A stretch of DNA of 64,000 nt from NCBI RefSeq assembly GCF_005877885.1, contig NZ_VCHY01000007.1, positions 1-64,000 of the forward strand. The letters run 5' to 3'. Under the pieces are notes generated by a model. The model was not told the DNA's origin. It was given only the letters and a program-made list of their open reading frames with translations, and did not search any database. The position numbers and the translations under genes are program-made. Each line of letters begins with the position of its first letter. The stretch's first letter is position 1. Below, one piece after another: positions 1-64,000 of the stretch. Source of the stretch: Labilibacter sediminis (GTDB lineage Bacteria > Bacteroidota > Bacteroidia > Bacteroidales > Marinilabiliaceae).

Positions 1-111
1 GTCGTTCAAAATGTCGTTGTTTTTACACGCCTTGCTTTCAAAGCGGGTGCAAAGAAAGAGACTTTATTTTTAGATTCCTAATACCTACGGAAAGTTTTTT
101 CGCACGAAAAA

Positions 112-142
112 CAAAGATACGTCGTAAACAGTAGCTTGTCAA
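112..142 (-). promoter_or_regulatory. Strong leftward promoter (TTGACA, 17 bp, TATCTTTG), possibly of an rRNA operon off the left edge
   Basis: Read on the minus strand, TTGACA (137-142) is followed after 17 bp by TATCTTTG (112-119), a perfect match to the Bacteroidetes -7 consensus TAnnTTTG. Transcription would start near 105 and leave the window. The leader from about 60 to 1 on the minus strand is GC-richer than the surroundings. A promoter this close to consensus without an ORF downstream suits a stable-RNA operon, but the transcribed gene is not in the window, so that part is inference. Confidence 0.5.
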
Positions 143-605
143 GACATTAGATAGTGAAAGTTTTTTTTGATGTTTATTCGTATTAAACACAAAGGACACA
201 AAGGGTTTTCATAAAGGCAATAAAAGAGGGATTTAAAAAGTGGATATATATAGTATTTAAACAAGGCTAAAACCGTATTTAAAAATGATCTCGCTTTGTG
301 ACAACTATGCTATACTGAATTAGTCTGCTGCTCCGTTAGGGATTGTAGTGGTTACCCCGCAGCGGTTTTAGACTATTGTGTATTCCCAAGGAAATAGAAT
401 AGTATATATAATGGTCTTCTTAATTGAAATAATTGGCCAGCGAGGAGTAGGAACGGAAAGCCCGACCCGAAAAACTTTATATCCCCTGATAAGAACAGGG
501 CTTTGCTAAGGGGAACGGCATAATAAGAGAAGATAGTGATCCGATAAAAGTCAATTAATCACATAAACACATATACCATTTAAGAAACCTAAATTGTTTA
601 AAAAC
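143..605. other. Gene-free stretch left of the tRNA cluster
   Basis: I see no coding ORF here. The stretch holds the structured element at 334-470 (separate entry) and, just right of it, CCCCTGATAAGAACAGGG followed by GCTAAGGGG (about 484-512). The CCCTG arm can pair either with the near CAGGG or, as CCCCT, with the far AGGGG, so two exclusive hairpins are possible. The rest is A+T-rich with nothing recognisable. Confidence 0.4.
334..470. ncRNA. Structured intergenic element, candidate non-coding RNA or repeat family
   Basis: The left half reads CGTTAGGGATTGTAGTGG (334-351) and the right half GAACGGAAAGCCCGACC (451-467). Between them lies a variable A+T-rich arm and a GC-rich CCCCGCAGCGG block (355-365). 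I recall similar paired blocks flanking variable hairpins in intergenic DNA of other Bacteroidetes, but I cannot name the family with certainty. The Rfam Flavo-1 motif is one candidate to test. Strand is unknown and function is not claimed. Confidence 0.35.
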
Positions 606-641
606 AAAAAGAGCTTGCAAAATCATTTGCAAGCTCTTTTT
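606..641 (-). terminator. Rho-independent terminator of the tRNA cluster
   Basis: A perfect 11-bp stem (611-621 with 626-636, four-base loop) is flanked by A runs on the left and T runs on the right. It lies immediately downstream of the leftward tRNA genes. The symmetric flanks mean it could work in both directions. Confidence 0.75.
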
Positions 642-644
642 GAG

Positions 645-719
645 TCGGGGTGGAGAGATTCGAACTCCCGACCCCCTGGTCCCAAACCAGGTGCGCTAAC
701 CGGACTGCGCTACACCCCG
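645..719 (-). tRNA. tRNA-Pro(TGG), copy 1
   Basis: The reverse complement folds as a 75-nt cloverleaf: acceptor stem CGGGGTG with CACCCCG, discriminator A, anticodon stem CCTGG/CCAGG around TTTGGGA with anticodon TGG, and T loop TTCGAAT on a GGGAG stem. CCA is not encoded. It is the promoter-distal gene of a three-tRNA leftward cluster and is identical in sequence to the copy at 749-823. Confidence 0.95.
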
Positions 720-748
720 AAACGGTTAGAAATCATTGAAAAAATCTG

Positions 749-823
749 TCGGGGTGGAGAGATTCGAACTCCCGACCCCCTGGTCCCAAACCAGGTGCGC
801 TAACCGGACTGCGCTACACCCCG
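749..823 (-). tRNA. tRNA-Pro(TGG), copy 2
   Basis: A second 75-nt cloverleaf with anticodon TGG, identical over its whole length to the gene at 645-719. The two are separated by a 29-bp A+T-rich spacer. This looks like a recent tandem duplication or gene conversion. TGG alone can decode all four Pro codons when U34 is suitably modified. Confidence 0.95.
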
Positions 824-850
824 TGATGTTTTCTTTGATTTCAATAAAAT

Positions 851-940
<90 letters not shown>

Positions 941-1108
941 AAGTGCTATAAAGTCTAACTTTTCAGACCTCTTGTGCAACACTCATTTTGTGATTGCGAG
1001 TGCAAATGTAGGAAAATGTTTTAATGCTGCAATAGTTTTCATGAAAAAAAATTACTCGATTTTTCATCCTTTTATTGTTTAACAAACGTAACCAATTGCA
1101 ACACACAA

Positions 1109-1135
1109 AAAAAGGAGCTTTACAAGCTCCTTTTT
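1109..1135 (-). terminator. Terminator downstream of floA
   Basis: AAAAAGGAGCTT (1109-1120), a three-base loop and AAGCTCCTTTTT (1124-1135) form a 12-bp stem directly after the floA stop codon. On the minus strand it is followed by a U tract. The flanks make it potentially bidirectional. Confidence 0.75.
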
Positions 1136-1142
1136 ATTTTTT

Positions 1143-2126
1143 TTATTTTTTTGTTGGTTTTTCCGGTGGTGTTTTTGAAATTGAATCTCTCATGGTAGTA
1201 TCTGCCTCAACATTTTTCATTTTTAGATAATCAAATACTCCAATATTACCAGATCTAAAAGCATCGGCCATAGCCAATGGAATTTCTGCTTCCGCTTCAA
1301 TTACCTTCGCTCTTGCTTCTTGCGCTTTGGCTTTCATCTCTTGTTCTTCAGCTACTGCCATTGCTCTTCTTTCCTCTGCTTTAGCCTGTGCGATATTTTT
1401 ATCTGCTTCAGCCTGATCCATTTGCAATACAGCACCAATATTTTTACCTATATCAATATCTGCAATATCAATAGAAAGAATTTCAAATGCAGTACCGGCA
1501 TCTAAACCTTTCTCTAATACTACTTTTGATATAGAATCAGGGTTTTCCAATACAGCTTTATGAGATAAAGACGAACCAATAGAAGATACAATACCTTCTC
1601 CTACACGAGCTAAAACTGTTTCTTCTCCAGCTCCCCCTACTAATTGCTTTATATTTGCACGAACGGTTACCCTGGCCTTTGCTACAAGCTGAATACCATC
1701 TTTAGCAACTGCAGCTACCGGAGGCGTATCAATAACCTTAGGATTTACCGACATTTGTACTGCTTCAAATACATCGCGTCCTGCCAAATCAATCGCTGTA
1801 GCCATTTGAAAAGGTAAGTCAATATTTGCCTTAGCAGCAGATACCAATGCATGAACAACACTTGTTACATGCCCTCCTGCCAAATAATGTGCTTCAAGCT
1901 CATCTCGTTTAATTTCTTTTAACCCGGCTTTACTGGCTTCAATTAATGCTCTAACAATAATTGAAGGCGGAACTTTACGTACCCTCATTAAAACAAGCTG
2001 AACCAGCGAAATTCGAACTCCCGATACCAAAGCTGAAAACCAAAGCAATACGGGAACATAATAAAGAAATAAGAAAAACAGTACAACAATGACTGCTAAT
2101 AGGCCAAAAAATCCTAAGCCTTCCAT
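1143..2126 (-). CDS. floA: Flotillin-like protein FloA
   Basis: A 327-residue membrane scaffold of the SPFH family, matching the usual length of bacterial FloA (YqfA). Residues about 5-36 are a hydrophobic membrane hairpin, about 60-230 the SPFH core with V-x-A-K-A-R-V-T-V style strands, and about 236-290 an Ala/Glu/Lys-rich coiled coil with repeated AEAE and KAKA segments that drives oligomerisation. FloA organises functional membrane microdomains. It follows nfeD with a 5-bp gap, the classic floA-nfeD pairing, so one mRNA is likely. The Thr/Pro/Lys-rich tail (about 305-327) varies within the family. Identification is firm; the physiological cargo is unknown. Confidence 0.93.
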
Positions 2127-2131
2127 AATTT

Positions 2132-2599
2132 TTAATTTTTAGGTTTAACTATTATATATGTTTTATGAACTTTTAAAACTTCTAACTCTGTATTTTCATC
2201 AACAAAATGCCCCGGACAACGTGCTTCTACAATTAAATTATTTACACTGGCCTTTCCTACAGGATTTAAACGGGTAATGGCAACACCCACATCTCCCACA
2301 CTTATGGCATTATCTTCTTTTACCTCAACACTACTATCAACTGATGTGTTGAGCATAAGTTTTTTCCAGGTACCTGATCGCAATGACCACACAATCATTA
2401 AAACAGAAACCACCAAAGTTGTTATCAGGGTTGCATTTCCTCCAGCTGTTCCAAAATTTTTGTAGGCCATAAATATTCCTACACCAATAAAAAGGGCTCC
2501 TCCAATACCTGCAAAGGTTACCCCGGGCAAGGCAAAAAATTCAAGGATTAACAGAAATAATCCAAGTATGATTAGCAATACAATAATAACTGTTGACAT
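2132..2599 (-). CDS. NfeD-family membrane protein (short form)
   Basis: A 155-residue protein with three predicted TM helices (about 3-25, 27-45, 57-73) and a C-terminal soluble beta domain (about 85-155) of the NfeD OB-fold type, including the [16 protein letters not shown] segment typical of the family. Short NfeD proteins lack the ClpP-like protease domain and accompany flotillins in the membrane. Here the gene lies 5 bp upstream of floA and 8 bp downstream of clpS, which supports a clpS-nfeD-floA transcript. The partnership with FloA is established for the family; a direct role here is inferred from the gene order. Confidence 0.88.
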
Positions 2600-2607
2600 G
2601 AAAAAAA

Positions 2608-2883
2608 TTAATCTAGTGTAACTATTAGGTTTTTGTTCTCTAATCTGTTTTTTAGGGGTATTAAATCTTCAACAGATCCTACTTTTATCTGGCATTGACC
2701 TACAAAATGCGTTAGAAAGGCACATTGCTCTGCCTGAATACCGTCATGATCACAAATTTCGCACAAGGTATCAATTACGTAATCAAATGAATTTACATTA
2801 TCGTTATATAGGGTCAGTACTTTATTATTACTATCGGTATTACTAGCCTGACCACTTTCCCATTTTTTTCCAAAAGATTCCAT
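2608..2883 (-). CDS. clpS: ATP-dependent Clp protease adaptor ClpS
   Basis: A 91-residue protein with the ClpS core: LTLYNDNVNSFDYVIDTL (about 24-41) matches the family signature in which an LxNDDxxxxxxVI-type stretch forms the N-degron pocket. It is followed by the helix carrying the EQCAFLTHFVGQC segment, where family members bind the ClpA/ClpC N-domain. ClpS delivers N-end-rule substrates to the Clp AAA+ unfoldase. The second Asp of the usual NDD is Asn here (YNDN), so substrate preference may differ slightly. It appears first in a tight minus-strand cluster with nfeD and floA. Confidence 0.85.
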   Translation of the reverse strand: MESFGKKWESGQASNTDSNNKVLTLYNDNVNSFDYVIDTLCEICDHDGIQAEQCAFLTHFVGQCQIKVGSVEDLIPLKNRLENKNLIVTLD

Positions 2884-2990
2884 CAGCGAAATTTTATGTT
2901 ACAAAATAAGATTTTTTCTTCAATAAAAAACTTATGTGATTGATTATATTACCTAACTCTTTTATTCTTTTTCTATATCAGTGTATTTCC

Positions 2991-5522
2991 TTATTTTACA
3001 TTTTTTGGTATAGAACTTACAGCTCCATCCTTAAAATATACAACAAAAGCGCCAGGAAATCCAGCCTCAACAATCTGATCTACCACTTCAGCAGCCTCCT
3101 CATAAGTATTATACTTCCCTGCAAAATACTTGGTTAAACCACGTCCTTTTAATTCAACGGATGATACTTCCGGTATTTTAGCCAGCGCATTGGCATTGGG
3201 CGGATTACGAAAAACACCTATCTGAATTCTATATTCATCTGAACTTTCAGCTTCTTGCTTTTGAACAGCCTCAGGTTGCTCTTCCTTCTCAACTTCCTTT
3301 ACCTCTTTAACAGACTGAGCAGCTTCTTCTCCTTTATGAATTTCACTATACGATTTTTGAACCACTCCGACTGCCTTCTTTCTTTCACTTACTCCTTCTG
3401 TTGAAGCTCCGTTATTAAGTATATCCCTGTACAAGTATAAGGCCTCCTCCTGGCTCTCAATACCTGCCCGTTTCATTGCTCCGGCTTTCTCGTACCCTTC
3501 AATACTTAAACCTCCGGGTGTACTTAATGATCTTTTAGCTTCTCTGAAATATGCATTTCCCTGCTCAGATAGCTCCATCACCTGCTTACTTTTTTCTTCG
3601 CCTAATTTAGACGAAGCACCTTTTAATTTTAACCAGTACAAAGGAAATTTCTTATCCAAAGCTTTATGATATATCCTCGTTGATAATATTTTTAGCTCCT
3701 TGGATTCTTTCAGCATCTTCGTTGATTTAAGCTCCTCCTCAGCTTCTGCCTCTACTCCATTCTTTTTAATCAACTGACTCAACTTAATGTTTGTATCTTC
3801 TTCAACCTTGGTTGATTCTTCTAGTAATCGGGAAGATTCAAGATTTAAGATGCCTGCCCAAACATACAAGGAATCTGCATATCGTAATGATTGTTTATCG
3901 TTTTCAGAAAACAACTGTGTATACATCTTCTCCAGCCTCGACAAATGTCGCTCAAACTCATCTGAAGTATGAAAAGTATATTTTTCAGGAATAAAAATTC
4001 CCTCAATTGAAACAGGCTTTGGCTTATCGGATTTTACCTGGCGGGATTGTTGATACGTACCATTTTTCATACGTAAAATAATTTCATCCAGTTCCTTTTT
4101 TCGTGCATATAAATATTTTTCCTGCACCTGATCCTCTAGACTATAGACCTGGTTTTCCAATTTTAGAATTTCATTGACCAGAGCATTCCTTTCCTGACTA
4201 TTATTTGTTTTGCTGAAATCTCGTCTTTTTACAGACATTAATGAGGCCAAACTATCCTTCCTTTGTTCAGATTCAAATCCGGCTTTAAACAACTCTAATG
4301 CTTCACTGCTCAAAAAGTGGTCAAACTCACGATACACCAGTGTATCATTTATTTCAAAAACAAACGCACCCCGTTCCTCTTTCAATTTTCGTTCAGATTC
4401 ATAAGTAAAATCGGCTCGTCCTCCACCTTCAGTGTTTTCCGATCCCTGAACCAAAAGCTTTGCTGATTCCTGAATTTGATTGGCATCCTCAGCCATATTC
4501 CTCACCTGTTTGCCATCCCATTTAATGGTGTATACCATTACATTATCACCATTTGTTTCTCTGTTTGAGGCAAACCAGGCAACCTTATTGAATTCATCAG
4601 ATACGAATAAAAAGTCATCATCAGGAGAATTAAAGGGAACTCCGAGATTAATTGGATTTAAAAAACTTTGACTTTCATTATCGTAATACACCTTGTAAAT
4701 ATCAAATCCACCTAAACCTCCGGGCCGATCCGAAGAAAAATAAAAGGTAAGTCCATCTGTTTCTAAAAACGGATAGGCATCATTATAAATGGAATTAACC
4801 GGTTCATCAACTAATTCGCTATCTCCCCATCCATCGAGCAACTTAACCATTTTATAAATGCTAAGGGTATCTTCATCATTTTCATCCATAGAAAAATAAA
4901 CTACATCACCCCTTTCGGTTTCAAACATCACATGATCAGGGTTAACGCCCGATTCAAAAAAATCTCCATTTTTAAAAAGTTTACCTACATCCTTTGCTGG
5001 GTAATACATTTCAAGCACACTATCTTTATGAGAAATAGATTTATCTAATACTGACAGTTGATATATTTTAGAAGATATTTTTGCACCGTCTTTACACTCT
5101 TGGATGAACTTCTCTGATTTTTCAACTCGCTTATCAGTAGAAGATGCATATTGTTGAAATTTCTTAAAATTAGAAACAGCCTCTTCAAAATGATAAGATA
5201 ACTGATGCGCCCTACCTAAATAGTAATACACATCGCGACTAACATTTTTTATTCGGGCATAATTTAACTTTTTAATTGCTCCTGAAATATTCGTTCTGTT
5301 TTTAAACTCGCATATTCCCATATAAAAATTATAACGAGCATCTTTAGGATACTTCTCCAGAAGATGAGCATAAACCAACTCTGCTTTTTGATAGTCTCCT
5401 GCTTTAAAATATTCCAATCCTTTTTGAGATGAAAACTCAATATCCTGAGCTATAACAGACATAGGAAAACTTGCACCAACAAGAAAAAACACCATGCTTA
5501 TTAAGCGTAAACATCTTACCAT
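2991..5522 (-). CDS. TPR-PD40-SPOR envelope protein
   Basis: An 843-residue exported protein. A signal peptide ends near AQ at residues 25-26. TPR-like helices follow (about 28-140; GLEYFKAGDYQKAELVYAHL is repeat-like), then PD40/WD40-type beta-propeller blades (about 225-350; YFSSDRPGGLGGFDIYKVYY is diagnostic), a long charged coiled-coil-like region (about 380-730), and a C-terminal SPOR-like domain (last 75 residues, starting YRIQIGVFRN). TPR-PD40 proteins such as PorE of the type IX secretion machinery end in an OmpA-like domain. This one carries SPOR, a fold that binds denuded peptidoglycan at the septum. A role at the cell wall or division site is inference. Confidence 0.75.
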   Translation of the reverse strand: MVRCLRLISMVFFLVGASFPMSVIAQDIEFSSQKGLEYFKAGDYQKAELVYAHLLEKYPKDARYNFYMGICEFKNRTNISGAIKKLNYARIKNVSRDVYYYLGRAHQLSYHFEEAVSNFKKFQQYASSTDKRVEKSEKFIQECKDGAKISSKIYQLSVLDKSISHKDSVLEMYYPAKDVGKLFKNGDFFESGVNPDHVMFETERGDVVYFSMDENDEDTLSIYKMVKLLDGWGDSELVDEPVNSIYNDAYPFLETDGLTFYFSSDRPGGLGGFDIYKVYYDNESQSFLNPINLGVPFNSPDDDFLFVSDEFNKVAWFASNRETNGDNVMVYTIKWDGKQVRNMAEDANQIQESAKLLVQGSENTEGGGRADFTYESERKLKEERGAFVFEINDTLVYREFDHFLSSEALELFKAGFESEQRKDSLASLMSVKRRDFSKTNNSQERNALVNEILKLENQVYSLEDQVQEKYLYARKKELDEIILRMKNGTYQQSRQVKSDKPKPVSIEGIFIPEKYTFHTSDEFERHLSRLEKMYTQLFSENDKQSLRYADSLYVWAGILNLESSRLLEESTKVEEDTNIKLSQLIKKNGVEAEAEEELKSTKMLKESKELKILSTRIYHKALDKKFPLYWLKLKGASSKLGEEKSKQVMELSEQGNAYFREAKRSLSTPGGLSIEGYEKAGAMKRAGIESQEEALYLYRDILNNGASTEGVSERKKAVGVVQKSYSEIHKGEEAAQSVKEVKEVEKEEQPEAVQKQEAESSDEYRIQIGVFRNPPNANALAKIPEVSSVELKGRGLTKYFAGKYNTYEEAAEVVDQIVEAGFPGAFVVYFKDGAVSSIPKNVK

Positions 5523-5835
5523 AATAGATTCTAAAATTTATTCCTTAAAATTCATGTCAAAATTAAAAATATAAGCACAATAAACTAAAGTATACGCAAA
5601 CTATTCATTGCATACTTTAATATTTAAAAATTTATAACAAAGCAATACCTAAAGATACAAACTCTTCATATCACACTCTTAATCAAATAATTTAACATTT
5701 TTAATACCAAGACATTTAATATTAAAGTTTAGTATTTATCTTTAAACGCCCTATAGTAATGTTAATAACTTTTGAACCAAGCGAAGATATAATCGTTTTT
5801 AAGGGATATATTTGTAATCTTATAAAAAAGGAATA
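5523..5835. other. Divergent intergenic region between the TPR-PD40-SPOR gene and bcp
   Basis: The 313 bp are strongly A+T-rich and separate divergent genes, so they must carry both promoters. Rightward, a TATATTTG -7 element at 5807-5814 is clear. I found no convincing leftward -7 element and no hairpin. Confidence 0.5.
5807..5814 (+). promoter_or_regulatory. Promoter -7 element of bcp-recA
   Basis: TATATTTG matches the Bacteroidetes TAnnTTTG element and lies 22 bp before the bcp start codon, giving a very short leader. No good -33 TTTG is seen at the usual spacing. Confidence 0.5.
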
Positions 5836-6303
5836 ATGAGCATTTTAAAAGAAGGAGATAAAGCACCTGATTTTACGGGTATTATACAAGATGGTAGCAC
5901 TATATCGCTTAATGATTTTAAAGGGAAAAAAGTAATTCTATACTTTTATCCTAAAGATAACACACCCGGATGTACTGCTGAATCATGTAATTTAAATGAT
6001 AGCTACAGCGAACTTACACAAAAAGGATTTGAGGTAATTGGTGTTAGCCCGGATAGTGAAGCTTCGCACTTAAAATTTATAGCAAAACACAATCTGAAAT
6101 TTAACTTGATTGCTGATAACGAGCATAAAATTTTAGAAGCTTATAATGCTTGGGGACTTAAGAAGATGTATGGCAGAGAATACATGGGCGTTTTAAGATC
6201 GACCTTTATTATTGACGAAAATGGTACTATAGAAAAAATCATTAAAAAAGTTAAAACCAAAGACCACACTAATCAAATTTACAGCGAATTAGAAATAAAA
6301 TAA
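5836..6303 (+). CDS. bcp: Thioredoxin-dependent thiol peroxidase (Bcp/PrxQ)
   Basis: A 155-residue cytosolic peroxiredoxin that reduces H2O2 and alkyl hydroperoxides with thioredoxin as electron donor. FYPKDNTPGCTAESC shows the peroxidatic Cys46 and resolving Cys51 with the five-residue spacing of E. coli Bcp (Cys45/Cys50). Thr43 and Pro44 belong to the PxxxT/SxxC active-site loop. Downstream, SPDSEASHLKF and the catalytic-type Arg in LRSTFIID are present. The gene lies 9 bp before recA on the same strand, so an oxidative-damage and DNA-repair transcript is plausible. Full length, no anomalies. Confidence 0.96.
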   Translation: MSILKEGDKAPDFTGIIQDGSTISLNDFKGKKVILYFYPKDNTPGCTAESCNLNDSYSELTQKGFEVIGVSPDSEASHLKFIAKHNLKFNLIADNEHKILEAYNAWGLKKMYGREYMGVLRSTFIIDENGTIEKIIKKVKTKDHTNQIYSELEIK

Positions 6304-6312
6304 ATCATAAAA

Positions 6313-7320
6313 ATGGCAGATAAACAAGAAGTTAACAAAGAAAAGCTAAAAGCACTGCAACTTACCATGGACAAAATTGACAAGGCCTATGGTAAGGGAA
6401 CCATCATGAAAATGGGCGAAAATGCTATTGAAGACATCCCGGTTATTTCAACAGGTTCTCTTTCATTAGATATGGCTCTTGGAGTGGGTGGTTTTCCTAA
6501 AGGTAGAGTGATAGAAGTATATGGTCCGGAATCGTCGGGTAAAACAACATTAGCCATTCATGCCATTGCTGAAGCACAAAAAAAAGGAGGTATAGCTGCA
6601 TTTATTGATGCAGAGCACGCTTTTGACAGATTTTATGCCGAAAAATTAGGTGTTGATATTGAAAACCTGCTAATTTCTCAGCCTGACAATGGTGAACAAG
6701 CGCTTGAAATTGCTGATCAGCTTATTCGTTCTTCTGCTATAGATATTATTGTAGTTGATTCTGTTGCCGCATTAACTCCTAAAGCTGAAATTGAAGGTGA
6801 AATGGGAGATTCCCGCATGGGACTTCAGGCAAGACTTATGTCTCAGGCATTAAGAAAATTAACTTCCAGCATTAACAAAACAAACACTTGCTGTATTTTC
6901 ATTAACCAGCTTAGGGAAAAGATTGGTGTAATGTTCGGTAACCCGGAAACAACAACAGGTGGTAACGCTCTTAAGTTTTATGCCTCTTTACGTCTTGACA
7001 TTCGTCGTGCATCTCAAATTAAGGATGGAGAAGATGTAATTGGTAACCATACAAGAGTAAAAGTGGTTAAAAATAAAGTAGCCCCTCCATTCAAAAAGGC
7101 CGAATTTGATATTATGTATGGACAAGGAATTTCTAAAGTAGGCGAAATTCTGGATCTGGGCGTAGATCTTGAAATAGTTAAAAAAAGTGGTTCATGGTTT
7201 AGTTATGGTGAAACAAAACTTGGACAAGGCAGAGAGGCTGTTAAAACAGTGATTAAAGATAATCCTGAATTAATGGATGAGCTGGAACAAAAGATTATTG
7301 AAGCAAGTAATAAAAACTAG
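6313..7320 (+). CDS. recA: Recombinase A
   Basis: A 335-residue RecA that forms ATP-dependent filaments on ssDNA, catalyses strand exchange and triggers LexA-type self-cleavage. Walker A is GPESSGKTT (71-79), Walker B lies in [12 protein letters not shown], and the L1/L2 loop segments [20 protein letters not shown] and [16 protein letters not shown] are intact. The acidic C-terminal tail is short. The start codon is 9 bp after bcp, with the intervening bases giving no Shine-Dalgarno signal, as usual in this phylum. It is followed by a strong terminator. Confidence 0.98.
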
Positions 7321-7341
7321 GTTTTATCCTTTATATATTTT

Positions 7342-7375
7342 AAAACCGGGTTATTTGATTAGCCCGGTTTTTTTT
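7342..7375 (+). terminator. Terminator of bcp-recA
   Basis: AAAACCGGG (7342-7350) pairs with CCCGGTTTT (7363-7371), followed by a T run to 7375. It lies 21 bp after the recA stop. Confidence 0.8.
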
Positions 7376-7386
7376 ATTTTAAAGAC

Positions 7387-8268
7387 ATGGCAAACAAAAC
7401 AAATTTTAGAGGCTACATATACATTTTTCAGTCATTTTTAATGTGGGGAGTATTGGCCATTTACTGGAAACAACTCAAACATGTTGGAAGCTGGGAACTG
7501 CTATCGAGCAGAATAATATGGTCATTTTTATTGCTTATCATATTCTTATCAATCACACGTAAAAGCCAGCTGCTAAAAATTTGGCAGAATAAAAAACACA
7601 GAAAAGCACTACTTTCCACTGCCCTGCTTATTGGCACCAACTGGGGTGTATTTATTTATGCTGTTAATGCTGATAAAATTGTGCAAGCCAGCCTGGGATA
7701 TTACATTACACCCCTGGTAAATATGTTTTTAGGCATTACCATACTAAAAGAAAAACTCACAAAAATTAAAATTGTTGCACTAACTATAGTTGCCACCTCT
7801 GTATCGTATCTAACCATAAGTGCGGGACAGTTCCCATATATTTCATTTATCTTAGCCTTTTCCTTTGGTTTTTATGGATTGCTTAAGAAAACCACTCAGG
7901 TAGATGCACTTCCTTCACTGGCTTTTGAAACAACAACCTTATTGCCTTTGGCCGCTGCCTATCAAGGCTATTTACTTATCAATAACAACAATAGCTTTTT
8001 TAATAATGATATTGTAACATCTTCATTACTCATAGGAACAGGTATCATCACAATTTTACCCCTTTATTGGTTTACAAAAGGAGCTAAACTTATTGATTTA
8101 ACCTCGGTTGGATTCTTTCAATATCTGGCACCAACCATGATGTTGTTAATTGGTGTATTTATTTACAATGAGCCCTTTGAGCAGAAAGAAATTTTTGCCT
8201 TTATATCCATTTGGACAGCTATTGGATTGTATATTTTCTCGCTTGTCAGAGATAACAAAAAAAAATAG
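7387..8268 (+). CDS. rarD: RarD-type EamA/DMT transporter
   Basis: A 293-residue integral inner-membrane protein with about ten TM helices arranged as two EamA repeats. The N-terminal MWGVLAIYWKQLKHVGSWELLSSR segment is typical of RarD, annotated as chloramphenicol-sensitivity protein. LGYYITPLVNMFLGITILKEKL is the conserved end of the first repeat and FQYLAPTMMLLIGVFIYNEPF that of the second. The substrate is unknown. The gene begins just 12 bp after the recA terminator. Function beyond drug/metabolite transporter superfamily membership is inference. Confidence 0.85.
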   Translation: MANKTNFRGYIYIFQSFLMWGVLAIYWKQLKHVGSWELLSSRIIWSFLLLIIFLSITRKSQLLKIWQNKKHRKALLSTALLIGTNWGVFIYAVNADKIVQASLGYYITPLVNMFLGITILKEKLTKIKIVALTIVATSVSYLTISAGQFPYISFILAFSFGFYGLLKKTTQVDALPSLAFETTTLLPLAAAYQGYLLINNNNSFFNNDIVTSSLLIGTGIITILPLYWFTKGAKLIDLTSVGFFQYLAPTMMLLIGVFIYNEPFEQKEIFAFISIWTAIGLYIFSLVRDNKKK

Positions 8269-8296
8269 TCCTGCAGACTACAAACACAAAAGCATA

Positions 8297-8327
8297 TTGA
8301 TATTTTAACTATTTATCTTTATGTTTG
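8297..8327 (+). promoter_or_regulatory. Promoter that fixes the start of the 8357 gene
   Basis: TTG (8297-8299) and TATGTTTG (8320-8327) lie 20 bp apart, the Bacteroidetes -33/-7 spacing. The -7 element overlaps an upstream in-frame ATG at 8321, so that ATG cannot be in the transcript and the next ATG (8357) is the likely start. Confidence 0.55.
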
Positions 8328-8356
8328 CCATAACTTTAACCCAAATCACAAACCCA

Positions 8357-8713
8357 ATGATTAATTACCACAATAAGGTTTTTAAAACTATTAGCAATAC
8401 CCCCAATGGTGATACCAACGAAGAAACCGTATATTTCTACAAGCAAAAGGGAAATCACATAACAGGCGAATACAAAGGGGGTACAATAAAAAGAGGGTAC
8501 CTGGATGCAACCATGGATAATTCAGGAAATTTACAAATGCAGTATCACCACGTTAACCAAAACAACGAATTGTTAACCGGAGTTTGTTATTCTATTCTGG
8601 AGATGACTCCTGAAAACAGAATGAGGATCATTGAAAACTGGCAATGGACATGCAAAAATTACGCTAAAGGCCAATCAATTCTTGAAGAGATTGACCCTCA
8701 TAGCGTGATATAA
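8357..8713 (+). CDS. Conserved small protein, often labelled N-acetylglutamate synthase-like
   Basis: A 118-residue protein starting MINYHNKVFKTISN. An in-frame ATG 36 bp upstream lies inside a promoter -7 element, so I prefer the start at 8357, which also matches how I recall homologues beginning. The sequence is all-beta in character, with repeated YKGG/GEY and MQYHH strands ending in ENWQWTC. Homologues are widely annotated as N-acetylglutamate synthase, but the protein lacks a GNAT acetyl-CoA motif and I regard that name as unsupported. The gene is single, convergent with the broken chemoreceptor gene. No other clue to function. Confidence 0.7.
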   Translation: MINYHNKVFKTISNTPNGDTNEETVYFYKQKGNHITGEYKGGTIKRGYLDATMDNSGNLQMQYHHVNQNNELLTGVCYSILEMTPENRMRIIENWQWTCKNYAKGQSILEEIDPHSVI

Positions 8714-8736
8714 ATAACTTCAATATCCGAATAAAC

Positions 8737-9789
8737 TCAGGCGTTTATTTTAAAAAAAGCAATTGTTTCTTTTAACTGATCAGATTGACGAGCCAGTTCT
8801 TCCGAACTAGAAGCTAACTCCTCTGATGATGCAGCATTTTGCGAAGTAACTCCAACCAACTCCTGCACTGCATTATTTATTTGCCCTGCACCGGCATCCT
8901 GCTCATTGCTGGATACGCTAATCTCACGAACACTTTCTACGGTCTTTTGAATTTCCGGCATTAAAGCCTCAAGGTTATTCCATGATTCTTCGGCTGCCCC
9001 AAGGCTTGAAGCTGTTAGCACACCTATTTCAGAGGCGGCTTTTTGCGTGTAATCTGATAACTTACGCACCTCGGCTGCCACAACAGCAAAACCTCTGCCA
9101 TATTCACCTGCCCTGGCTGCCTCCACCGCGGCATTAAGCGCTAATAAATTAGTTTGTGTAGCAATTTCATTAATGATATCTGTTTTTTTACTAATCTCCT
9201 GCATCGAATCCAGGTTAAGCTTCATGGTTGCTTGCAACTTATCAACACTTTTTTCAGTATTTACACTGGTTTTCTCCGTGATAGAAGCATTTTCGGTATT
9301 TGATTGAATATTAGCTGCCATTTCTTCAACCGATGACGAAATCTCTTCTGTTGATGCCGCCTGTTTACTGGCCCCTAAAGATAAATGCTCTGCTGTTTTA
9401 CTCATCTGAGTACTTGCAGCAGCAACATTTTTACTACCATCTACCACTTCAATTATCACTTCTCGTAACTTATCTATCGTGGATTTTAATGACTGCTGTA
9501 AAGTCCCTATTTCATCCTTACGGTTCACGAAAAATGCAACATCTAAATCACCATTGGCTAATTTTTCAGTATTTTCTGACAAATTTATAATAGGCCTTGA
9601 AAAACTACGTCCAAACATTATTGTTGCTAAACCTGCCAGCACAAGCACTGCAATGGTCACTAAAATCATTAGTAACATAACATTACGTAAACGTGCCATC
9701 TCCAGTTCTCGTTCCTCATTTAAACGGCTTTCAATATCATCAATATAATTACCCGTTCCTACAACCCAATCAAAAGGTTCGTAATAAAG
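8737..9789 (-). pseudogene. Methyl-accepting chemotaxis protein, 3' part after an in-frame stop
   Basis: This is the downstream part of a chemoreceptor gene interrupted by TAA at 9790-9792. The reading frame is the same as the upstream part. It encodes the end of the Cache sensor ([18 protein letters not shown]), TM2 ([20 protein letters not shown]), a HAMP domain and a full signalling domain. The methyl-accepting tip contains [18 protein letters not shown], the CheA/CheW-binding hairpin. An ATG at 9699 could restart translation and give a 320-residue protein that starts at TM2, without the sensor. Whether any product is made is unknown. Confidence 0.8.
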
Positions 9790-10317
9790 TTAATAACTCC
9801 TTTTCGGTAATGGAACATTGGTTCCTTTTTTGGGAAACCAATATTCTGAGTATCCTCCTCCATTCATGGCAGCCTTAATAATATCTCTTATAAAATAAGT
9901 TCCATTGGCATCTTGCATATCGTACCTGTTTTTACCCTCAGCATCTAATCCTAACAACACAACATTTGTACCATCACTTTTATCGACCCAAAAATAACCT
10001 CCATCACCATAACTCAACCCACGCACGATGTCAGCTGCCAACAACCTGGCTTCGTCAAATGTATAAACACCCTCTTCGTACTTATCATTTAATCCTTTAA
10101 TTAAACTAAACACTGTTTCAACTTCATGCCTGATTTCGGCATCATAATCCTCTCTTAAGGTATGCTCAAAATCTTCTAAATTTTTCAATTCTGCACGATA
10201 AGATAAAACACCAAACGGAATAGCAATAGCCAGGGCCATTAAAATTATTTGAATCATAGATACTGATATGATTTTACCAGTAATAGTTCTTTTTTTTAAA
10301 GATGCTCTTAATTTCAT
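9790..10317 (-). pseudogene. Methyl-accepting chemotaxis protein, 5' part (Cache sensor) ending at an in-frame TAA
   Basis: The N-terminal part: a short basic tail, TM1 (about residues 14-36 from MKLRASLKKRT), then a periplasmic single Cache domain (GDGGYFWVDKSDGTNVVLLG, then EYWFPKKG). It stops at TAA (9790-9792) after PKRSY, and the family sequence resumes in the same frame with [14 protein letters not shown] single TCA-to-TAA change would explain the break. I chose ATG 10317 because a weak -7-like element (TATTGTTG, 10337-10344) lies between it and the upstream in-frame start at 10347. The intact gene would encode about 526 residues. Confidence 0.78.
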
Positions 10318-10347
10318 ATATAAATTTGTAAAAATGCAACAATACAA

Positions 10348-11051
10348 CTACCTAATAACAATAAAGTGCAACTACTCCGCTTCTCTTGTAAATAGTAGGA
10401 GAATATTAATTAACACACATGTTGTTTACATTGGTCGTACATCCGCGAGATACGACTATTGCACAATAAAGGTTAGTGGAATTTATTATTTAAATCAGTT
10501 CTATATTGGGTTATGTTTATTCATAAGAATATACATTTTCATCTGTTTAAAATTTGTTTTTAGTTACCAGATGGAACTCTCAAAAGAATTTAATCATCCT
10601 CGTATGTGTGAATTTAGATAATTAAATTCTCATGTTCGTTTCATGTGTTTAAAATTTTCATTTGTTGCATGGAACTCCCAAGAAAATTCAATCATCCTCC
10701 TTTGTATAAATTAGATAATTGAATTTTTATGCTCGTTTCATATTATATTTTCTCCATTCTTCTAGAAAAAACAAACCTGCACCTCATGATCATTTTTAAG
10801 CGATGCTTTTGGCATATATTAATTCACAAAACAAGAACCATCATTTTATTTTTAACGACTAAGTCCCTGAATCATTAATCAGTTCAAACCTCCAATATTC
10901 TGGTTTATTCCACTTTTTAAACAAATCAGGCATAGTTATCCTTATTATTATCAATACAAGCCCTATTTTTAAGAAGAAACATCCTGTAATCTTTGATTCT
11001 TTACATATATATTACCGGAAGACAGACACACATTGACAAAAAATATTTAAA
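10348..11051. other. 704-bp gene-free region with a duplicated hairpin unit
   Basis: No credible gene is seen: the ORF at 10268-10621 is low-complexity and overlaps the chemoreceptor start antisense. The main content is a degenerate direct repeat of about 73 bp (separate entry). At 10434-10462 GGTCGTA and TACGACT form a weak hairpin around CATCCGCGAGA. The part from 10745 to 11051 shows nothing recognisable and must carry the promoter of the 11052 gene. Confidence 0.45.
10571..10741. repeat. Two degenerate direct repeats, each with a conserved 13-bp hairpin
   Basis: Copy 1 spans 10571-10643 and copy 2 10669-10741, a 98-bp period. Both run ATGGAACTC, hairpin, CTCGTTTCAT-like end. The hairpin arms are 10586-10598 with 10617-10629, and 10684-10696 with 10714-10726. 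Between copies the stem differs at two positions, G-C to A-T and T-A to C-G, each changed on both arms so that pairing is kept. One C/A mismatch is present in both. This points to selection on RNA or cruciform structure. The strand and role are unknown. Confidence 0.6.
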
Positions 11052-12209
11052 ATGAAAAATATGCGCTTTTTAATATTCTTCTCCATCATATTTGGAATAC
11101 ATTTTTTGGTTAACCTATATATATACAAACGTGGCATTCAAGGTCTGGAAGCATATCCTGAGTTAATACCCTGGTTAAAAGGAATTATGTTGTTCTTAGT
11201 TTTAGCATATCCGCTAGGACGCTTTTTAGAAAAACTCTGGTTTTCTCCGGTTACCAATATTATACACTGGGCTGGAGCATTTTGGTTTGCCGGAATGCTT
11301 TATTTTATTCTGGCTATTTTTACTATAGACATTATTAGGTGGTCGAATTTGCTTTTTAATTACATCCCTGGTCATTGGATAAATAATTACGCCCAAACCA
11401 AATTGATACTCACATACGGTTTAACAGGTATCGTGGTATTGGTTGTAACTTTAGGACATATAAACGCATGGACTCCTAAAATTGTAAAAAAAACCATAAT
11501 AATTCCTAAACAGGGAGGCAACTACAAGTCACTTAAAATTGTTGCAGCATCCGACATTCATTTAGGGACAATAATTGGCCCCAGAAAAACAGGCAAACTG
11601 GTATCTACAATAAACGCCTTAAAACCAGACATTATACTCTTTGCAGGTGATGTGGTGGATGAGGACCTTAAGCCTGTGATCGAACAGAATCTTGGTAATA
11701 ACTTATTAAAATTGCAAGCTCCACTCGGCACTTACGCTGTGACCGGAAATCATGAGTATATTGGAGGTGCTGAAGCTGCAGTAAAATATCTTAAAGAACA
11801 CAATATTAACATTCTAAGAGACAGCTCAGTACTCATAGACAATAGTTTTTATATTACAGGCAGAGAAGACAAGGATAAAACCTCTTTTACACAGCAATCC
11901 AGAAAATCAGTTCCTGATTTATTAAAACCTCTGGACGATAATAAACCTATAATATTACTGGATCATCAACCCTTTGAGCTAAATATTGCAGAAGAAAACG
12001 GGATTGATTTACAAATTAGCGGCCATACTCACCATGGGCAACTTTGGCCGCTTAGCATCATTACAAAAAAAATGTTTGAAATAAGCCAGGGCTACAAACA
12101 AAAAGGCAACTCTCATTTTTATGTCAGTACTGGTTTTGGTACTTGGGGGCCTCCTGTTCGTATAGGAAACAGACCTGAAATATTAGAGTTTACCCTGGTA
12201 TTTCAATAA
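11052..12209 (+). CDS. Membrane-anchored metallophosphoesterase (YkuE-like)
   Basis: A 385-residue protein with four N-terminal TM helices (about 4-26, 42-58, 68-95, 119-137) and a calcineurin-like phosphoesterase domain (about 160-385). All five metal-binding motifs are visible: SDIHLG (D168, H170), GDVVDE (D200), GNHEY (232-236), DHQP (H305) and GHTHHGQ (324-330). Such enzymes in Bacteroidetes and Firmicutes act on the membrane, some on UDP-diacylglucosamine or phospholipid head groups, but the substrate here cannot be read from sequence. The gene stands alone and ends in a strong hairpin terminator. Confidence 0.88.
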   Translation: MKNMRFLIFFSIIFGIHFLVNLYIYKRGIQGLEAYPELIPWLKGIMLFLVLAYPLGRFLEKLWFSPVTNIIHWAGAFWFAGMLYFILAIFTIDIIRWSNLLFNYIPGHWINNYAQTKLILTYGLTGIVVLVVTLGHINAWTPKIVKKTIIIPKQGGNYKSLKIVAASDIHLGTIIGPRKTGKLVSTINALKPDIILFAGDVVDEDLKPVIEQNLGNNLLKLQAPLGTYAVTGNHEYIGGAEAAVKYLKEHNINILRDSSVLIDNSFYITGREDKDKTSFTQQSRKSVPDLLKPLDDNKPIILLDHQPFELNIAEENGIDLQISGHTHHGQLWPLSIITKKMFEISQGYKQKGNSHFYVSTGFGTWGPPVRIGNRPEILEFTLVFQ

Positions 12210-12211
12210 GC

Positions 12212-12254
12212 AAAAAGCCAATATTGCTATTCAAACAATATTGGCTTTCTTTTA
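12212..12254 (+). terminator. Terminator between the convergent phosphoesterase and M49-like genes
   Basis: A 13-bp stem, AAAGCCAATATTG (12214-12226) with CAATATTGGCTTT (12236-12248), is flanked by A and T runs. It starts 3 bp after the phosphoesterase stop and can serve both converging genes. Confidence 0.8.
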
Positions 12255-12270
12255 TTTGAATTGCTAAATT

Positions 12271-13914
12271 CTATAATTCAAGATATTCAAGCCCTTGCTT
12301 AAATACTATATCTCGAGGTATTCCTGCTTTTTCAATACGATCTAAATCTGCCTGAAGTTCACTTTGAATAAATCCTTTTTCTTTAATCATCGACTTCGCT
12401 TTGGCATAATCCCCCTCTCCCTGTATGATTAATATTTCGTTTGAAAGATCAATCATGGCCTGTCGCATTTTTTCAAAATCAACTTTATACTTTCCTGTCT
12501 CCTCATTTTTAGTAAATGCCTGCTTTTCTTTAAAATAATTAAACCTGATCATATTTGCCTTACCATGCGAACTGGATGCCCCAAATCGTATGGACCTGAA
12601 TAAGCCAGCCATAAACGTTACGTAATTATCCATTAAAACCTGGTCATCACCAAGCTCATTCATTCCGGTCAGCATATCAACCATATACAAACCTAAAATA
12701 TCAGCTTTCCCCTCTTCAATTGCCGAAGCTGTTTCCTTAAGTACTTCCCGAACTGTTCCAGAACCATTCAAGGTATTTTTTATACCCAAACCATGAGCCA
12801 CTTCATGAAACATGGTATTTTCAAAAAAAGCATCAAAGGTTACATTCTTCTGCTGCTCATCATCAATAAGTAATTGACTAATCGGAATAAGTATCTTATC
12901 GAACTTAGCCTTCATCGAATTTTTTAACTGAAGCTTTCGACTGCCTTTTTCAATATGTACTCGTGGATCGTTGGGAAGATTAATAGCAATGGTTTTACTT
13001 CCGGCATTACAATCTCCACCGTAAAAAATTACTTCATATGCTCCTAAATCAGAATCGCTTCCTGGTACTTCCAGTTTGTATTTATCCTCAACCGGCAATG
13101 AAGCCTGAAGAGTGGGTAGCAAAGACGCAAAGTGAGCTAATTTATCTGACCATTCTTTATCCTTAATCAGGATAAATGATTCAAATGCAGCTTTTGCTCC
13201 AAACAAAGCATCTTCATATGTTTCAATGGGGCCAACCACAAAATCAATGGCATTGCTTTTCATGCTCATCCAAGCCAAATCACTTGCATAATAATCGCCT
13301 GTTAAAAGAGCCTCTGATCTTTTTAATAAATAATCTTTAAAACCTGCATCATCCGAAAGGCCGGCAGCTTTTTTTAACAGCTCTGATACTTTAGTTAGTT
13401 CTGCTTTATATACTTCATGATAAGGAAGTACCTTAAGCGCTCCTGTTTCCTCTTCACGCTGAACAATAGTATATAAATCATTTTTTAATTCATCTTCCAG
13501 GGTATTGAATTCCTCCTTTTTCATATCTGCCGGATAAAAATTAGCTCCTGCAGGCTTTGCTCCAATACCTTGTATAAAAGACTTATTATCATTTAATCTT
13601 TCCCATGGACCATAATTAATGTGCACATACTGTTTTAATGCCTCATCATTGATAGCAGAAAACAATGCATCCTTATCACCCCATGCCTGCTTCCAATACA
13701 AATCATCCATTATTTTTCCGATCTCAAACAATATTGGAATCATTTTTTTATCATTCTCCGACAAATGGGATAAATCAGCAGTAAGCTTTACAGAGATAAA
13801 CTCATCTACTTTTTGTTGTACATTGGGGATGGATGACGAATAGGTTTCAACCCGTTTACCGCACGAACATAGGAGTAACACACTCCCAACAAGACATAAC
13901 AGACTCTTTTTCAT
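12271..13914 (-). CDS. M49-like zinc peptidase, lipoprotein
   Basis: A 547-residue lipoprotein: signal peptide with lipobox LLLCSC and acylated Cys18. The zinc site is HEVAH (370-374) and a downstream EEGKAD (400-405), analogous to the HEXXXH and EECRAE pair of dipeptidyl-peptidase III (M49). The helix between them (GTVREVLKETASAIEEGKAD) fits the M49 arrangement. The protein is shorter than DPP III (about 700 residues) and has HEXXH rather than HEXXGH, so it belongs to a divergent Bacteroidetes branch. Probable periplasm-facing peptide hydrolase; substrate unknown. A TATATTTG element (13951-13958) lies 37 bp upstream. Confidence 0.72.
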   Translation of the reverse strand: MKKSLLCLVGSVLLLCSCGKRVETYSSSIPNVQQKVDEFISVKLTADLSHLSENDKKMIPILFEIGKIMDDLYWKQAWGDKDALFSAINDEALKQYVHINYGPWERLNDNKSFIQGIGAKPAGANFYPADMKKEEFNTLEDELKNDLYTIVQREEETGALKVLPYHEVYKAELTKVSELLKKAAGLSDDAGFKDYLLKRSEALLTGDYYASDLAWMSMKSNAIDFVVGPIETYEDALFGAKAAFESFILIKDKEWSDKLAHFASLLPTLQASLPVEDKYKLEVPGSDSDLGAYEVIFYGGDCNAGSKTIAINLPNDPRVHIEKGSRKLQLKNSMKAKFDKILIPISQLLIDDEQQKNVTFDAFFENTMFHEVAHGLGIKNTLNGSGTVREVLKETASAIEEGKADILGLYMVDMLTGMNELGDDQVLMDNYVTFMAGLFRSIRFGASSSHGKANMIRFNYFKEKQAFTKNEETGKYKVDFEKMRQAMIDLSNEILIIQGEGDYAKAKSMIKEKGFIQSELQADLDRIEKAGIPRDIVFKQGLEYLEL

Positions 13915-13950
13915 TATAATTAGTTTTTATTGAATTGGATAATCATCCTT

Positions 13951-13958
13951 CAAATATA
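13951..13958 (-). promoter_or_regulatory. Promoter -7 element of the M49-like gene
   Basis: On the minus strand TATATTTG matches TAnnTTTG and is positioned for a leader of about 30 nt. No good -33 element at the standard spacing. Confidence 0.5.
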
Positions 13959-14035
13959 TCAAATCATAATAAAACCAGGGTAATATAAAATGACAGAATA
14001 ATCATCTGCACAAACGACAACAAAGAATCACGGGC

Positions 14036-14067
14036 ATAAAAAATCCCGCAATAATCAATTGCAGGAT
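14036..14067 (-). terminator. Terminator of the cyclase-HD gene
   Basis: ATCCCGCAAT (14043-14052) pairs with ATTGCAGGAT (14058-14067) across a five-base loop with one non-Watson-Crick pair. A-rich sequence 14036-14042 gives a U tract on the minus strand, 25 bp after the stop codon. Confidence 0.7.
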
Positions 14068-14091
14068 AAAAATATCTTAAGCTAATTGGCT

Positions 14092-15501
14092 TCACTTTTC
14101 AGCCTGAGATTCAATGGCCAACAATCTTTCTAAACGTTCAATTTGTTTATTTTTATTTACTTCCCTAAGGTTTTGAGCTGTATCTGTAAAGTATTGATGT
14201 TTTTTAATAAAACTCAATTGTTTTTCGTTCCATTCGTTAAATGAACCAATTAAGTCTCTAACCTTAAGCTCTTCATATAGCATATTAGATACAGGTATAA
14301 AATCCGCTCTCCCCAGATAATCTAAATCTGAATCACAAATCACTTTTTCCAAAATATTTTGAGGTGCAGGAGGAAACTTTGTAGCCATTATCAAACCACA
14401 TACTTTATCCAGTATTTCATCAGAATAATGGTATTTTGTCAACATCCTTCTTGCAATTTCGGTACTATGCAACTCATGATCATCGTAATTAATCACATGT
14501 CCTGCATCATGAAATAAACCAGCCAGCTTCAGTATTAAAATTTCTTCTTCAGACAGGCCTTCTGCCCATCCTATTAACTCTACTTCTGTTACTACATCAA
14601 TAGTATGTTTAATGTTGTGATAAAATAGTTTATCAGGTAAACTTTGCTCCATCATATCCAACACCTCTTCCTGTATATCGAGAAACTGAATTAGAGAATA
14701 TTTAATACCAAAACTCTTATTCTGAAGTCCTTTTTTATCCAGATCCTGTAAATGAGGCAACAAACCTTCTACAAAATAAGAATCCATTATTCCTTTATAT
14801 TTTACAGGCATTTGGCCCGAAAAACTGCACTCAAAAAACTCTTTAACCAGCTCGTAAGTCATGGCTGAGATATTAATTTTACCTGCTTCACAGGCTTTAC
14901 CTAAACGACTTGTAAAATTTACAGAATCACCTGATAACCGGAATGGAGCTGACTTTCGTCCTGTAGGCTCTGCTAGTACCGGTCCGGTATGTATACCTAT
15001 ACTCAACTCCCAAAAGGCCGATCCATTCTCTCCTCCATTAATCTCAATGGCTGCCTGTTGCATTTCAAAAGCTGCTAATATAACGTCAATAGGATTGGTC
15101 CTGTTTTCTTCAAGCATTCCTCCCCCAAAAATATAAATATCGCCTACTGTTTTAATTTTAATAATGCCATATTTTTTAGCAATATCATTCATTAAAAGCT
15201 CTAATTCATCAAGTTTATCCATAAGCTTATCCGCTTCCGGATGACCGCTTAATTTGTTAAAACCCTCAACAGATGCATAAAGTAAGGAAGCTCTTTTGAA
15301 ACGCTTGATTTTATGGCGCGGGGCTACTTTTTTTATAAAATCACTTTCGAAGGTAAAATTGGATAATAAATTAAGGTACTTATCATTTTGTTTTTGAATA
15401 AAATTATATCGACCTACAATTTCATTCATCTCTTTATGAAGTTCCTTATTTCTATTGGCAAGCCTTGATATCCTGTCTATATATAATTCAATATTATCCA
15501 T
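14092..15501 (-). CDS. Class III nucleotide cyclase-like domain fused to an HD phosphohydrolase domain
   Basis: A 469-residue cytosolic protein: N-terminal coiled coil (about 1-45), cyclase homology domain (about 65-245), then an HD domain (about 270-440). In the cyclase, the second metal Asp is present (KTVGD, D121), as are the Asn and Arg of the transition-state site (N195, R199). The first metal Asp, normally in F-A-D-I-x-G-F, is replaced by Ser77 (YASVEGF). The HD half keeps H295, H299, H331 and D332 (FHDAGH), as in cyclic-nucleotide phosphodiesterases. It could be a sensor with a dead cyclase and active phosphodiesterase. Activity is not predictable without assay. Confidence 0.8.
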   Translation of the reverse strand: MDNIELYIDRISRLANRNKELHKEMNEIVGRYNFIQKQNDKYLNLLSNFTFESDFIKKVAPRHKIKRFKRASLLYASVEGFNKLSGHPEADKLMDKLDELELLMNDIAKKYGIIKIKTVGDIYIFGGGMLEENRTNPIDVILAAFEMQQAAIEINGGENGSAFWELSIGIHTGPVLAEPTGRKSAPFRLSGDSVNFTSRLGKACEAGKINISAMTYELVKEFFECSFSGQMPVKYKGIMDSYFVEGLLPHLQDLDKKGLQNKSFGIKYSLIQFLDIQEEVLDMMEQSLPDKLFYHNIKHTIDVVTEVELIGWAEGLSEEEILILKLAGLFHDAGHVINYDDHELHSTEIARRMLTKYHYSDEILDKVCGLIMATKFPPAPQNILEKVICDSDLDYLGRADFIPVSNMLYEELKVRDLIGSFNEWNEKQLSFIKKHQYFTDTAQNLREVNKNKQIERLERLLAIESQAEK

Positions 15502-15764
15502 CTTAACAAACTAAAAAGATTTAACTCGCATTATGCCTCCAAAACAATTATTTAATGTGAATTTCTTTATCTGATTATGATACGCTATAATATAAGATAG
15601 GTTTGACTAGAACTCTTGTTTTTTTGTAAACACGAACATTTTACAACATTAAAGATACAATATTCATGATAAACGATAAGAAATTCGAGACATAACATCT
15701 CCAATGCCAAAACAAGAAACACTCTAAATTTGATTTAGAGATAACCTTCTCCTGTTTTTTTTAA

Positions 15765-16712
15765 TTATTTATGCAAAGACTTACTTAATTTTTCCTGAAT
15801 ATACTTCACTCGTTCGGCAATAGGATCTTCTGCATCTAACCAATGAATATCAAAACCGCTACGCTCCATTTTTCTAAACCAGGTCATTTGTCGTTTTGCA
15901 AACTGATGAATGGCAATATTTAAACTTTTAAACATATCATCATATGATATGTCACCTATAGCATACTGGGTAAGGTACTTATACTCTAATCCATAATAAA
16001 TTAAATCTTCAGGATTTACACCCTTATTTAAAATACCCTTAACTTCATCTACCATCCCTTCATTTATCCTGGTTTCTAACCTTTTGGTGATTTTCTCTCT
16101 ACGCAAATCACGATCAATTTTTACTCCAATAATTAATGGATTTAATGGCGGAAGTTCAACCTCTATTTCAGGATTAGATTGATAATATGTTTCTATTTCG
16201 ATAGACCTAATGGCGCGTTTAACTGTATCAACATCTGTTTTATTGTGCAATGTTTTATACGACGATAATATTTCCGTTAACTCTGCCAGACTTTTATTTT
16301 CAAGTGATTTTCGTAATTCCGGATTTGAAGGAACCTGAATTAACTTATAGCCGCTTAAAACAGCTTCAATATACATACCTGTTCCTCCACACATCACGGG
16401 AAATTTTCCTCTTTCCTCGATATCTTTAAAAGCCTTGAAAAAATCAGTCTGGTACTCGTATACATTATATTTGTACCCGGCATCTGCAATATCAATTAAA
16501 TGATAAGGAATTTTTTGTCCTTCGATAATATAATCATCATAATCTTTTCCTGTACCCAAATTCATATCGCGATAAACCTGACGCGAGTCGGCACTGATTA
16601 TTTCGCCATTAATTTTGTGCGCCAATTGAGCTGCCAATGTTGTTTTCCCACTTGCTGTAGGCCCTAATACCACTACTAAATTATATAGATCTGATTCTTT
16701 CATTGCATTCAA
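15765..16712 (-). CDS. miaA: tRNA dimethylallyltransferase
   Basis: A 315-residue enzyme that transfers a dimethylallyl group to N6 of A37 in tRNAs reading UNN codons. P-loop GPTASGKT (17-24), the substrate motif ISADSRQVYRDMNLGTGKD, CGGTGMY, and the C-terminal FAKRQMTWFRK segment are all present. An ATG nine bases downstream (M4) is an alternative start. Its 3' neighbour is the separate cyclase-HD gene more than 250 bp away. Standard length, no anomalies. Confidence 0.96.
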   Translation of the reverse strand: MNAMKESDLYNLVVVLGPTASGKTTLAAQLAHKINGEIISADSRQVYRDMNLGTGKDYDDYIIEGQKIPYHLIDIADAGYKYNVYEYQTDFFKAFKDIEERGKFPVMCGGTGMYIEAVLSGYKLIQVPSNPELRKSLENKSLAELTEILSSYKTLHNKTDVDTVKRAIRSIEIETYYQSNPEIEVELPPLNPLIIGVKIDRDLRREKITKRLETRINEGMVDEVKGILNKGVNPEDLIYYGLEYKYLTQYAIGDISYDDMFKSLNIAIHQFAKRQMTWFRKMERSGFDIHWLDAEDPIAERVKYIQEKLSKSLHK

Positions 16713-16784
16713 ATATCACTTACTAAATTACGAGCTCAAAACTAAAGCCTCTGCCGTTTGAGCACCAGATGTGTCGATTTTTTA

Positions 16785-16792
16785 TATTTTTG
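16785..16792 (+). promoter_or_regulatory. Promoter -7 element of the Yip1-like/smpB pair
   Basis: TATTTTTG matches TAnnTTTG and lies 61 bp before the start codon at 16853. A TTTG at 16757-16760 is 24 bp upstream, slightly further than the usual 19-21 bp. Confidence 0.4.
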
Positions 16793-16852
16793 CTACCACA
16801 AAGCTAATTAATTAGGAGATATTTATTAGCTCCTGTTTTAATTAAAGATTAT

Positions 16853-17464
16853 ATGCAAACAATAAACAAAGAAGAAAGCTTGGCTGGTAAATACAAAAAC
16901 ATTTTTATTCGTAGTAAAAATTTAATTGTATCGCCTAAACAAGAGTGGCTTTTGATATATCAGGAAAAGTCTGATTTAAATAGCATTTTAAGTTCCTACA
17001 ACTTACCATACATTGGAGCTTTGGCTTTCATTAGCTTTTTAAGTATACTAACTGCCCACCAGGGCCACTCCTTTGAGTTAGCCTTAAAACACGGGATATC
17101 TCAATTTTCATCCTTCTTTTTTGGCTTATTTATATGTTATTTTATCACATATAAAATAATTCCTCAGTTTGTATTAAAGCCCAATGGTAAAAATATCAAA
17201 CTTCTGGCCTTTAAGCTTACTGCTTATAGTTCTATCTTCCTATATCTTGTAAAAATTAGCACATATCTAATTCCTCAAATATATTATTTACAAGCTATTG
17301 GAATATACGTTGCTTATTTAGTATGGAAAGGAACCAAAAACATTGGTGAGTTTGAATCAAAAGACTTAAGAGTTGTTTTCACCATTATCGTTACCACTTT
17401 ATTGCTATTTATTCCTTATGTTATTTCGTATTTTCTCATGCGCTTTACAGGAATTTCATTTTAG
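16853..17464 (+). CDS. Yip1-like integral membrane protein
   Basis: A 203-residue protein with a cytosolic N-terminus ([24 protein letters not shown], where the SPKQEW segment is typical of bacterial Yip1-domain proteins) and five hydrophobic segments (about 53-72, 83-103, 121-142, 145-160, 174-198). Bacterial Yip1 proteins are of unknown function. It lies 11 bp upstream of smpB and probably shares its transcript; this pairing is recurrent in the phylum as I recall, without functional explanation. Confidence 0.65.
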
Positions 17465-17475
17465 ATTTAAAAAGA

Positions 17476-17934
17476 ATGTCACAACAAAATAAAATCAATA
17501 TACGAAACAAAAAAGCTTATTTCGATTATGAAATAATAGAGAAATTTGTTGCAGGAATTCAACTATCCGGTACCGAGATTAAATCTTTACGACTTGGAAA
17601 AGCCAGCTTAGTTGAGGCGTATTGCTACTTCGTAAAAAACGAACTTTGGATAAAAGGTTTTAATATTTCCGAATATTTTTTTGGCACATACAACAACCAC
17701 ATGCCTTTAAGAGAAAGGAAACTGTTACTACACAAAAAAGAACTTCAAAAGCTTGATAGAAAAACCAAAGAGTCTGGTTTGACCATTATTCCGCTTCAAG
17801 TATTTATTACAGAAAAAGGTTGGGCTAAAGTGCAAATTGGACTTGCCAAAGGAAAAAAGTCGCACGACAAGAGAGAAACACTCAAACTAAAAGATGCCAA
17901 AAGAGAAATGGACAAACTAAAAAAAATTCACTAA
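17476..17934 (+). CDS. smpB: SsrA-binding protein SmpB
   Basis: A 152-residue RNA-binding protein that delivers tmRNA to stalled ribosomes in trans-translation. The OB-fold signature is intact: [39 protein letters not shown], and the C-terminal [19 protein letters not shown] tail that enters the mRNA channel. The tmRNA gene itself is not in the window. Co-directional with and 11 bp downstream of the Yip1-like gene. Confidence 0.97.
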
Positions 17935-18065
17935 TTCATCTACTTTCACGCAACCACACTCTTTTTTGCCCATCATCACTACAAACCTTTATCTACTTAA
18001 ATTTCTTTGAGTTGATTTTCTAAACCTTTAACTTCGAGAACCACAAGTAGATAATAAAGTTTAAA

Positions 18066-18620
18066 GTGAAAGACCTTAACGAAATTATACTTCAATGCCA
18101 AAAGAACAACCCTAAGGCGCAAAAAATTCTTTATCAGAATTTTTCGCCCTGGCTGTTTGGTGTATGCATTCAGTATTGCAAAGACAGAACTGAAGCAGAA
18201 GATAATCTTCAGGAGGGTTTTATAAAAATTTTTAACAACATACATAAATTTAGATTTGAGGGTGTTTTTGAAGGCTGGATTAGAAGAATAATGGTAAATA
18301 CGATTATTGAATCTTTTCGAAAAAAAAATCCCGTATATTTTGTAGATAGCATTGAAGATTACATTACTGAAACCTATGAAGATTTAGAAGAAAATACTTC
18401 CGTCTATAGTACAAAGGAATTATTGGGATTAATTGAATCATTGCCTCCAAAATACAAACTTGTTTTTAACCTATATGCCCTTGAAGGTCTTTCCCACCAG
18501 GAAATTTCTGATGTATTGGGTATATCTGTTGGCACTTCAAAATCAAATCTATCGAGAGCACGAAAAATACTAAAAGATAAACTAACAGATAAAACACAAC
18601 AGAAAATACAAACAGCATAA
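18066..18620 (+). CDS. ECF-family RNA polymerase sigma factor
   Basis: A 184-residue sigma-70 family protein beginning at GTG. Region 2 (about 10-80) includes AEDNLQEGFIKIFNNIHKF and region 4 (about 120-175) the HTH LEGLSHQEISDVLGISVGTSKSNLSRAR. Extracytoplasmic function sigma factors redirect RNA polymerase in response to envelope signals. The gene 36 bp downstream encodes a membrane protein with a cytosolic N-terminus that could serve as its anti-sigma factor, although no known anti-sigma domain is visible. Confidence 0.9.
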   Translation: MKDLNEIILQCQKNNPKAQKILYQNFSPWLFGVCIQYCKDRTEAEDNLQEGFIKIFNNIHKFRFEGVFEGWIRRIMVNTIIESFRKKNPVYFVDSIEDYITETYEDLEENTSVYSTKELLGLIESLPPKYKLVFNLYALEGLSHQEISDVLGISVGTSKSNLSRARKILKDKLTDKTQQKIQTA

Positions 18621-18656
18621 AACAAACAGACAAATAGGTTTTATTGGTTTTAAAGG

Positions 18657-20060
18657 ATGAAAAAAGACAATAATCATATTGATAAAGTATTTAGAGAAGG
18701 TCTTGAGCACAACGCCGTAGCACCTCCCTCTTTTGTTTGGGATTCCATTGAAAAACAACTGAGCTCCCAAAAACAACAGAGAAGATCTCTATTTATATGG
18801 AGAAGTATTTCTGCTGCTGCCGTAGTTGGCCTTATTTTCGTAGCTGGTTTATTTTGGTTTACACAACCCAATAATAATTCAATAGTTCAAAATCAACCAA
18901 ACTTAATTCAATCCTATTCCATTACCAAGGAAAAGGTTATGGATAATAACATTACATCAGAAATTTCAACCAACAATATAAAATCAAAACAAACCGTTAT
19001 TACGCTTAACACTAAAACTTCAACAATACATAAAACCAAAAGTAAAAACGCCTTAAAAAACATACATCCTAAAGCACCACAAGAAAACAAAAACAACATT
19101 GTTTGGGCTAAAATTGAATCCAAATCAACAATACAACTAAACAACTACAATGAGACCGATGCAACAGGTTTGTTTCGCCAGCATAATTCTTCAAATAACA
19201 CACTATACGCAGCATCCCAAAACATATTTGTCAATCCGTTTGATGATACTGAAACACCCCAAAAGAAAAAGAACATAGAACTTGCTGTTGGAGGCCAATT
19301 TTCACCTAGTTACTCGTACGGAAATGCTTCTTCTTCAGAAAACAATGCGCCATCCGCTGTAAAGGAAAGCGGCATCATGTCCTACACAGGAGGATTAAAC
19401 CTAAACCTAAAAACCAAAAAAAGATGGAGTATTGAAACCGGAGTTTATTATGCACAGGTTGGCCAAAAATTCAGCAATCCAATGGAGCCAGTCTCTTCAA
19501 TGCAGTATTATAACGCAAAACATTCAGAAAAAAACACAGCACCAACTGCTACTGTGTCAACCCTTAATAATTCGCTGGGTAAAATTAAACTTAATAACAA
19601 TCAGAACGTGGTAGCAGACTACACCCTGGAACAATCTAACACTGCCTTTAAAATTGGAGTGGATGAAACCAAAGCTTCATATAATGAAATTGAAACCATT
19701 ACCGTACAACAAGAATTGAATTACATTGAAGTTCCGTTTCTATTAAAATACGATATTCTCAATAAGTCAATTAACTTATCCGTTTCCGGAGGAGTAAGCA
19801 CAAACTTTTTGGTGGGCAACAATGCCTACCTTTTAAACAATAACTCAAAAGAAAAAATTGGAGAAACAGAGAATATTAATGACTTCAACTACAGCGCTGT
19901 TGTTGGATTAGGATTAAGAACACCTATATGGAAATCCATTGAATTTAACCTGGAACCCAAACTTAGGTATTTTATGAATTCAGTGACTTCGGAAAGCTCA
20001 AGCTCATACCGGCCGTACTCTATTGGAATTTATACAGGGATCAGCTATAGATTTAAATAA
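18657..20060 (+). CDS. One-TM protein with C-terminal beta-barrel-like domain, candidate sigma regulator
   Basis: A 467-residue protein: a cytosolic tail with the APPSFVWDSIEKQL motif (about 22-36) found in Bacteroidetes anti-sigma-like proteins, a single TM helix (about 51-69), a long Asn/Thr/Ser/Lys-rich linker (about 70-215), and a C-terminal domain (about 215-467) rich in alternating aromatic strands (SYTGGLNLNLKTKKRWSIE, then YSIGIYTGISYRFK at the end) like an outer-membrane beta-barrel. It starts 36 bp after the ECF sigma gene. Coupling of envelope state to the sigma factor is a hypothesis from position and topology. Confidence 0.65.
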   Translation: MKKDNNHIDKVFREGLEHNAVAPPSFVWDSIEKQLSSQKQQRRSLFIWRSISAAAVVGLIFVAGLFWFTQPNNNSIVQNQPNLIQSYSITKEKVMDNNITSEISTNNIKSKQTVITLNTKTSTIHKTKSKNALKNIHPKAPQENKNNIVWAKIESKSTIQLNNYNETDATGLFRQHNSSNNTLYAASQNIFVNPFDDTETPQKKKNIELAVGGQFSPSYSYGNASSSENNAPSAVKESGIMSYTGGLNLNLKTKKRWSIETGVYYAQVGQKFSNPMEPVSSMQYYNAKHSEKNTAPTATVSTLNNSLGKIKLNNNQNVVADYTLEQSNTAFKIGVDETKASYNEIETITVQQELNYIEVPFLLKYDILNKSINLSVSGGVSTNFLVGNNAYLLNNNSKEKIGETENINDFNYSAVVGLGLRTPIWKSIEFNLEPKLRYFMNSVTSESSSSYRPYSIGIYTGISYRFK

Positions 20061-20084
20061 CTGTCTTCATTATTCCATATTTAA

Positions 20085-21881
20085 TCAGGCAATTACGCCA
20101 GATTTTTTGATGGATTCAACCATATGATAGAATACACCCTTTTGGCCTAATAATTCTTTTGGCGTTCCATCTTCAGCTATTCCTTGTTGATCAAGCACAA
20201 CAACTCTATCTACCAAACGAATGGTTGATAAACGATGACTCACAATAACAGCCGTTCTTCCTTTAGATATCTCTTTAAAATTCTCAATTAAACGAGATTC
20301 TGTAAAAGCATCTAACGAACTCGTTGGCTCGTCCAAGATAACTACCTGTGCATTATTAAAAAATGAACGCGACAAAGCCATCCGCTGCCACTCGCCTACA
20401 CTTAACATCTCACTGTCTTTAAACAATGTTCCTAAAGTTGTTTCATAACCTTGTGGCAATTCTTTAAGCAACTTATCTACGCCTGATTTTTTAGCACTCT
20501 CATATATGTCATCGTCCCCAACTGATCGCTTTGTATTTCCAAACCATATGTTTTCCCTTGCCGATACGTTATAAAGCATAAAATCCTGAAAAACAACACT
20601 TATATTTTCGGAAATTGATTCTTTTCTAACCTCATTCAGGTCTACCTCATCCACAAAAATGTTTCCCTGCGTGGGTTCATACAAACCACACAACAGTTTT
20701 ACCAAGGTAGATTTCCCGGCTCCGTTAGCACCTACCAAAGCAATAGTTTCGCCAGGTTTTATTTTTAAGTTGATATTCTCAAAAACACTTCGACTACTAT
20801 TGGGATAATTAAAACTTACATTATTTAATTGTATAGACTGATTGATCTGAGCGGGGAAAACAGAAAAGGTATCTTTTTGTTTTTTTATCACTTTATAATC
20901 TATAAACTCAAAAAAGTTCCTCAAAAACAATCCATCCTCATACAATCCTGATATTCGAACCAATAATTCCTGCAAAAACGAATATCCTCTATAAAGAGCC
21001 AGAAAAAACATCACCATCTCACCTTGAGAAATATTTCCCTCTATGGCTGCAACCGCAATATAACCAAACACAAAAATTAAAGCCAGTGCTGTTAAAACCT
21101 GCAACACAAACTCATATTGAGTTTTAAACTTTAATAATTTAAGCTGATAAGATCTTAATTCATCCTTTAATTTTTCATATCTCGATTTAAACAAAGATGC
21201 CAAATTAAAAACCCGCAACTCCTTGGCAAATTCTTTGCCCGTTAAAAGCCTGTTGTAATAATTTACAGTTCTTTCCGCTTCAGTATGTTCACGCTTTAGA
21301 GCAAATGTTTTTCTTGAGAACCTTAAACGAATAAACACGATAGGCAGAGATATAGCGACTAAAATAATCACCATTACCCAATGCAGACTTGCCAATAGTC
21401 CCGCAATTAAGAATAAGGTTATACTATTTTGAATAAGGCCGACAAAACCATAAAAAATTCTTGTAGGTCTATACGAAGCTTCACTAACTGCTCTATAGTA
21501 TATGTTCTGGAAGTTATAATCCTCATAATTCGCAAAATCAAGTGTGGTTGTCCTGGCATGAATCATATCCTGCACCCTGTCATTTATAAAGTAAGATTGC
21601 TTTTCGCGAACAATACCGGCAATAGAACTTAAAATTGCATTTAATACAAATACAGCACCTGCATATATAAGCACTCGATATACCGTTTCATAATTCTGAC
21701 TTTGATTACCTGATTGAATAACAGAAGAAACCTCATCAACCAATAATTTTATTAAAAAGATTAACAGCAATGGCATTATTCCCTTTAACAAAACCACTAC
21801 TGCGTTAAGCAAACTCCAATAAGTTGAACTTTGCCAAACAATATCGAGCGATCGGAAAATATTGCTTTTCTTAACCTTCAT
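20085..21881 (-). CDS. ABC transporter, fused permease and ATPase
   Basis: A 598-residue half-transporter of the exporter type. Six TM helices lie in residues about 20-310. The ATPase domain has Walker A GANGAGKST (384-392), Q-loop VVFQDF, signature LSVGEWQ (493-499), Walker B VVILDEP (513-519) and the switch His in IVSHR. There is no N-terminal C39 peptidase domain. It would work as a homodimer at the inner membrane. It is the last gene of the minus-strand set PqqD-like, peptide, HprK-like, S26 peptidase, transporter, so export of the modified peptide is the natural guess. The signature SVGEWQ differs slightly from the usual LSGGQ. Confidence 0.9.
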   Translation of the reverse strand: MKVKKSNIFRSLDIVWQSSTYWSLLNAVVVLLKGIMPLLLIFLIKLLVDEVSSVIQSGNQSQNYETVYRVLIYAGAVFVLNAILSSIAGIVREKQSYFINDRVQDMIHARTTTLDFANYEDYNFQNIYYRAVSEASYRPTRIFYGFVGLIQNSITLFLIAGLLASLHWVMVIILVAISLPIVFIRLRFSRKTFALKREHTEAERTVNYYNRLLTGKEFAKELRVFNLASLFKSRYEKLKDELRSYQLKLLKFKTQYEFVLQVLTALALIFVFGYIAVAAIEGNISQGEMVMFFLALYRGYSFLQELLVRISGLYEDGLFLRNFFEFIDYKVIKKQKDTFSVFPAQINQSIQLNNVSFNYPNSSRSVFENINLKIKPGETIALVGANGAGKSTLVKLLCGLYEPTQGNIFVDEVDLNEVRKESISENISVVFQDFMLYNVSARENIWFGNTKRSVGDDDIYESAKKSGVDKLLKELPQGYETTLGTLFKDSEMLSVGEWQRMALSRSFFNNAQVVILDEPTSSLDAFTESRLIENFKEISKGRTAVIVSHRLSTIRLVDRVVVLDQQGIAEDGTPKELLGQKGVFYHMVESIKKSGVIA

Positions 21882-21944
21882 AATTAAATAAACCTATCCT
21901 TTTAACAAATAAGAGCCAAAAGATAATAAAACACATGATTAAAA

Positions 21945-22406
21945 TTATTTACGAACGGAATATTTTATCCATAACCTGGAAAGAGGATAACTTAAGTACC
22001 CTGTTAAAGGGGTAACAAACACAATTAAACGCCTGAATAAAGGATTATTTATAAACTTAAGCTCAACACCTTTACGAAAATGCGTACAAACAACGGCCTT
22101 AATATCATCTACATTTATGGAGGAATCAAACTTTTGTAGACCATCACCCTTAGTAAGGGCAATATTGTTTTCAAAATCTATTTTTAATAACCTATGCGCA
22201 ACCAGCCTTTTCTTAGACAGAAAAACAACAACACTTCCTATTTTTAGATTATGTGATTTAGCTTTTTCTACCCGCACCAGATCACCAGGCAAATAAAAAG
22301 GAAACATACTTAAACCATACACCGGAATATCTACAAAATGATCTTTATCCAACATAGATAAAAAAGTAGAGTTTATAACCTTTGTATGACGAGATATTTT
22401 GGCCAC
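21945..22406 (-). CDS. S24/S26-type serine peptidase (signal peptidase-like)
   Basis: A 153-residue protein starting at GTG. GLSMFPFYLPGDLV carries the nucleophile Ser33 as in signal peptidases, and LVAHRLL carries His71, the general-base position of the Ser/His (S26B, SipW/archaeal-like) subgroup. There is no N-terminal TM helix; a weakly hydrophobic stretch near residues 127-145 may associate with the membrane. The start codon shares its first G with the stop of the kinase gene (TAGTG), implying translational coupling. In this locus it could remove a leader from the 71-residue peptide; that is inference. Confidence 0.75.
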   Translation of the reverse strand: MAKISRHTKVINSTFLSMLDKDHFVDIPVYGLSMFPFYLPGDLVRVEKAKSHNLKIGSVVVFLSKKRLVAHRLLKIDFENNIALTKGDGLQKFDSSINVDDIKAVVCTHFRKGVELKFINNPLFRRLIVFVTPLTGYLSYPLSRLWIKYSVRK

Positions 22407-23311
22407 TATTCCATAGATTTTATCATATCAACAATATCCTGATCAGGCTTAAAGCCAACTTCATAAACATCAACTATCCCTAAAACATCTTCAACAATTT
22501 CAAGATGCTTTTTAACCATAGATTGTTGATAAAATTGTTGAATAAAGTTACCCAATACACGTGAATATGCAGCTACTCCTTTTAAAGGTTTTATATAATT
22601 ATCCGGCGATTGCTTAAGTAGAAAAATCTTTTTTAATTCTCCTTCTCGTGGGTGCTGTTGATAATATGGCATTGGATTATTATATACCATCACTTTTTTT
22701 CCAACCTTCCTCATAACCAATCTATCGTCATTTAAAACCTGCACTCCTGATTCTGACCATAACTTTGCCATAGTTGATTTTCCAATGCCTGAAACTCCAG
22801 TAAAAACAAATGCTTTTTGACCATACACCACACCTGACGCATGTATTAAAAGCGCTTCTTTCCAATGCATTAAATACAGCAGAATCAAAGATCCCAGGGG
22901 ATGAATAAGTGGATCCAGAACAACTTTTTGATCACAACCATGATGTAATAGCACATTAACATTAACCATGCTACTAACCGAAGATACCTTAGCCGAAACA
23001 ACCTTTATTTGTTCATGATCCTCAAAGAATACTACTAAATAAATATCATTTAGTGTCTGGTAAACTTTCCATTTATAGTTAAGCACCTCATTATCACGGG
23101 GCTCTCCTGCAAATACAAGATTTAAATTTGAATCATCAAAAGATGATACAATATCGTAAGTAATGTTATAATCTGCTGGTTTTTTTGACTTGGATGTAAT
23201 AAAATGCTTTACGCCTCCTTCAGAATGAAGAATAAGCTGTTGGCTACTCGATTGACAGCCAATAAGAAGATCTGCAATCTTAAGATAAAATCCCTTTGGC
23301 ATATCATCCAT
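22406..23311 (-). CDS. HPr kinase-like ATP-binding protein, candidate peptide kinase
   Basis: A 301-residue protein whose C-terminal half matches the HPr kinase fold: LLIHASGVV (H157), P-loop GVSGIGKST (172-180) and the Asp pair LNDDRLV (D195, D196). The N-terminal half (1-145) is a divergent beta-rich region. HprK relatives in lasso-peptide clusters (ThcoK type) phosphorylate a serine of the precursor, and similar genes accompany PqqD-like proteins. Here the gene directly follows a Ser-rich small peptide gene by 15 bp and precedes the S26 peptidase with a 1-base overlap. HPr itself is an unlikely substrate in this context. Confidence 0.75.
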   Translation of the reverse strand: MDDMPKGFYLKIADLLIGCQSSSQQLILHSEGGVKHFITSKSKKPADYNITYDIVSSFDDSNLNLVFAGEPRDNEVLNYKWKVYQTLNDIYLVVFFEDHEQIKVVSAKVSSVSSMVNVNVLLHHGCDQKVVLDPLIHPLGSLILLYLMHWKEALLIHASGVVYGQKAFVFTGVSGIGKSTMAKLWSESGVQVLNDDRLVMRKVGKKVMVYNNPMPYYQQHPREGELKKIFLLKQSPDNYIKPLKGVAAYSRVLGNFIQQFYQQSMVKKHLEIVEDVLGIVDVYEVGFKPDQDIVDMIKSME

Positions 23312-23326
23312 TATACTTGAGTAATC

Positions 23327-23542
23327 TTAATAATCCGGCGAAGAACCTCCAAAAGGATCGTTCTCAAAAGAAGGCGGTGAAGACTCTATTGGTGAAGACT
23401 CTGAAGGAGGCAAAACTTCTTGGGCGGCTCCTGGGTCGACAGGAGGGCTTGTAGCCATAACCAAAGAAATTTCGCTATCCACTTCAATCACCTCAAGCAC
23501 CGGCTTCGAATATACTTTTCTATTTTTATTAATCCTTTTCAT
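23327..23542 (-). CDS. 71-residue Ser/Pro-rich peptide, candidate RiPP-like precursor
   Basis: The N-terminal half is basic then amphipathic (KVYSKPVLEVIEVDSEISLV, residues 9-28), as expected for a leader recognised by a PqqD-like protein. From residue 32 the sequence becomes Pro/Ser/Asp-rich: PPVDPG, then PPSESSPIESSPPS, ending NDPFGGSSPDY. It contains no Cys, so lanthionine or sactionine chemistry is excluded. Eight or more serines sit in acidic or proline contexts beside a kinase gene. It lies between the PqqD-like gene (23 bp) and the kinase gene (15 bp). Small size and position make the precursor role plausible; it is unproven. Confidence 0.6.
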   Translation of the reverse strand: MKRINKNRKVYSKPVLEVIEVDSEISLVMATSPPVDPGAAQEVLPPSESSPIESSPPSFENDPFGGSSPDY

Positions 23543-23565
23543 TCAGTTGTAATCCTATTCCTAAA

Positions 23566-23856
23566 CTATTGTTTGGTGAATAAAACTCCTCTATTAACCG
23601 AGTCTGTTATAAATAGTTCAATATCTTTCTTTACTATTTCTGCACTTACATTATACTCCTCCAACAACAAATTAAATATGTCAGTTACAGATCTCACGCC
23701 ATCTACTTGTTCAAAAATAAACGCCGCTACATCATTCAATGTAAATACATGGTTCATATCGGCTACATTATCCGACAATGGCACCAATACCTTTTCATCC
23801 CCTATGCTTTTCTCAACAAAACTTTTACTCTTGTGGTAAACAACAGAAAAATCCAT
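23566..23856 (-). CDS. PqqD-like RRE (peptide-binding) protein
   Basis: A 96-residue stand-alone PqqD domain: a VPLSDNVADMNHVFTLNDVA strand-helix segment, FIFEQVDGVRSVTDIFNLLL, then EEYNVSAEIVKKDIELFI and a final RGVLF. The family binds leader peptides of ribosomal natural products and presents them to the modifying enzyme. A longer ORF begins at TTG 23880, but that codon falls within the TACTTTTG promoter element (23878-23885), so ATG 23856 (MDFSVVYHKS) is the better start. First gene of the five-gene minus-strand set. Confidence 0.8.
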   Translation of the reverse strand: MDFSVVYHKSKSFVEKSIGDEKVLVPLSDNVADMNHVFTLNDVAAFIFEQVDGVRSVTDIFNLLLEEYNVSAEIVKKDIELFITDSVNRGVLFTKQ

Positions 23857-23877
23857 CCTATTTTTAAAATTATCGAA

Positions 23878-23885
23878 CAAAAGTA
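23878..23885 (-). promoter_or_regulatory. Promoter -7 element of the peptide locus
   Basis: TACTTTTG on the minus strand matches TAnnTTTG and would start transcription near 23871, 15 nt before the preferred ATG of the PqqD-like gene. A TTG at 23909-23911 (minus sense) is 23 bp upstream, a little far for -33. Confidence 0.5.
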
Positions 23886-23981
23886 TAAAAAAACTGAACT
23901 ATACCTTACAATGCTCAAAATATACTCCGCTTACTTTGACCAAAGTCGTACAAATTCTACTTAAATATGGATTTTTCCTGA

Positions 23982-25001
23982 TTAAAAAACCACTCTCGAA
24001 AAAGGTGCAACACTATGATCTACAAACTGCTTTTCTTCATACTTAAAATAACCTGTTACAGCTATCATTGCAGCATTGTCGGTGGTATACGCAAACTTAG
24101 GTATAAAGGTTTTCCATTTTTTTCTTTTTGCTAACATTTCTAACCCATTCCTTAATCCGGAATTCGCCGAAACCCCACCTGCTAATGCAATCTGATTTAT
24201 TTTTAAATCTTTAGCCGCCAGTTCCAGTTTATTCAATAGAATATCTATAATTGTTTTTTGAAGCGAAGCACAAAGATCTTTCTTATTTTCTTCAATAAAA
24301 TCCGGATTAACTTTTAATTGATCTCGTAAGAAGTAAAGAAATGAGGTTTTAAGCCCACTAAAACTATAGTCATAATTTTTAATGCGGGGTTTAGAAAAAA
24401 TAAATGCTTCAGGGTTACCTTCCTTGGCCAATTTATCAATTAACGGTCCACCGGGATAAGGCAATCCCATCACTTTTGCACATTTATCAAAAGCCTCTCC
24501 GGCTGCATCATCAATAGTTTGACCAACTACTTCCATTTCGGTATAACTCTTCACCAAAACTATCTGGCTATTACCTCCTGACACCAACAAACATATGAAT
24601 GGGAATTCAGGGTGCTCTGTAGCTTCATCGGGCTCCTTAATAAAATGAGCCAACACATGGGCGTGTAAATGGTTAACTTCTATCAAAGGAATATCATTAG
24701 CCAGCGCAAACCCTTTTGCAAAAGAGGTTCCTACCAGAAGCGATCCCATTAATCCCGGTCCGCGAGTAAATGCCACTGCATCAATCTGCGAAGCCGTTAC
24801 TCCGGCATCCTTTAAGGCCTTATCTACAACAGGTATAATATTTTGCTGATGCGCTCTTGAAGCCAGCTCAGGTACAACACCACCATATTCCATATGTACA
24901 TCCTGATTGGCTATTTTATTAGATAAAATAGTATCATCTTTAAACACTGCTGCAGATGTGTCGTCGCAGGAAGATTCAATACCTAAAATATATGCACTCA
25001 T
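23982..25001 (-). CDS. tsaD: tRNA N6-adenosine threonylcarbamoyltransferase TsaD
   Basis: A 339-residue ASKHA-fold enzyme that transfers threonylcarbamoyl from TC-AMP to A37 of ANN-decoding tRNAs, with TsaB and TsaE. GIESSCDDTSAAV is the N-terminal phosphate loop, HLHAHVLAH provides the metal His pair (HxxxH), LLVSGGNSQIVLV and GGPLIDKLAKEG are nucleotide-binding elements, and the terminal Asp lies in YTTDNAAMIA. Divergent from the TamB-like gene. Full length and canonical. Confidence 0.97.
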   Translation of the reverse strand: MSAYILGIESSCDDTSAAVFKDDTILSNKIANQDVHMEYGGVVPELASRAHQQNIIPVVDKALKDAGVTASQIDAVAFTRGPGLMGSLLVGTSFAKGFALANDIPLIEVNHLHAHVLAHFIKEPDEATEHPEFPFICLLVSGGNSQIVLVKSYTEMEVVGQTIDDAAGEAFDKCAKVMGLPYPGGPLIDKLAKEGNPEAFIFSKPRIKNYDYSFSGLKTSFLYFLRDQLKVNPDFIEENKKDLCASLQKTIIDILLNKLELAAKDLKINQIALAGGVSANSGLRNGLEMLAKRKKWKTFIPKFAYTTDNAAMIAVTGYFKYEEKQFVDHSVAPFSRVVF

Positions 25002-25108
25002 ACCCTTCTTATGAAATTTGAAACCTCTATTAATTATTCTTTTCTCTTTTTATTAAAATAGTACTAACATTTACAACGTTATACCTGATAATAAGATCAT
25101 TTTTTATT

Positions 25109-25116
25109 TACTTTTG
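25109..25116 (+). promoter_or_regulatory. Promoter -7 element of the TamB-like gene
   Basis: TACTTTTG matches TAnnTTTG. Transcription would start near 25123, which places every in-frame codon downstream of this point as a potential start and bears on the missing start codon of the TamB-like gene. Confidence 0.5.
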
Positions 25117-25207
25117 CAAAATAAAGCACAAAACTATTAAAAAATCCTATAAAATATTATTCTATTCGCTTCTGGGGCTTATATTATCACCAATATTAAT
25201 ATATTTT

Positions 25208-28200
25208 GTGATATTAATACCCGGCGTGCAAAATTTTGCCGGGAATATTCTTACTTCCAGACTGTCAGAAGACACAGGTGTTAATGTATCTTTTAAAGAC
25301 ATAAGATTCTACCCCATTAAAAAACTTGTTATTAATGACTTTCTCATCAACGACACCCAAAAGGATACATTATTATTTATCAAAGAAATTAGTGCTAGTA
25401 TTGACAGCCTTAACTTTAAAGAAAGAAAATTATACCTGGGAAGAATCACGCTTAACGAATTAAATTCCAAAATATACAAGGATTCACTGGGAACAAACTT
25501 TCATTTTATAATAGACTCGCTTTTTAAAGAGAGAAGCGAATCATCAACGTGGAAATACAATACGCAGGAAATCTGGTTAAGAAACAGTAAGCTTTCATAC
25601 AAGAATAAACTTGCGTCTGCTTCAAACACAAAATTTAATCCGAATAATGTAGAACTTTCTTCGGTAAATATTCTGATTGATCATATTGATTTGTTCTCTG
25701 ATTCAATTTCGGCACGAATGAAGAATTTATCGGCTAAAGATCATTCGGGTCTTATGATTAAAAATTCAAAAGGCGAGATCCGAGCTGGGAGTAAAGGTTT
25801 TAACCTATACAACTTCAGATTATCTGCAAATCACTCTTATTTAAGCATCGATCATTTCAGTGCAAAATATGATTCAGCACAAGCTTTAAAAAATTTCATA
25901 CATAACGTCCCCTTTAGTTTAAAAATCAATTCTCTTTCTGCCGATAAAAAAGATTTTTCTTACATCATCCCAAATTTTCCAAATCTTCAGGACAGAATAA
26001 ACTTAAAGGGTACTTTTTCAGGCACTATTGCTAATTTAAAAGGAAGCAACATTCATATCAATGCAGGGTCAAACACTCAAATGCAAACCAACTTTGATAT
26101 ATCCGGATTACCTGACATTAATGAAAGTTACCTCTATCTAAATGTTAAAAAACTATCTACTACCATTGGTGATCTTGAAAAAGTTACCGGATTAAATGAT
26201 CGTACCAAAGAAATAGATTTCCCTGAATCGTTTGATAAAATGGGTAACATTGAATACAGTGGAAAATTTTCCGGTTTTACGGATAACTTAGTTGCTTTTG
26301 GTCGCTTTAAAACAGACATTGGTGTTTTAAATACCGATATAGGTTTTAAAATTGACAAAGACAATAAATTAATATATTCCGGTCTGTTAAACACAGAAGC
26401 TTTTAACATTGGTCATTTAACAGGCTCTGCCAAAAACCTGAATAAAGTAACTATGGATGTTGCTGTTCAAGGATACAGAACAACAGACTATCATTTTAAC
26501 ACCTTTATAAAAGGGACCATTGATTCCATCGATTTTAATAACTATAAATACGAAAAGGTCGTTTTAAACGGTTTGTTATCTAACAACAAATTTAATGGTC
26601 AGGTTACGCTAAACGACCCCAATGCTAAGTTATTCTTCAACGGAAAAATTGATTTTAACAACGAGATACCACAAGCTGATTTTGAAGCATCATTACACAA
26701 TGTTAAGCTTGATAAATTAAATTTAGCACCAAAACTTATAAACAGCGAAGTTAACTTATCACTTGTATCTCAACTTAAAGGTAATAGCATAGATAATATT
26801 ACTGGTAACCTATTGCTTTATGATGGTCACCTAACCACTGAAGACAAAGAAGTTAGACTGGACACTCTACTAATAAGTTCTTTGTTGGAAGATGAAATCA
26901 AAACCTTAAAAATAGAATCTGATATACTTGATGCTCAAATAAAAGGAAGCTATAAACTCGCTAGCTTTGGTAATGAAATTAAAAATGAAATTGGTAAATA
27001 CCTTCCTGCTCTGGTTGAAAGTTCAGAAAAACCAATTAATAATTCCGGCAATTATTCTTTTGACATACGCACCAAAAACCTTTCGTCGCTTATAGAAATT
27101 ATTTCTCCTGATATTGAAATTTCAGACGGTAGTGGTATAAATGGTTTTTTCAATGGTGATCAGCATAATTTTGAACTTCATGGTCAGTTTGGAAAAGTAA
27201 GATACAAATCCATTCATGGAGATAACGTTGATTTAGATATAAAAACCAACGAAAATAAACTAGCATCAAATTTCAACAGCGAACTCCTTTCTCTGGGCAA
27301 CATTATTCCTCTTCATAATTTTAAAATTATGCAACAAGCAGCAGGAGATAGCATGCTGCTATATAGTAATTGGGATAATTTTGAAGAACATAGAAATAGC
27401 GGGGCTTTATACACCAAAACAAAATTTAAGAAATCGCACGATAATAAGCTATTTACCTTAGTTGAACTTTTTCCCTCTGAAGTCATTATCAACGATTCAA
27501 CCTGGAACATACAAGAATCGAATATTAACATTACTCCATATGGATTCAGGATAAATACATTCAGAGTTTGGCACATCAATCAGGAAATAAATATTAATGG
27601 GTCACTATTTAAAACCAGCTCGGGTAAGCTCATTTCTCATTTCCAAAACATTGACTTAAGCGAAGTAACACAATTATTTAGCATTCGACGATTAAATTTC
27701 GACGGAATATTAAACGGCCGAATAGAGGTAAAAGAAAACTTCAGTAGTCCGATCATAACCAGCAATTTACTCTTAGATGATTTAAGAATCAACGATGAAG
27801 ATGTTGGTGATTTATTTATTGAATCGAGTTGGGATAAAACGCAAAAAGCTGTTATTGTTGATACCGAAATTAAAAAACAAGACATTACACCTTTAATTGG
27901 CAGCGGTTACTTTAAACCATCAAATAAGGATTACAATTTTAATTTTGAACTCGACAGCCTTCCTATAGGTTTTTTAAATCTTTATCTAAGCAAGATCATG
28001 CAAAACCTAAAAGGAACTGCTACCGGTAAACTGGATCTGCGCAAAACCAAATACGGCGTTGGTCTTGACGGAGGACTAACGGTAAATAAAGCCAAATTTG
28101 ATGTCGGGCTTCTTAAATGCTCATTTTTCCTGGAAGATTCAGTAAGCTTTACGCCAACATCCATTGTCTTTAACAATATGACCGTAACTGATCCGAACGG

Positions 28201-29617
28201 AAAGAAAGGAAAATTCAATGGCTCCATATATCATCGTAATTTCTATAACATGAGTTACGATCTGTACCTTAGAGCAAACAATATGCTCCTGTTAAACAGT
28301 CAGGAGAAAGACAACCCCTTATACTATGGAACTGTTTACGGTACAGGCGATTTGGCCATTACCGGAACAACATATGATCTGCTCATTGACATCAATGCAA
28401 AAACAGAAAAAAACACCAGGTTTTTCATTCCCATGTCTGACAGGCAAGAATCTCTAAATAGCAATTTCATACAGTTTATTAACACCTCAGATACACTTTC
28501 AAAAGACATCACTACAATTGAAGAAGAATACCAAATAGACTTATCAAACTTTGCTTTAAGTATGGGTATTGAAATAACTCCGGATGCTCAGGTACAAGTT
28601 ATTTTTGATCCCGCATTAGGAGATATTTTAAAAAGCTCAGGGAAAGGAAATCTTCAGGTTAATATGGACAAAGAAGGCGATGTAACTTTCTTTGGCGATT
28701 ATGTAGCAGAGGAAGGGGACTACCTGTTTTCTTTAGAAAATGTTGTAAACAAACGTTTTGACATAACCGAAGGAGGAACTGTCATTTGGGAAGGAGATCC
28801 ATATAACGCCATCATAGATTTAACAGCAACATACAAACTTAAAACGTCTCTTCAACCCTTAATGATGACTTCTTCAAGCGAAGGCAGTGATAGTCCGGAA
28901 AGTGCGCGTCGTGTCCCTATTCATTGCGATATGATTTTAGGAGATCGCCTATCTCAACCGACCATACAATTTGATATTTCGGCACCTACCATGGAGCAGT
29001 CTACCCAAAATTTAATAGAAGATGCCATCAGTACAGAAGAAGAGTTAAACAGACAAGTACTTTCTCTTCTTGTACTGAATAAATTTTATACACCGGATTA
29101 CAATGCAAATAATTCAGGTGCTACAAGGGTAAACAGTGCTGCAATAGCCAATACTTCCGAGGTTATATCAAGCCAGCTAAGCAACTGGCTTTCACAGATC
29201 AGCAACGATTTCGATATTGGTATAAGTTACAGACCTGAAGATGAAATTTCGAGCGAACAAATTGAGGTTGCTCTATCTACCCAAATATTTAACGACAGGG
29301 TTACCCTCAACGGAAATGTAGAATATGGTAAGTTCAGCCAGACCCAACAAAACTCCAGTAATATAGTTGGTGATTTTGACATGGATGTGAAACTTAATAA
29401 ATCAGGAAGTTTGCGTGCCAAAGCTTATACCCACAGTAATGATGACTTTAGCTTTGACAACTCCCCTACAACCGAAGGCGTTGGTATCTCGTACCACGAA
29501 GAGTTTAATACTTTTGGAGAGCTATTTCGCAAATACTGGAATTGGATTACCGGGAAAGGTAAAAAAGAAAAAAGAGTAAAAGAGGAAGAAGATAAAAATA
29601 ACAATAACGACAAATAA
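25208..29617 (+). CDS. TamB-like translocation/assembly module protein (DUF490)
   Basis: At least 1469 residues. It is built almost wholly of repetitive beta-strand sequence (AsmA/TamB-type beta-taco groove) and ends in a TamB/DUF490 domain (about residues 1080-1430) with FFGDYVAEEGDYLFSLENVVN and ATYKLKTSLQP. TamB proteins bridge inner and outer membrane in lipid or beta-barrel transport. The first canonical start is GTG 25208, but the same frame is open upstream and encodes a basic start plus TM helix (from about 25136: KKSYKILFYSLLGLILSPIL). That anchor is expected for the family, so translation may begin at a rare codon (ATT 25136 or ATA 25121). Confidence 0.85.
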   Translation: MILIPGVQNFAGNILTSRLSEDTGVNVSFKDIRFYPIKKLVINDFLINDTQKDTLLFIKEISASIDSLNFKERKLYLGRITLNELNSKIYKDSLGTNFHFIIDSLFKERSESSTWKYNTQEIWLRNSKLSYKNKLASASNTKFNPNNVELSSVNILIDHIDLFSDSISARMKNLSAKDHSGLMIKNSKGEIRAGSKGFNLYNFRLSANHSYLSIDHFSAKYDSAQALKNFIHNVPFSLKINSLSADKKDFSYIIPNFPNLQDRINLKGTFSGTIANLKGSNIHINAGSNTQMQTNFDISGLPDINESYLYLNVKKLSTTIGDLEKVTGLNDRTKEIDFPESFDKMGNIEYSGKFSGFTDNLVAFGRFKTDIGVLNTDIGFKIDKDNKLIYSGLLNTEAFNIGHLTGSAKNLNKVTMDVAVQGYRTTDYHFNTFIKGTIDSIDFNNYKYEKVVLNGLLSNNKFNGQVTLNDPNAKLFFNGKIDFNNEIPQADFEASLHNVKLDKLNLAPKLINSEVNLSLVSQLKGNSIDNITGNLLLYDGHLTTEDKEVRLDTLLISSLLEDEIKTLKIESDILDAQIKGSYKLASFGNEIKNEIGKYLPALVESSEKPINNSGNYSFDIRTKNLSSLIEIISPDIEISDGSGINGFFNGDQHNFELHGQFGKVRYKSIHGDNVDLDIKTNENKLASNFNSELLSLGNIIPLHNFKIMQQAAGDSMLLYSNWDNFEEHRNSGALYTKTKFKKSHDNKLFTLVELFPSEVIINDSTWNIQESNINITPYGFRINTFRVWHINQEININGSLFKTSSGKLISHFQNIDLSEVTQLFSIRRLNFDGILNGRIEVKENFSSPIITSNLLLDDLRINDEDVGDLFIESSWDKTQKAVIVDTEIKKQDITPLIGSGYFKPSNKDYNFNFELDSLPIGFLNLYLSKIMQNLKGTATGKLDLRKTKYGVGLDGGLTVNKAKFDVGLLKCSFFLEDSVSFTPTSIVFNNMTVTDPNGKKGKFNGSIYHRNFYNMSYDLYLRANNMLLLNSQEKDNPLYYGTVYGTGDLAITGTTYDLLIDINAKTEKNTRFFIPMSDRQESLNSNFIQFINTSDTLSKDITTIEEEYQIDLSNFALSMGIEITPDAQVQVIFDPALGDILKSSGKGNLQVNMDKEGDVTFFGDYVAEEGDYLFSLENVVNKRFDITEGGTVIWEGDPYNAIIDLTATYKLKTSLQPLMMTSSSEGSDSPESARRVPIHCDMILGDRLSQPTIQFDISAPTMEQSTQNLIEDAISTEEELNRQVLSLLVLNKFYTPDYNANNSGATRVNSAAIANTSEVISSQLSNWLSQISNDFDIGISYRPEDEISSEQIEVALSTQIFNDRVTLNGNVEYGKFSQTQQNSSNIVGDFDMDVKLNKSGSLRAKAYTHSNDDFSFDNSPTTEGVGISYHEEFNTFGELFRKYWNWITGKGKKEKRVKEEEDKNNNNDK

Positions 29618-29735
29618 CTTTAAAGGATATATACCAAACAGTAAATTTTAACTATCACACTTTTATCCGGTCAATTACGTTACAGATTATAAAACAATTT
29701 CTATTTTTACTGAAATTATTAAACTATTCATTTCT

Positions 29736-30428
29736 ATGAACCCAATATTATTAATACAATCATCCGTTACAGAAACTGCAGAGGTAGCAGCTGAAGTTGC
29801 AGAAACTCAAATGAATTACTTTGAAATGGCCAAAGCTGGTGGATTAATAATGATTCCATTGGTACTTCTTTCGTTTGTAGCTGTTTATATTTTTATTGAA
29901 AGATATCTGGCCATTAACAAAGCTGCATCAGAAGACTTGAGCTTTATGAATAAAATTAAGGAATACATTCACGAAGGTAAAATTGACTCTGCATATTCTC
30001 TTTGTCAGCAGGTAGACAATCCGGTTAGTAGAATGATAGAAAAAGGAATTAGCAGAATTGGAAGACCTTTACAGGATGTAAATACAGCTGTTGAAAATAT
30101 TGGTAATCTGGAAATAAGCCGTCTCGAAAAAGGACTTCCTACTTTAGCCACAGTTGCAGGTGGTGCTCCCATGATAGGCTTTTTAGGTACTGTAATTGGA
30201 ATGATTCGTGCTTTTTTTGATATGGCTAATGCGGGAAACAACATTGATGTAAGTTTACTTTCTTCGGGTATTTATACGGCCATGGTAACTACTGTAACAG
30301 GTTTGGTTGTGGGGATTATTGCTTACTTCGCATACAACTTTTTAGTAGCTCGTGTTGAAAAAGTGGTATTTAAACTCGAAGCACGCACCATGGAATTTAT
30401 GGATTTATTAAATGAACCTGCAGCATAA
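29736..30428 (+). CDS. exbB: ExbB/TolQ-family proton channel subunit
   Basis: A 230-residue inner-membrane protein with three TM helices (about 34-56, 130-155, 176-200). The MotA/TolQ/ExbB core shows LPTLATVAGGAPMIGFLGTV and SSGIYTAMVTTVTGLVVGI, containing the Thr-rich channel face. It forms the pentameric proton channel that powers TonB with the two ExbD-type proteins encoded just downstream. Followed by a 9-bp-stem hairpin (30445-30474) before exbD, which may tune relative expression. Confidence 0.9.
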   Translation: MNPILLIQSSVTETAEVAAEVAETQMNYFEMAKAGGLIMIPLVLLSFVAVYIFIERYLAINKAASEDLSFMNKIKEYIHEGKIDSAYSLCQQVDNPVSRMIEKGISRIGRPLQDVNTAVENIGNLEISRLEKGLPTLATVAGGAPMIGFLGTVIGMIRAFFDMANAGNNIDVSLLSSGIYTAMVTTVTGLVVGIIAYFAYNFLVARVEKVVFKLEARTMEFMDLLNEPAA

Positions 30429-30444
30429 ATTAGTTAAAGTAAAA

Positions 30445-30474
30445 AGTTGAAAGTTCTTAAGGTATCTTTCAACT
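30445..30474 (+). promoter_or_regulatory. Intercistronic hairpin between exbB and exbD
   Basis: AGTTGAAAG (30445-30453) pairs perfectly with CTTTCAACT (30466-30474). There is no T tract after it, so it is more likely an mRNA-processing or stability element than a terminator. Confidence 0.4.
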
Positions 30475-30504
30475 ATATAACTTTATAAACTTTAAACTTT
30501 TGCA

Positions 30505-30894
30505 ATGGCTTTAAAAAGACGATCGAAAATTAGCGCCAAGTTTAGCATGTCGAGCATGACCGACATAGTTTTTCTGTTGCTTATTTTCTTTATGATCACC
30601 TCTACCATGGTACATCCTAATGCCATTAAATTACTGATACCCAAACAGGCGACTAAAAAAGTGGTGATTGATAAATTTATTAATGCAAGGGTAAACAGGT
30701 ATGGAAAATTTTATATTGCCAATAAAAACGTAAGCGATAATTCTTTAGAAAGTGCTTTGCTAAACGTATACAATAGTTCTGATAAAACGTTTATTAAACT
30801 AAGAACTGATAAAAATGCACCAACCGGCGCTGTAGCAAAAGTACTGGATATTGCAGAATCGCACGGAATAAAAGTGGTTCTTGATATAAAATAA
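30505..30894 (+). CDS. exbD: ExbD/TolR-family protein, first copy
   Basis: A 129-residue protein with a short cytosolic start, one TM helix (about 19-38) containing the conserved SSMTDIVFLLLIFFMI with the proton-carrying Asp at about residue 20, and a periplasmic domain ending VLDIAESHGIKVVLDIK. It is the stator partner of ExbB. The TM segment is nearly the same as in the second ExbD 59 bp downstream, whereas the periplasmic parts differ, so the pair may form a mixed dimer. Confidence 0.9.
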   Translation: MALKRRSKISAKFSMSSMTDIVFLLLIFFMITSTMVHPNAIKLLIPKQATKKVVIDKFINARVNRYGKFYIANKNVSDNSLESALLNVYNSSDKTFIKLRTDKNAPTGAVAKVLDIAESHGIKVVLDIK

Positions 30895-30952
30895 AATACA
30901 CTCAAGCATTCAAGTCTTAATACTTGATACTTAATACTTGATACCTTTAAAT

Positions 30953-31348
30953 ATGGCCTTAAAAAAAAGAAGCAAAGTAGAATCCGGTTTTAGCATGTCG
31001 AGCATGACTGACATTGTTTTTCTATTGCTGATATTCTTTATGATTACATCTACCATGGTAACTCCTCCAGCTGTTAAAGATTTGGATCTACCTAAAAGTG
31101 ATCATCAGGCATCGGCCAAACCCAATACCACCATCTCTGTTACCAAAGACTTAAAATATTTTATTCAGGGAGACGAAGTTTCCTTTTGGAGAATGGAGAG
31201 AAGGTTAAAAGAAATTATGACTGAAGAACCTGATACATATATTGCACTTCACGTGGATGAATCGGTTCCTTTTTCTGTTGTGGGTAAAATAAGAGATATA
31301 GCCATTAAAAACAGGTATAAACTCATACTGGCCACTCAGCCCAAATAA
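30953..31348 (+). CDS. exbD: ExbD/TolR-family protein, second copy
   Basis: A 131-residue protein starting MALKKRSKVESGF. An upstream in-frame TTG at 30938 is less likely because the ATG aligns with the first ExbD. The TM helix with the essential Asp (SSMTDIVFLLLIFFMI) is conserved; the periplasmic domain differs from the first copy. The 3' end of the preceding gap contains a short direct repeat (TTAATACTTGATAC-like, about 30917-30944). Part of the exbB-exbD-exbD-tonB set. Confidence 0.9.
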   Translation: MALKKRSKVESGFSMSSMTDIVFLLLIFFMITSTMVTPPAVKDLDLPKSDHQASAKPNTTISVTKDLKYFIQGDEVSFWRMERRLKEIMTEEPDTYIALHVDESVPFSVVGKIRDIAIKNRYKLILATQPK

Positions 31349-31409
31349 AAATTGGGTATACTTACAAAATAACAAGCTCATTTCTTAGCAAACCAAGAAG
31401 TTAAAACAG

Positions 31410-32351
31410 ATGCAAAAAAAATATAACAAACAAGGAGTAATAGGCGCAGTTGTATTTCACTTACTTATTCTTGCTCTATTATTATTTTTTGGATTAACTA
31501 TTTTACCTCAGGAAGAAGAAGGGATACTGGTAAACCTTGGGAATGTAGCTACCGGACTGGGAGAAATAGAACCTCCAAAATCTTCGGCAAAACCAACACC
31601 TGCTGAACCACAAAAAACAACTCCTCCCCCAACACCTAAAGAAGAATCAAATCCTCAGACTGATGAATCAGTAAAAACACAAGATTTTGATGAGGCACCT
31701 GAAGTTAAGAGCGCTGAAGAATTAAAAAAAGAAAAAGAAGAGCAACTTAAAAAACAAAAGGAAGAGGAAGCCAGAAAAAAACGCGAAGAAGAAGAACGTA
31801 AACGTCAGGAAGAAGCTGACCGTATTGCCAAAGCTGAAGCTGAAGCCAAAAGACAAGCTGAATTGGAAAGAAAGCGTAAAGAGGAAGAGGAAAGAAAGAA
31901 ACTTGAAGAACAACAACGCATAGCGGATGAAGCCAGAAACAAGGTAGGCAGTGCATTCGGGAAAACAAACAGCAACAGCTCATCGGAAGGTGATGCCGGT
32001 GGTTCCGGCAACCAAGGTTATGTAACTGGCGATCCTAATAGTAAAAACCGTTCTGGAAGTGGGTTAGGAAATACTGGTACTAGGTTTAATTTAACAGGAA
32101 GATCATTAATTGGAAAAATCCCCACTCCCGATGAAAATGAACAAGAATATGGTATCATTGTAATTCAAATAACTGTTGATAGATACGGTAATGTGACAGG
32201 TGCAGAATTTCAACTTAAGGGATCAACAATTCAAAATACTGTACTTAAAAATGCCTCTATAGAGGCTGCTAAAAAAGCCAAATTTAACTCTGACCCCAAA
32301 GCTGCTGCTTTTCAGAAAGGAACAATTACATTTACCTACGATTTAAATTAA
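31410..32351 (+). CDS. tonB: TonB-like energy transducer
   Basis: A 313-residue protein with an N-terminal TM helix (about 10-32), a Pro-rich stretch (about 50-85), a highly charged Lys/Glu/Arg/Ala helix (about 100-175), a Gly/Ser/Asn linker, and a C-terminal TonB-type domain (about 230-313; IVIQITVDRYGNVTGAEFQLKG). It transmits the ExbB-ExbD motor energy to outer-membrane receptors. The charged helix is longer than usual for TonB and resembles TolA, so a TolA-like role is possible. A near-palindromic hairpin follows. Confidence 0.82.
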   Translation: MQKKYNKQGVIGAVVFHLLILALLLFFGLTILPQEEEGILVNLGNVATGLGEIEPPKSSAKPTPAEPQKTTPPPTPKEESNPQTDESVKTQDFDEAPEVKSAEELKKEKEEQLKKQKEEEARKKREEEERKRQEEADRIAKAEAEAKRQAELERKRKEEEERKKLEEQQRIADEARNKVGSAFGKTNSNSSSEGDAGGSGNQGYVTGDPNSKNRSGSGLGNTGTRFNLTGRSLIGKIPTPDENEQEYGIIVIQITVDRYGNVTGAEFQLKGSTIQNTVLKNASIEAAKKAKFNSDPKAAAFQKGTITFTYDLN

Positions 32352-32366
32352 AGTTACTTACTTTAC

Positions 32367-32395
32367 CTTTTCCAAAGTCCTGAACTTTGGAAAAG
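32367..32395. terminator. Hairpin between convergent tonB and TfoX-C-like genes
   Basis: CTTTTCCAAAGT (32367-32378) and ACTTTGGAAAAG (32384-32395) form a 12-bp stem. The same stem recurs at 36963-36991. There is no strong T tract, so termination is possible but not certain. Confidence 0.45.
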
Positions 32396-32402
32396 CTTAT
32401 TC

Positions 32403-32666
32403 CTATCCTATTTTCATCATCTCATAAAACTCCTTTAGCTCTTGTTTACGCTCTCGGGATAGTTCATGCCAGCGTATTCCCTGAACTGCACCCTCCAAGG
32501 CATAAAGCATATTAATGCAGGCATCTTTTTTATATACTGTCATTATTTTTAGAATCGCTTTTTCACTACCTATCGCTTTTAATTCCTCCGGTGAAAGTAT
32601 TTCAACCCTTTCTAGTTTTGCAGCTAAAGTAGAACCTATATTAGGTAAGTCTGTAAGTTTTTTCAC
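32403..32666 (-). CDS. TfoX C-terminal domain protein
   Basis: An 87-residue protein: LTDLPNIGSTLAAKLERVEI is a helix-hairpin-helix-like start, followed by ELKAIGSEKAI and a helical end INMLYALEGAVQGIRWHELS. These match the TfoX_C domain that forms the second half of the competence regulator Sxy/TfoX. Here the N-terminal TfoX domain is absent, as in many stand-alone Bacteroidetes homologues. Its role is unknown. It is convergent with tonB. Confidence 0.78.
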   Translation of the reverse strand: MKKLTDLPNIGSTLAAKLERVEILSPEELKAIGSEKAILKIMTVYKKDACINMLYALEGAVQGIRWHELSRERKQELKEFYEMMKIG

Positions 32667-32703
32667 AGCTCTTTAACACTATAATTATAAGATATATAAA
32701 AGT

Positions 32704-33288
32704 CTAATTACTTCCTGGAGTTACTAAATAGTGTAATTCTATTGTTTCATGATCTTTATGTCCGAAAAATCCATAAAATTGAATTTCTTCATTTATATAC
32801 TTTTCTACTATTTCAATATGCTCCCCAAAATTAATATCCACCTCATCCATCAGGGTATAGTTACCTAAATTATCTTTAACAACGCTTGTTATATAATTGC
32901 CATTAACATTATCTCCTAATTTTATATTAAAACCTACCTCGCCCACAACATCCTTTTTCAAAATTATACTACTTAAATCATACCGATAATTCTCTTCTCC
33001 AGAATTCGAGTCTTTAATCTTACTCTTTATTACCTCAATATCATACACATAACCATACTCGTAATCTAAACCACGAAGCTCATCTCCTATAGCCCTCCAA
33101 ATAGCGGAGCCAATATCCTTTCCTGTTTGTGTACCATACCACATTAAATTTTCCGTATCATAATAAAAATCTACAGTCCTATAACTATTAATTCTCATCC
33201 GAACCTTATCTGCTTCATCATCTTTATTACATGAAAACAATAATATTGATGCTATAATTAAGACATTATACTTTTTTAGCAACTTCAC
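32704..33288 (-). CDS. Putative lipoprotein, unknown
   Basis: A 194-residue protein with signal peptide and lipobox ILLFSC (Cys20), followed by an acidic NKDDEAD. The mature part is beta-rich and without a motif I recognise. The final third is TLMDEVDINFGEHIEIVEKY, then HYLVTPGSN. It is 99 bp downstream of a beta-barrel-like gene on the same strand and may be co-transcribed. I cannot assign a function. Confidence 0.6.
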   Translation of the reverse strand: MKLLKKYNVLIIASILLFSCNKDDEADKVRMRINSYRTVDFYYDTENLMWYGTQTGKDIGSAIWRAIGDELRGLDYEYGYVYDIEVIKSKIKDSNSGEENYRYDLSSIILKKDVVGEVGFNIKLGDNVNGNYITSVVKDNLGNYTLMDEVDINFGEHIEIVEKYINEEIQFYGFFGHKDHETIELHYLVTPGSN

Positions 33289-33387
33289 TTTTTAGTTTTA
33301 AAAAAAAATTAATCATTCACTTTACATAACCTCTAACCAACACTTGGACCTTTTTAATCAGTACCCCTGTTGTTATTCAAATACTTA

Positions 33388-34437
33388 TTACAAATCAAAC
33401 AATAACCCAACATTTACTGCATAACCAAAATATTCATTCGGAATAATTAAGGTATTAGTAAAAAACTCAAAATCTGAGTTAACTCTTAAAAAAAGTTTAT
33501 TTGACACCTTTAAATTGGCACCTATATTTGCAGAAACGGTATGCCCAACTAAAGAATATAAATTTAAACCATATGAAAAAGTAGGGCGTAAAAAACCTTT
33601 TGGATATACGTACTCAACATGTAGCGGAATTTTCCTAAAATTAATAACCTCTCCGTCTGTATACTCAAAACTAGAGAAAAGTACTCCTGTCTTAAAATAC
33701 AATTTTTCACTCGAGCTAGGCATCCATATATGAGCAAGAACTCCCCCTTGAAATCTTGGAGCTGTGTGTACATCTGAAAACGCACTTACCCCGATTCCTC
33801 CAAATGCTACTTCTGGCAACACTTTAAAAAGAGGCAGCTTTTTTTCATATATAATACACTTTTCTCCATCGCATACTGCATTGTGGTAATCACTCGCTAA
33901 GTTAATCAGGTTCTTACGTTCTGGTTTCTTCACACTATTAATTCGTGATTGCAACTGTGGAGCATCCTTCATATAATAACTAAGCAATCCAATATGTTTT
34001 TTCGACTCAAAATAGATTTGCTTTCCATCCACCTCTTTAATCCCCTCTTCATATGGCATTTCTACCATAGACTCATTTTCTTTTTCTAAATAAAAATGAT
34101 CCCCATGGGTATCTCGTAAGTAATACATACTTACAATTCCTTTTATAAGATACTCCATAAAAAAACTTTGTCCTTTTATTTCTTTGGAGATATAATATTT
34201 ACCATCCTTAAACCTGTACCCTAGGATTTCGCTGGGAGAATATTCAACAATAGCACCTTCGTTCGACTTATATTTGCAAATACTTCCCATCAGTAAATCA
34301 CCTCGATAATCTATTTCTCCATACAAGGTATCTCCATCTAATGCGAGAACATAACCCGGTTTATAAAAGGTTTGAGCATCTACAAATTCAGATACACTAA
34401 TTAATACAATAAGAAGGAAGAAATTTTTAAACTTCAT
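33388..34437 (-). CDS. Exported beta-rich protein, probable outer-membrane barrel
   Basis: A 349-residue protein with a signal peptide ending in AQ (about 21-22). The first half contains GYVLALDGDTLYGEIDYRGD and repeated Tyr/Lys/Glu strands, a pattern common in uncharacterised Bacteroidetes proteins. The second half (about 215-349) has alternating strands ending YAVNVGLLFDL, with a terminal aromatic/hydrophobic residue as in outer-membrane barrels. It lies directly downstream of the 173-bp foldback element. Function unknown. Confidence 0.6.
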   Translation of the reverse strand: MKFKNFFLLIVLISVSEFVDAQTFYKPGYVLALDGDTLYGEIDYRGDLLMGSICKYKSNEGAIVEYSPSEILGYRFKDGKYYISKEIKGQSFFMEYLIKGIVSMYYLRDTHGDHFYLEKENESMVEMPYEEGIKEVDGKQIYFESKKHIGLLSYYMKDAPQLQSRINSVKKPERKNLINLASDYHNAVCDGEKCIIYEKKLPLFKVLPEVAFGGIGVSAFSDVHTAPRFQGGVLAHIWMPSSSEKLYFKTGVLFSSFEYTDGEVINFRKIPLHVEYVYPKGFLRPTFSYGLNLYSLVGHTVSANIGANLKVSNKLFLRVNSDFEFFTNTLIIPNEYFGYAVNVGLLFDL

Positions 34438-34455
34438 AATAATAAGGCTTGTGTT

Positions 34456-34628
34456 TTAACCCGGATTATGTGTTAGAACATCGTTATGAGGAATGAAAGT
34501 GCAAACAATCAAGGACTTGTTGAGACGACTCATAGCACCGCTATGGTGAGTTGAAACAAGTTAGTTTACGCCTTGATTGGCAGTAGTTTCATTACGTAAT
34601 AGGTTTTCTAACGCATATTGCGGGTTAA
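34456..34628. mobile_element. 173-bp foldback (MITE-like) element
   Basis: Terminal inverted repeats of 23 bp, 34456-34478 and 34606-34628, match at 20 of 23 positions (TTAACCCG...GTTAGAA). Inside, CAATCAAGG (34506-34514) pairs with CCTTGATTG (34571-34579), ACTTGTT (34515-34521) with AACAAGT (34555-34561) and CATAG (34531-34535) with CTATG (34541-34545), so most of the element folds into one long stem. No ORF is present, as expected for a non-autonomous element. A clear target-site duplication is not visible. It could also act as a structured RNA. Confidence 0.55.
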
Positions 34629-34872
34629 TGGTTACTATTTAATATTTCTAAAAACAGATTTATTCACACTGTAAAAAGCTATTTTTGCGACTCCAAAAAT
34701 AACATTTGATTTAAAATAATAGTTACATTCTTCAATGAAAAATCAGATATGCTTTGTTATGGAAGCTGTATTTTAATGATAGCAACCTGTTTTTGTATAA
34801 AAAACACATGCATTATTGATTTTACTACATAAAAATATTTTGATGGGTCAGATTCAATGAATTTACCTCGTC

Positions 34873-35062
34873 AAAATAGTTTTTTGTGCTTTCTTCCTTG
34901 CATTTGGAGTTAAAAAATATTTTTTCGGGCTATTGTCAACGCATTTGATTGTACAAAACAATATTAAAAGACTAATTCACCGAAAAAAGCCCCAAAAACT
35001 ATTTTACATGTTCTTTTTCCTTGAATGCGGCTAAAAAAAATGTTTTTTATGCCAATCCTCAA
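34873..35062. repeat. Degenerate direct repeat with inverted flank
   Basis: Two related copies run TGTGCTTTCTTCCTTG...TTGTCAA (34885-34939) and TGTTCTTTTTCCTTG...CCTCAA (35009-35062), each with an A6-8/T6 palindrome. In addition, AAAATAGTTTTTTGTGC (34873-34889) is nearly the reverse complement of 34989-35005. The arrangement may be the remains of a mobile element or a regulatory repeat upstream of the DUF6261-like gene. Confidence 0.4.
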
Positions 35063-35200
35063 TAAAAAGAGAGGTAAATAGTAAAAAATCATTTAACCTC
35101 TCACATCTTAACACTATCCAAAAGCTAATTATTAAATATTTTGTTTTATGTATATTTTTTATAATTTAGTCAACCAATAACCATAACATAAAATAAAACT

Positions 35201-35929
35201 ATGACAACATCAATCTTATCGCGCAGTAGCGTAGCACAAATTAATTCAACCTCTACATCTATTTTAAACACATTAACTACTTACAACTTTACTGAGGATA
35301 CTTATTTATCTGAACAAATTAATCGCTTACTTCAAAGCAATAATCAAATGACTGAGGCGCTTAATGAAAACACGCCCAATAATTTTCTGGCAGCAAAAGA
35401 TAAAAAACGTGATAATGCAGTAAGGGTAATTTTTTACGAAGTTAAATCAAAGGCTCTTTGGCCCGACCCAACCATAAGCGAAGCGGCAAATAAAATATTG
35501 AACATTCTGGACAATTATGGACTTGAGCTCATCAACTTTGGCTATGCTACAGAATCGGCCCATATAAATGCGATGCTTCAGGACTTAAAAAACAGAGATT
35601 TAGCTAGTACCATTGACACACTTCCCGGTTTACAAATATTAGTTGATCAATTAGAAATTGCTCAAGACGAATTTGAAACCAGTTACCAGGAATATATTTC
35701 GCAAGAAGTAGAACGTAAAGATCTCCTCTCGGCAGGGAAGATTGGTGATATTATAATACACCAGATAAACAAAGAGCTTTTGGTTTATCTGACAGCTATG
35801 TCAAGGGTAAAACCAGAAATGTATGGTGAGTGCACACAAAAAATTGAAACTATCATAAAGGAAAACAATGACAAAGTCAGAGCCAAAACAAAGTTTTTAA
35901 ATAAAGAAATGGATATGGGAAGCAACTAA
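35201..35929 (+). CDS. DUF6261-like helical protein
   Basis: A 242-residue protein, almost all alpha-helical, without signal peptide or TM helices. Two related halves each hold a helix pair; RDNAVRVIFYEVKSKALWPD and LPGLQILVDQLEIAQDEF are typical stretches. It resembles the Bacteroidetes family DUF6261, of unknown function, often found near mobile or repetitive DNA. It lies next to the foldback element here. A terminator hairpin follows the stop. Confidence 0.6.
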   Translation: MTTSILSRSSVAQINSTSTSILNTLTTYNFTEDTYLSEQINRLLQSNNQMTEALNENTPNNFLAAKDKKRDNAVRVIFYEVKSKALWPDPTISEAANKILNILDNYGLELINFGYATESAHINAMLQDLKNRDLASTIDTLPGLQILVDQLEIAQDEFETSYQEYISQEVERKDLLSAGKIGDIIIHQINKELLVYLTAMSRVKPEMYGECTQKIETIIKENNDKVRAKTKFLNKEMDMGSN

Positions 35930-35952
35930 GATTGTTCTCTTAATTTGGGAAT

Positions 35953-35989
35953 GCCCGTTAACAACACTAATTGTCAGCGGGCTTTTTTT
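35953..35989 (+). terminator. Terminator of the DUF6261-like gene
   Basis: GCCCG (35953-35957) pairs with CGGGC (about 35978-35982), with additional pairing inward (TAACA with TGTCA), followed by seven T. It overlaps the 3' end of the convergent methyltransferase gene. Confidence 0.7.
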
Positions 35990-36782
35990 GTACCACGTAA
36001 AACACCGAACCAGGCGCTATTCTTTCTGTCATTTTAGTAGCGTGGTATTTAACCTTGTTTTTTAAAAGTAGCGAAACGTATTTATCGAACCACAAATAAA
36101 GTGAGTTGGAGTGCAAAGGTGTTTTTAAATACTTACTTAGTTTTAATTGCAAAAATGAAGTAGCTGTAAAACAATAATGCTTAGATATAACCTTCATTGA
36201 ATGCTGATGAAAAATTTCATCGAATATTTTAACGGGAATTCCTCTTTCGTTCTTGGTTAATCCAGATCGGTTTACACGCCAATCACCCATTGAAATAATC
36301 GGCTCTCGCATTAATATATGACCGCCAGGTTTTAACACCCTAATCATTTCAGATAATACGTGCGACACATTTGGCACATGATGTAAAGCTCCAAAGCAGG
36401 TAATTAAATCAAAGGAATTATTTTCAAACTCCATTGTTCCACTAACAGATGGCTTAACGTATACCGGCTTAATTTCACCTATTTTGTTTCCTTTCATTAA
36501 ATCCGAAGGCTCCAAAATAGTAACTTGTTTTACTTTATCAATAACAGGCTCTAATTCGTGCCCCCATGCAGCACCTATTCCTAATACGCTGTTAAAGTTA
36601 CCGTGCTTAATCTTATTAAAGCCGTATTTTGTATTGAGTACATGATAGCCGTAATTATAATTTTCAAAATCCTTGCTCCCTAAATTAGAATAGGCTTCCG
36701 ATTCTTCCTTGTACCATTTTTCTATTTGCTCAATGGTAAAATCATCACCATATAACTTTTCACCGCTAAAATACTGCTCCAT
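35967..36782 (-). CDS. Class I SAM-dependent methyltransferase
   Basis: A 271-residue cytosolic protein with a Rossmann methyltransferase core: motif I variant VLGIGAAWGHE, acidic end of strand 2 VTILEPS, motif post-I DLITCFGALHHVPN, and RVLKPGGHILMREP. It resembles methyltransferase type 11. The DPxxR/GALHH pattern suggests a small-molecule or glycan substrate; no specific substrate can be read. A TATTTTTG -7 element lies 59 bp upstream. Convergent with the DUF6261-like gene. Confidence 0.85.
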   Translation of the reverse strand: MEQYFSGEKLYGDDFTIEQIEKWYKEESEAYSNLGSKDFENYNYGYHVLNTKYGFNKIKHGNFNSVLGIGAAWGHELEPVIDKVKQVTILEPSDLMKGNKIGEIKPVYVKPSVSGTMEFENNSFDLITCFGALHHVPNVSHVLSEMIRVLKPGGHILMREPIISMGDWRVNRSGLTKNERGIPVKIFDEIFHQHSMKVISKHYCFTATSFLQLKLSKYLKTPLHSNSLYLWFDKYVSLLLKNKVKYHATKMTERIAPGSVFYVVQKKPADN

Positions 36783-36840
36783 GGGCTTAATATCATTTGT
36801 TTAATTAAGCATTAAATCCTTGTGTGAAAATAATGCTTGC

Positions 36841-36848
36841 CAAAAATA
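36841..36848 (-). promoter_or_regulatory. Promoter -7 element of the methyltransferase gene
   Basis: TATTTTTG on the minus strand matches TAnnTTTG and predicts a leader of about 50 nt. No good -33 element. Confidence 0.4.
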
Positions 36849-36962
36849 ATAATTAACGTTATTGTTGATGATAATAATGATGTAAAAATGATTTTCAAAT
36901 AAATTTTAATGATTAATTGGCACTTCTCCAAACCAGACCTACTTTTGTTTTCATGACAATAT

Positions 36963-36991
36963 CTTTTCCAAAGTTTAAAACTTTGGAAAAG
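36963..36991. repeat. Second copy of the CTTTTCCAAAGT hairpin
   Basis: CTTTTCCAAAGTTT meets AAAACTTTGGAAAAG, a near-perfect palindrome. The stem is the same as at 32367-32395, 4.6 kb away, but the loop and the flanks differ. Confidence 0.5.
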
Positions 36992-36998
36992 TTGCTTA

Positions 36999-37032
36999 CA
37001 AAAAAGCCTGATGCAATTTCTTACATCAGGCT
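36999..37032 (-). terminator. Terminator of the first POT transporter gene
   Basis: AGCCTGATG (37005-37013) pairs with CATCAGGCT (37024-37032); A run 36999-37004 gives the U tract on the minus strand. It lies about 97 bp beyond the stop codon. Confidence 0.7.
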
Positions 37033-37128
37033 CATATAATTGATAAATATTGTATTCTAAATATTAGCCAAAAACTTAAATCATCGGTTTATTTACCTAT
37101 TGCCAATAACTCCTGACGAACTTCCTTT

Positions 37129-38910
37129 TTAGTCAACATACTGATTGTACACTCTTTTTAACCATGGCATTAAAAATACAATTAGCAAAAAGGCTGCAGC
37201 TGTTAAAACAGCATTTGTTAGGAAGAAATATGATTTCTTCTCAAATAAATCCCACAAGCCTGAAAGTACACCAGATAACTTATTTCCGATAGCCGTACTT
37301 AAGAACCATCCTCCCATCATAAGTGCTGCAATACGTTTAGGCGCAAGCTTACTTACCAATGATAGTCCCATAGGACTCAGGCAAAGCTCACCAATGGTAA
37401 TTACACCGTACACACCAAATAACCAAGCAACAGAAGCTTTATCTAACCCATTTGCTGACACTATTGCTCCGACCATTATCACCAACCACGATAAAGCAGA
37501 GATAAGCATACCCCAGGCTATCTTACCAGGTGTTGTTGGTTCTTTCTTACGTCTGCGCAACCAAGCAAACACACCTACAACCAACGGAGTTAATAATACC
37601 ACAAAACCTGGATTAATGGATGCCTGTAACTCTGTTGGCCATAAATTAAGTTTCCCTCCTTCTTCTTTTTGAGCAGCTGTTAAAGCTTTCCACTCACTAA
37701 CTGTCATATCACTTGGTTTTCCTTCCAGCTCCTTTCTTTCCTGATCCGAAAGTTTTTCCCATTCTTTATCTGAAATATCAGATGGCTGACCTATTAAATT
37801 ACCTTTGGGTAGCTCTTTAGTATAATTATCGAAATACGGATTTGGACCTTGTCTGGTTCCTAAATCTTCGCCATGTAATCCCTGGACTTTTATTTCTCTT
37901 GGAACAGTAGATACATCCTCTGTTTTAGCTACTAAGTTCATAACCTTTTCTGTAATACCACTCACCTCACGCGACGTATTGTTTTTAGCCCAATATGTAA
38001 GTGCTGAACCATTTTGATGGAACACCGCCCAGAAAATAATTACTACTCCAAACACTGCAAGCAAGGCAGCAATAGGCTCTCGCTCTGTTTTTTTATCGGC
38101 AGTTTTCCATGTAGTGAAATAAAAAATCAATACCGGGATACAGAAGAAGATAAAGGCATCATTAGAATCTGAACCAAACATGTTATCCGGGATAAACCAT
38201 CCTATTAAGGCAGCTGCTAATGCTGGTAAAAACAACACTGTAAAAAGTCTCGACATAGGAATATCACTTGGTCGTGCAGGAGAAATCTTATCTGCTTCCT
38301 TAATTGAAGGAACACGTGCCAGTCCTACCAAGAACCAAACCACACCAATCAACATACCGATACCGGCGGCAGCAAATGCCCATCCCCAACCATATGTTAA
38401 TCGCAGATATGCAGCAACAAAATTACAAACAAAGGCCCCTATGTTAATTCCCATATAAAAGATGTTATAACCGGAGTCTTTCAGCGATTCAAATTCAGGT
38501 TTTTCATACAACTTACCTAATAATACGGAGACGTTTGGTTTAAACATTCCGTTACCCAAAATAATAAGCAAAAGAGAAATATAAAATGCGCCCATTGAAT
38601 CGGGAATAGCCAATCCAATATACCCGGAAGCCATTAACAGTCCTCCTATAATGATGGATTTACGGTAACCAAGTATTCTATCAGCAATCAGGCCTCCAAA
38701 GAAAGGTGTTAAATAAACCAATGCTAAGTAGGTTCCATAAATATCTGCAGCATGCATATTGGTGAACCCTAGTCCGGCAAACTTGGCCGTTGAAGGTTCA
38801 ATCATATACAGACTGAAAATTCCTAACATTAAATAATAACCAAAACGCTCCCACATTTCGGTAAAAAAGAGAATCATCAGTCCCTTTGGATGTTTTTGTT
38901 TAGATGCCAT
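37129..38910 (-). CDS. POT-family peptide:H+ symporter, first
   Basis: A 593-residue inner-membrane transporter of the PTR2/POT family, taking up di- and tripeptides with protons. The EMWERFGYY motif (about 17-25) is the family ExxERFxYY signature, GRxxD-like GGLIADRILGYRK and the FYMGINIGA segment also fit. About 12-14 TM helices. A soluble insertion (about residues 305-430) repeats the SDxxDKEWxKLSxxERKELEG theme and lies between the two helical bundles. ATG 38910 (MASKQKHPKG) is preferred over GTG 38928. Paired head-to-tail with a second POT gene. Confidence 0.93.
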   Translation of the reverse strand: MASKQKHPKGLMILFFTEMWERFGYYLMLGIFSLYMIEPSTAKFAGLGFTNMHAADIYGTYLALVYLTPFFGGLIADRILGYRKSIIIGGLLMASGYIGLAIPDSMGAFYISLLLIILGNGMFKPNVSVLLGKLYEKPEFESLKDSGYNIFYMGINIGAFVCNFVAAYLRLTYGWGWAFAAAGIGMLIGVVWFLVGLARVPSIKEADKISPARPSDIPMSRLFTVLFLPALAAALIGWFIPDNMFGSDSNDAFIFFCIPVLIFYFTTWKTADKKTEREPIAALLAVFGVVIIFWAVFHQNGSALTYWAKNNTSREVSGITEKVMNLVAKTEDVSTVPREIKVQGLHGEDLGTRQGPNPYFDNYTKELPKGNLIGQPSDISDKEWEKLSDQERKELEGKPSDMTVSEWKALTAAQKEEGGKLNLWPTELQASINPGFVVLLTPLVVGVFAWLRRRKKEPTTPGKIAWGMLISALSWLVIMVGAIVSANGLDKASVAWLFGVYGVITIGELCLSPMGLSLVSKLAPKRIAALMMGGWFLSTAIGNKLSGVLSGLWDLFEKKSYFFLTNAVLTAAAFLLIVFLMPWLKRVYNQYVD

Positions 38911-39109
38911 ATTATTAGTTTTAAACACAGTTTAGTGCATATATTTTAAAAATCAATCAACGAAAATAAAATAAATCGCATTAACTCCTAATGATTTCTG
39001 TTAGCAGATAAGAGAATTCCCTTTATAAATGACAAAAGAAAACACCCATTGAATGGGAAAGAAAAGAATTAATATTAAAGTATCTGCGAAAGTAGCTATA
39101 CCTTAAATT

Positions 39110-39140
39110 AAAAAACCCGTTGAAGATAAATTCCAACGGG
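39110..39140 (-). terminator. Terminator of the second POT transporter gene
   Basis: CCCGTTG (39116-39122) pairs with CAACGGG (39134-39140); A run 39110-39115 gives the U tract on the minus strand, 26 bp beyond the stop. It separates the two POT genes into different transcription units. Confidence 0.75.
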
Positions 39141-39166
39141 CTTTCCAATATTATATATTTAAATAA

Positions 39167-40648
39167 TTACTCTATACCGTGCAATAGCTTACGTAATAGT
39201 GGCGATAATAAAACCACAACCAAACCTACACCAATAGCTGCATACCCCATAGTACTGTATACATCAACATATGTAGCTAAACTTTCTTGAGCAGAAAGTT
39301 TTACAGCATCTTCACCATGACCTCCAGATCCTGTTAGAGTAGCTAAAATACCTGCCACATAATTTGAGCCTGCAAAAGATAAAAACCACACTCCCATTAA
39401 AGTCCCTGTTAATTTAGCAGGGGCTAATTTAGTAACCATAGATAGCCCAATTGGAGATATAAATAATTCACCTGTAGTATGTAACATATAAAGAAAACCT
39501 AATGTCCACAAAGGTACTTTATACTCAACAGCAAATTGATTACCCAGAATAACTATCAAATATCCTAAACCGAGTTGAATTATCCCTAAACCAAATTTCA
39601 TTGGTATACTTGGATTCTTTCCTATTTTAGTCAGTTTAGTCCACATCATAGAAAATAAGGAACCAAACAAGATAATATATAACGGATTAAAAAACTGAGT
39701 ATTACCTGCTGTTAATTCAAAACCCAATACATTTCTATTCACATTTACATCAGCAAATACTGTAAGTGAGGTACCTGCTTGCTCAAACAAGGCCCAAAAA
39801 ACAATATTAAAAACACAGAGAATGATAAAAAGTATCATTCTATCCAGTAGTACCTTACCTTCTTTAATTCCTTCACGAATTAAATAAACAATTGCTGCTA
39901 CTGCTGTAACACCGAGTATAATACCAACTATACTATTCTGATTTACTAACAAGTAAATTACAGGAACAACGGCTATTGATAACAAGTAAACCAAATACTC
40001 TTTTGAGATCAGACCACCAACTTTCTTTCTCAACTCTTCAGGATTAGGTGGCATTGACTGAGCTTCAAAATATTTCTTCCCTAATAAGAAAAAGAATAAG
40101 CCACATAGCATACCAATACCTGCTAAAGCAAAACCATAATGAAATCCATATGTTTCTCCTATATACACACATACTGTAGTTGCTAGTAGAGCACCAATGT
40201 TAATTCCTATATAGAATATGGTGAAACCAGAATCACGACGTTCATCTCCCTCATTATATAATTTTCCAACAATACTTGAAATATTGGCCTTAAAATATCC
40301 GTTACCTATAATTAAAAGACCCATTCCCCAGAACAAAGCATTGGGTGTACCTCCGAGTATAAAGAATTCTCCTATAGCCATCATTATAGCTCCAAAAACA
40401 ACCGCTTTTTTATACCCCAATATTGAGTCCGCTATCTTACCGCCCAAAACAGGTGCTAAATATACCAAAGCAGTGTATGCACCATAAATTAAGTAAGATT
40501 CTGATTGTTCTAATAATAAAACCTTTAATAAATATAAGGTTAACAGCCCTCTCATACCATAATAGCAAAAACGCTCCCACATCTCCGCCATAAACAGAAC
40601 AAATAACCCAAACGGATGACCTAATAATTCTTTTTTACTCTCATTCAT
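39167..40648 (-). CDS. POT-family peptide:H+ symporter, second
   Basis: A 493-residue transporter of the same PTR2/POT family as its downstream neighbour but without the large insertion, so it is closer to typical bacterial DtpA/DtpT length. EMWERFCYYGMRG (about 17-29), GGKIADSILGYKK and FYIGINIGA are family signatures. About 12-14 TM helices. Two copies with different length suggest different peptide preference rather than redundancy. A TACATTTG element (40721-40728) lies 73 bp upstream. Confidence 0.94.
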   Translation of the reverse strand: MNESKKELLGHPFGLFVLFMAEMWERFCYYGMRGLLTLYLLKVLLLEQSESYLIYGAYTALVYLAPVLGGKIADSILGYKKAVVFGAIMMAIGEFFILGGTPNALFWGMGLLIIGNGYFKANISSIVGKLYNEGDERRDSGFTIFYIGINIGALLATTVCVYIGETYGFHYGFALAGIGMLCGLFFFLLGKKYFEAQSMPPNPEELRKKVGGLISKEYLVYLLSIAVVPVIYLLVNQNSIVGIILGVTAVAAIVYLIREGIKEGKVLLDRMILFIILCVFNIVFWALFEQAGTSLTVFADVNVNRNVLGFELTAGNTQFFNPLYIILFGSLFSMMWTKLTKIGKNPSIPMKFGLGIIQLGLGYLIVILGNQFAVEYKVPLWTLGFLYMLHTTGELFISPIGLSMVTKLAPAKLTGTLMGVWFLSFAGSNYVAGILATLTGSGGHGEDAVKLSAQESLATYVDVYSTMGYAAIGVGLVVVLLSPLLRKLLHGIE

Positions 40649-40703
40649 CTTATAATAATTCTATTAGTTTTAAAATATTTATGCACCTAGCATAATTGTT
40701 GCC

Positions 40704-40711
40704 TATATTTG
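40704..40711 (+). promoter_or_regulatory. Promoter -7 element of nnr
   Basis: TATATTTG matches TAnnTTTG and would give a leader of about 110 nt before the GTG start of nnr. It sits in a divergent promoter region with the element at 40721-40728. Confidence 0.4.
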
Positions 40712-40720
40712 TATTACGCA

Positions 40721-40728
40721 CAAATGTA
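40721..40728 (-). promoter_or_regulatory. Promoter -7 element of the second POT gene
   Basis: TACATTTG on the minus strand matches TAnnTTTG, with a predicted leader of about 65 nt. It lies only 9 bp from the rightward nnr element, so the two promoters may interfere. Confidence 0.4.
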
Positions 40729-40826
40729 GATAAAATGAGACATCAATATAGTGCTTTTTCTCATGTTAGAATACAATTGTTAATTTTTTGTAAAACTTGT
40801 TTCCATCTCCATAACTCAATGTAAAA

Positions 40827-42344
40827 GTGAAAATTCTTAGTCCACATCAAATTAGAGCAGTTGATCAGTTCACCATTGACAATGAACCTATTTCATCCAT
40901 TGATCTTATGGAAAGGGCTGCACAAAAAGCAACAGAATGGATAAGCTCTCATTTAAAAGCCGATAAGTTCTGTATTTTTGCAGGCATTGGAAATAACGGA
41001 GGCGATGGACTGGTTATTGCGCGCCTACTCAAAAATTTAAATAAAAATATCAAGGTGTATTTCTTAAAGTTTTCTGATAAAGTTTCACCTGATGCTCAAA
41101 CAAACCTTCACAAACTATCTGACATATCTCCTGAAAGCTTAAACATCGTATCCGATATTGGAGATATTAATTTTAGCAACATAGAAAAAGAGGCTGTTAT
41201 TATTGATACCATTTTTGGTTCCGGATTAAATCGCCCAACAGAAGGGCTCTGTAAAGAAGTTATTGAAGAAATTAATACATTATCAAATAAAGTAGTTGCC
41301 ATTGATATTCCTTCGGGACTGATGGCCAATTACAACAAAGATTACAAACATGAAACAGGAATTGTAGAGGCCGATTATACGTTAACTTTTCAAATTCCTA
41401 AATTATCTTTTATGTTCCCCGAAAATACACTGTATATTGGGGAGTGCCACCTAATAAATATTGGGCTTATGAAAGAAGGTATTGACAAACACCAGACAGA
41501 AGAGTTTTATATTGAAAAAGATAAAATCCGATCTTTTAAAAAAACACGTAATAAATTCTCTCATAAAGGTCATTTTGGGCATGCTCTGCTTATTGCAGGC
41601 AGTTACGGCAAAATGGGTGCAGCTATTCTGGCCTCAAAAGCTTGCTTAAAATCAGGCGTTGGTCTTTTAACTACCCATATTCCACATTGGGGATACCAAA
41701 TCATACAGACCGCAGTACCAGAAGCAATGACAAGTATTGACAGGTCGGAAATGATATTTACAGAATTCCCTGATCTAAAAAACTTTAATGCCATTGGAAT
41801 TGGCCCGGGTATCGACACCAAAAGAAACAGCTTTTTGGCTTTAAAGGAATTACTTAATCAGATCAGTGATCAAAAACTGGTTATAGATGCTGATGGATTA
41901 AACCTTTTAAGTGAAAGCAAAGAATTAATCACTGAGCTTCCGAATGATGCGATATTAACACCGCACCCCAAAGAGTTTGAGCGCTTAGCCGGCAGCTGGG
42001 GAAACGATGCAGAAAGGCTTAACTTACTTAAAGAGTTTTGCCAACAAAATAAAGTAATTACTGTTTTAAAAGGAGCGCACACCACTATTGCACTGCCAAA
42101 CGGCGAATGTTATTTTAACTCAACGGGTAATCCGGGAATGGCAACTGCAGGAAGCGGAGATGCTTTAACAGGAATTATACTGGCTCTTTTAGCCCAGAAC
42201 TATTCTCCTAAAGAAGCTGCAATTATGGGTGTTTACATTCATGGCTTAGCCGGAGACATTGCTCTTGAAACAGAAACGGAAGAAACGATTATTGCCAGCG
42301 ACATAATAAGCAAGCTTGGACAAGCGTTTAAATCAATAAACTAA
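40827..42344 (+). CDS. nnr: Bifunctional NAD(P)H-hydrate epimerase / ADP-dependent dehydratase
   Basis: A 505-residue two-domain repair enzyme. Residues about 1-215 form the YjeF_N epimerase (FAGIGNNGGDGLVIARLL and DTIFGSGLNRP), about 225-505 the ribokinase-like dehydratase (FGHALLIAGSYGKMGAA, GIGPGIDT, ILTPHPKEFERL, and GNPGMATAGSGDALTG with the catalytic Asp). It restores hydrated NAD(P)H to usable cofactor. The start is GTG at 40827, which gives the normal KILSPHQIRAVD N-terminus. DUF4831 follows 28 bp downstream and may be co-transcribed. Confidence 0.96.
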   Translation: MKILSPHQIRAVDQFTIDNEPISSIDLMERAAQKATEWISSHLKADKFCIFAGIGNNGGDGLVIARLLKNLNKNIKVYFLKFSDKVSPDAQTNLHKLSDISPESLNIVSDIGDINFSNIEKEAVIIDTIFGSGLNRPTEGLCKEVIEEINTLSNKVVAIDIPSGLMANYNKDYKHETGIVEADYTLTFQIPKLSFMFPENTLYIGECHLINIGLMKEGIDKHQTEEFYIEKDKIRSFKKTRNKFSHKGHFGHALLIAGSYGKMGAAILASKACLKSGVGLLTTHIPHWGYQIIQTAVPEAMTSIDRSEMIFTEFPDLKNFNAIGIGPGIDTKRNSFLALKELLNQISDQKLVIDADGLNLLSESKELITELPNDAILTPHPKEFERLAGSWGNDAERLNLLKEFCQQNKVITVLKGAHTTIALPNGECYFNSTGNPGMATAGSGDALTGIILALLAQNYSPKEAAIMGVYIHGLAGDIALETETEETIIASDIISKLGQAFKSIN

Positions 42345-42372
42345 AAAGTAAAATCATTAACACTTAAATACA

Positions 42373-43488
42373 ATGCACAAAATTCATTTAGCACGAAAAA
42401 CACTATTTACCCTGATATTAATTGCTCTATCTATAAATATTTTCGCGAAAAAAAAACCTCCAGTCAAAGTTGAAGTAAAAAAGACATCCGAAGTTATTGA
42501 CCCTACTAGTCAATCAATAACTTATATGCTTCCTCAAACAGTTATTCAGGTTGAAATTGAGACTGAAAAAATCATTAAAAAAGCAGGTCCGTATTATCGT
42601 TATTCACAACGTTCTTTAAATCTTACTGATGTTATTACCGAAGATAGTGAGGAATGGATTATTAAAGGAGTAAAAATCACAACTAAAAGTGAACCTAATC
42701 AATCACAACGATATAGCATATTTTCAACAGGAAAAACTTCTGCCAATTGGATTAGTTTAAACGAACAAGGTATTTTAACCGGAATTAATAACTCAATAGT
42801 TAATCAATCAAATCCAGCGGTAACAAACAATATTGGTTCTACAGCTGATGATAATATAAGCTTTGATGACATCGCACTTCCAGAAGAGTTATTGCTAAAA
42901 ACATCAACCGCAGCCATGGCACAAGAGGCTGCTAACATGATTTACAAAATAAGAACCAACAGGGTCGAACTTCTTTCGGGAGAATTAGAAAATCTGCCTC
43001 CGGATGGTGAAGCGTACAAAACCGTATTAAATCAACTGGATAAGATGGAAAAAGATTTTATCTCTCTTTTTGCCGGAAAAACAATATCTACTTCTACAAA
43101 GCAAACTTTTGAAATTCTTCCGGATCCTTTAAGCAGTTACTCAAACTTTGTACTGTGCCGTTTTTCAAAACAAAAAGGCATTGTAGCCCCCATGGATATT
43201 ACCGGAACTCCTGTTTACCTGAGAATTAATAACCTGCCTTTTACAGAATTAGAAAATAAACAAACCGAAGCTCCAAAAGAACCAGTAAGCAACGGTTTAT
43301 ATTACTATCTGCCAGGTTCGGTAATCGTTTCTGTTTTAGACAAAACAACCGAACTCCAAAGTACTAAACTTCAACTGGCACAATACGGACAGGTAATTTC
43401 TATGCCTCCATCTATACTGGAACAGGAAAATGTAGTTATAGAAATTTGTCCAGTTACCGGTGCTTTACTGAATATATCAACCAATTAA
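42373..43488 (+). CDS. DUF4831 family exported protein
   Basis: A 371-residue protein with a signal peptide (about 1-25, ending in IFA). ITYMLPQTVIQVEIETEK opens the mature part and is mirrored by GLYYYLPGSVIVSVLDK in the last 70 residues, a repeated strand pattern typical of DUF4831. The central region ANMIYKIRTNRVELLSGELE is helical. The function of the family is unknown; it is widely conserved in Bacteroidetes. It lies between nnr and pepD on the same strand. Confidence 0.8.
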   Translation: MHKIHLARKTLFTLILIALSINIFAKKKPPVKVEVKKTSEVIDPTSQSITYMLPQTVIQVEIETEKIIKKAGPYYRYSQRSLNLTDVITEDSEEWIIKGVKITTKSEPNQSQRYSIFSTGKTSANWISLNEQGILTGINNSIVNQSNPAVTNNIGSTADDNISFDDIALPEELLLKTSTAAMAQEAANMIYKIRTNRVELLSGELENLPPDGEAYKTVLNQLDKMEKDFISLFAGKTISTSTKQTFEILPDPLSSYSNFVLCRFSKQKGIVAPMDITGTPVYLRINNLPFTELENKQTEAPKEPVSNGLYYYLPGSVIVSVLDKTTELQSTKLQLAQYGQVISMPPSILEQENVVIEICPVTGALLNISTN

Positions 43489-43559
43489 AAATCATTACCT
43501 CTATATAGGTTGGGATTAAAATATAATTTTCATCCATCAACATAAACTACTTATTTAAT

Positions 43560-45023
43560 ATGAATAACGAGATTTCAAAACTAGAACCCGTTGCTTTATG
43601 GGAAAACTTTTATGCTTTAACACAAATCCCCCGTCCAAGCAAAAAAGAACAAAAGGCAGCTGAATATGTACTTGATTTTGGCAAAAAACTTGGTTTAGAA
43701 TCATTTGTCGATAAAACAGGAAACGTAATCATCAAGAAACCTGCAACTCCCGGATTTGAAAACAGAAAAACAGTAGTTTTGCAAGGTCATGTTGACATGG
43801 TTCCTCAAAAGAACAGCGATAAACAACACGATTTTGAAAATGATCCTATTGAAACTTTTGTAGAAGATGGCTGGGTGAAGGCTAATGGCACTACTTTGGG
43901 TGCTGATAATGGAATTGGTGTTGCTGCAGCTATGGCTGTTTTACAATTAACAGATATGGAGCACGGACCAATTGAAGCCCTATTTACAATAGACGAAGAA
44001 ACCGGAATGACCGGAGCCTTTGGACTGGAAAAAAGTGTTTTAGATGCAGACATTTTAATTAACATGGATTCAGAAGATGAAGGAGAGTTATATGTTGGTT
44101 GCGCTGGAGGCACAAACGCAAATATGACTTTTAAATATTCTGAGGTAGAAACAGAACCTGATAGCGTTGCTTTTAAAATTTCCCTTACAGGATTAAAAGG
44201 AGGACACTCCGGTATGGATATTCCTTTAGGGCGTGGAAACGCCAACAAGCTAATGTTTAGATTACTCAAAGAAGTGATTGCTGCCTATGGAGTACGTTTA
44301 GCCTCAATAGATGGTGGCAGCTTAAGAAATGCTATTCCGCGAGAAGCATTTGCCATTGTTACCGTTCCTGGCAATAATGTTATTGAATTTGCCGAAACTG
44401 TTGAGGAGTTTGCATCAATTTATAAAAATGAATTAGCTGTAACAGAGCCTTCATTAAGCCTTGTGGTAGAAAAATGCGATATGCCGAGTTCATTAATGGA
44501 CGAGATGTCGCAAGATGACTTGGTAAACGCAATACAAGCTTGCCCTAACGGGGTTATTAGAATGAGCGACACAATGGAAGGTTTGGTTGAAACATCAAGT
44601 AACCTGGCTATTGTAAAATCTGATAAAGGATCCACAAAAGTGATGTGCCTTATCAGAAGCTCTGTAGACACGGCCAAAGAAGATGTTGAATCAACCTTGG
44701 AAAGTTTGTTTAGATTAGCCGGCGCTGATGTTGTGTTTAATGGTCAATATCCGGGATGGAAACCAAATCCTGACTCTGAGATTCTTCAGGTAATGAAGGA
44801 TGTTTACCACAACCAATACGGTAAGGTTCCTGAAATAAAAGGAATTCATGCCGGATTAGAGTGCGGTATCTTAGGTGCTGCCTATCCTAACTGGGATATG
44901 ATTTCGTTTGGTCCCACCATACGTTTTCCACATTCTCCGGATGAAAAAGTAAATATTGAAACTGTTGCTAAATTCTGGAACTTTTTAGTAGAGACACTAA
45001 AAAATATTCCTACCAAAGCATAA
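43560..45023 (+). CDS. pepD: Aminoacyl-histidine dipeptidase (M20)
   Basis: A 487-residue cytosolic zinc peptidase that cleaves Xaa-His and other dipeptides. The dimetal site is in GHVDMVPQKN (H80, D82), ADNGIG (D117), DEETGMTG (E150-E151 region), NMDSEDEG and the late HAGLECGIL. The M20 dimerisation domain lies about 205-390, including GGHSGMDI. It would act on the products of the two nearby POT peptide importers. Full length. Confidence 0.94.
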   Translation: MNNEISKLEPVALWENFYALTQIPRPSKKEQKAAEYVLDFGKKLGLESFVDKTGNVIIKKPATPGFENRKTVVLQGHVDMVPQKNSDKQHDFENDPIETFVEDGWVKANGTTLGADNGIGVAAAMAVLQLTDMEHGPIEALFTIDEETGMTGAFGLEKSVLDADILINMDSEDEGELYVGCAGGTNANMTFKYSEVETEPDSVAFKISLTGLKGGHSGMDIPLGRGNANKLMFRLLKEVIAAYGVRLASIDGGSLRNAIPREAFAIVTVPGNNVIEFAETVEEFASIYKNELAVTEPSLSLVVEKCDMPSSLMDEMSQDDLVNAIQACPNGVIRMSDTMEGLVETSSNLAIVKSDKGSTKVMCLIRSSVDTAKEDVESTLESLFRLAGADVVFNGQYPGWKPNPDSEILQVMKDVYHNQYGKVPEIKGIHAGLECGILGAAYPNWDMISFGPTIRFPHSPDEKVNIETVAKFWNFLVETLKNIPTKA

Positions 45024-45026
45024 AAC

Positions 45027-45051
45027 AAAAGGGAGCTAAACGCTCCCTTTT
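45027..45051 (+). terminator. Shared terminator of pepD and the LPP20-like gene
   Basis: AAAAGGGAGC (45027-45036) pairs with GCTCCCTTTT (45042-45051) around a five-base loop. It lies 3 bp after the pepD stop and 1 bp before that of the convergent gene, so it can work for both. Confidence 0.8.
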
Positions 45052-45052
45052 A

Positions 45053-46009
45053 TTATTTGGTTTGTACTGATATTTCTGCTGCTTTTTGATGCTCAATAAC
45101 CTTTCTCACATATAAGTTTTTAGTTACCTGCCTTGCCAAATTTATTAAATCAATTTCAACCTTTAAGTAGTGTTTCTCATTGTTCTCCGACTTTGGCAAT
45201 TCCGGAAAAATCACAAATCCTCTCTCATCTGTTTTAGCTAAATCATTGGTTAAATAACCTCCGGCAAACTTAAATCGCACTGGCATATTTCCAACATTTG
45301 CATCATCTGTAGAATACACTATAAAACCTGAAGTAGCTACATTTAAATCAGCCTGCACCAAAGATAAATCTCCAATCAACCTGGTTATCTCACCTTTCGA
45401 CTCTGCTACCAAATCAACATTTTGCCCTTCAATTAAAGTTGAGGTTGATTCATTTAAATAACCACTCAGAACATCAATACACATGGCAAAATGCTCAATA
45501 GCGTTTACATGACTTTTAGCTCGAAGAAAACCTAATCCTGCTAAATACTTTTCTTTAGCAGACTGCATTGCCTCGTTCTTTCGCCGGGTCATAATCTCCC
45601 TGTATTTTTGCTTCGATAACTGATAAAACACATACACATTAGATAAATCTTCCCATTTATCTATATACTCATACCCCTCCAGATAACCTGCTGATGTGGA
45701 TTTTATTCTGTTTTGAAGATAGTCCATAACTCCATTTTTATCTTCAACCTGATAAAGAATGGCTTCTGCTTCTATTGTAGAATTTATCTGACTTGAAATA
45801 TCGGCAAGAGCCCTTTCCTTTGCCTTATCTTCGTACAACATAGGAGAACCTATTTTAGGCGTAATTCCTATCCCATAATAATATCCTCCGTTTATTGGGC
45901 GTTCTTTTAACCAATGTGGTTTTGTTTGCTCCAGAAGTTCTGCTTGTTTTTTCTTTGAACCACACGACACTAATACAGCAAATATCCCTATAAGAATCAG
46001 TATCCTCAT
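45053..46009 (-). CDS. LPP20-family lipoprotein
   Basis: A 318-residue lipoprotein with lipobox VLVSC (Cys16). PHWLKERPINGGYYYGIG followed by AKERALADISSQINSTIEAE is the LPP20 domain (about 30-150), named after a Helicobacter lipoprotein. A helical region (about 150-225) and a beta-rich C-terminal domain (about 225-310) follow. It starts 4 bp downstream of another lipoprotein gene, so the two probably form one unit in the outer membrane. Function unknown. Confidence 0.75.
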   Translation of the reverse strand: MRILILIGIFAVLVSCGSKKKQAELLEQTKPHWLKERPINGGYYYGIGITPKIGSPMLYEDKAKERALADISSQINSTIEAEAILYQVEDKNGVMDYLQNRIKSTSAGYLEGYEYIDKWEDLSNVYVFYQLSKQKYREIMTRRKNEAMQSAKEKYLAGLGFLRAKSHVNAIEHFAMCIDVLSGYLNESTSTLIEGQNVDLVAESKGEITRLIGDLSLVQADLNVATSGFIVYSTDDANVGNMPVRFKFAGGYLTNDLAKTDERGFVIFPELPKSENNEKHYLKVEIDLINLARQVTKNLYVRKVIEHQKAAEISVQTK

Positions 46010-46013
46010 AATC

Positions 46014-47384
46014 TTAATTTTCCGGCTTATAATTTTCTATTTGTACCACTATACTTTTAGTACAACTATCGAGCAAAATATTTTCCAATTCTGTTAAAGA
46101 CTTAGCTGTTTTTCTAGCCTTAAACATCTTTCTTAAATTCTCGATGGCTGCTGAATTATCATAAACCCGATCTCCATCACTTTCCTTACTCATATATTTC
46201 CAGGTACCTGGAACCAACTGTTTATAATCACCCTCGAATTCGGCATAATACAACTTATCCACTTCCTCCTCATTAAATACATCTGAAATCACCAACTCAT
46301 TTTTATCTGTTCGATTCATTGAAAATTTCATGGATAACATTACTTTACGCTCCAACCTATACTCATAATATTTTACTTTATCATAAACCGTACGAGTCTT
46401 CTTAACCTTGGTCTCCTCATCAACATATTCCTCGGTACGCTTTAAATAAGCATGCTTCTCTGTTTTACCGAGCCTGCCATTATACTTGGCATATTTTTGC
46501 ACTACTCCTGTTAAGGTTGCTTTAGAACTCACTCTATTTGTGAAACCCTTTGTACGATCGTACTCGTAAGCCTTTTTAAAAGGATCGCTCTCAAAAGATT
46601 TATTGGTAACCACTTCATAAAATGGAGATTTTATGGCGTTTATTCCATTAGCCACTTTTAATTCTATTTGTTCAGCCTGCGGTTTATAGGCACTATAACT
46701 GGCCTTAAAAGGACTTATAGAAATGGTCACTTTTGCAAGTTTCAAGGCTCCGGAACGCAATTCATGACAATCCTTATAAGTTCCGACCTGCGCTATAATC
46801 TGATTAAATACACCATAGGCCGACCTATACATTTGACTTTGCATTAAGCTATTCCCTTTACGATACTCAGGTTCATATTTGGCTGTTACCCATTTCGATT
46901 GAGCATCCTTATAACTTTTGTTGATACTTAATATTTCTGAAAAGAGTTTTTCGGAACTTACAAACTCCTCCAAACTAAGTGCTTTTGAGGCATCCTGATA
47001 TAATTTATTCAAATATATATCCTCTACTTCTTTATAGTAGGTTTTCTGTTCTTCAGATAAAATTAAGTTTACACCAACAGCTTTGAGTTTCATAAAATAA
47101 CTCTCTGCGCTCCTGTATGCATACACAGCCTCTTTAGGTGTACCATTTTGATATTGGGCTTTAAAATGATCTATTTTATCATCCAGCACAAGCTGCCCTG
47201 TGCGTTGAAGTCCAAGCTTAGCATCTATGTTTTTTGCGTTGGCTACGAGTGAATTATAATACTGCTCTGCTGCATCTGTATACAAGCCTGTATTTTCATA
47301 TTTAAGTGCTTTCTTCACATATCTCTTGCTTGCGCAACCTGACAATATCAGCAAGGCAAAAAGTAAAATTGAAATATATTTCAT
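46014..47384 (-). CDS. TPR-like lipoprotein
   Basis: A 456-residue lipoprotein: lipobox ILSGC (Cys17), TPR-like helices (about 25-220; YENTGLYTDAAEQYYNSLVA is repeat-like) and a C-terminal beta-rich half (about 220-456; YYEYRLERKVMLSMKFSMN). It lies 4 bp upstream of the LPP20-like lipoprotein gene. Pairs of an LPP20 protein with a TPR lipoprotein recall LpoA/LpoB-like and curli-associated assemblies, but I have no specific evidence for that here. Confidence 0.68.
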   Translation of the reverse strand: MKYISILLFALLILSGCASKRYVKKALKYENTGLYTDAAEQYYNSLVANAKNIDAKLGLQRTGQLVLDDKIDHFKAQYQNGTPKEAVYAYRSAESYFMKLKAVGVNLILSEEQKTYYKEVEDIYLNKLYQDASKALSLEEFVSSEKLFSEILSINKSYKDAQSKWVTAKYEPEYRKGNSLMQSQMYRSAYGVFNQIIAQVGTYKDCHELRSGALKLAKVTISISPFKASYSAYKPQAEQIELKVANGINAIKSPFYEVVTNKSFESDPFKKAYEYDRTKGFTNRVSSKATLTGVVQKYAKYNGRLGKTEKHAYLKRTEEYVDEETKVKKTRTVYDKVKYYEYRLERKVMLSMKFSMNRTDKNELVISDVFNEEEVDKLYYAEFEGDYKQLVPGTWKYMSKESDGDRVYDNSAAIENLRKMFKARKTAKSLTELENILLDSCTKSIVVQIENYKPEN

Positions 47385-47438
47385 TTCCTAGATTAAATTT
47401 ATTTTGGATTTTGGGTATTTTCTTCTTTAATACTTCTT

Positions 47439-48533
47439 CTACTTAATCATATCAATAAAGTTACCATCCGTACACAATAATTCTTTCATCAGATTAGCAG
47501 TCAGACAAGAATGAACCGGAATTATACCAATAACATCTCCCGGCTTTAGTTCTCTTATAACAGTTTCATCCGCTTTAATAATTCCATGTTCCTGTGATAA
47601 AGACTTCACTTCACCTATCTCACAATTAACATCCCAGGTTAAACCATTCATCACCACAGCCTTTCCAAAAGAAATCGACCCATCAGAAAGCTCAACCCTG
47701 TCCTTAGACAAGTGTACTGCTCCACCATGAACCACAATCTCATTTCTTTCAGGATGTAATGCCAGAACGGGTACTGCCATACAAACCGCTATATCTTTTA
47801 ATTCACAACTCCCAATCTGAACCTGTGTATAATCGTAATAAACAAAGTTACCTGGTCTAAATTCATCAATTCCGTAAAAACCTGAATACATAGAGCAGCT
47901 TGGGGTATCTCCCCATGATATCTGCAACAATGGAAAATCATCTTTTAAAAAGGTTTTTAATGCCAAAACCTTTTCCAGCTGTGGCTTAACTATCTCCTCT
48001 AATTGCTCCTGACTTCTTGCATAGTAAGTATTCCCGGCATGAATCAAAAAACCCATAAAAATAAGATTCTTTGACTCTTTTAAAGGTTCCTTCAACTTTT
48101 TAATTCGGGGCAAATCATCAGCATCTACACCAGTTCTGTGATAACCGCCATCTACCTTAATAAACAAACCTACGGGATATGAAAGCTGTTTTTCTAAAAG
48201 CTTTATCGATTCCTCGTCTTCTACTATGATATTTAAGTTAATCTTTGATGATAGTTCATTAATTACATCAGCATTTAGCACTGTTGACGTCAATGCCACT
48301 GTAATATCCTTCCACCCATTGGCTGCAAAGTAATTTGCCATAGCAAAGGAGGATACCGTTATTCTTTCAACACCAACACTTCGAAACCACTCTCCCACAA
48401 CAGCAGACTGATGAGTTTTAAAATGAGGTCTAAAATCACCGTTCCATTGACTAACCCTGGACACCATTTTCCAAATATTATCTTTACAAATGGTTTCATT
48501 AAGTATTAAAGTTGGCTCTGAAATCTTATGCAT
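47439..48533 (-). CDS. DSD1-type PLP enzyme (D-serine dehydratase / D-threonine aldolase family)
   Basis: A 364-residue fold-type III PLP enzyme. RPHFKTH (K39) carries the PLP lysine of the alanine-racemase N-domain, GGYHRTGV and SWGDTPSCSM bind cofactor phosphate, and the C-terminal domain has HGGAVHLSKD and the metal pair HSCLTANLM (His and Cys two residues apart), as in the zinc-dependent D-serine dehydratase. It would remove D-serine or related D-hydroxy amino acids. It starts 17 bp after the purA terminator, leaving little room for its own promoter. Confidence 0.82.
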   Translation of the reverse strand: MHKISEPTLILNETICKDNIWKMVSRVSQWNGDFRPHFKTHQSAVVGEWFRSVGVERITVSSFAMANYFAANGWKDITVALTSTVLNADVINELSSKINLNIIVEDEESIKLLEKQLSYPVGLFIKVDGGYHRTGVDADDLPRIKKLKEPLKESKNLIFMGFLIHAGNTYYARSQEQLEEIVKPQLEKVLALKTFLKDDFPLLQISWGDTPSCSMYSGFYGIDEFRPGNFVYYDYTQVQIGSCELKDIAVCMAVPVLALHPERNEIVVHGGAVHLSKDRVELSDGSISFGKAVVMNGLTWDVNCEIGEVKSLSQEHGIIKADETVIRELKPGDVIGIIPVHSCLTANLMKELLCTDGNFIDMIK

Positions 48534-48549
48534 ACCCTTATATTTTAAA

Positions 48550-48583
48550 TAAAAAAGCCTGACTAATAAAGATTAATCAGGCC
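48550..48583 (-). terminator. Terminator of purA
   Basis: GCCTGACTAAT (48557-48567) pairs with ATTAATCAGGC (48572-48582) with one mismatch. A6 at 48551-48556 gives the U tract on the minus strand, 24 bp beyond the purA stop. Confidence 0.75.
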
Positions 48584-48605
48584 TTTCAAATATATCGAAA
48601 TTTTA

Positions 48606-49874
48606 TTATTTCCCTTCTCTAATAATAGTTTGTTCTCTATCAGGACCTACAGAAACAATTTTAATTGGTACCTGAAGTTCCTTTTCAAGATAATCAATAT
48701 AATTATTTAACTCTTCAGGTAATTCATCTTCTGATTTCATACCTGTAAGGTCCTCTTTCCAACCTGGTAATTCAGTATAAACTACTTCTAAGTTCTCTGG
48801 TAATTCAAACGGAAACTCTTCTGTTTCAACACCGTCAACAATATATGAAGTAGCTACTTTAATTGTTTCAAAAGAGCTTAATACATCTCCTTTAGTCATA
48901 ATGAGTTGTGTTACACCATTGATCATTACCGAATATTTCAGGGCAACTAAATCTAACCAACCACATCTGCGCGGACGACCTGTTGTAGCACCAAACTCGT
49001 GACCAGCCTTACGCAAAGCTTCACCTGTTTCACACTCTAACTCTGTTGGGAACGGACCACTACCTACTCTTGTACAGTAAGCTTTAAAGATTCCGTAAAC
49101 CTCACCAATTTTATTTGGCGCCACTCCCATACCTGTACAAGCTCCTGCACAAATGGTATTTGATGAAGTAACAAAAGGATATGAACCAAAATCAATATCT
49201 AACAAGGTACCCTGAGCACCTTCTGCCAATACCGACTTTCCATTTTTAATATACTCGTTAATTCTATGCTCACTATCAATAATGGTGAATTTCTTTAAGC
49301 ACTCAATTCCTTCCTTTAAACCTTTCTCATACTCATTAATATCATACGAAAAATCATACATTGACAAAAGTTGTTCATGCTTTCTTTTTAATTCAGCATA
49401 TTTCTCGTCGAAGCCATTTAAAATATCACCTACTCTTAATCCGTTTCTACCTGTTTTATCCATATAGGTAGGACCAATTCCTTTAAGCGTTGACCCAATC
49501 TTTGTTTTCCCTTTTGAAGCCTCTGAAGCAGCATCTAAAATACGATGTGTCGGTAAAATTAAATGTGCCTTTTTTGAGATTAAAAGATTATTGGATAAAT
49601 CCATTCCCTTAGCTTCTAATTCATCAATTTCCTGTTTAAAGCTAATTGGATCTAACACAACACCATTACCTATAATATTCATCTTAGTAGTATGAAATAT
49701 ACCTGAGGGAATATTATGCAATACGTGTTTAATATTATTAAACTCTAATGTATGACCTGCATTTGGCCCACCTTGAAATCGTGTAATTACATCATATTCA
49801 GGAGTAAGCACATCAACCACTTTTCCTTTACCCTCGTCTCCCCACTGAAGACCAAGTAGAACATCAACTTTCAT
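48606..49874 (-). CDS. purA: Adenylosuccinate synthetase
   Basis: A 422-residue GTP-dependent enzyme joining IMP and aspartate in the first committed step to AMP. LQWGDEGKGKVVDVL is the N-terminal P-loop with the catalytic Asp, GPNAGHTL carries the catalytic His, then GPTYMDK, ATTGRPRRCGWLDL and the guanine-binding LTGM area are all intact. The gene follows the Fur-family gene after 388 bp and ends in its own terminator. Confidence 0.97.
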   Translation of the reverse strand: MKVDVLLGLQWGDEGKGKVVDVLTPEYDVITRFQGGPNAGHTLEFNNIKHVLHNIPSGIFHTTKMNIIGNGVVLDPISFKQEIDELEAKGMDLSNNLLISKKAHLILPTHRILDAASEASKGKTKIGSTLKGIGPTYMDKTGRNGLRVGDILNGFDEKYAELKRKHEQLLSMYDFSYDINEYEKGLKEGIECLKKFTIIDSEHRINEYIKNGKSVLAEGAQGTLLDIDFGSYPFVTSSNTICAGACTGMGVAPNKIGEVYGIFKAYCTRVGSGPFPTELECETGEALRKAGHEFGATTGRPRRCGWLDLVALKYSVMINGVTQLIMTKGDVLSSFETIKVATSYIVDGVETEEFPFELPENLEVVYTELPGWKEDLTGMKSEDELPEELNNYIDYLEKELQVPIKIVSVGPDREQTIIREGK

Positions 49875-50262
49875 TTTCTAAGAAATTAATATCCAAATTA
49901 AGTATTCAGGCACAACATATCAGCCAGGAAATAACTTTTGAGATCAAAACAGTTATCACTGATTTTTACACCTATACCTAAATTTGAATGTTGTTATATT
50001 AATAAATAATGTTTAAAACTAATTCAATCAAGCCATTACACCTTCAGCACTAAAAGTAACTTCCATGTAACCATCAAAAGTTTGACAAAAGAACACAATG
50101 ATCTGATGCCAATTTTTCGACCGGTAAAAATAGTTATTAAAAATGGGATAATGTCATGGTTTGTGGTATATTTTTTTCTTTCACCACAAAACTATCTTCA
50201 ATGTGGATAAAAGCGAAAAAAACTTACATAAAAGAAGTGCCAGATTAAAGATCTAATCGTAA
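49875..50262. other. Intergenic region between the Fur-family gene and purA
   Basis: The 388 bp are A+T-rich and must hold the purA promoter. I found no perfect TAnnTTTG on the minus strand, no strong hairpin and no recognisable purine riboswitch core. Confidence 0.4.
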
Positions 50263-50712
50263 TTAATTTTTCGTACAGTTTACACAGGTTCCGTAAATAT
50301 ACAACGAATGATGAGACACCTGGAAATTCATTGTTTCTTTTGCATTGTTAAGCACAGATTGAACACCCGGATCACAAAATTCAGTTACATCTCCACAAGT
50401 TGTACATATCAAATGATCGTGCTGCTTTGATTCAAAAGCTTTTTCGAATTGCGCAATATTTTTACCAAACTGATGCTTAATAACTAACTTACACTCCAGA
50501 AGTAAATCTATGGTATTATATAAGGTAGCCCTACTAACTCTATAGTTTTTATTCTTCATAAAAATGTAGAGTGATTCAATATCAAAATGCCCGTCACGGG
50601 AATAAATCTCTTCTAATATTGCAAAACGTTCAGGCGTTTTTCGGTGTCCATTTTTTTGTAGAAACTCAGTGAATATTTGTTTCACTACTTCCTTGGTTTT
50701 CACCTTATCCAT
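50263..50712 (-). CDS. Fur-family metalloregulator
   Basis: A 149-residue winged-helix repressor. [21 protein letters not shown] starts the DNA-binding domain and [19 protein letters not shown] is the recognition helix region. The dimerisation domain has [15 protein letters not shown] and CVNCTKN, giving the CxxC pairs of the structural zinc site. Whether it senses iron, zinc or peroxide cannot be told. No immediately adjacent metal transporter; neighbours are purA and relA/spoT. Confidence 0.9.
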
Positions 50713-50799
50713 ACATAAACTGATTAAAAATAACGGATTAAAGATAGATAAATTAGTAAAAATAAAAAACGATTGTTTAGACTAAATTAAAACAAGCAA

Positions 50800-53019
50800 T
50801 TATTTTTGAATTCGTTCCTGACGGGCAACAGTATGCACCCCTTTTATCTTCATTAAGTTATATATGAGATTATTTAAGTCTTCTACATTGTGGATATACA
50901 AATAGATTGACCCCTCAAAAATACCATCATGACTTTCCACGTGAATGGATCTCATGTTCACATTTTGATCATCCGAGATCACTTTCGTCATTTTATTGAC
51001 AATGCCAATTTGATCGATACCGGTTAGTTTAATTATTGCCAAGAAGGATAATAACTTATGGGTGGTCCATTGCGCAGAAACCAATTGATTACCCTGACTT
51101 GACATTAGCTTAATCGCCACCGGACATTTTCTGCTATGAAGAATTACTTTTTCCTCTTCGTCAATATATCCTACCACATCATCACCCGGTATTGGGTTAC
51201 AACAACTGGCAATAATATAATTATCGCCTTCACTATCATCAGATAATATATATGGCTTACGCTTGTCTATTTTTTGCTGAGGAGTAGCTTTTTCTTTCTT
51301 TCCTCCAAAAGAAAGTTTCCAGTATTTAATAAGTTTATTGGAAGATTTTTCTCGTAGTATCTTATCTAAATTACTTAAATCAATTTTATCGCTTCCAATG
51401 GTAAAGTAAAGTTCTTCCTTATTTTCAATGTTATGAAAACGCAGTAATTTATTCAGAATTCTATTATTGGTTGTTAGTTTTTTCTTGTTTAAAGCATCTT
51501 CTACCAGCCTCTCCCCGCGTAAAATAATTTCTTTTCGTTCCTTTTTAAAAGCATCCTTAATACTGGTCTTAGCCTTTGCTGTGGTAACAAACTTAATCCA
51601 ATCGTACTTAGGCGCTTGCTTCTCAGAAGTAAGAATCTCAACCTGATCGCCACTTTTAAGCTTATGACTAATTGGAACCAGCTTATAATTTACTTTTGCT
51701 CCAATACACTTATATCCCAAATGGGTATGAATTTCAAAGGCAAAATCCAACACCGTAGAATCTTTAGGCATCACCTTCACCTCTCCCTTCGGTGTAAAAA
51801 TCATAATTTCTGAAGAGAACAGGTTTAATTTAAAATCATCCAAAAACTCCATTGAATCGGAGGCTGAGTTATCCAGCAACTCCCGTATTCTTTGAAGCCA
51901 GTTTTCGAGTTCAGATTCTTTTTCCTGTACCCCTTTATATTTATAATGAGCTGCAAAACCACGTTCCGCAATCTCATCCATACGTTCACTTCTTATCTGA
52001 ATTTCGACCCACTTACCCTGAGGTCCCATGACCGTAGCATGTAATGCTTCATAACCATTGGCTTTTGGCGTACTCACCCAGTCTCTCAAACGATCTGGTT
52101 TCGGTCGGTATATATCTGTAATTAGAGAATAAATATTCCAGCACTGTGCTTTCTCCGGAATTTTTTCGTCATGCTTAAAAACGATTCTAATGGCCAGTAA
52201 ATCATAAATTTCATCAACAGGCAGATTCTTTTTCTGCATTTTATTCCAAATGGAATAGACCGACTTTGGTCGAGATATTAACTTAAATTCGACTCCAGCC
52301 TTTTTTAATGACTCTTCAATAGGAGTTATAAATCGTTCAATTACCTCCCTATTCTTCAGCTCCTTAGACTCTATCTTATTGACAATATCCTGATAAACAG
52401 CAGGGTGCTCATACTTTAAACTTAAATCTTCGAGCTCCGTTTTTAAAGCGTATAATCCCAGGCGATGCGCCAATGGGGCATACATAAAAAGCGTTTCGCC
52501 TGCTATCTTAAGCCTTTTGTGTTCAGGCATAGATCCCAGTGTTCGCATATTATGCAAACGATCTGCCAACTTAATGATGATTACCCTGATATCCTCAACC
52601 ATGGTAAGCAAAAGCTTTTTGAAATTCTCGGCCTGAGCAGACTGATTTTTATCAAATACCCCGGAAAGTTTGGTTAAGCCATCCACAATAGAAGCCACCT
52701 TTGTTCCAAACATAGCTTCTAAATCCTCATAAGTATAATCTGTATCTTCAATTACATCGTGAAGCAAAGCTGCAGCAACACCAGTACTTCCCAAACCAAT
52801 TTCCTCTGCGACAATACGTGCCACAGCCAATGGATGCAATATATAAGGTTCTCCGGACTTACGACGTACTCCTTTATGGGCTTTACGTGCAAGTTCAAAG
52901 GACTTACTAACCAGTTTTAATCCTTTCTCTGTTTTACAGCGCGGACACAAGTCTACCAGTTCATTAAACTCCTTACGTATAAGTTCTTTCTCCTCTATTT
53001 CAGATGCGGATTTACTCAT
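50800..53019 (-). CDS. relA/spoT: RelA/SpoT bifunctional (p)ppGpp synthetase/hydrolase
   Basis: A 739-residue long RSH enzyme. The hydrolase HD domain is intact (H62 in LHPL, H87-D88 in LLHDVIEDT, Asp in KLADRLHNMRT). The synthetase domain shows YDLLAIRIVFKH, then RLRDWVSTPKANGYEALHAT and EIQIRSERMDEIAERG. TGS (about 390-455) and C-terminal ACT (about 660-735) domains follow. It sets alarmone levels in starvation. The presence of a complete HD site argues for a bifunctional Rel rather than a monofunctional RelA. Confidence 0.95.
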   Translation of the reverse strand: MSKSASEIEEKELIRKEFNELVDLCPRCKTEKGLKLVSKSFELARKAHKGVRRKSGEPYILHPLAVARIVAEEIGLGSTGVAAALLHDVIEDTDYTYEDLEAMFGTKVASIVDGLTKLSGVFDKNQSAQAENFKKLLLTMVEDIRVIIIKLADRLHNMRTLGSMPEHKRLKIAGETLFMYAPLAHRLGLYALKTELEDLSLKYEHPAVYQDIVNKIESKELKNREVIERFITPIEESLKKAGVEFKLISRPKSVYSIWNKMQKKNLPVDEIYDLLAIRIVFKHDEKIPEKAQCWNIYSLITDIYRPKPDRLRDWVSTPKANGYEALHATVMGPQGKWVEIQIRSERMDEIAERGFAAHYKYKGVQEKESELENWLQRIRELLDNSASDSMEFLDDFKLNLFSSEIMIFTPKGEVKVMPKDSTVLDFAFEIHTHLGYKCIGAKVNYKLVPISHKLKSGDQVEILTSEKQAPKYDWIKFVTTAKAKTSIKDAFKKERKEIILRGERLVEDALNKKKLTTNNRILNKLLRFHNIENKEELYFTIGSDKIDLSNLDKILREKSSNKLIKYWKLSFGGKKEKATPQQKIDKRKPYILSDDSEGDNYIIASCCNPIPGDDVVGYIDEEEKVILHSRKCPVAIKLMSSQGNQLVSAQWTTHKLLSFLAIIKLTGIDQIGIVNKMTKVISDDQNVNMRSIHVESHDGIFEGSIYLYIHNVEDLNNLIYNLMKIKGVHTVARQERIQK

Positions 53020-53109
53020 TCAGACACTTCCCTGATTTATACTATATCAAATTAAAAAATAATTTAATGTATTCTCTTTACCAAGCAAAACAATTATACT
53101 AAAAAAATG

Positions 53110-54387
53110 CTACTTCCCTGCTATTACAACGTAAAAATCATCTTTTATTAAATACTTGTTGGCCAGGCTCAATATTTCCTGAGGACTAATATTTTTAATG
53201 ATTTCTTCAAATTTACTGAAGAAGGAAAAATCAAGGTCAAACCCTAACAAACCTCTAAAAGCTTCCGACAAAGCAAAGGGACCATCCAAATTACGCATTA
53301 AATCGCCAAGCATAAAATTCTTCACTCTGTCAAGCTCCTCTCCATCTACCAGCTCAGTTCTTAACTTGTCCATCTCTTTAAATATTTCCTGCACTGCTAA
53401 AGGTCTTTTCTCGGCAACCACCTCTGTTGAAATTCCAAAGACTCCCTCTTTTAAAAAGGATTGCATATATGAAGAAATACCGTAAGTAAGGCCTTTTTCC
53501 TCTCTTAAATTCATCATTAAGCGGGAACCAAAATATCCTCCGAAAAGTGTATTTAATATCATTAAGGGCAGGTAATCGGGATGAGATTTCGTTACACCCT
53601 TTCTCACAATCCTAAGAGCAGATTGCATGGCATTTTCTTTTTCTACAAGATGCTCATTCTCCTTGCTTGGTTTTGGATTTGGCAAAGGATCTTCATTATA
53701 TTCTTTTACTCCCCAATCGTGGCCTCCAAAATGTTTATTTAATAAATCCTTAATACCCTCCCCCGGCAATCCTGCAACCACAATGGTACACTCATTAGAA
53801 ACATATTGCGATTGATGAAAAGCTTTGACATCCTCCAAATGAATTTGATCAAAACTACTTAAATTGGCTATTCTGCCATAAGGATGTTCGGTACCAAAAA
53901 GAATCTCCTGCGATTTGCGGTGCGCCAGTGTTTTTACTTTTTCAGAATCCACCAAAAAATCTTGCCTACGCTTAGACAAATAAACATCAAATTCGTGCTG
54001 AGCAAATGCCGGTTTCTTGATAATTTCTTCAATGACCGGCAACACATCAGGCAAATATTTCGATAAAGAATAAAGAGTTACCTGACCGTGATGATAATTT
54101 GTTGATTGTCCCAGGTAAGCACCATAAAAATCAATTTTCTCAGCCACTTCAAAAGCCGACATATAAACCGTACCCTCTTGCAACAAATTATTGGTAAAAG
54201 AAGCAACTAAAGCTTTACTTGATTGTACAATACCGGCTGGAAAAATTAGATCAATTTTAGCAACATCCTGCGTTCCCCCATCCACAAAGTGAACCGGAAT
54301 ACCATTATCTAAATTAAATTTTTTCTGCTCCAGAATATTTAATCCTGAAGGCAGATCAAAAGAAGGCACATTATTTCGTCTTAACAT
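53110..54387 (-). CDS. M16 peptidase-like protein, inactive-type subunit
   Basis: A 425-residue M16 fold protein lacking the catalytic HxxEH: the equivalent segment reads FTNNLLQEGT. The rest of the fold is recognisable (VVAGLPGEGIKDLL, then GGYFGSRLMMNLREEKGLTYG, the Arg/Tyr motif that binds substrate termini). Such proteins pair with an active M16 partner as in the mitochondrial processing peptidase. Its start overlaps the 3' end of the active M16 gene by 17 bp. Paired function as a heterodimer is inferred. Confidence 0.88.
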   Translation of the reverse strand: MLRRNNVPSFDLPSGLNILEQKKFNLDNGIPVHFVDGGTQDVAKIDLIFPAGIVQSSKALVASFTNNLLQEGTVYMSAFEVAEKIDFYGAYLGQSTNYHHGQVTLYSLSKYLPDVLPVIEEIIKKPAFAQHEFDVYLSKRRQDFLVDSEKVKTLAHRKSQEILFGTEHPYGRIANLSSFDQIHLEDVKAFHQSQYVSNECTIVVAGLPGEGIKDLLNKHFGGHDWGVKEYNEDPLPNPKPSKENEHLVEKENAMQSALRIVRKGVTKSHPDYLPLMILNTLFGGYFGSRLMMNLREEKGLTYGISSYMQSFLKEGVFGISTEVVAEKRPLAVQEIFKEMDKLRTELVDGEELDRVKNFMLGDLMRNLDGPFALSEAFRGLLGFDLDFSFFSKFEEIIKNISPQEILSLANKYLIKDDFYVVIAGK

Positions 54388-55636
54388 TTTTAGCTTTTTT
54401 ATCCTTTGATAGATAATATAATTTAGAACAGTTGGTTTCTATTAATATCTTTTGAGCACACTCCTGTATCTGTTCAGCAGTAACCATTCGATATTTATCA
54501 ACTTCTTCGTTTATATCTTCTGCTTTTCCTAATAATTCAAATTGCCCCAGAGTCATGGCTTTATTTAAAAAATTAATTTCCGAAAACGTTAAAGAAGACT
54601 CTACTTTATTTTTTACTTTTTGAAGTTCATAAGCATCTACAAGATTATTTTTAATCTCTTCAATCTCTTTCCAGATAGCCTTTTCTGCATCTTTAATATT
54701 TACACCTTCAGAAACATGCCCTGCAAAAGTAAACAAGCCCTGCTCCACATCACCTGAAATATATGCATGCAAATCAGTAAATAACTTCTTTTGCATCACC
54801 AATCGTTGAATTAACCTGGAACTAGTTCCATTAGACAACACATCCGACAGCAAATCAATAATATAGTATTCATCATCGGTTCGTGAACACATATGAAAAA
54901 CCATCTGCAATACATCTGTAGGAACATCCCTTTCCACAGTTAGTTCACGCATTTCTGTTTGTTTTGGCTCAACAGGAAGGTTCCTCACTTTCACATCTCT
55001 TGAAGGAATATCTCCAAACCATTTTTTCACTTTTTCAAAAACATCATCCGGCTCAACATTTCCTGTAATTGAAATCACTGCATTATTAGGTGCATAATGA
55101 GCGTAAAAAAAACTTTTTACTTCCTCCAAAGTAGCATCTTCAATATGCTTAACATCGGCACCTATTGTTGGCCATTTATATGGGTGCTTTTTATAAGCCA
55201 ATGGTTTTAACAATAATGGCACATCTCCATATGGCTGATTTAAATAACGTTGTTTAAATTCCTCAACCACAACTTTTTTTTGTATATCCAACGACTCTTG
55301 AGAAAAATTTAACTCGAGCATACGATCAGATTCCAACCACAATCCCGTTTCAATATTAGAAGCTGGTAATGTTAAATAATAGTTGGTTAAATCGTTACTG
55401 GTCCACGCATTATTATCACCTCCAACATTTTGCAAAGGCGCATCATACGAAGGAATATTTTTACTTCCACCAAACATAAGATGCTCAAACAAATGGGCAA
55501 AACCGGTTTTATTTTCATCCTCATCCTTAGCGCCAACGTCATATAAAACATTAACCGCCGCCAATGGCGTAGTTTTATCCTGGTGAACAATAAGCCTTAA
55601 ACCATTATCGAGTTTATATTTTTTTATCTCTATCAT
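54371..55636 (-). CDS. M16 peptidase, active-type subunit
   Basis: A 421-residue zinc peptidase (insulinase/processing-peptidase fold). HLFEH (48-52) with a distal Glu in VVVEEFKQR (about E125) is the inverted zinc motif HxxEH plus E. The second half has NGTSSRLIQRLVMQKKLFTD. No signal peptide is visible, so a cytosolic protein degrading peptides is likely. It begins 2 bp after the FabK-like gene and overlaps the inactive partner, giving a three-gene unit. Confidence 0.92.
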   Translation of the reverse strand: MIEIKKYKLDNGLRLIVHQDKTTPLAAVNVLYDVGAKDEDENKTGFAHLFEHLMFGGSKNIPSYDAPLQNVGGDNNAWTSNDLTNYYLTLPASNIETGLWLESDRMLELNFSQESLDIQKKVVVEEFKQRYLNQPYGDVPLLLKPLAYKKHPYKWPTIGADVKHIEDATLEEVKSFFYAHYAPNNAVISITGNVEPDDVFEKVKKWFGDIPSRDVKVRNLPVEPKQTEMRELTVERDVPTDVLQMVFHMCSRTDDEYYIIDLLSDVLSNGTSSRLIQRLVMQKKLFTDLHAYISGDVEQGLFTFAGHVSEGVNIKDAEKAIWKEIEEIKNNLVDAYELQKVKNKVESSLTFSEINFLNKAMTLGQFELLGKAEDINEEVDKYRMVTAEQIQECAQKILIETNCSKLYYLSKDKKAKNVKTK

Positions 55637-55638
55637 CT

Positions 55639-56595
55639 TTAAAATTGAAATGATGTATTGCCTGATAAATCCTGAATAACTTCTTTATATTCGCCTATAA
55701 TTTCATCCATAATTTCAGCAACAGGTTTTACCTGATCAATCATAGACGCAACCTGACCTATTTCTAATTCTCCTTCATCTAAATCACCTAAAAACATACC
55801 CTTTTTGGCTCGTCCTTTTCCTAACATTTCTCTTAACTCCTCAGGAGATGCACCTCTTTTTTGTGCTGCATCCACCTCAGCAGAGAATTTATTATGAATA
55901 AGACGTACGGGTCCAATTTGTTTAAGAGTTAATGTTGTTCCTCCCTCTCCGGCTTCCACTACTTTTTTAAGAAAATCAGGATGTGCGGAAGATTCAGTAC
56001 TTGCAGCAAAACGAGATCCTATTTGAACGCCATCTGCACCTAAAGCAAATGCAGCTGCCATTCCTCGTCCGGTTCCAATACCTCCGGCAGCTATTAATGG
56101 TAAATTGGTTACTTTTCTTAGCTGAGGTATCAAAACCATGGTTGTGGTTTCTTCTTTACTATTATGACCTCCGGCTTCAAATCCTTCCGCTACTAACACA
56201 TCTACTCCACTATCTTCACATTTTTTTGCAAAGCGACTATTGGCAATTACATGGGCAACAACAATTCCGTTTTCTTTTAATTTTGAAGTGTACTTTGCAG
56301 GGTTTCCTGCACTTGTAAAAACAATTTTTACACCTTCTTCAATTACTATATCAATTAACTTATCTACTTCCGGATATAATAAAGGAATGTTAACTCCCCA
56401 GGGTTTATCTGTTGCTGACTTCATTTTTGTGATATGCTCCTTTAATACTTCGGGATGCATAGAACCAGCTCCTATTAACCCAAGTCCTCCATTGTTGCTT
56501 ACTGCAGCAGCTAATTTCCATCCACTACACCAAACCATTCCTCCCTGAACAACCGGATACTTAATTTTGAATATATCAGTAATTTTATTTGACAT
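55639..56595 (-). CDS. FMN-dependent oxidoreductase, nitronate monooxygenase/FabK-like
   Basis: A 318-residue TIM-barrel flavoprotein. KYPVVQGGMVWCSGWKLAAA, NNGGLGLIGAG and AEGFEAGGHNSKEETTTMVL are common to nitronate monooxygenase and FabK enoyl-ACP reductase; LIAAGGIGTGRGMAAAFALG and GVQIGSRF bind FMN phosphate. The catalytic His of nitronate monooxygenases lies in the GGH motif. I cannot separate the two functions by eye, although FabI absence elsewhere in the genome would favour FabK. A TATCTTTG element lies 48 bp upstream; first gene of the M16 unit. Confidence 0.82.
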   Translation of the reverse strand: MSNKITDIFKIKYPVVQGGMVWCSGWKLAAAVSNNGGLGLIGAGSMHPEVLKEHITKMKSATDKPWGVNIPLLYPEVDKLIDIVIEEGVKIVFTSAGNPAKYTSKLKENGIVVAHVIANSRFAKKCEDSGVDVLVAEGFEAGGHNSKEETTTMVLIPQLRKVTNLPLIAAGGIGTGRGMAAAFALGADGVQIGSRFAASTESSAHPDFLKKVVEAGEGGTTLTLKQIGPVRLIHNKFSAEVDAAQKRGASPEELREMLGKGRAKKGMFLGDLDEGELEIGQVASMIDQVKPVAEIMDEIIGEYKEVIQDLSGNTSFQF

Positions 56596-56900
56596 TTTTT
56601 TTGCTTTATATTTTCAAATATTCTCTTTAAAGAACAAGCGTGCAAAGATAGGAATTTATTGGTTGCTTTACATTTATTTAAAATTGTTTAAGATTCATTT
56701 CCCAGCCATTTAAGTGTTTTATCCTTTATAAAATCATGCTTTAATGTGACTACAGCCCCTATAAACCGCCCCAAACAACCAATTTAATTTTGCTGATTTT
56801 CAATATCTTATATTATGTCACGTTTTTGTCACGGACAAAAAACACGTTTTTTTCACCTTTTAGCTAATTTTAATTTAAACGATACAAGAATTAGCATTAT
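56596..56900. other. Divergent intergenic region
   Basis: The 305 bp carry the leftward promoter at 56643-56650. At 56817-56841 two GTCACG units and TTTTTGTC/GACAAAAA (56823-56830 with 56834-56841) form a short hairpin just before the rightward gene, which may be an operator. Nothing else is evident. Confidence 0.45.
56643..56650 (-). promoter_or_regulatory. Promoter -7 element of the FabK-like/M16 unit
   Basis: TATCTTTG on the minus strand matches TAnnTTTG, with a predicted leader of about 40 nt. No clear -33 element. Confidence 0.5.
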
Positions 56901-57320
56901 ATGATTTCTGTAAAACACAAACAAGACTCTGGCATAGTTGAGATTTTAATAAAAAAGGATGCCACCTCTCACGAATTTATTCAGCTTTGCAAATGCATTG
57001 AAGAAGAAAAAACATTCTCGAGACATCTTAATATTATCATTAAAGCTGCAGAAGGATTTAAAAATATTAACACATCCCACCTTTTTGTCATATCGGATGC
57101 AGTAAGAAGATTTTTAAAAAAATATGACAAAACAAATATTGCCTTTATAGTAAGTCACAAAAGAGAATTGGAACTTTCGCTTATTTTCAAAGATTTAATT
57201 AAATACAATTTTTACCAATTCCATGTTTTCCAAAACACAAAAGACGCTTTACGTTGGCTAAGACGCAGTAATCAACCAAGTCAGCCGAGTCATACACCAC
57301 TAAATAAGAAAGCTGGCTAA
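56901..57320 (+). CDS. Unknown small protein, STAS/SpoIIAA-like fold
   Basis: A 139-residue cytosolic protein. The alternating pattern GIVEILIKKDATSHEFIQLC, LNIIIKAAEGF and FIVSHKRELELSLIFKDLI looks like the beta-alpha repeats of a SpoIIAA-like/STAS fold, but no signature residue can be fixed. The tail is Ser/Pro/Gln-rich. It precedes a 67-residue gene by 50 bp on the same strand. I cannot assign a function. Confidence 0.6.
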   Translation: MISVKHKQDSGIVEILIKKDATSHEFIQLCKCIEEEKTFSRHLNIIIKAAEGFKNINTSHLFVISDAVRRFLKKYDKTNIAFIVSHKRELELSLIFKDLIKYNFYQFHVFQNTKDALRWLRRSNQPSQPSHTPLNKKAG

Positions 57321-57370
57321 AACAAAGATAATTTCTTATAAAACCATTAAACTACCAAAATTTTAATAGT

Positions 57371-57574
57371 ATGTCACGAAGCAAAAGCAAGGATAACCAT
57401 GTATTTACATGTGACCAAACGCATGTATTAAACTACTTAACACATCTTTATGGAAAAGATGAAACTGTTGAAAGCTTTTTACGCAGACATTGTGCCAAAG
57501 GCACCATTGAGAACAAAACTCATTTGGAATTATTTCAGATGATTGAAAAAGAATTGGGCTATCCAATTCCTTAG
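57371..57574 (+). CDS. Unknown 67-residue protein
   Basis: A short, basic, helical protein (LNYLTHLYGKDETVESFLRR, then ELFQMIEKELGYPIP) with Cys14 and Cys41. It has a good start codon, follows the 56901 gene and is closed by a clear terminator, which supports it being real. No known family is recognised; a small regulatory or adaptor role is possible. Confidence 0.55.
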   Translation: MSRSKSKDNHVFTCDQTHVLNYLTHLYGKDETVESFLRRHCAKGTIENKTHLELFQMIEKELGYPIP

Positions 57575-57596
57575 TACATAGTTACGATGCTTTTTT

Positions 57597-57634
57597 ATCC
57601 TATTCATGGCTCTGGCCGTGAGTAGGATTTTTTA
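57597..57634 (+). terminator. Terminator of the 56901-57574 gene pair
   Basis: ATCCTATTCATGGC (57597-57610) pairs with GCCGTGAGTAGGAT (57615-57628) with G-T pairs only, followed by T6. It ends just before the stop of the convergent receptor gene. Confidence 0.75.
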
Positions 57635-57636
57635 TT

Positions 57637-60033
57637 TTAAAACTCCACTATAACACCAATGGTGGGCAGAACAGTGCCGTTCTCTGTATAAATCTTGCTA
57701 AACTGATAACGCTGTTCTTCTACCGGATCACCGGGATTTATAATGATAGACTGTCCATTACTATCTCTATCCTGAACATATTTTACAGGTTCCTTGGTTT
57801 TATAATTATATAAGTTCTGAATATCAAGGTAAACAGATAAGGACCAATTATTAAAAACATACGATTTATCAATTCTTATATCTAACTGATGAAAAGGCTC
57901 CAATCTTTCCTGATTAAACCTGCTATAATCAAGATACTCAATACCCCTTGCATCCCAAGCCTCCTTTAACGTTGTTTTGTCCTCATCAACAGGAGTGTAA
58001 GGCAACCCGCCCAAATACCTCCATTTTAAACCGAGATCCCAATTCCGTTTAAAAACTTTATTTAAAGTTAAAGTAAAGAGATGTTTACTATCCCATGAAC
58101 TGGGAATATAAACACCATCAATATCTGTAAACTCACTGCGTACAAAAGTATAGGCTGCAATAAAACTATACCCTTTGGGCGAACGTTGTCGCATCATTAA
58201 CTCAAAGCCATATGCACGACCTTCACTATTGGGTAAAACTTCCTCATCTCCAAACACTCCAAAATCACCACCTTTACTGGCAATAGACACAGAGTCATTT
58301 ACTGAAAAAGGATATTTACCATAGTCCTTATAAAAACCCTCGAGAGTAATTTTACTATAGTCGTTTGGTCGATACTCCACCCCCCCTACGTAATGGTCGG
58401 CATGAATATACTCCAGTTCATTCTGTTTGTTTACCAAAACTCCTTCTTCATCTCTATATCCCATGGTAGTATATGCCGGTAACTGATAATATCTCCCTAC
58501 ATTTAAATTAAAAAACAATGGATTGGCTAATTTAAAGGATGCCGAAATCCTCGGACTGAATTGATCCAATAAATTATTCATTTGGGATGAATATGAATTG
58601 GCATCCATTCTGAAACCAAGCGATATTTTCAATTTATCAGCAAATACAGGAAAACCAACAGATCCCCAAACTCCATATTTTACAAAATCTAAAATGGAAT
58701 TATAATTAATTTCCTGCTGAGTTCCATCAAAATAATCTAAACGATATGTCCTATTTGAATATTCACTATACTCTAATCCAACTCCTCCATTTATCGAAAA
58801 AATACCAAATGCAGAATTTAGTTCTGCCCTAAACTTGTTTTCAATTTCCTGAGACTGATAATCATAGGTAAGATTTTCATCCACCTCTATATTATCTCGA
58901 TATTTGACAGCTTCATTATTTAAATGATTTCTGCTAACCACAAGACTTAAATAACTCTTTTCGAAATAATGTTTATAATTTACTCCCAAGGTGTAATTCC
59001 ATTGGTTATTCACAGGTATATACGACAGTATGTATTGATTCTCGGGAGTCGCACTGGCATCTGTATTTAATTTAAATTGATCTAATGCTCCAAATCCTAA
59101 AAAAGAAACTTCATTTTTTTGATTAATACGTGTTTTGGTTTTAAATTGAAAATCATTAAATGTTGGTAAAAAAGGCAAATCCAAAGCCTGAAACAAAAAC
59201 TGCAAATAACTTCGGCGTACTGATGCAAACATTGTAGTCTTTTCGGAAAGAGGGCTTGATACAGACAATGCCAGCTCACTGGCACCTAATACAGCTTTAA
59301 AATCCGTTTCATCCATACTACCATCATATTGTTTAAATTCCAATACCGAACTCAGGGCATTTCCTCTTGATACGGGAAATGCTCCGGAATAAAAATCAAC
59401 TTCTCTTATAAAATCCACATTTAAAATCCCAACAGGCCCGCCTGAAGCTCCCTGTGTTGAGAAATGATTAATCGTAGGAATTTCAATACCATCTATATAA
59501 AACTTGTTTTCAGCCGGTCCCCCTCCCCGCACAATAATATCATTCCGAAATGATGCTGTACTTGCCACACCCGGGAAAGACTGAAGTACTTTTGAAATAT
59601 CACGATTTCCTCCGGCGCTTTTTTCTATTTGATCAATTCCAATGCGACGAAGCGAAACCGGACTTTCAACTTTTTCTGCATAAGGTGAACTTTTCACCGT
59701 TATTTCCGACAATGCCTCTGAAGCCGGCTCCAGCTTTATCTCAATAAAATTGGACCTAATTTTCGATATCATAATATCTTCAGTTACCATAGGTTTATAT
59801 CCCAAAAATGACAACTGTAACTGAATAAATTCCTGATTTTCTATTTCCAATTCAAAATAACCTAACGAATCGGTAGCAGTACCATTAACAGACCCATAAA
59901 CCACTATATTAACAAACTCTAGAGGTGAATTTGAATAAGCATCCTTAACAACGCCCTTAAGTACTGCTGTCTGAGAATAAGTACTAACAGTTATTACTAA
60001 AAAAAAGAAAAGAATATATATCTGTAATTTCAT
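57637..60033 (-). CDS. TonB-dependent outer-membrane receptor
   Basis: A 798-residue receptor. A signal peptide (about 1-20) is followed by a CarboxypepD_reg-like domain (about 23-105; LKGVVKDAYSNSPLEFVNIV), a plug domain (about 125-230; DIIVRGGGPAENKFYIDGIE) and the 22-strand barrel. SLRRIGIDQIEKSAGGNRDI is the region near the plug start. The substrate is unknown; no SusD partner gene is adjacent, so it is not a standard glycan-uptake pair. Powered by TonB/ExbBD, such as the set at 29.7-32.4 kb. Stand-alone gene. Confidence 0.92.
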   Translation of the reverse strand: MKLQIYILFFFLVITVSTYSQTAVLKGVVKDAYSNSPLEFVNIVVYGSVNGTATDSLGYFELEIENQEFIQLQLSFLGYKPMVTEDIMISKIRSNFIEIKLEPASEALSEITVKSSPYAEKVESPVSLRRIGIDQIEKSAGGNRDISKVLQSFPGVASTASFRNDIIVRGGGPAENKFYIDGIEIPTINHFSTQGASGGPVGILNVDFIREVDFYSGAFPVSRGNALSSVLEFKQYDGSMDETDFKAVLGASELALSVSSPLSEKTTMFASVRRSYLQFLFQALDLPFLPTFNDFQFKTKTRINQKNEVSFLGFGALDQFKLNTDASATPENQYILSYIPVNNQWNYTLGVNYKHYFEKSYLSLVVSRNHLNNEAVKYRDNIEVDENLTYDYQSQEIENKFRAELNSAFGIFSINGGVGLEYSEYSNRTYRLDYFDGTQQEINYNSILDFVKYGVWGSVGFPVFADKLKISLGFRMDANSYSSQMNNLLDQFSPRISASFKLANPLFFNLNVGRYYQLPAYTTMGYRDEEGVLVNKQNELEYIHADHYVGGVEYRPNDYSKITLEGFYKDYGKYPFSVNDSVSIASKGGDFGVFGDEEVLPNSEGRAYGFELMMRQRSPKGYSFIAAYTFVRSEFTDIDGVYIPSSWDSKHLFTLTLNKVFKRNWDLGLKWRYLGGLPYTPVDEDKTTLKEAWDARGIEYLDYSRFNQERLEPFHQLDIRIDKSYVFNNWSLSVYLDIQNLYNYKTKEPVKYVQDRDSNGQSIIINPGDPVEEQRYQFSKIYTENGTVLPTIGVIVEF

Positions 60034-60225
60034 TTGTTTAATTTACAACGGTCAATTCCTAAACAAAAAGACTTTCTTAATGTTCACCCGTTTGTATTAA
60101 AATCATACTCATACGTAATATTTTTTTTACAGACATAATATTAAATTACTCAAATCTTACATTGAAAGTAAATATTTCATAAATTGACAACCAAATAAAT
60201 CAAAGCATCAATAACGCATAGTTGA

Positions 60226-62004
60226 ATGGCAAAAGAAACTCTTCTTAAAAAGTTCTTTATCTGGAGGCTAAGACATATCAGCAATAGACAATTCATGATT
60301 CTATTGAGTATTGTTATTGGCATATCAGCAGGATTAGCTGCCGTTACCATTAAACAAACAGTTGGATTCATTCACCATTTTGTACACAAGATTATATCTA
60401 TTGATGGCTTTGGATGGTTGTTTTTGATTGCGCCGGGAATAGGTATTCTGTTAGCCGTTCTATTCATCAAGTATATCGTTCGCAGACCAGTAAGGCACGG
60501 TATACCCAATGTACTTTATGCCATTTCAAAAAATCAGGGACAGATGAATCGTCATAATATGATTTCATCTGTTATTGCCAGCTCTTTCACTGTAGGTTTT
60601 GGTGGTTCAGTGGGTTTAGAAGGTCCGACTGTTTCTACTGGTGCAGCCATTGGAGCTAATATTGGCAAAATGCTTCATTTAAATTACCGACAAATTACGC
60701 TATTGTTGGGCTGTGCTTGTGCCGGTGCTATGTCTGCCATTTTTAAAGCACCTATTGCTGCCATAGTTTTTGCGTTAGAAGTAATCATGCTGGACCTAAC
60801 CTTAACATCACTTGTACCTCTTCTATTATCTTCTGCCTCTGCTGTGGTGGTATCTTACTTATTTTTAGGACAGGAAGTTGTTTATCCTTTTGACTTAGAA
60901 GTTACATACACACTAAAAGAATTGAGCTTTTATGTGCTTCTGGGTTTTGCCTGTGGACTAGTTGCTACATACTTTACAAGAATGTATAAGTTTATTGAAA
61001 GGTTGTTTGAAAACATTAACAATGGCTGGACAAGATTAATTTTAGGTGCCACAACTCTCGGAATACTCATGCTGTTTTTTCCTCATTTATTTGGTGAAGG
61101 ATATGAAGTGATTAACGGTGCTTTAAATGGTGATCTTTTTTACCTTCATGATGTTGGAGTTTTTAGCTATTTCAGCAACAACTTCATCAATTTCCTTATC
61201 ATAATGACCTTAACTATAGGCGTTAAAGTGATAGCTACTTCTGTAACATTTGGCAGTGGTGGTGTTGGTGGAATTTTTGCTCCTACCTTATTTATGGGTG
61301 CCAACACCGGTGTATTATTTGCTACTATTATCAATCGGTTAAACTGGATTGAACTTCCTGTAAAAAACTTTGCACTTATTGGGATGGCTGGTTTAATTGC
61401 CGGCGTATTGCACGCACCGCTAACCGGATTGTTTTTAATTGCAGACCTGTCGGGTGGATATAGTATGTTTTTACCACTAATGATAACAGCCACCATCAGC
61501 TTTATTACGGCAAAGTCTTTTGAGAAACACTCGGTTTATACCCATCAGCTTGCACAAAGAAAAGAACTCCTTACACATGATAAGGATCAAAACATCATGA
61601 CCATGATGGAAGTAAATAAGCTTATTGAAACCGATTTTGCAATTATTTCTCCGGAAGCTAACCTTGGCGATTTAGTTAAAGTCATTTCAAAGGCACACAG
61701 AAACTTATTTCCTGTGGTAGATAATCAGGGTATTTTACAAGGAATGGTAAAAATGGACGACATTAGGGAGATTATCTTTGAACCTGAAAAATATACAACA
61801 GTAAAAGTAAAAGATTTAATGTATATGCCTGAGTTCTTCATTAGCCCTGACGATAGCATGGAAGATTTAGTTGAAATTTTCAGAAAATCTGGCCGATTTA
61901 ATATTGCTGTAATAGACAAAGGAAAATATCATGGTTTTATATCCAGGGCAAATGCTTTTACCGCTTACCGAAATCATCTTAAAATGTTTTCTTCAGATTA
62001 TTAA
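60226..62004 (+). CDS. ClC chloride channel/transporter with CBS domains
   Basis: A 592-residue protein. The membrane part (about 25-430) has the anion-pore motifs RHGIPNV, GSVGLEGPTVSTG (gating Glu in GLEGP) and GSGGVGGIFAPTLFMGA, and the proton Glu of antiporters in VFALEVIM. Two CBS domains (about 465-585) form a Bateman module, so regulation by adenine nucleotides is likely. Presence of both glutamates suggests a Cl-/H+ antiporter rather than a passive channel. It precedes an unknown gene by 6 bp. Confidence 0.93.
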   Translation: MAKETLLKKFFIWRLRHISNRQFMILLSIVIGISAGLAAVTIKQTVGFIHHFVHKIISIDGFGWLFLIAPGIGILLAVLFIKYIVRRPVRHGIPNVLYAISKNQGQMNRHNMISSVIASSFTVGFGGSVGLEGPTVSTGAAIGANIGKMLHLNYRQITLLLGCACAGAMSAIFKAPIAAIVFALEVIMLDLTLTSLVPLLLSSASAVVVSYLFLGQEVVYPFDLEVTYTLKELSFYVLLGFACGLVATYFTRMYKFIERLFENINNGWTRLILGATTLGILMLFFPHLFGEGYEVINGALNGDLFYLHDVGVFSYFSNNFINFLIIMTLTIGVKVIATSVTFGSGGVGGIFAPTLFMGANTGVLFATIINRLNWIELPVKNFALIGMAGLIAGVLHAPLTGLFLIADLSGGYSMFLPLMITATISFITAKSFEKHSVYTHQLAQRKELLTHDKDQNIMTMMEVNKLIETDFAIISPEANLGDLVKVISKAHRNLFPVVDNQGILQGMVKMDDIREIIFEPEKYTTVKVKDLMYMPEFFISPDDSMEDLVEIFRKSGRFNIAVIDKGKYHGFISRANAFTAYRNHLKMFSSDY

Positions 62005-62010
62005 ACCTCT

Positions 62011-63072
62011 ATGCAACGAATTGAGCTTCTCAAAAAAATAAGAGAACAACAAGCCAACAAAAACAATACGATTTTTAATTATGGGATTTTTCCCTCATAT
62101 CGATCAAATAAGATTCTAGGCATCTCTCGCCCTGACGATAACATATTTTACTCCGCGGCCACGCTTTATATCTTAAAATCATTAATTCCAAAGTTAACCT
62201 TAGAAGAAAAAACAATTATTGAAGAAATTGAAAAAGATCTGAGCCCAAATTTTAAAGCTTACATAGACAAATACGAACGTAATTCATATAATTTTTGGCA
62301 AAAAAAGGAACACAAACACTTTCCGAATGGCAGGATATTAAATAAACTAAACAAATTTAAGTTACCTGACGACATGGATACAACATCCATGATACACATG
62401 ATTACCGGCACTCCTGCTGAACACGCGCTAAAAACGAAGTTAATCTTACCCAACCATGCCAATAAAACAAACTTAACCATTAAAAATGGGCACCCTCAAC
62501 TAAAACACTTTAAAGCCTATTCTACCTGGTTTGGTAAAAACATGCCCATTGAATTTGATGTATGCGTGATTAGCAATATCTTGTTATGGGTAAACAAATA
62601 CAGTTTTGAACTCAACCAGTGGGATAAGGCAAGCATTCAACTGTTGATAAAAACCATTTCTGACTCTCTTTATTTTAAATCACCATTCAGATCGGCACCT
62701 GAATATCCCAAAATTGAAATTATACTGTATCACCTATGCAGGCTGGCATCACAGACCCCTTATTTAAACTCTGTTAAACACATACTAATTGATGACTTAC
62801 AAAAAGTTCATTCAGAAAGCACTTCCGATTTTTCGAAGCTGATTATTCAATCATCATTACTAAAACTAGGCCATAAAACCACCATTACATCAGTTGCGAA
62901 CATAAGCATTGAAACGAGAAATTACTGGTGGTTTACCGCAGGATTACTATCCGTATACTCTGCACCTTTAATAAAGGTATTGGCTCCTCAAGAGCTTTTT
63001 CATTTTAGGTATACCTGCCCTGCTTTTAACCTGGCTTTAATTTTTGAAAACCGTGTTCTATCAAAAACATAA
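62011..63072 (+). CDS. Unknown 353-residue helical protein
   Basis: No signal peptide and no TM helix. Helical repeats dominate: DDNIFYSAATLYILKSLIP, KLPDDMDTTSMIHMITG (a DDxDTT motif), EFDVCVISNILLWVNKYSF and YPKIEIILYHLCRLASQTP. The toroid-like helix pattern and the DDxDTT motif resemble prenyltransferase/terpene-cyclase-like folds, but this is only a resemblance. It starts 6 bp after the ClC gene, so co-expression is likely. I cannot name a function. Confidence 0.6.
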   Translation: MQRIELLKKIREQQANKNNTIFNYGIFPSYRSNKILGISRPDDNIFYSAATLYILKSLIPKLTLEEKTIIEEIEKDLSPNFKAYIDKYERNSYNFWQKKEHKHFPNGRILNKLNKFKLPDDMDTTSMIHMITGTPAEHALKTKLILPNHANKTNLTIKNGHPQLKHFKAYSTWFGKNMPIEFDVCVISNILLWVNKYSFELNQWDKASIQLLIKTISDSLYFKSPFRSAPEYPKIEIILYHLCRLASQTPYLNSVKHILIDDLQKVHSESTSDFSKLIIQSSLLKLGHKTTITSVANISIETRNYWWFTAGLLSVYSAPLIKVLAPQELFHFRYTCPAFNLALIFENRVLSKT

Positions 63073-63124
63073 AAATGTTTTACAGTCTCATTGTATCTTT
63101 TCCTAAAATAACCTCTTTAATAAT

Positions 63125-64000
63125 CTATTGATTCTTCACTACTTTACTTTGATAGTCATCTAATACTAAATTTAAATCATCTATATTATTTGTTTTCATT
63201 ATTGCATCACGTAATTGTGAAGCCTGAGGAAGATTATAGGTATATATTTTAAAGAATCGTTTTAAAATCTGCCACGGTTTATTCCCACTCCATGTATTAT
63301 GATACAAACGTGCATGCTCATTAATGGCTCGTAACTTTTCGTGAACTCCCAATTCTTGTTTCTCACTAAACATCCAAAAATCAGAAAAAATCCCTCTTCC
63401 AACCATAATCCCGTCAACATTATAGCTCTTCATTTTTTCCTTACCTTCAGCAACACTTGTAACATCTCCATTACCAATAATCTTTATGAACGGATTAATC
63501 TCATCACGTAGCTTAACAACTTTCGCAATTTCGTCCCAATTTGCTATACCATCCGACATTTGCTTTTGAATTCGTCCATGAACAGTTAAGGCTTTTATAG
63601 GTGATTCCAATAAATGAGGGATCCAGCGATCCGTTTCAATATTTTTAAACCCAATCCTGGTCTTTACACTTACTGGCACTTCTGAAGCCTCTGCTGTTGC
63701 ACAAATAATTTCCTTTGCAAGCTCCGGGTCATTAATCAAAGCACTACAAGCCCCCTTTTTTATGATATTTTTTTGAGGACATCCCATATTAATATCAACT
63801 CCCGAAAAACCAGTATAATCATTGATATACTTCGCTGTTTTGTAAAACTTTTCTGGATCAGTTCCCCATATTTGAGCCACAACTATTGCATCTTTATTCT
63901 TAAGCATAAGTTTTTCTGACTCATTAACATTAAAACGATGAATCACCTTACCTCTTCCTATTGGATGGCAAAAACCATCGGTTGAAAGAAATTCAGTAAA
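63125..64000 (-). CDS. dus: tRNA-dihydrouridine synthase (partial, runs off the right edge)
   Basis: At least 291 residues, with the 5' end beyond the window: the frame stays open upstream of GTG 63946 through FCHPIGRGKVIHRFNVN to the edge. The TIM-barrel core has DINMGCPQKNIIKKGACSALI with the catalytic Cys, VKTRIGF, LTVHGRIQKQM, IIGNGDV and GIMVGRGIFSDFW, all FMN or tRNA contacts. It reduces uridines in tRNA D-loops. The first in-frame GTG is probably not the true start. Confidence 0.93.
   Translation of the reverse strand, partial: FTEFLSTDGFCHPIGRGKVIHRFNVNESEKLMLKNKDAIVVAQIWGTDPEKFYKTAKYINDYTGFSGVDINMGCPQKNIIKKGACSALINDPELAKEIICATAEASEVPVSVKTRIGFKNIETDRWIPHLLESPIKALTVHGRIQKQMSDGIANWDEIAKVVKLRDEINPFIKIIGNGDVTSVAEGKEKMKSYNVDGIMVGRGIFSDFWMFSEKQELGVHEKLRAINEHARLYHNTWSGNKPWQILKRFFKIYTYNLPQASQLRDAIMKTNNIDDLNLVLDDYQSKVVKNQ

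Follow-up and report, generated by a model that had tools for sequence, protein, structure and literature searches.

Does a gene set that joins a PqqD-type RiPP recognition element (RRE), a small peptide, an HprK-fold kinase, a signal peptidase, and an exporter make a phosphorylated peptide, and if so, of which kind? This question is raised by a locus of Labilibacter sediminis. Bacillota have systems for linear polyphosphorylated peptides (LPP) in which core phosphorylation is the work of the kinase and leader removal that of the peptidase (PMC13381572, May 2026). The earlier note on this DNA had proposed a cyclase-free, PqqD-guided pathway with an HprK-like kinase, a leader peptidase, and an exporter, and had suggested that it may be a distinct class. 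Our analysis supports the pathway, but the cyclase-free phosphopeptide class, with an almost identical set of parts, is already in print as LPP (PMC13381572). What is new is an LPP-like system in Bacteroidota, since PMC13381572 restricts LPPs to Bacillota. We consider it probable that the locus is a Bacteroidota form of the LPP-type RiPP pathway and that its product most likely has its role at the cell surface, together with large proteins of the type IX secretion system (T9SS).

Gene content and gene boundaries

An ORF check of the window, the whole 64,000-nt stretch of L. sediminis DNA analysed here, found all five ORFs on the minus strand at the places described before and reproduced exactly the intergenic distances (23, 15, and 63 bp) and the TAGTG overlap of one base. 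The PqqD-type RRE (23566..23856, minus strand; 96 aa; Pfam PqqD, E 1e-14), the 71-aa precursor peptide (23327..23542, minus), the HprK-fold kinase (22406..23311, minus; 301 aa), a signal peptidase I of the SipW/archaeal type (S26; 21945..22406, minus; 153 aa), which is the candidate leader peptidase and whose GTG start shares one base with the kinase stop codon, and an MsbA-like ABC exporter (20085..21881, minus; 598 aa) make up the locus. Its conserved upstream neighbor, the tRNA modification gene tsaD (23982..25001, minus), lies outside the pathway and marks the syntenic position. The PqqD ORF had been begun at a TTG (23566-23880). Since most same-genus relatives begin at the equivalent of the ATG at 23856, the TTG at 23880 is probably the wrong start, and the ATG is most likely the true one.

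Enzymes, recognition element, and exporter

The AlphaFold2 model of the kinase (pLDDT 93.2) found HPr kinase and PEPCK as its best PDB matches (E 4.7e-6, probability 1.00), at low TM-scores (0.3-0.4 of the query). His157, the Walker A motif SGxGK, Asp195, and Asp196 are present in 33/33 aligned rows, so that the active site of this HprK-like kinase appears intact. Fold and catalytic residues are thus common to HprK and the kinase described here, which differs in lying in an RRE/peptide locus and in scoring far below the family cut-off (Hpr_kinase_C, 15.3 bits versus the curated 33.3); on this score, an ordinary HPr kinase of the PTS was rejected.

The peptidase, with Ser33, His71, and Asp88 in all 23 aligned rows, has SEC11C/SEC11A as best PDB relatives and matches TIGR02228, the archaeal/Sec11 type, just below the cut-off (E 1.7e-12; 47.5 bits versus 51.85). 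The exporter matches TIGR02203 (MsbA; E 5.2e-81, under its cut-off) and ABC_tran (E 4.7e-34). In the RRE, Asn49, Asp86, and Phe90 are kept in 20/20, 19/20, and 20/20 rows and align to LppB N33, D70, and F74, which contact the leader in LPP (PMC13381572); the LppB-to-RRE numbering offset of 18 was deduced from the agreement of these three residues. The RRE is no proof of LPP membership, because the retained Asn and Asp are also present in many lasso and PQQ RREs (PMC13381572) and the nearest solved RRE is that of lasso TbiB1 (8.1e-9), followed by PbaB1 (1.9e-8) and, third, LppB (5.7e-8).

Precursor peptides

Described earlier as Ser-rich, the small peptide is indeed so, but is better termed acidic and Pro/Ser-rich, its constant parts being the leader (YSKPVL...D...ISLVMAT in L. 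sediminis) and a PFGG..P.Y tail (NDPFGGSSPDY). In a 24-row alignment, Y11, P14, D22, and the PFGG tail are conserved, the three residues invariantly, and residue 31 is Ser or Thr in every row. Precursor codons look constrained within the genus (median pN/pS 0.54 over 36 pairs). One gap-free leader is common to the wider set of precursors, with Ser or Thr at Y+20 in 76 of 78 (77/79 with a looser anchor). This is the only near-constant hydroxyl, and it ends the leader: variable sequence starts directly behind it and the cores vary strongly, while a PF motif near the C-terminus is retained in 72/78. The Ser/Thr at Y+20 may either occupy P1 of the cleavage site, as [T/A]-1 does in LPP, or accept the phosphate.

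The leader is also similar to that of lasso peptides (residues 8-21 match the NCBIfam model PadeA at E 0.03), and the solved RREs nearest to that of L. sediminis include lasso B1 proteins. A reduced lasso cluster, with cyclase and B2 protease encoded elsewhere and a lasso as product, nevertheless seems very improbable. As had been remarked before, lasso protease and cyclase are missing: the B2 family PF13471 has no match in the L. sediminis genome and, across 25 searched genomes of the same family, none over the cut-off (one sub-cut-off match in G002, 22.4 bits versus 26), and within the locus none of the five proteins has an Asn-synthetase-like cyclase domain and no ORF is left between them. 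The PadeA model matches only 4/32 precursors, weakly, the precursor alignment holds no constant Asp/Glu column at core positions 7-9, and the SipW-like peptidase stands in for B2. On the absence of B2 over the cut-off in these genomes and the weak PadeA matches, the lasso reading was rejected.

Distribution and linkage in relatives

The kinase was found in 36/37 genomes of the family, single-copy and mostly syntenic; the kinase system belongs to the core genome of this family and is not patchy. A test set beforehand was whether the peptide is conserved next to the kinase in relatives. Of 35 same-family kinase loci (L. sediminis and 34 relatives; G024, with a cut contig, left out), 24 have the peptide between PqqD and the kinase, which, together with the constrained peptide codons, argues that the locus is not a product of chance. 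TsaD is the next matched gene upstream of PqqD, on the same strand, in 30 of these 35 loci and in 43/63 named loci, a set overlapping the 35. Among 61 genomes (L. sediminis and relatives), with the kinase counted at E<=1e-20 and the precursor at E<=0.05, 35 have both, 2 only the kinase (G012 and G036, no precursor detected), 1 only the precursor (G021, 72% complete), and 23 neither; the faint precursor-like hit next to the G055 kinase (E 0.07) was scored as negative. More distantly, each of 7 Clostridia MAG loci has a gene for a YxxP peptide 16-374 bp upstream of its kinase frame by a looser motif scan without shuffled control (one peptide per kinase; 4 other ORFs were taken as chance), and the strict LPP leader motif occurs in none of the seven.

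The idea of one closed five-gene cluster did not survive this comparison, as its parts are separable. Of 15 same-family genomes tested, 14 have S26 once (in two pieces in G035), even where it is unlinked; G048 has it as well, whereas none of 3 genomes without the kinase does. In 12 of these 15 same-family genomes S26 lies apart from the kinase, and the exporter adjoins the moved S26 in only 4 of these 12. The precursor is unlinked from the enzyme hub in six genomes, and at least two precursors are present in 32/36 precursor-positive genomes. Since several precursors per genome have one common leader, the single hub presumably serves dispersed precursors in trans. This suggests a single maturation hub whose dispersed precursors cluster-based genome mining would miss.

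Precursors behind T9SS genes

T9SS genes precede the precursors outside the hub far more often than background: the type A sorting domain (TIGR04183, E<=0.05) was detected in 38/45 ORFs at most 400 bp upstream, compared with 10/355 ORFs in hub loci and 2/107 in NTP-transferase loci (background by our own profile). The modelled C-terminal domain (CTD) of one precursor-linked large protein matches the CTDs of RemZ, RemA, and RgpB. The T9SS link is weakened by the 7/45 upstream ORFs lacking the domain at E<=0.05, by Pfam's model finding only 22/45, by 11 further outside-hub precursors with no upstream ORF within 400 bp, and by the module common to the large-protein C-termini, which occurs more often across the phylum than the kinase does (79/296 at E<=1e-20 versus 23/296 at E<=1e-8) and was for this reason discarded as a specific marker. 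Hub-type precursors located away from the hub do not follow T9SS genes, and our own profiles found no T9SS-type C-terminus in the window.

A precursor lies directly behind 35/39 module proteins scoring over 400 bits, a pairing to which we gave no weight, as 31 of these 35 built the model and only 4 of the other 8 have a precursor behind them; 3 have none (G011:C31:4413, G029:C17:17775, and G035:C160:7764) and 1 is at a contig edge (G020:C157). A PDB fold search with the module returned an S-layer protein as top match in a poor alignment (TM 0.14), and the only strong match in a viral fold search was to a phage protein annotated as putative hemin binding protein.

Proposed pathway and alternative roles

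We propose that the PqqD-type RRE would bind the 71-aa precursor at its YxKPxL leader motif, presenting it to the HprK-fold kinase for phosphorylation. Leader cleavage, most likely directly behind the Ser/Thr at Y+20, would then fall to the SipW-like serine peptidase, leaving a linear acidic core of about 40 aa for the MsbA-like exporter to carry across the inner membrane. This one enzyme set may act in trans on the other precursors with the common leader, mostly encoded directly behind large T9SS-protein genes, and the product most likely acts at the cell surface together with such proteins. An HprK/PEPCK fold with all catalytic residues, the co-occurrence of kinase and precursor, and the LPP-like parts favor a phosphopeptide. 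The LPP assignment is weakened by the lower half of the leader, by the NTP transferase lying outside the locus, and by the lack, in the precursor alignment, of a conserved Ser at the core place matching the LPP acceptor. In LPP that acceptor is a single core Ser (S3), which carries multiple phosphates and which Thr does not replace (PMC13381572). Kinase genes in G012 and G036 without a detected precursor also weaken the reading as an LPP-type pathway.

Two other roles compete with the one proposed. HprK homologues are regulatory kinases. The kinase might be mainly regulatory here too, the phosphorylated leader end or another protein controlling processing or secretion while the final product is no phosphopeptide, a reading that would suit the position of the sole near-constant hydroxyl and the finding that the LPP peptidase acts poorly on unmodified precursor (PMC13381572, Discussion). 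We regard it as unlikely, given that the LPP phosphate sits on the core (PMC13381572) and that the peptide gene lies just upstream of the kinase both here and in the Clostridia loci. Somewhat less doubtful is a conventional RiPP product, secreted as a signal or as an antimicrobial peptide, with T9SS neighbors incidental or merely co-expressed: the RRE, the kinase, the leader peptidase, and the exporter all belong to the usual RiPP equipment, the cores are highly variable, and the copy in the window has no T9SS neighbor by our own profiles. Against such a peptide speak the retained C-terminal PF motif, the enrichment of T9SS genes upstream of precursors, and a near-universal, single-copy, mostly syntenic occurrence in one family, unlike the patchy LPP loci (PMC13381572).

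For the LPP-type pathway, it is tempting to speculate, tentatively, that the peptides are dedicated partners of large T9SS surface proteins and that the phosphorylated acidic core and its PF tail bind or tether the C-terminal module of the cargo at the outer membrane, precursors being co-encoded with the cargo and matured in trans by the core-genome hub. If true, a cargo-tethering phosphopeptide would be a new RiPP role, with the peptide serving the cell surface as a structural component or an assembly factor. Such a role would fit the frequent position of Bacillota LPP loci beside capsule loci (PMC13381572). No biological role has been assigned to phosphorylated linear RiPPs (PMC13381572), and peptide genes behind genes for large secreted surface proteins hint at the peptides' purpose. 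A near-universal family system with precursors behind T9SS genes provides a testable cell-surface link in cultured environmental bacteria.

Comparison with known systems

The precursor-linked large proteins resemble T9SS type A cargo, such as RemA and RgpB, in carrying the sorting domain at the C-terminus. The loci described here differ in that no small RRE-leader precursor gene is known to have been described beside such cargo. Phosphorylated lasso systems of the paeninodin type also have an HprK-like kinase, a PqqD-like RRE, and a related leader motif (PMC13381572). Here, B2 protease was not found in the genome, nor a cyclase in the locus, the leader motif has Tyr instead of Trp, and the RRE has Asn where paeninodin RREs have Gly (PMC13381572).

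The closest counterpart is the experimentally studied lpp cluster of Paenibacillus alginolyticus (PDB 9x8z; PMC13381572), with which the L. sediminis system has in common a discrete RRE with the three leader-contact residues, an HprK-like kinase, an archaeal/SipW-type leader peptidase, an MsbA-like exporter, a YxxP leader, a variable core, and the lack of a cyclase. An NTP transferase, sought as a further cluster member, is absent from the locus. The L. sediminis copy of this family (PF14907) is unlinked, on another contig, and the family is present in 23/25 same-family genomes (two copies in G010 and G012; on the hub contig in G048) and also in genomes without the kinase; with surroundings not conserved over 9 loci, it was dismissed as a partner by neighborhood. 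Of the LPP leader YxxPxVLxHQxIxFETxxS, only YxxPx[LIV] is common to both, and the lower half differs in sequence and spacing (D+11 and ISLxMx[ST]+20 versus HQxIxFETxxS). Thus, the LPP-like class probably extends beyond Bacillota in a form that is near-universal in one family of Bacteroidota, with an acidic core and a PF tail, a hub split in many genera, and further precursors mostly behind T9SS genes.

Results

The five minus-strand open reading frames (ORFs) of the hub, with the gaps and overlap described in the earlier note, are all present. Family searches assigned the first product to the PqqD family (E 1e-14), the kinase to HprK-related proteins (TIGR04355, E 1.5e-7, 30.9 bits versus a cut-off of 200), the S26 peptidase to archaeal-type signal peptidases (TIGR02228, E 1.7e-12, slightly under the cut-off), and the ABC protein to MsbA-like exporters, with a score under the MsbA cut-off. 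The precursor peptide was assigned to no family; the sole similarity returned, a weak one, was between its residues 8-21 and the model for paeninodin lasso precursors (E 0.03). In a structure search, the top matches to the predicted kinase model (pLDDT 93.2) were structures of HPr kinase and PEP carboxykinase (E 4.7e-6, probability 1.00), at low whole-chain TM-scores.

The kinase was matched (E<=0.001) in 40 of the 61 genomes surveyed, comprising L. sediminis and relatives. Within its own family, 36 of 37 genomes carried a single match each, and the sole genome without one, G021, is 72% complete. The 38 relative loci fetched include 34 from the family, which with our own make 35 family loci. 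Moving upstream from PqqD, the first matched gene was TsaD, on the same strand, in 30 of the 35, and a precursor lay between PqqD and the kinase in 24. Of the genomes lacking a precursor there, G009, G011, G020, G025, G029, and G035 carry precursors elsewhere, G026 has one of a second type, and a profile search of the G036 genome found none. At the G035 locus, a 543-aa ORF, transposase-like by eye, sits between PqqD and the kinase (L045). TsaD-PqqD-peptide-kinase-S26-ABC was the commonest order (23/63) among named loci found by the kinase profile, many of which represent the same organisms. These are mostly from Marinilabiliaceae (Saccharicrinis, Labilibacter, Plebeiobacterium, Carboxylicivirga, Marinilabilia, Alkaliflexus, and others) and also include gut Bacteroidales and seven Clostridia MAGs. 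In a phylum sample of 296 genomes, 23 matched the profile at E<=1e-8, many across the P-loop region only. Kinase homologs in G217, G237, G245, G261, and G312 lie within open frames of 659-687 aa, suggesting fusion with another domain.

The S26 peptidase was present in 14 of 15 family genomes tested, frequently distant from the kinase; the exception, G022, is 76% complete, and the G035 copy is in two pieces. It was also found in G048, and in none of three genomes without the kinase. Four of the 12 relocated copies lie no more than 1.5 kb from an exporter match, which in one case is on the opposite strand. In G048, a single 746-aa frame combines S26 peptidase and ABC exporter (L062), and an NTP_transf_5 gene lies on the same contig, on the opposite strand.

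The precursor profile (E<=0.05) matched 35 of the 37 family genomes and G048 but none of the 23 other relatives, and 32 of the 36 positive genomes encode at least two precursors. Anchored on Y..[PA] followed by Asp 9 to 12 residues after the Tyr, 78 of 80 sequences aligned without gaps (L224 and L225 were dropped). Pro at +3 (76/78) and Asp at +11 (75/78) are both favored by this anchor. A hydroxyl residue at +20, outside the anchor, occurs in 76 of 78 (49 Ser and 27 Thr; the others have Ala and Pro), and in 77 of 79 with Y..P alone as anchor; the next-best hydroxyl column, +15, reaches 68%. Beyond +20, the sequence is variable and rich in Pro, Asp, and Gly. The 78 cores have a median length of 41 aa and a median net charge of -5 (negative in 73), and 72 contain [NDSTVY]P[FL] within the final 16 residues. 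Hub-linked precursors end in PFGGxxPxY and those linked to type IX secretion (T9SS) mostly in NPFxx, and a few precursors have WxPGDGKPPGPPG-like cores. L198, L210, L204, L212, and L221, with such or Gly/Pro-rich cores, do not have T9SS genes directly upstream.

The second precursor gene of L. sediminis lies 33 bp behind a gene whose 1930-aa product contains Ig-like repeats plus a T9SS sorting domain. All non-hub precursor profile matches except G024:C155, at a contig edge, were fetched, yielding 56 precursor-like ORFs, one of which (L224) is probably false. For 45 of them, an ORF of 150 aa or more on the same strand ends within 400 bp upstream; for 37 of these 45, it ends within 60 bp. TIGR04183 (E<=0.05) matched 38 of the 45 upstream ORFs and the Pfam model 22. 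For background, complete ORFs were scanned with a profile of these C-termini, giving 10 matches among 355 from the hub loci and 2 among 107 from the NTP-transferase loci. Among the remaining 11 precursor-like ORFs, which have no such upstream ORF within 400 bp, are the hub-type precursors of the six genomes G009, G011, G020, G025, G029, and G035. For five of these six precursors, a long ORF (2325-2627 aa) lies just past that limit, convergent in three cases. Downstream of the T9SS-linked precursor, the next gene in the five loci scanned is housekeeping or glycosyltransferase-like and varies by genus, which points to the T9SS-protein gene and precursor forming a two-gene unit. BLAST (E<=1e-8) also located ORFs resembling the L150 giant in seven of the eight same-genus hub loci, as fetched, and in stretches fetched from several other genera; our own profiles found none in the window.

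A 474-aa C-terminal module is common to 31 precursor-linked proteins, and the end of its model matches the C-terminal domains of T9SS cargo. It occurs in 79 of the 296 phylum-sample genomes (E<=1e-20) and, being commoner there than the kinase, was rejected as a specific marker. A 587-aa marine phage protein (BFVD A0A8D9C8P8) matches the module along most of its length (E 3.6e-26).

Discussion

We consider it fairly likely that these genes represent a Bacteroidota variant of the linear polyphosphorylated peptide (LPP) pathway that is near-universal in the family and whose precursors are dispersed and linked to T9SS proteins. Its putative biochemical steps are assigned by homology, and a surface role is the most interesting but least certain part of this reading. 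No account of the T9SS link was recognized in the mainly open-access literature searched, and a study of Bacteroidales RiPPs (PMC10352776) mentions neither HPr nor S24.

According to PMC13381572, the LPPs of Bacillota employ an RRE, an HprK-like kinase placing several phosphates onto core Ser3, a SipW-like peptidase cleaving after Thr-1, an MsbA-like exporter, and an NTP transferase. There they are described as Bacillota-restricted and patchy, often close to capsule loci, and of unknown role; words starting with "Bacteroid" are absent from its main text. The RRE studied here retains three leader-contact residues named for LppB in that work. The lower leader differs, and the NTP transferase family is present in the genome but unlinked. 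Among solved RREs, the lasso proteins TbiB1 and PbaB1 score slightly higher than LppB against our RRE profile; with LppB only the third-best match, our confidence in an LPP-type pathway is slightly lowered. In the Clostridia MAGs (L125-L131), kinase, exporter, PqqD, and S26 genes occur together with a YxxP peptide gene, which in all seven loci precedes the kinase frame by 16-374 bp. Possibly, these loci constitute a further LPP-like branch.
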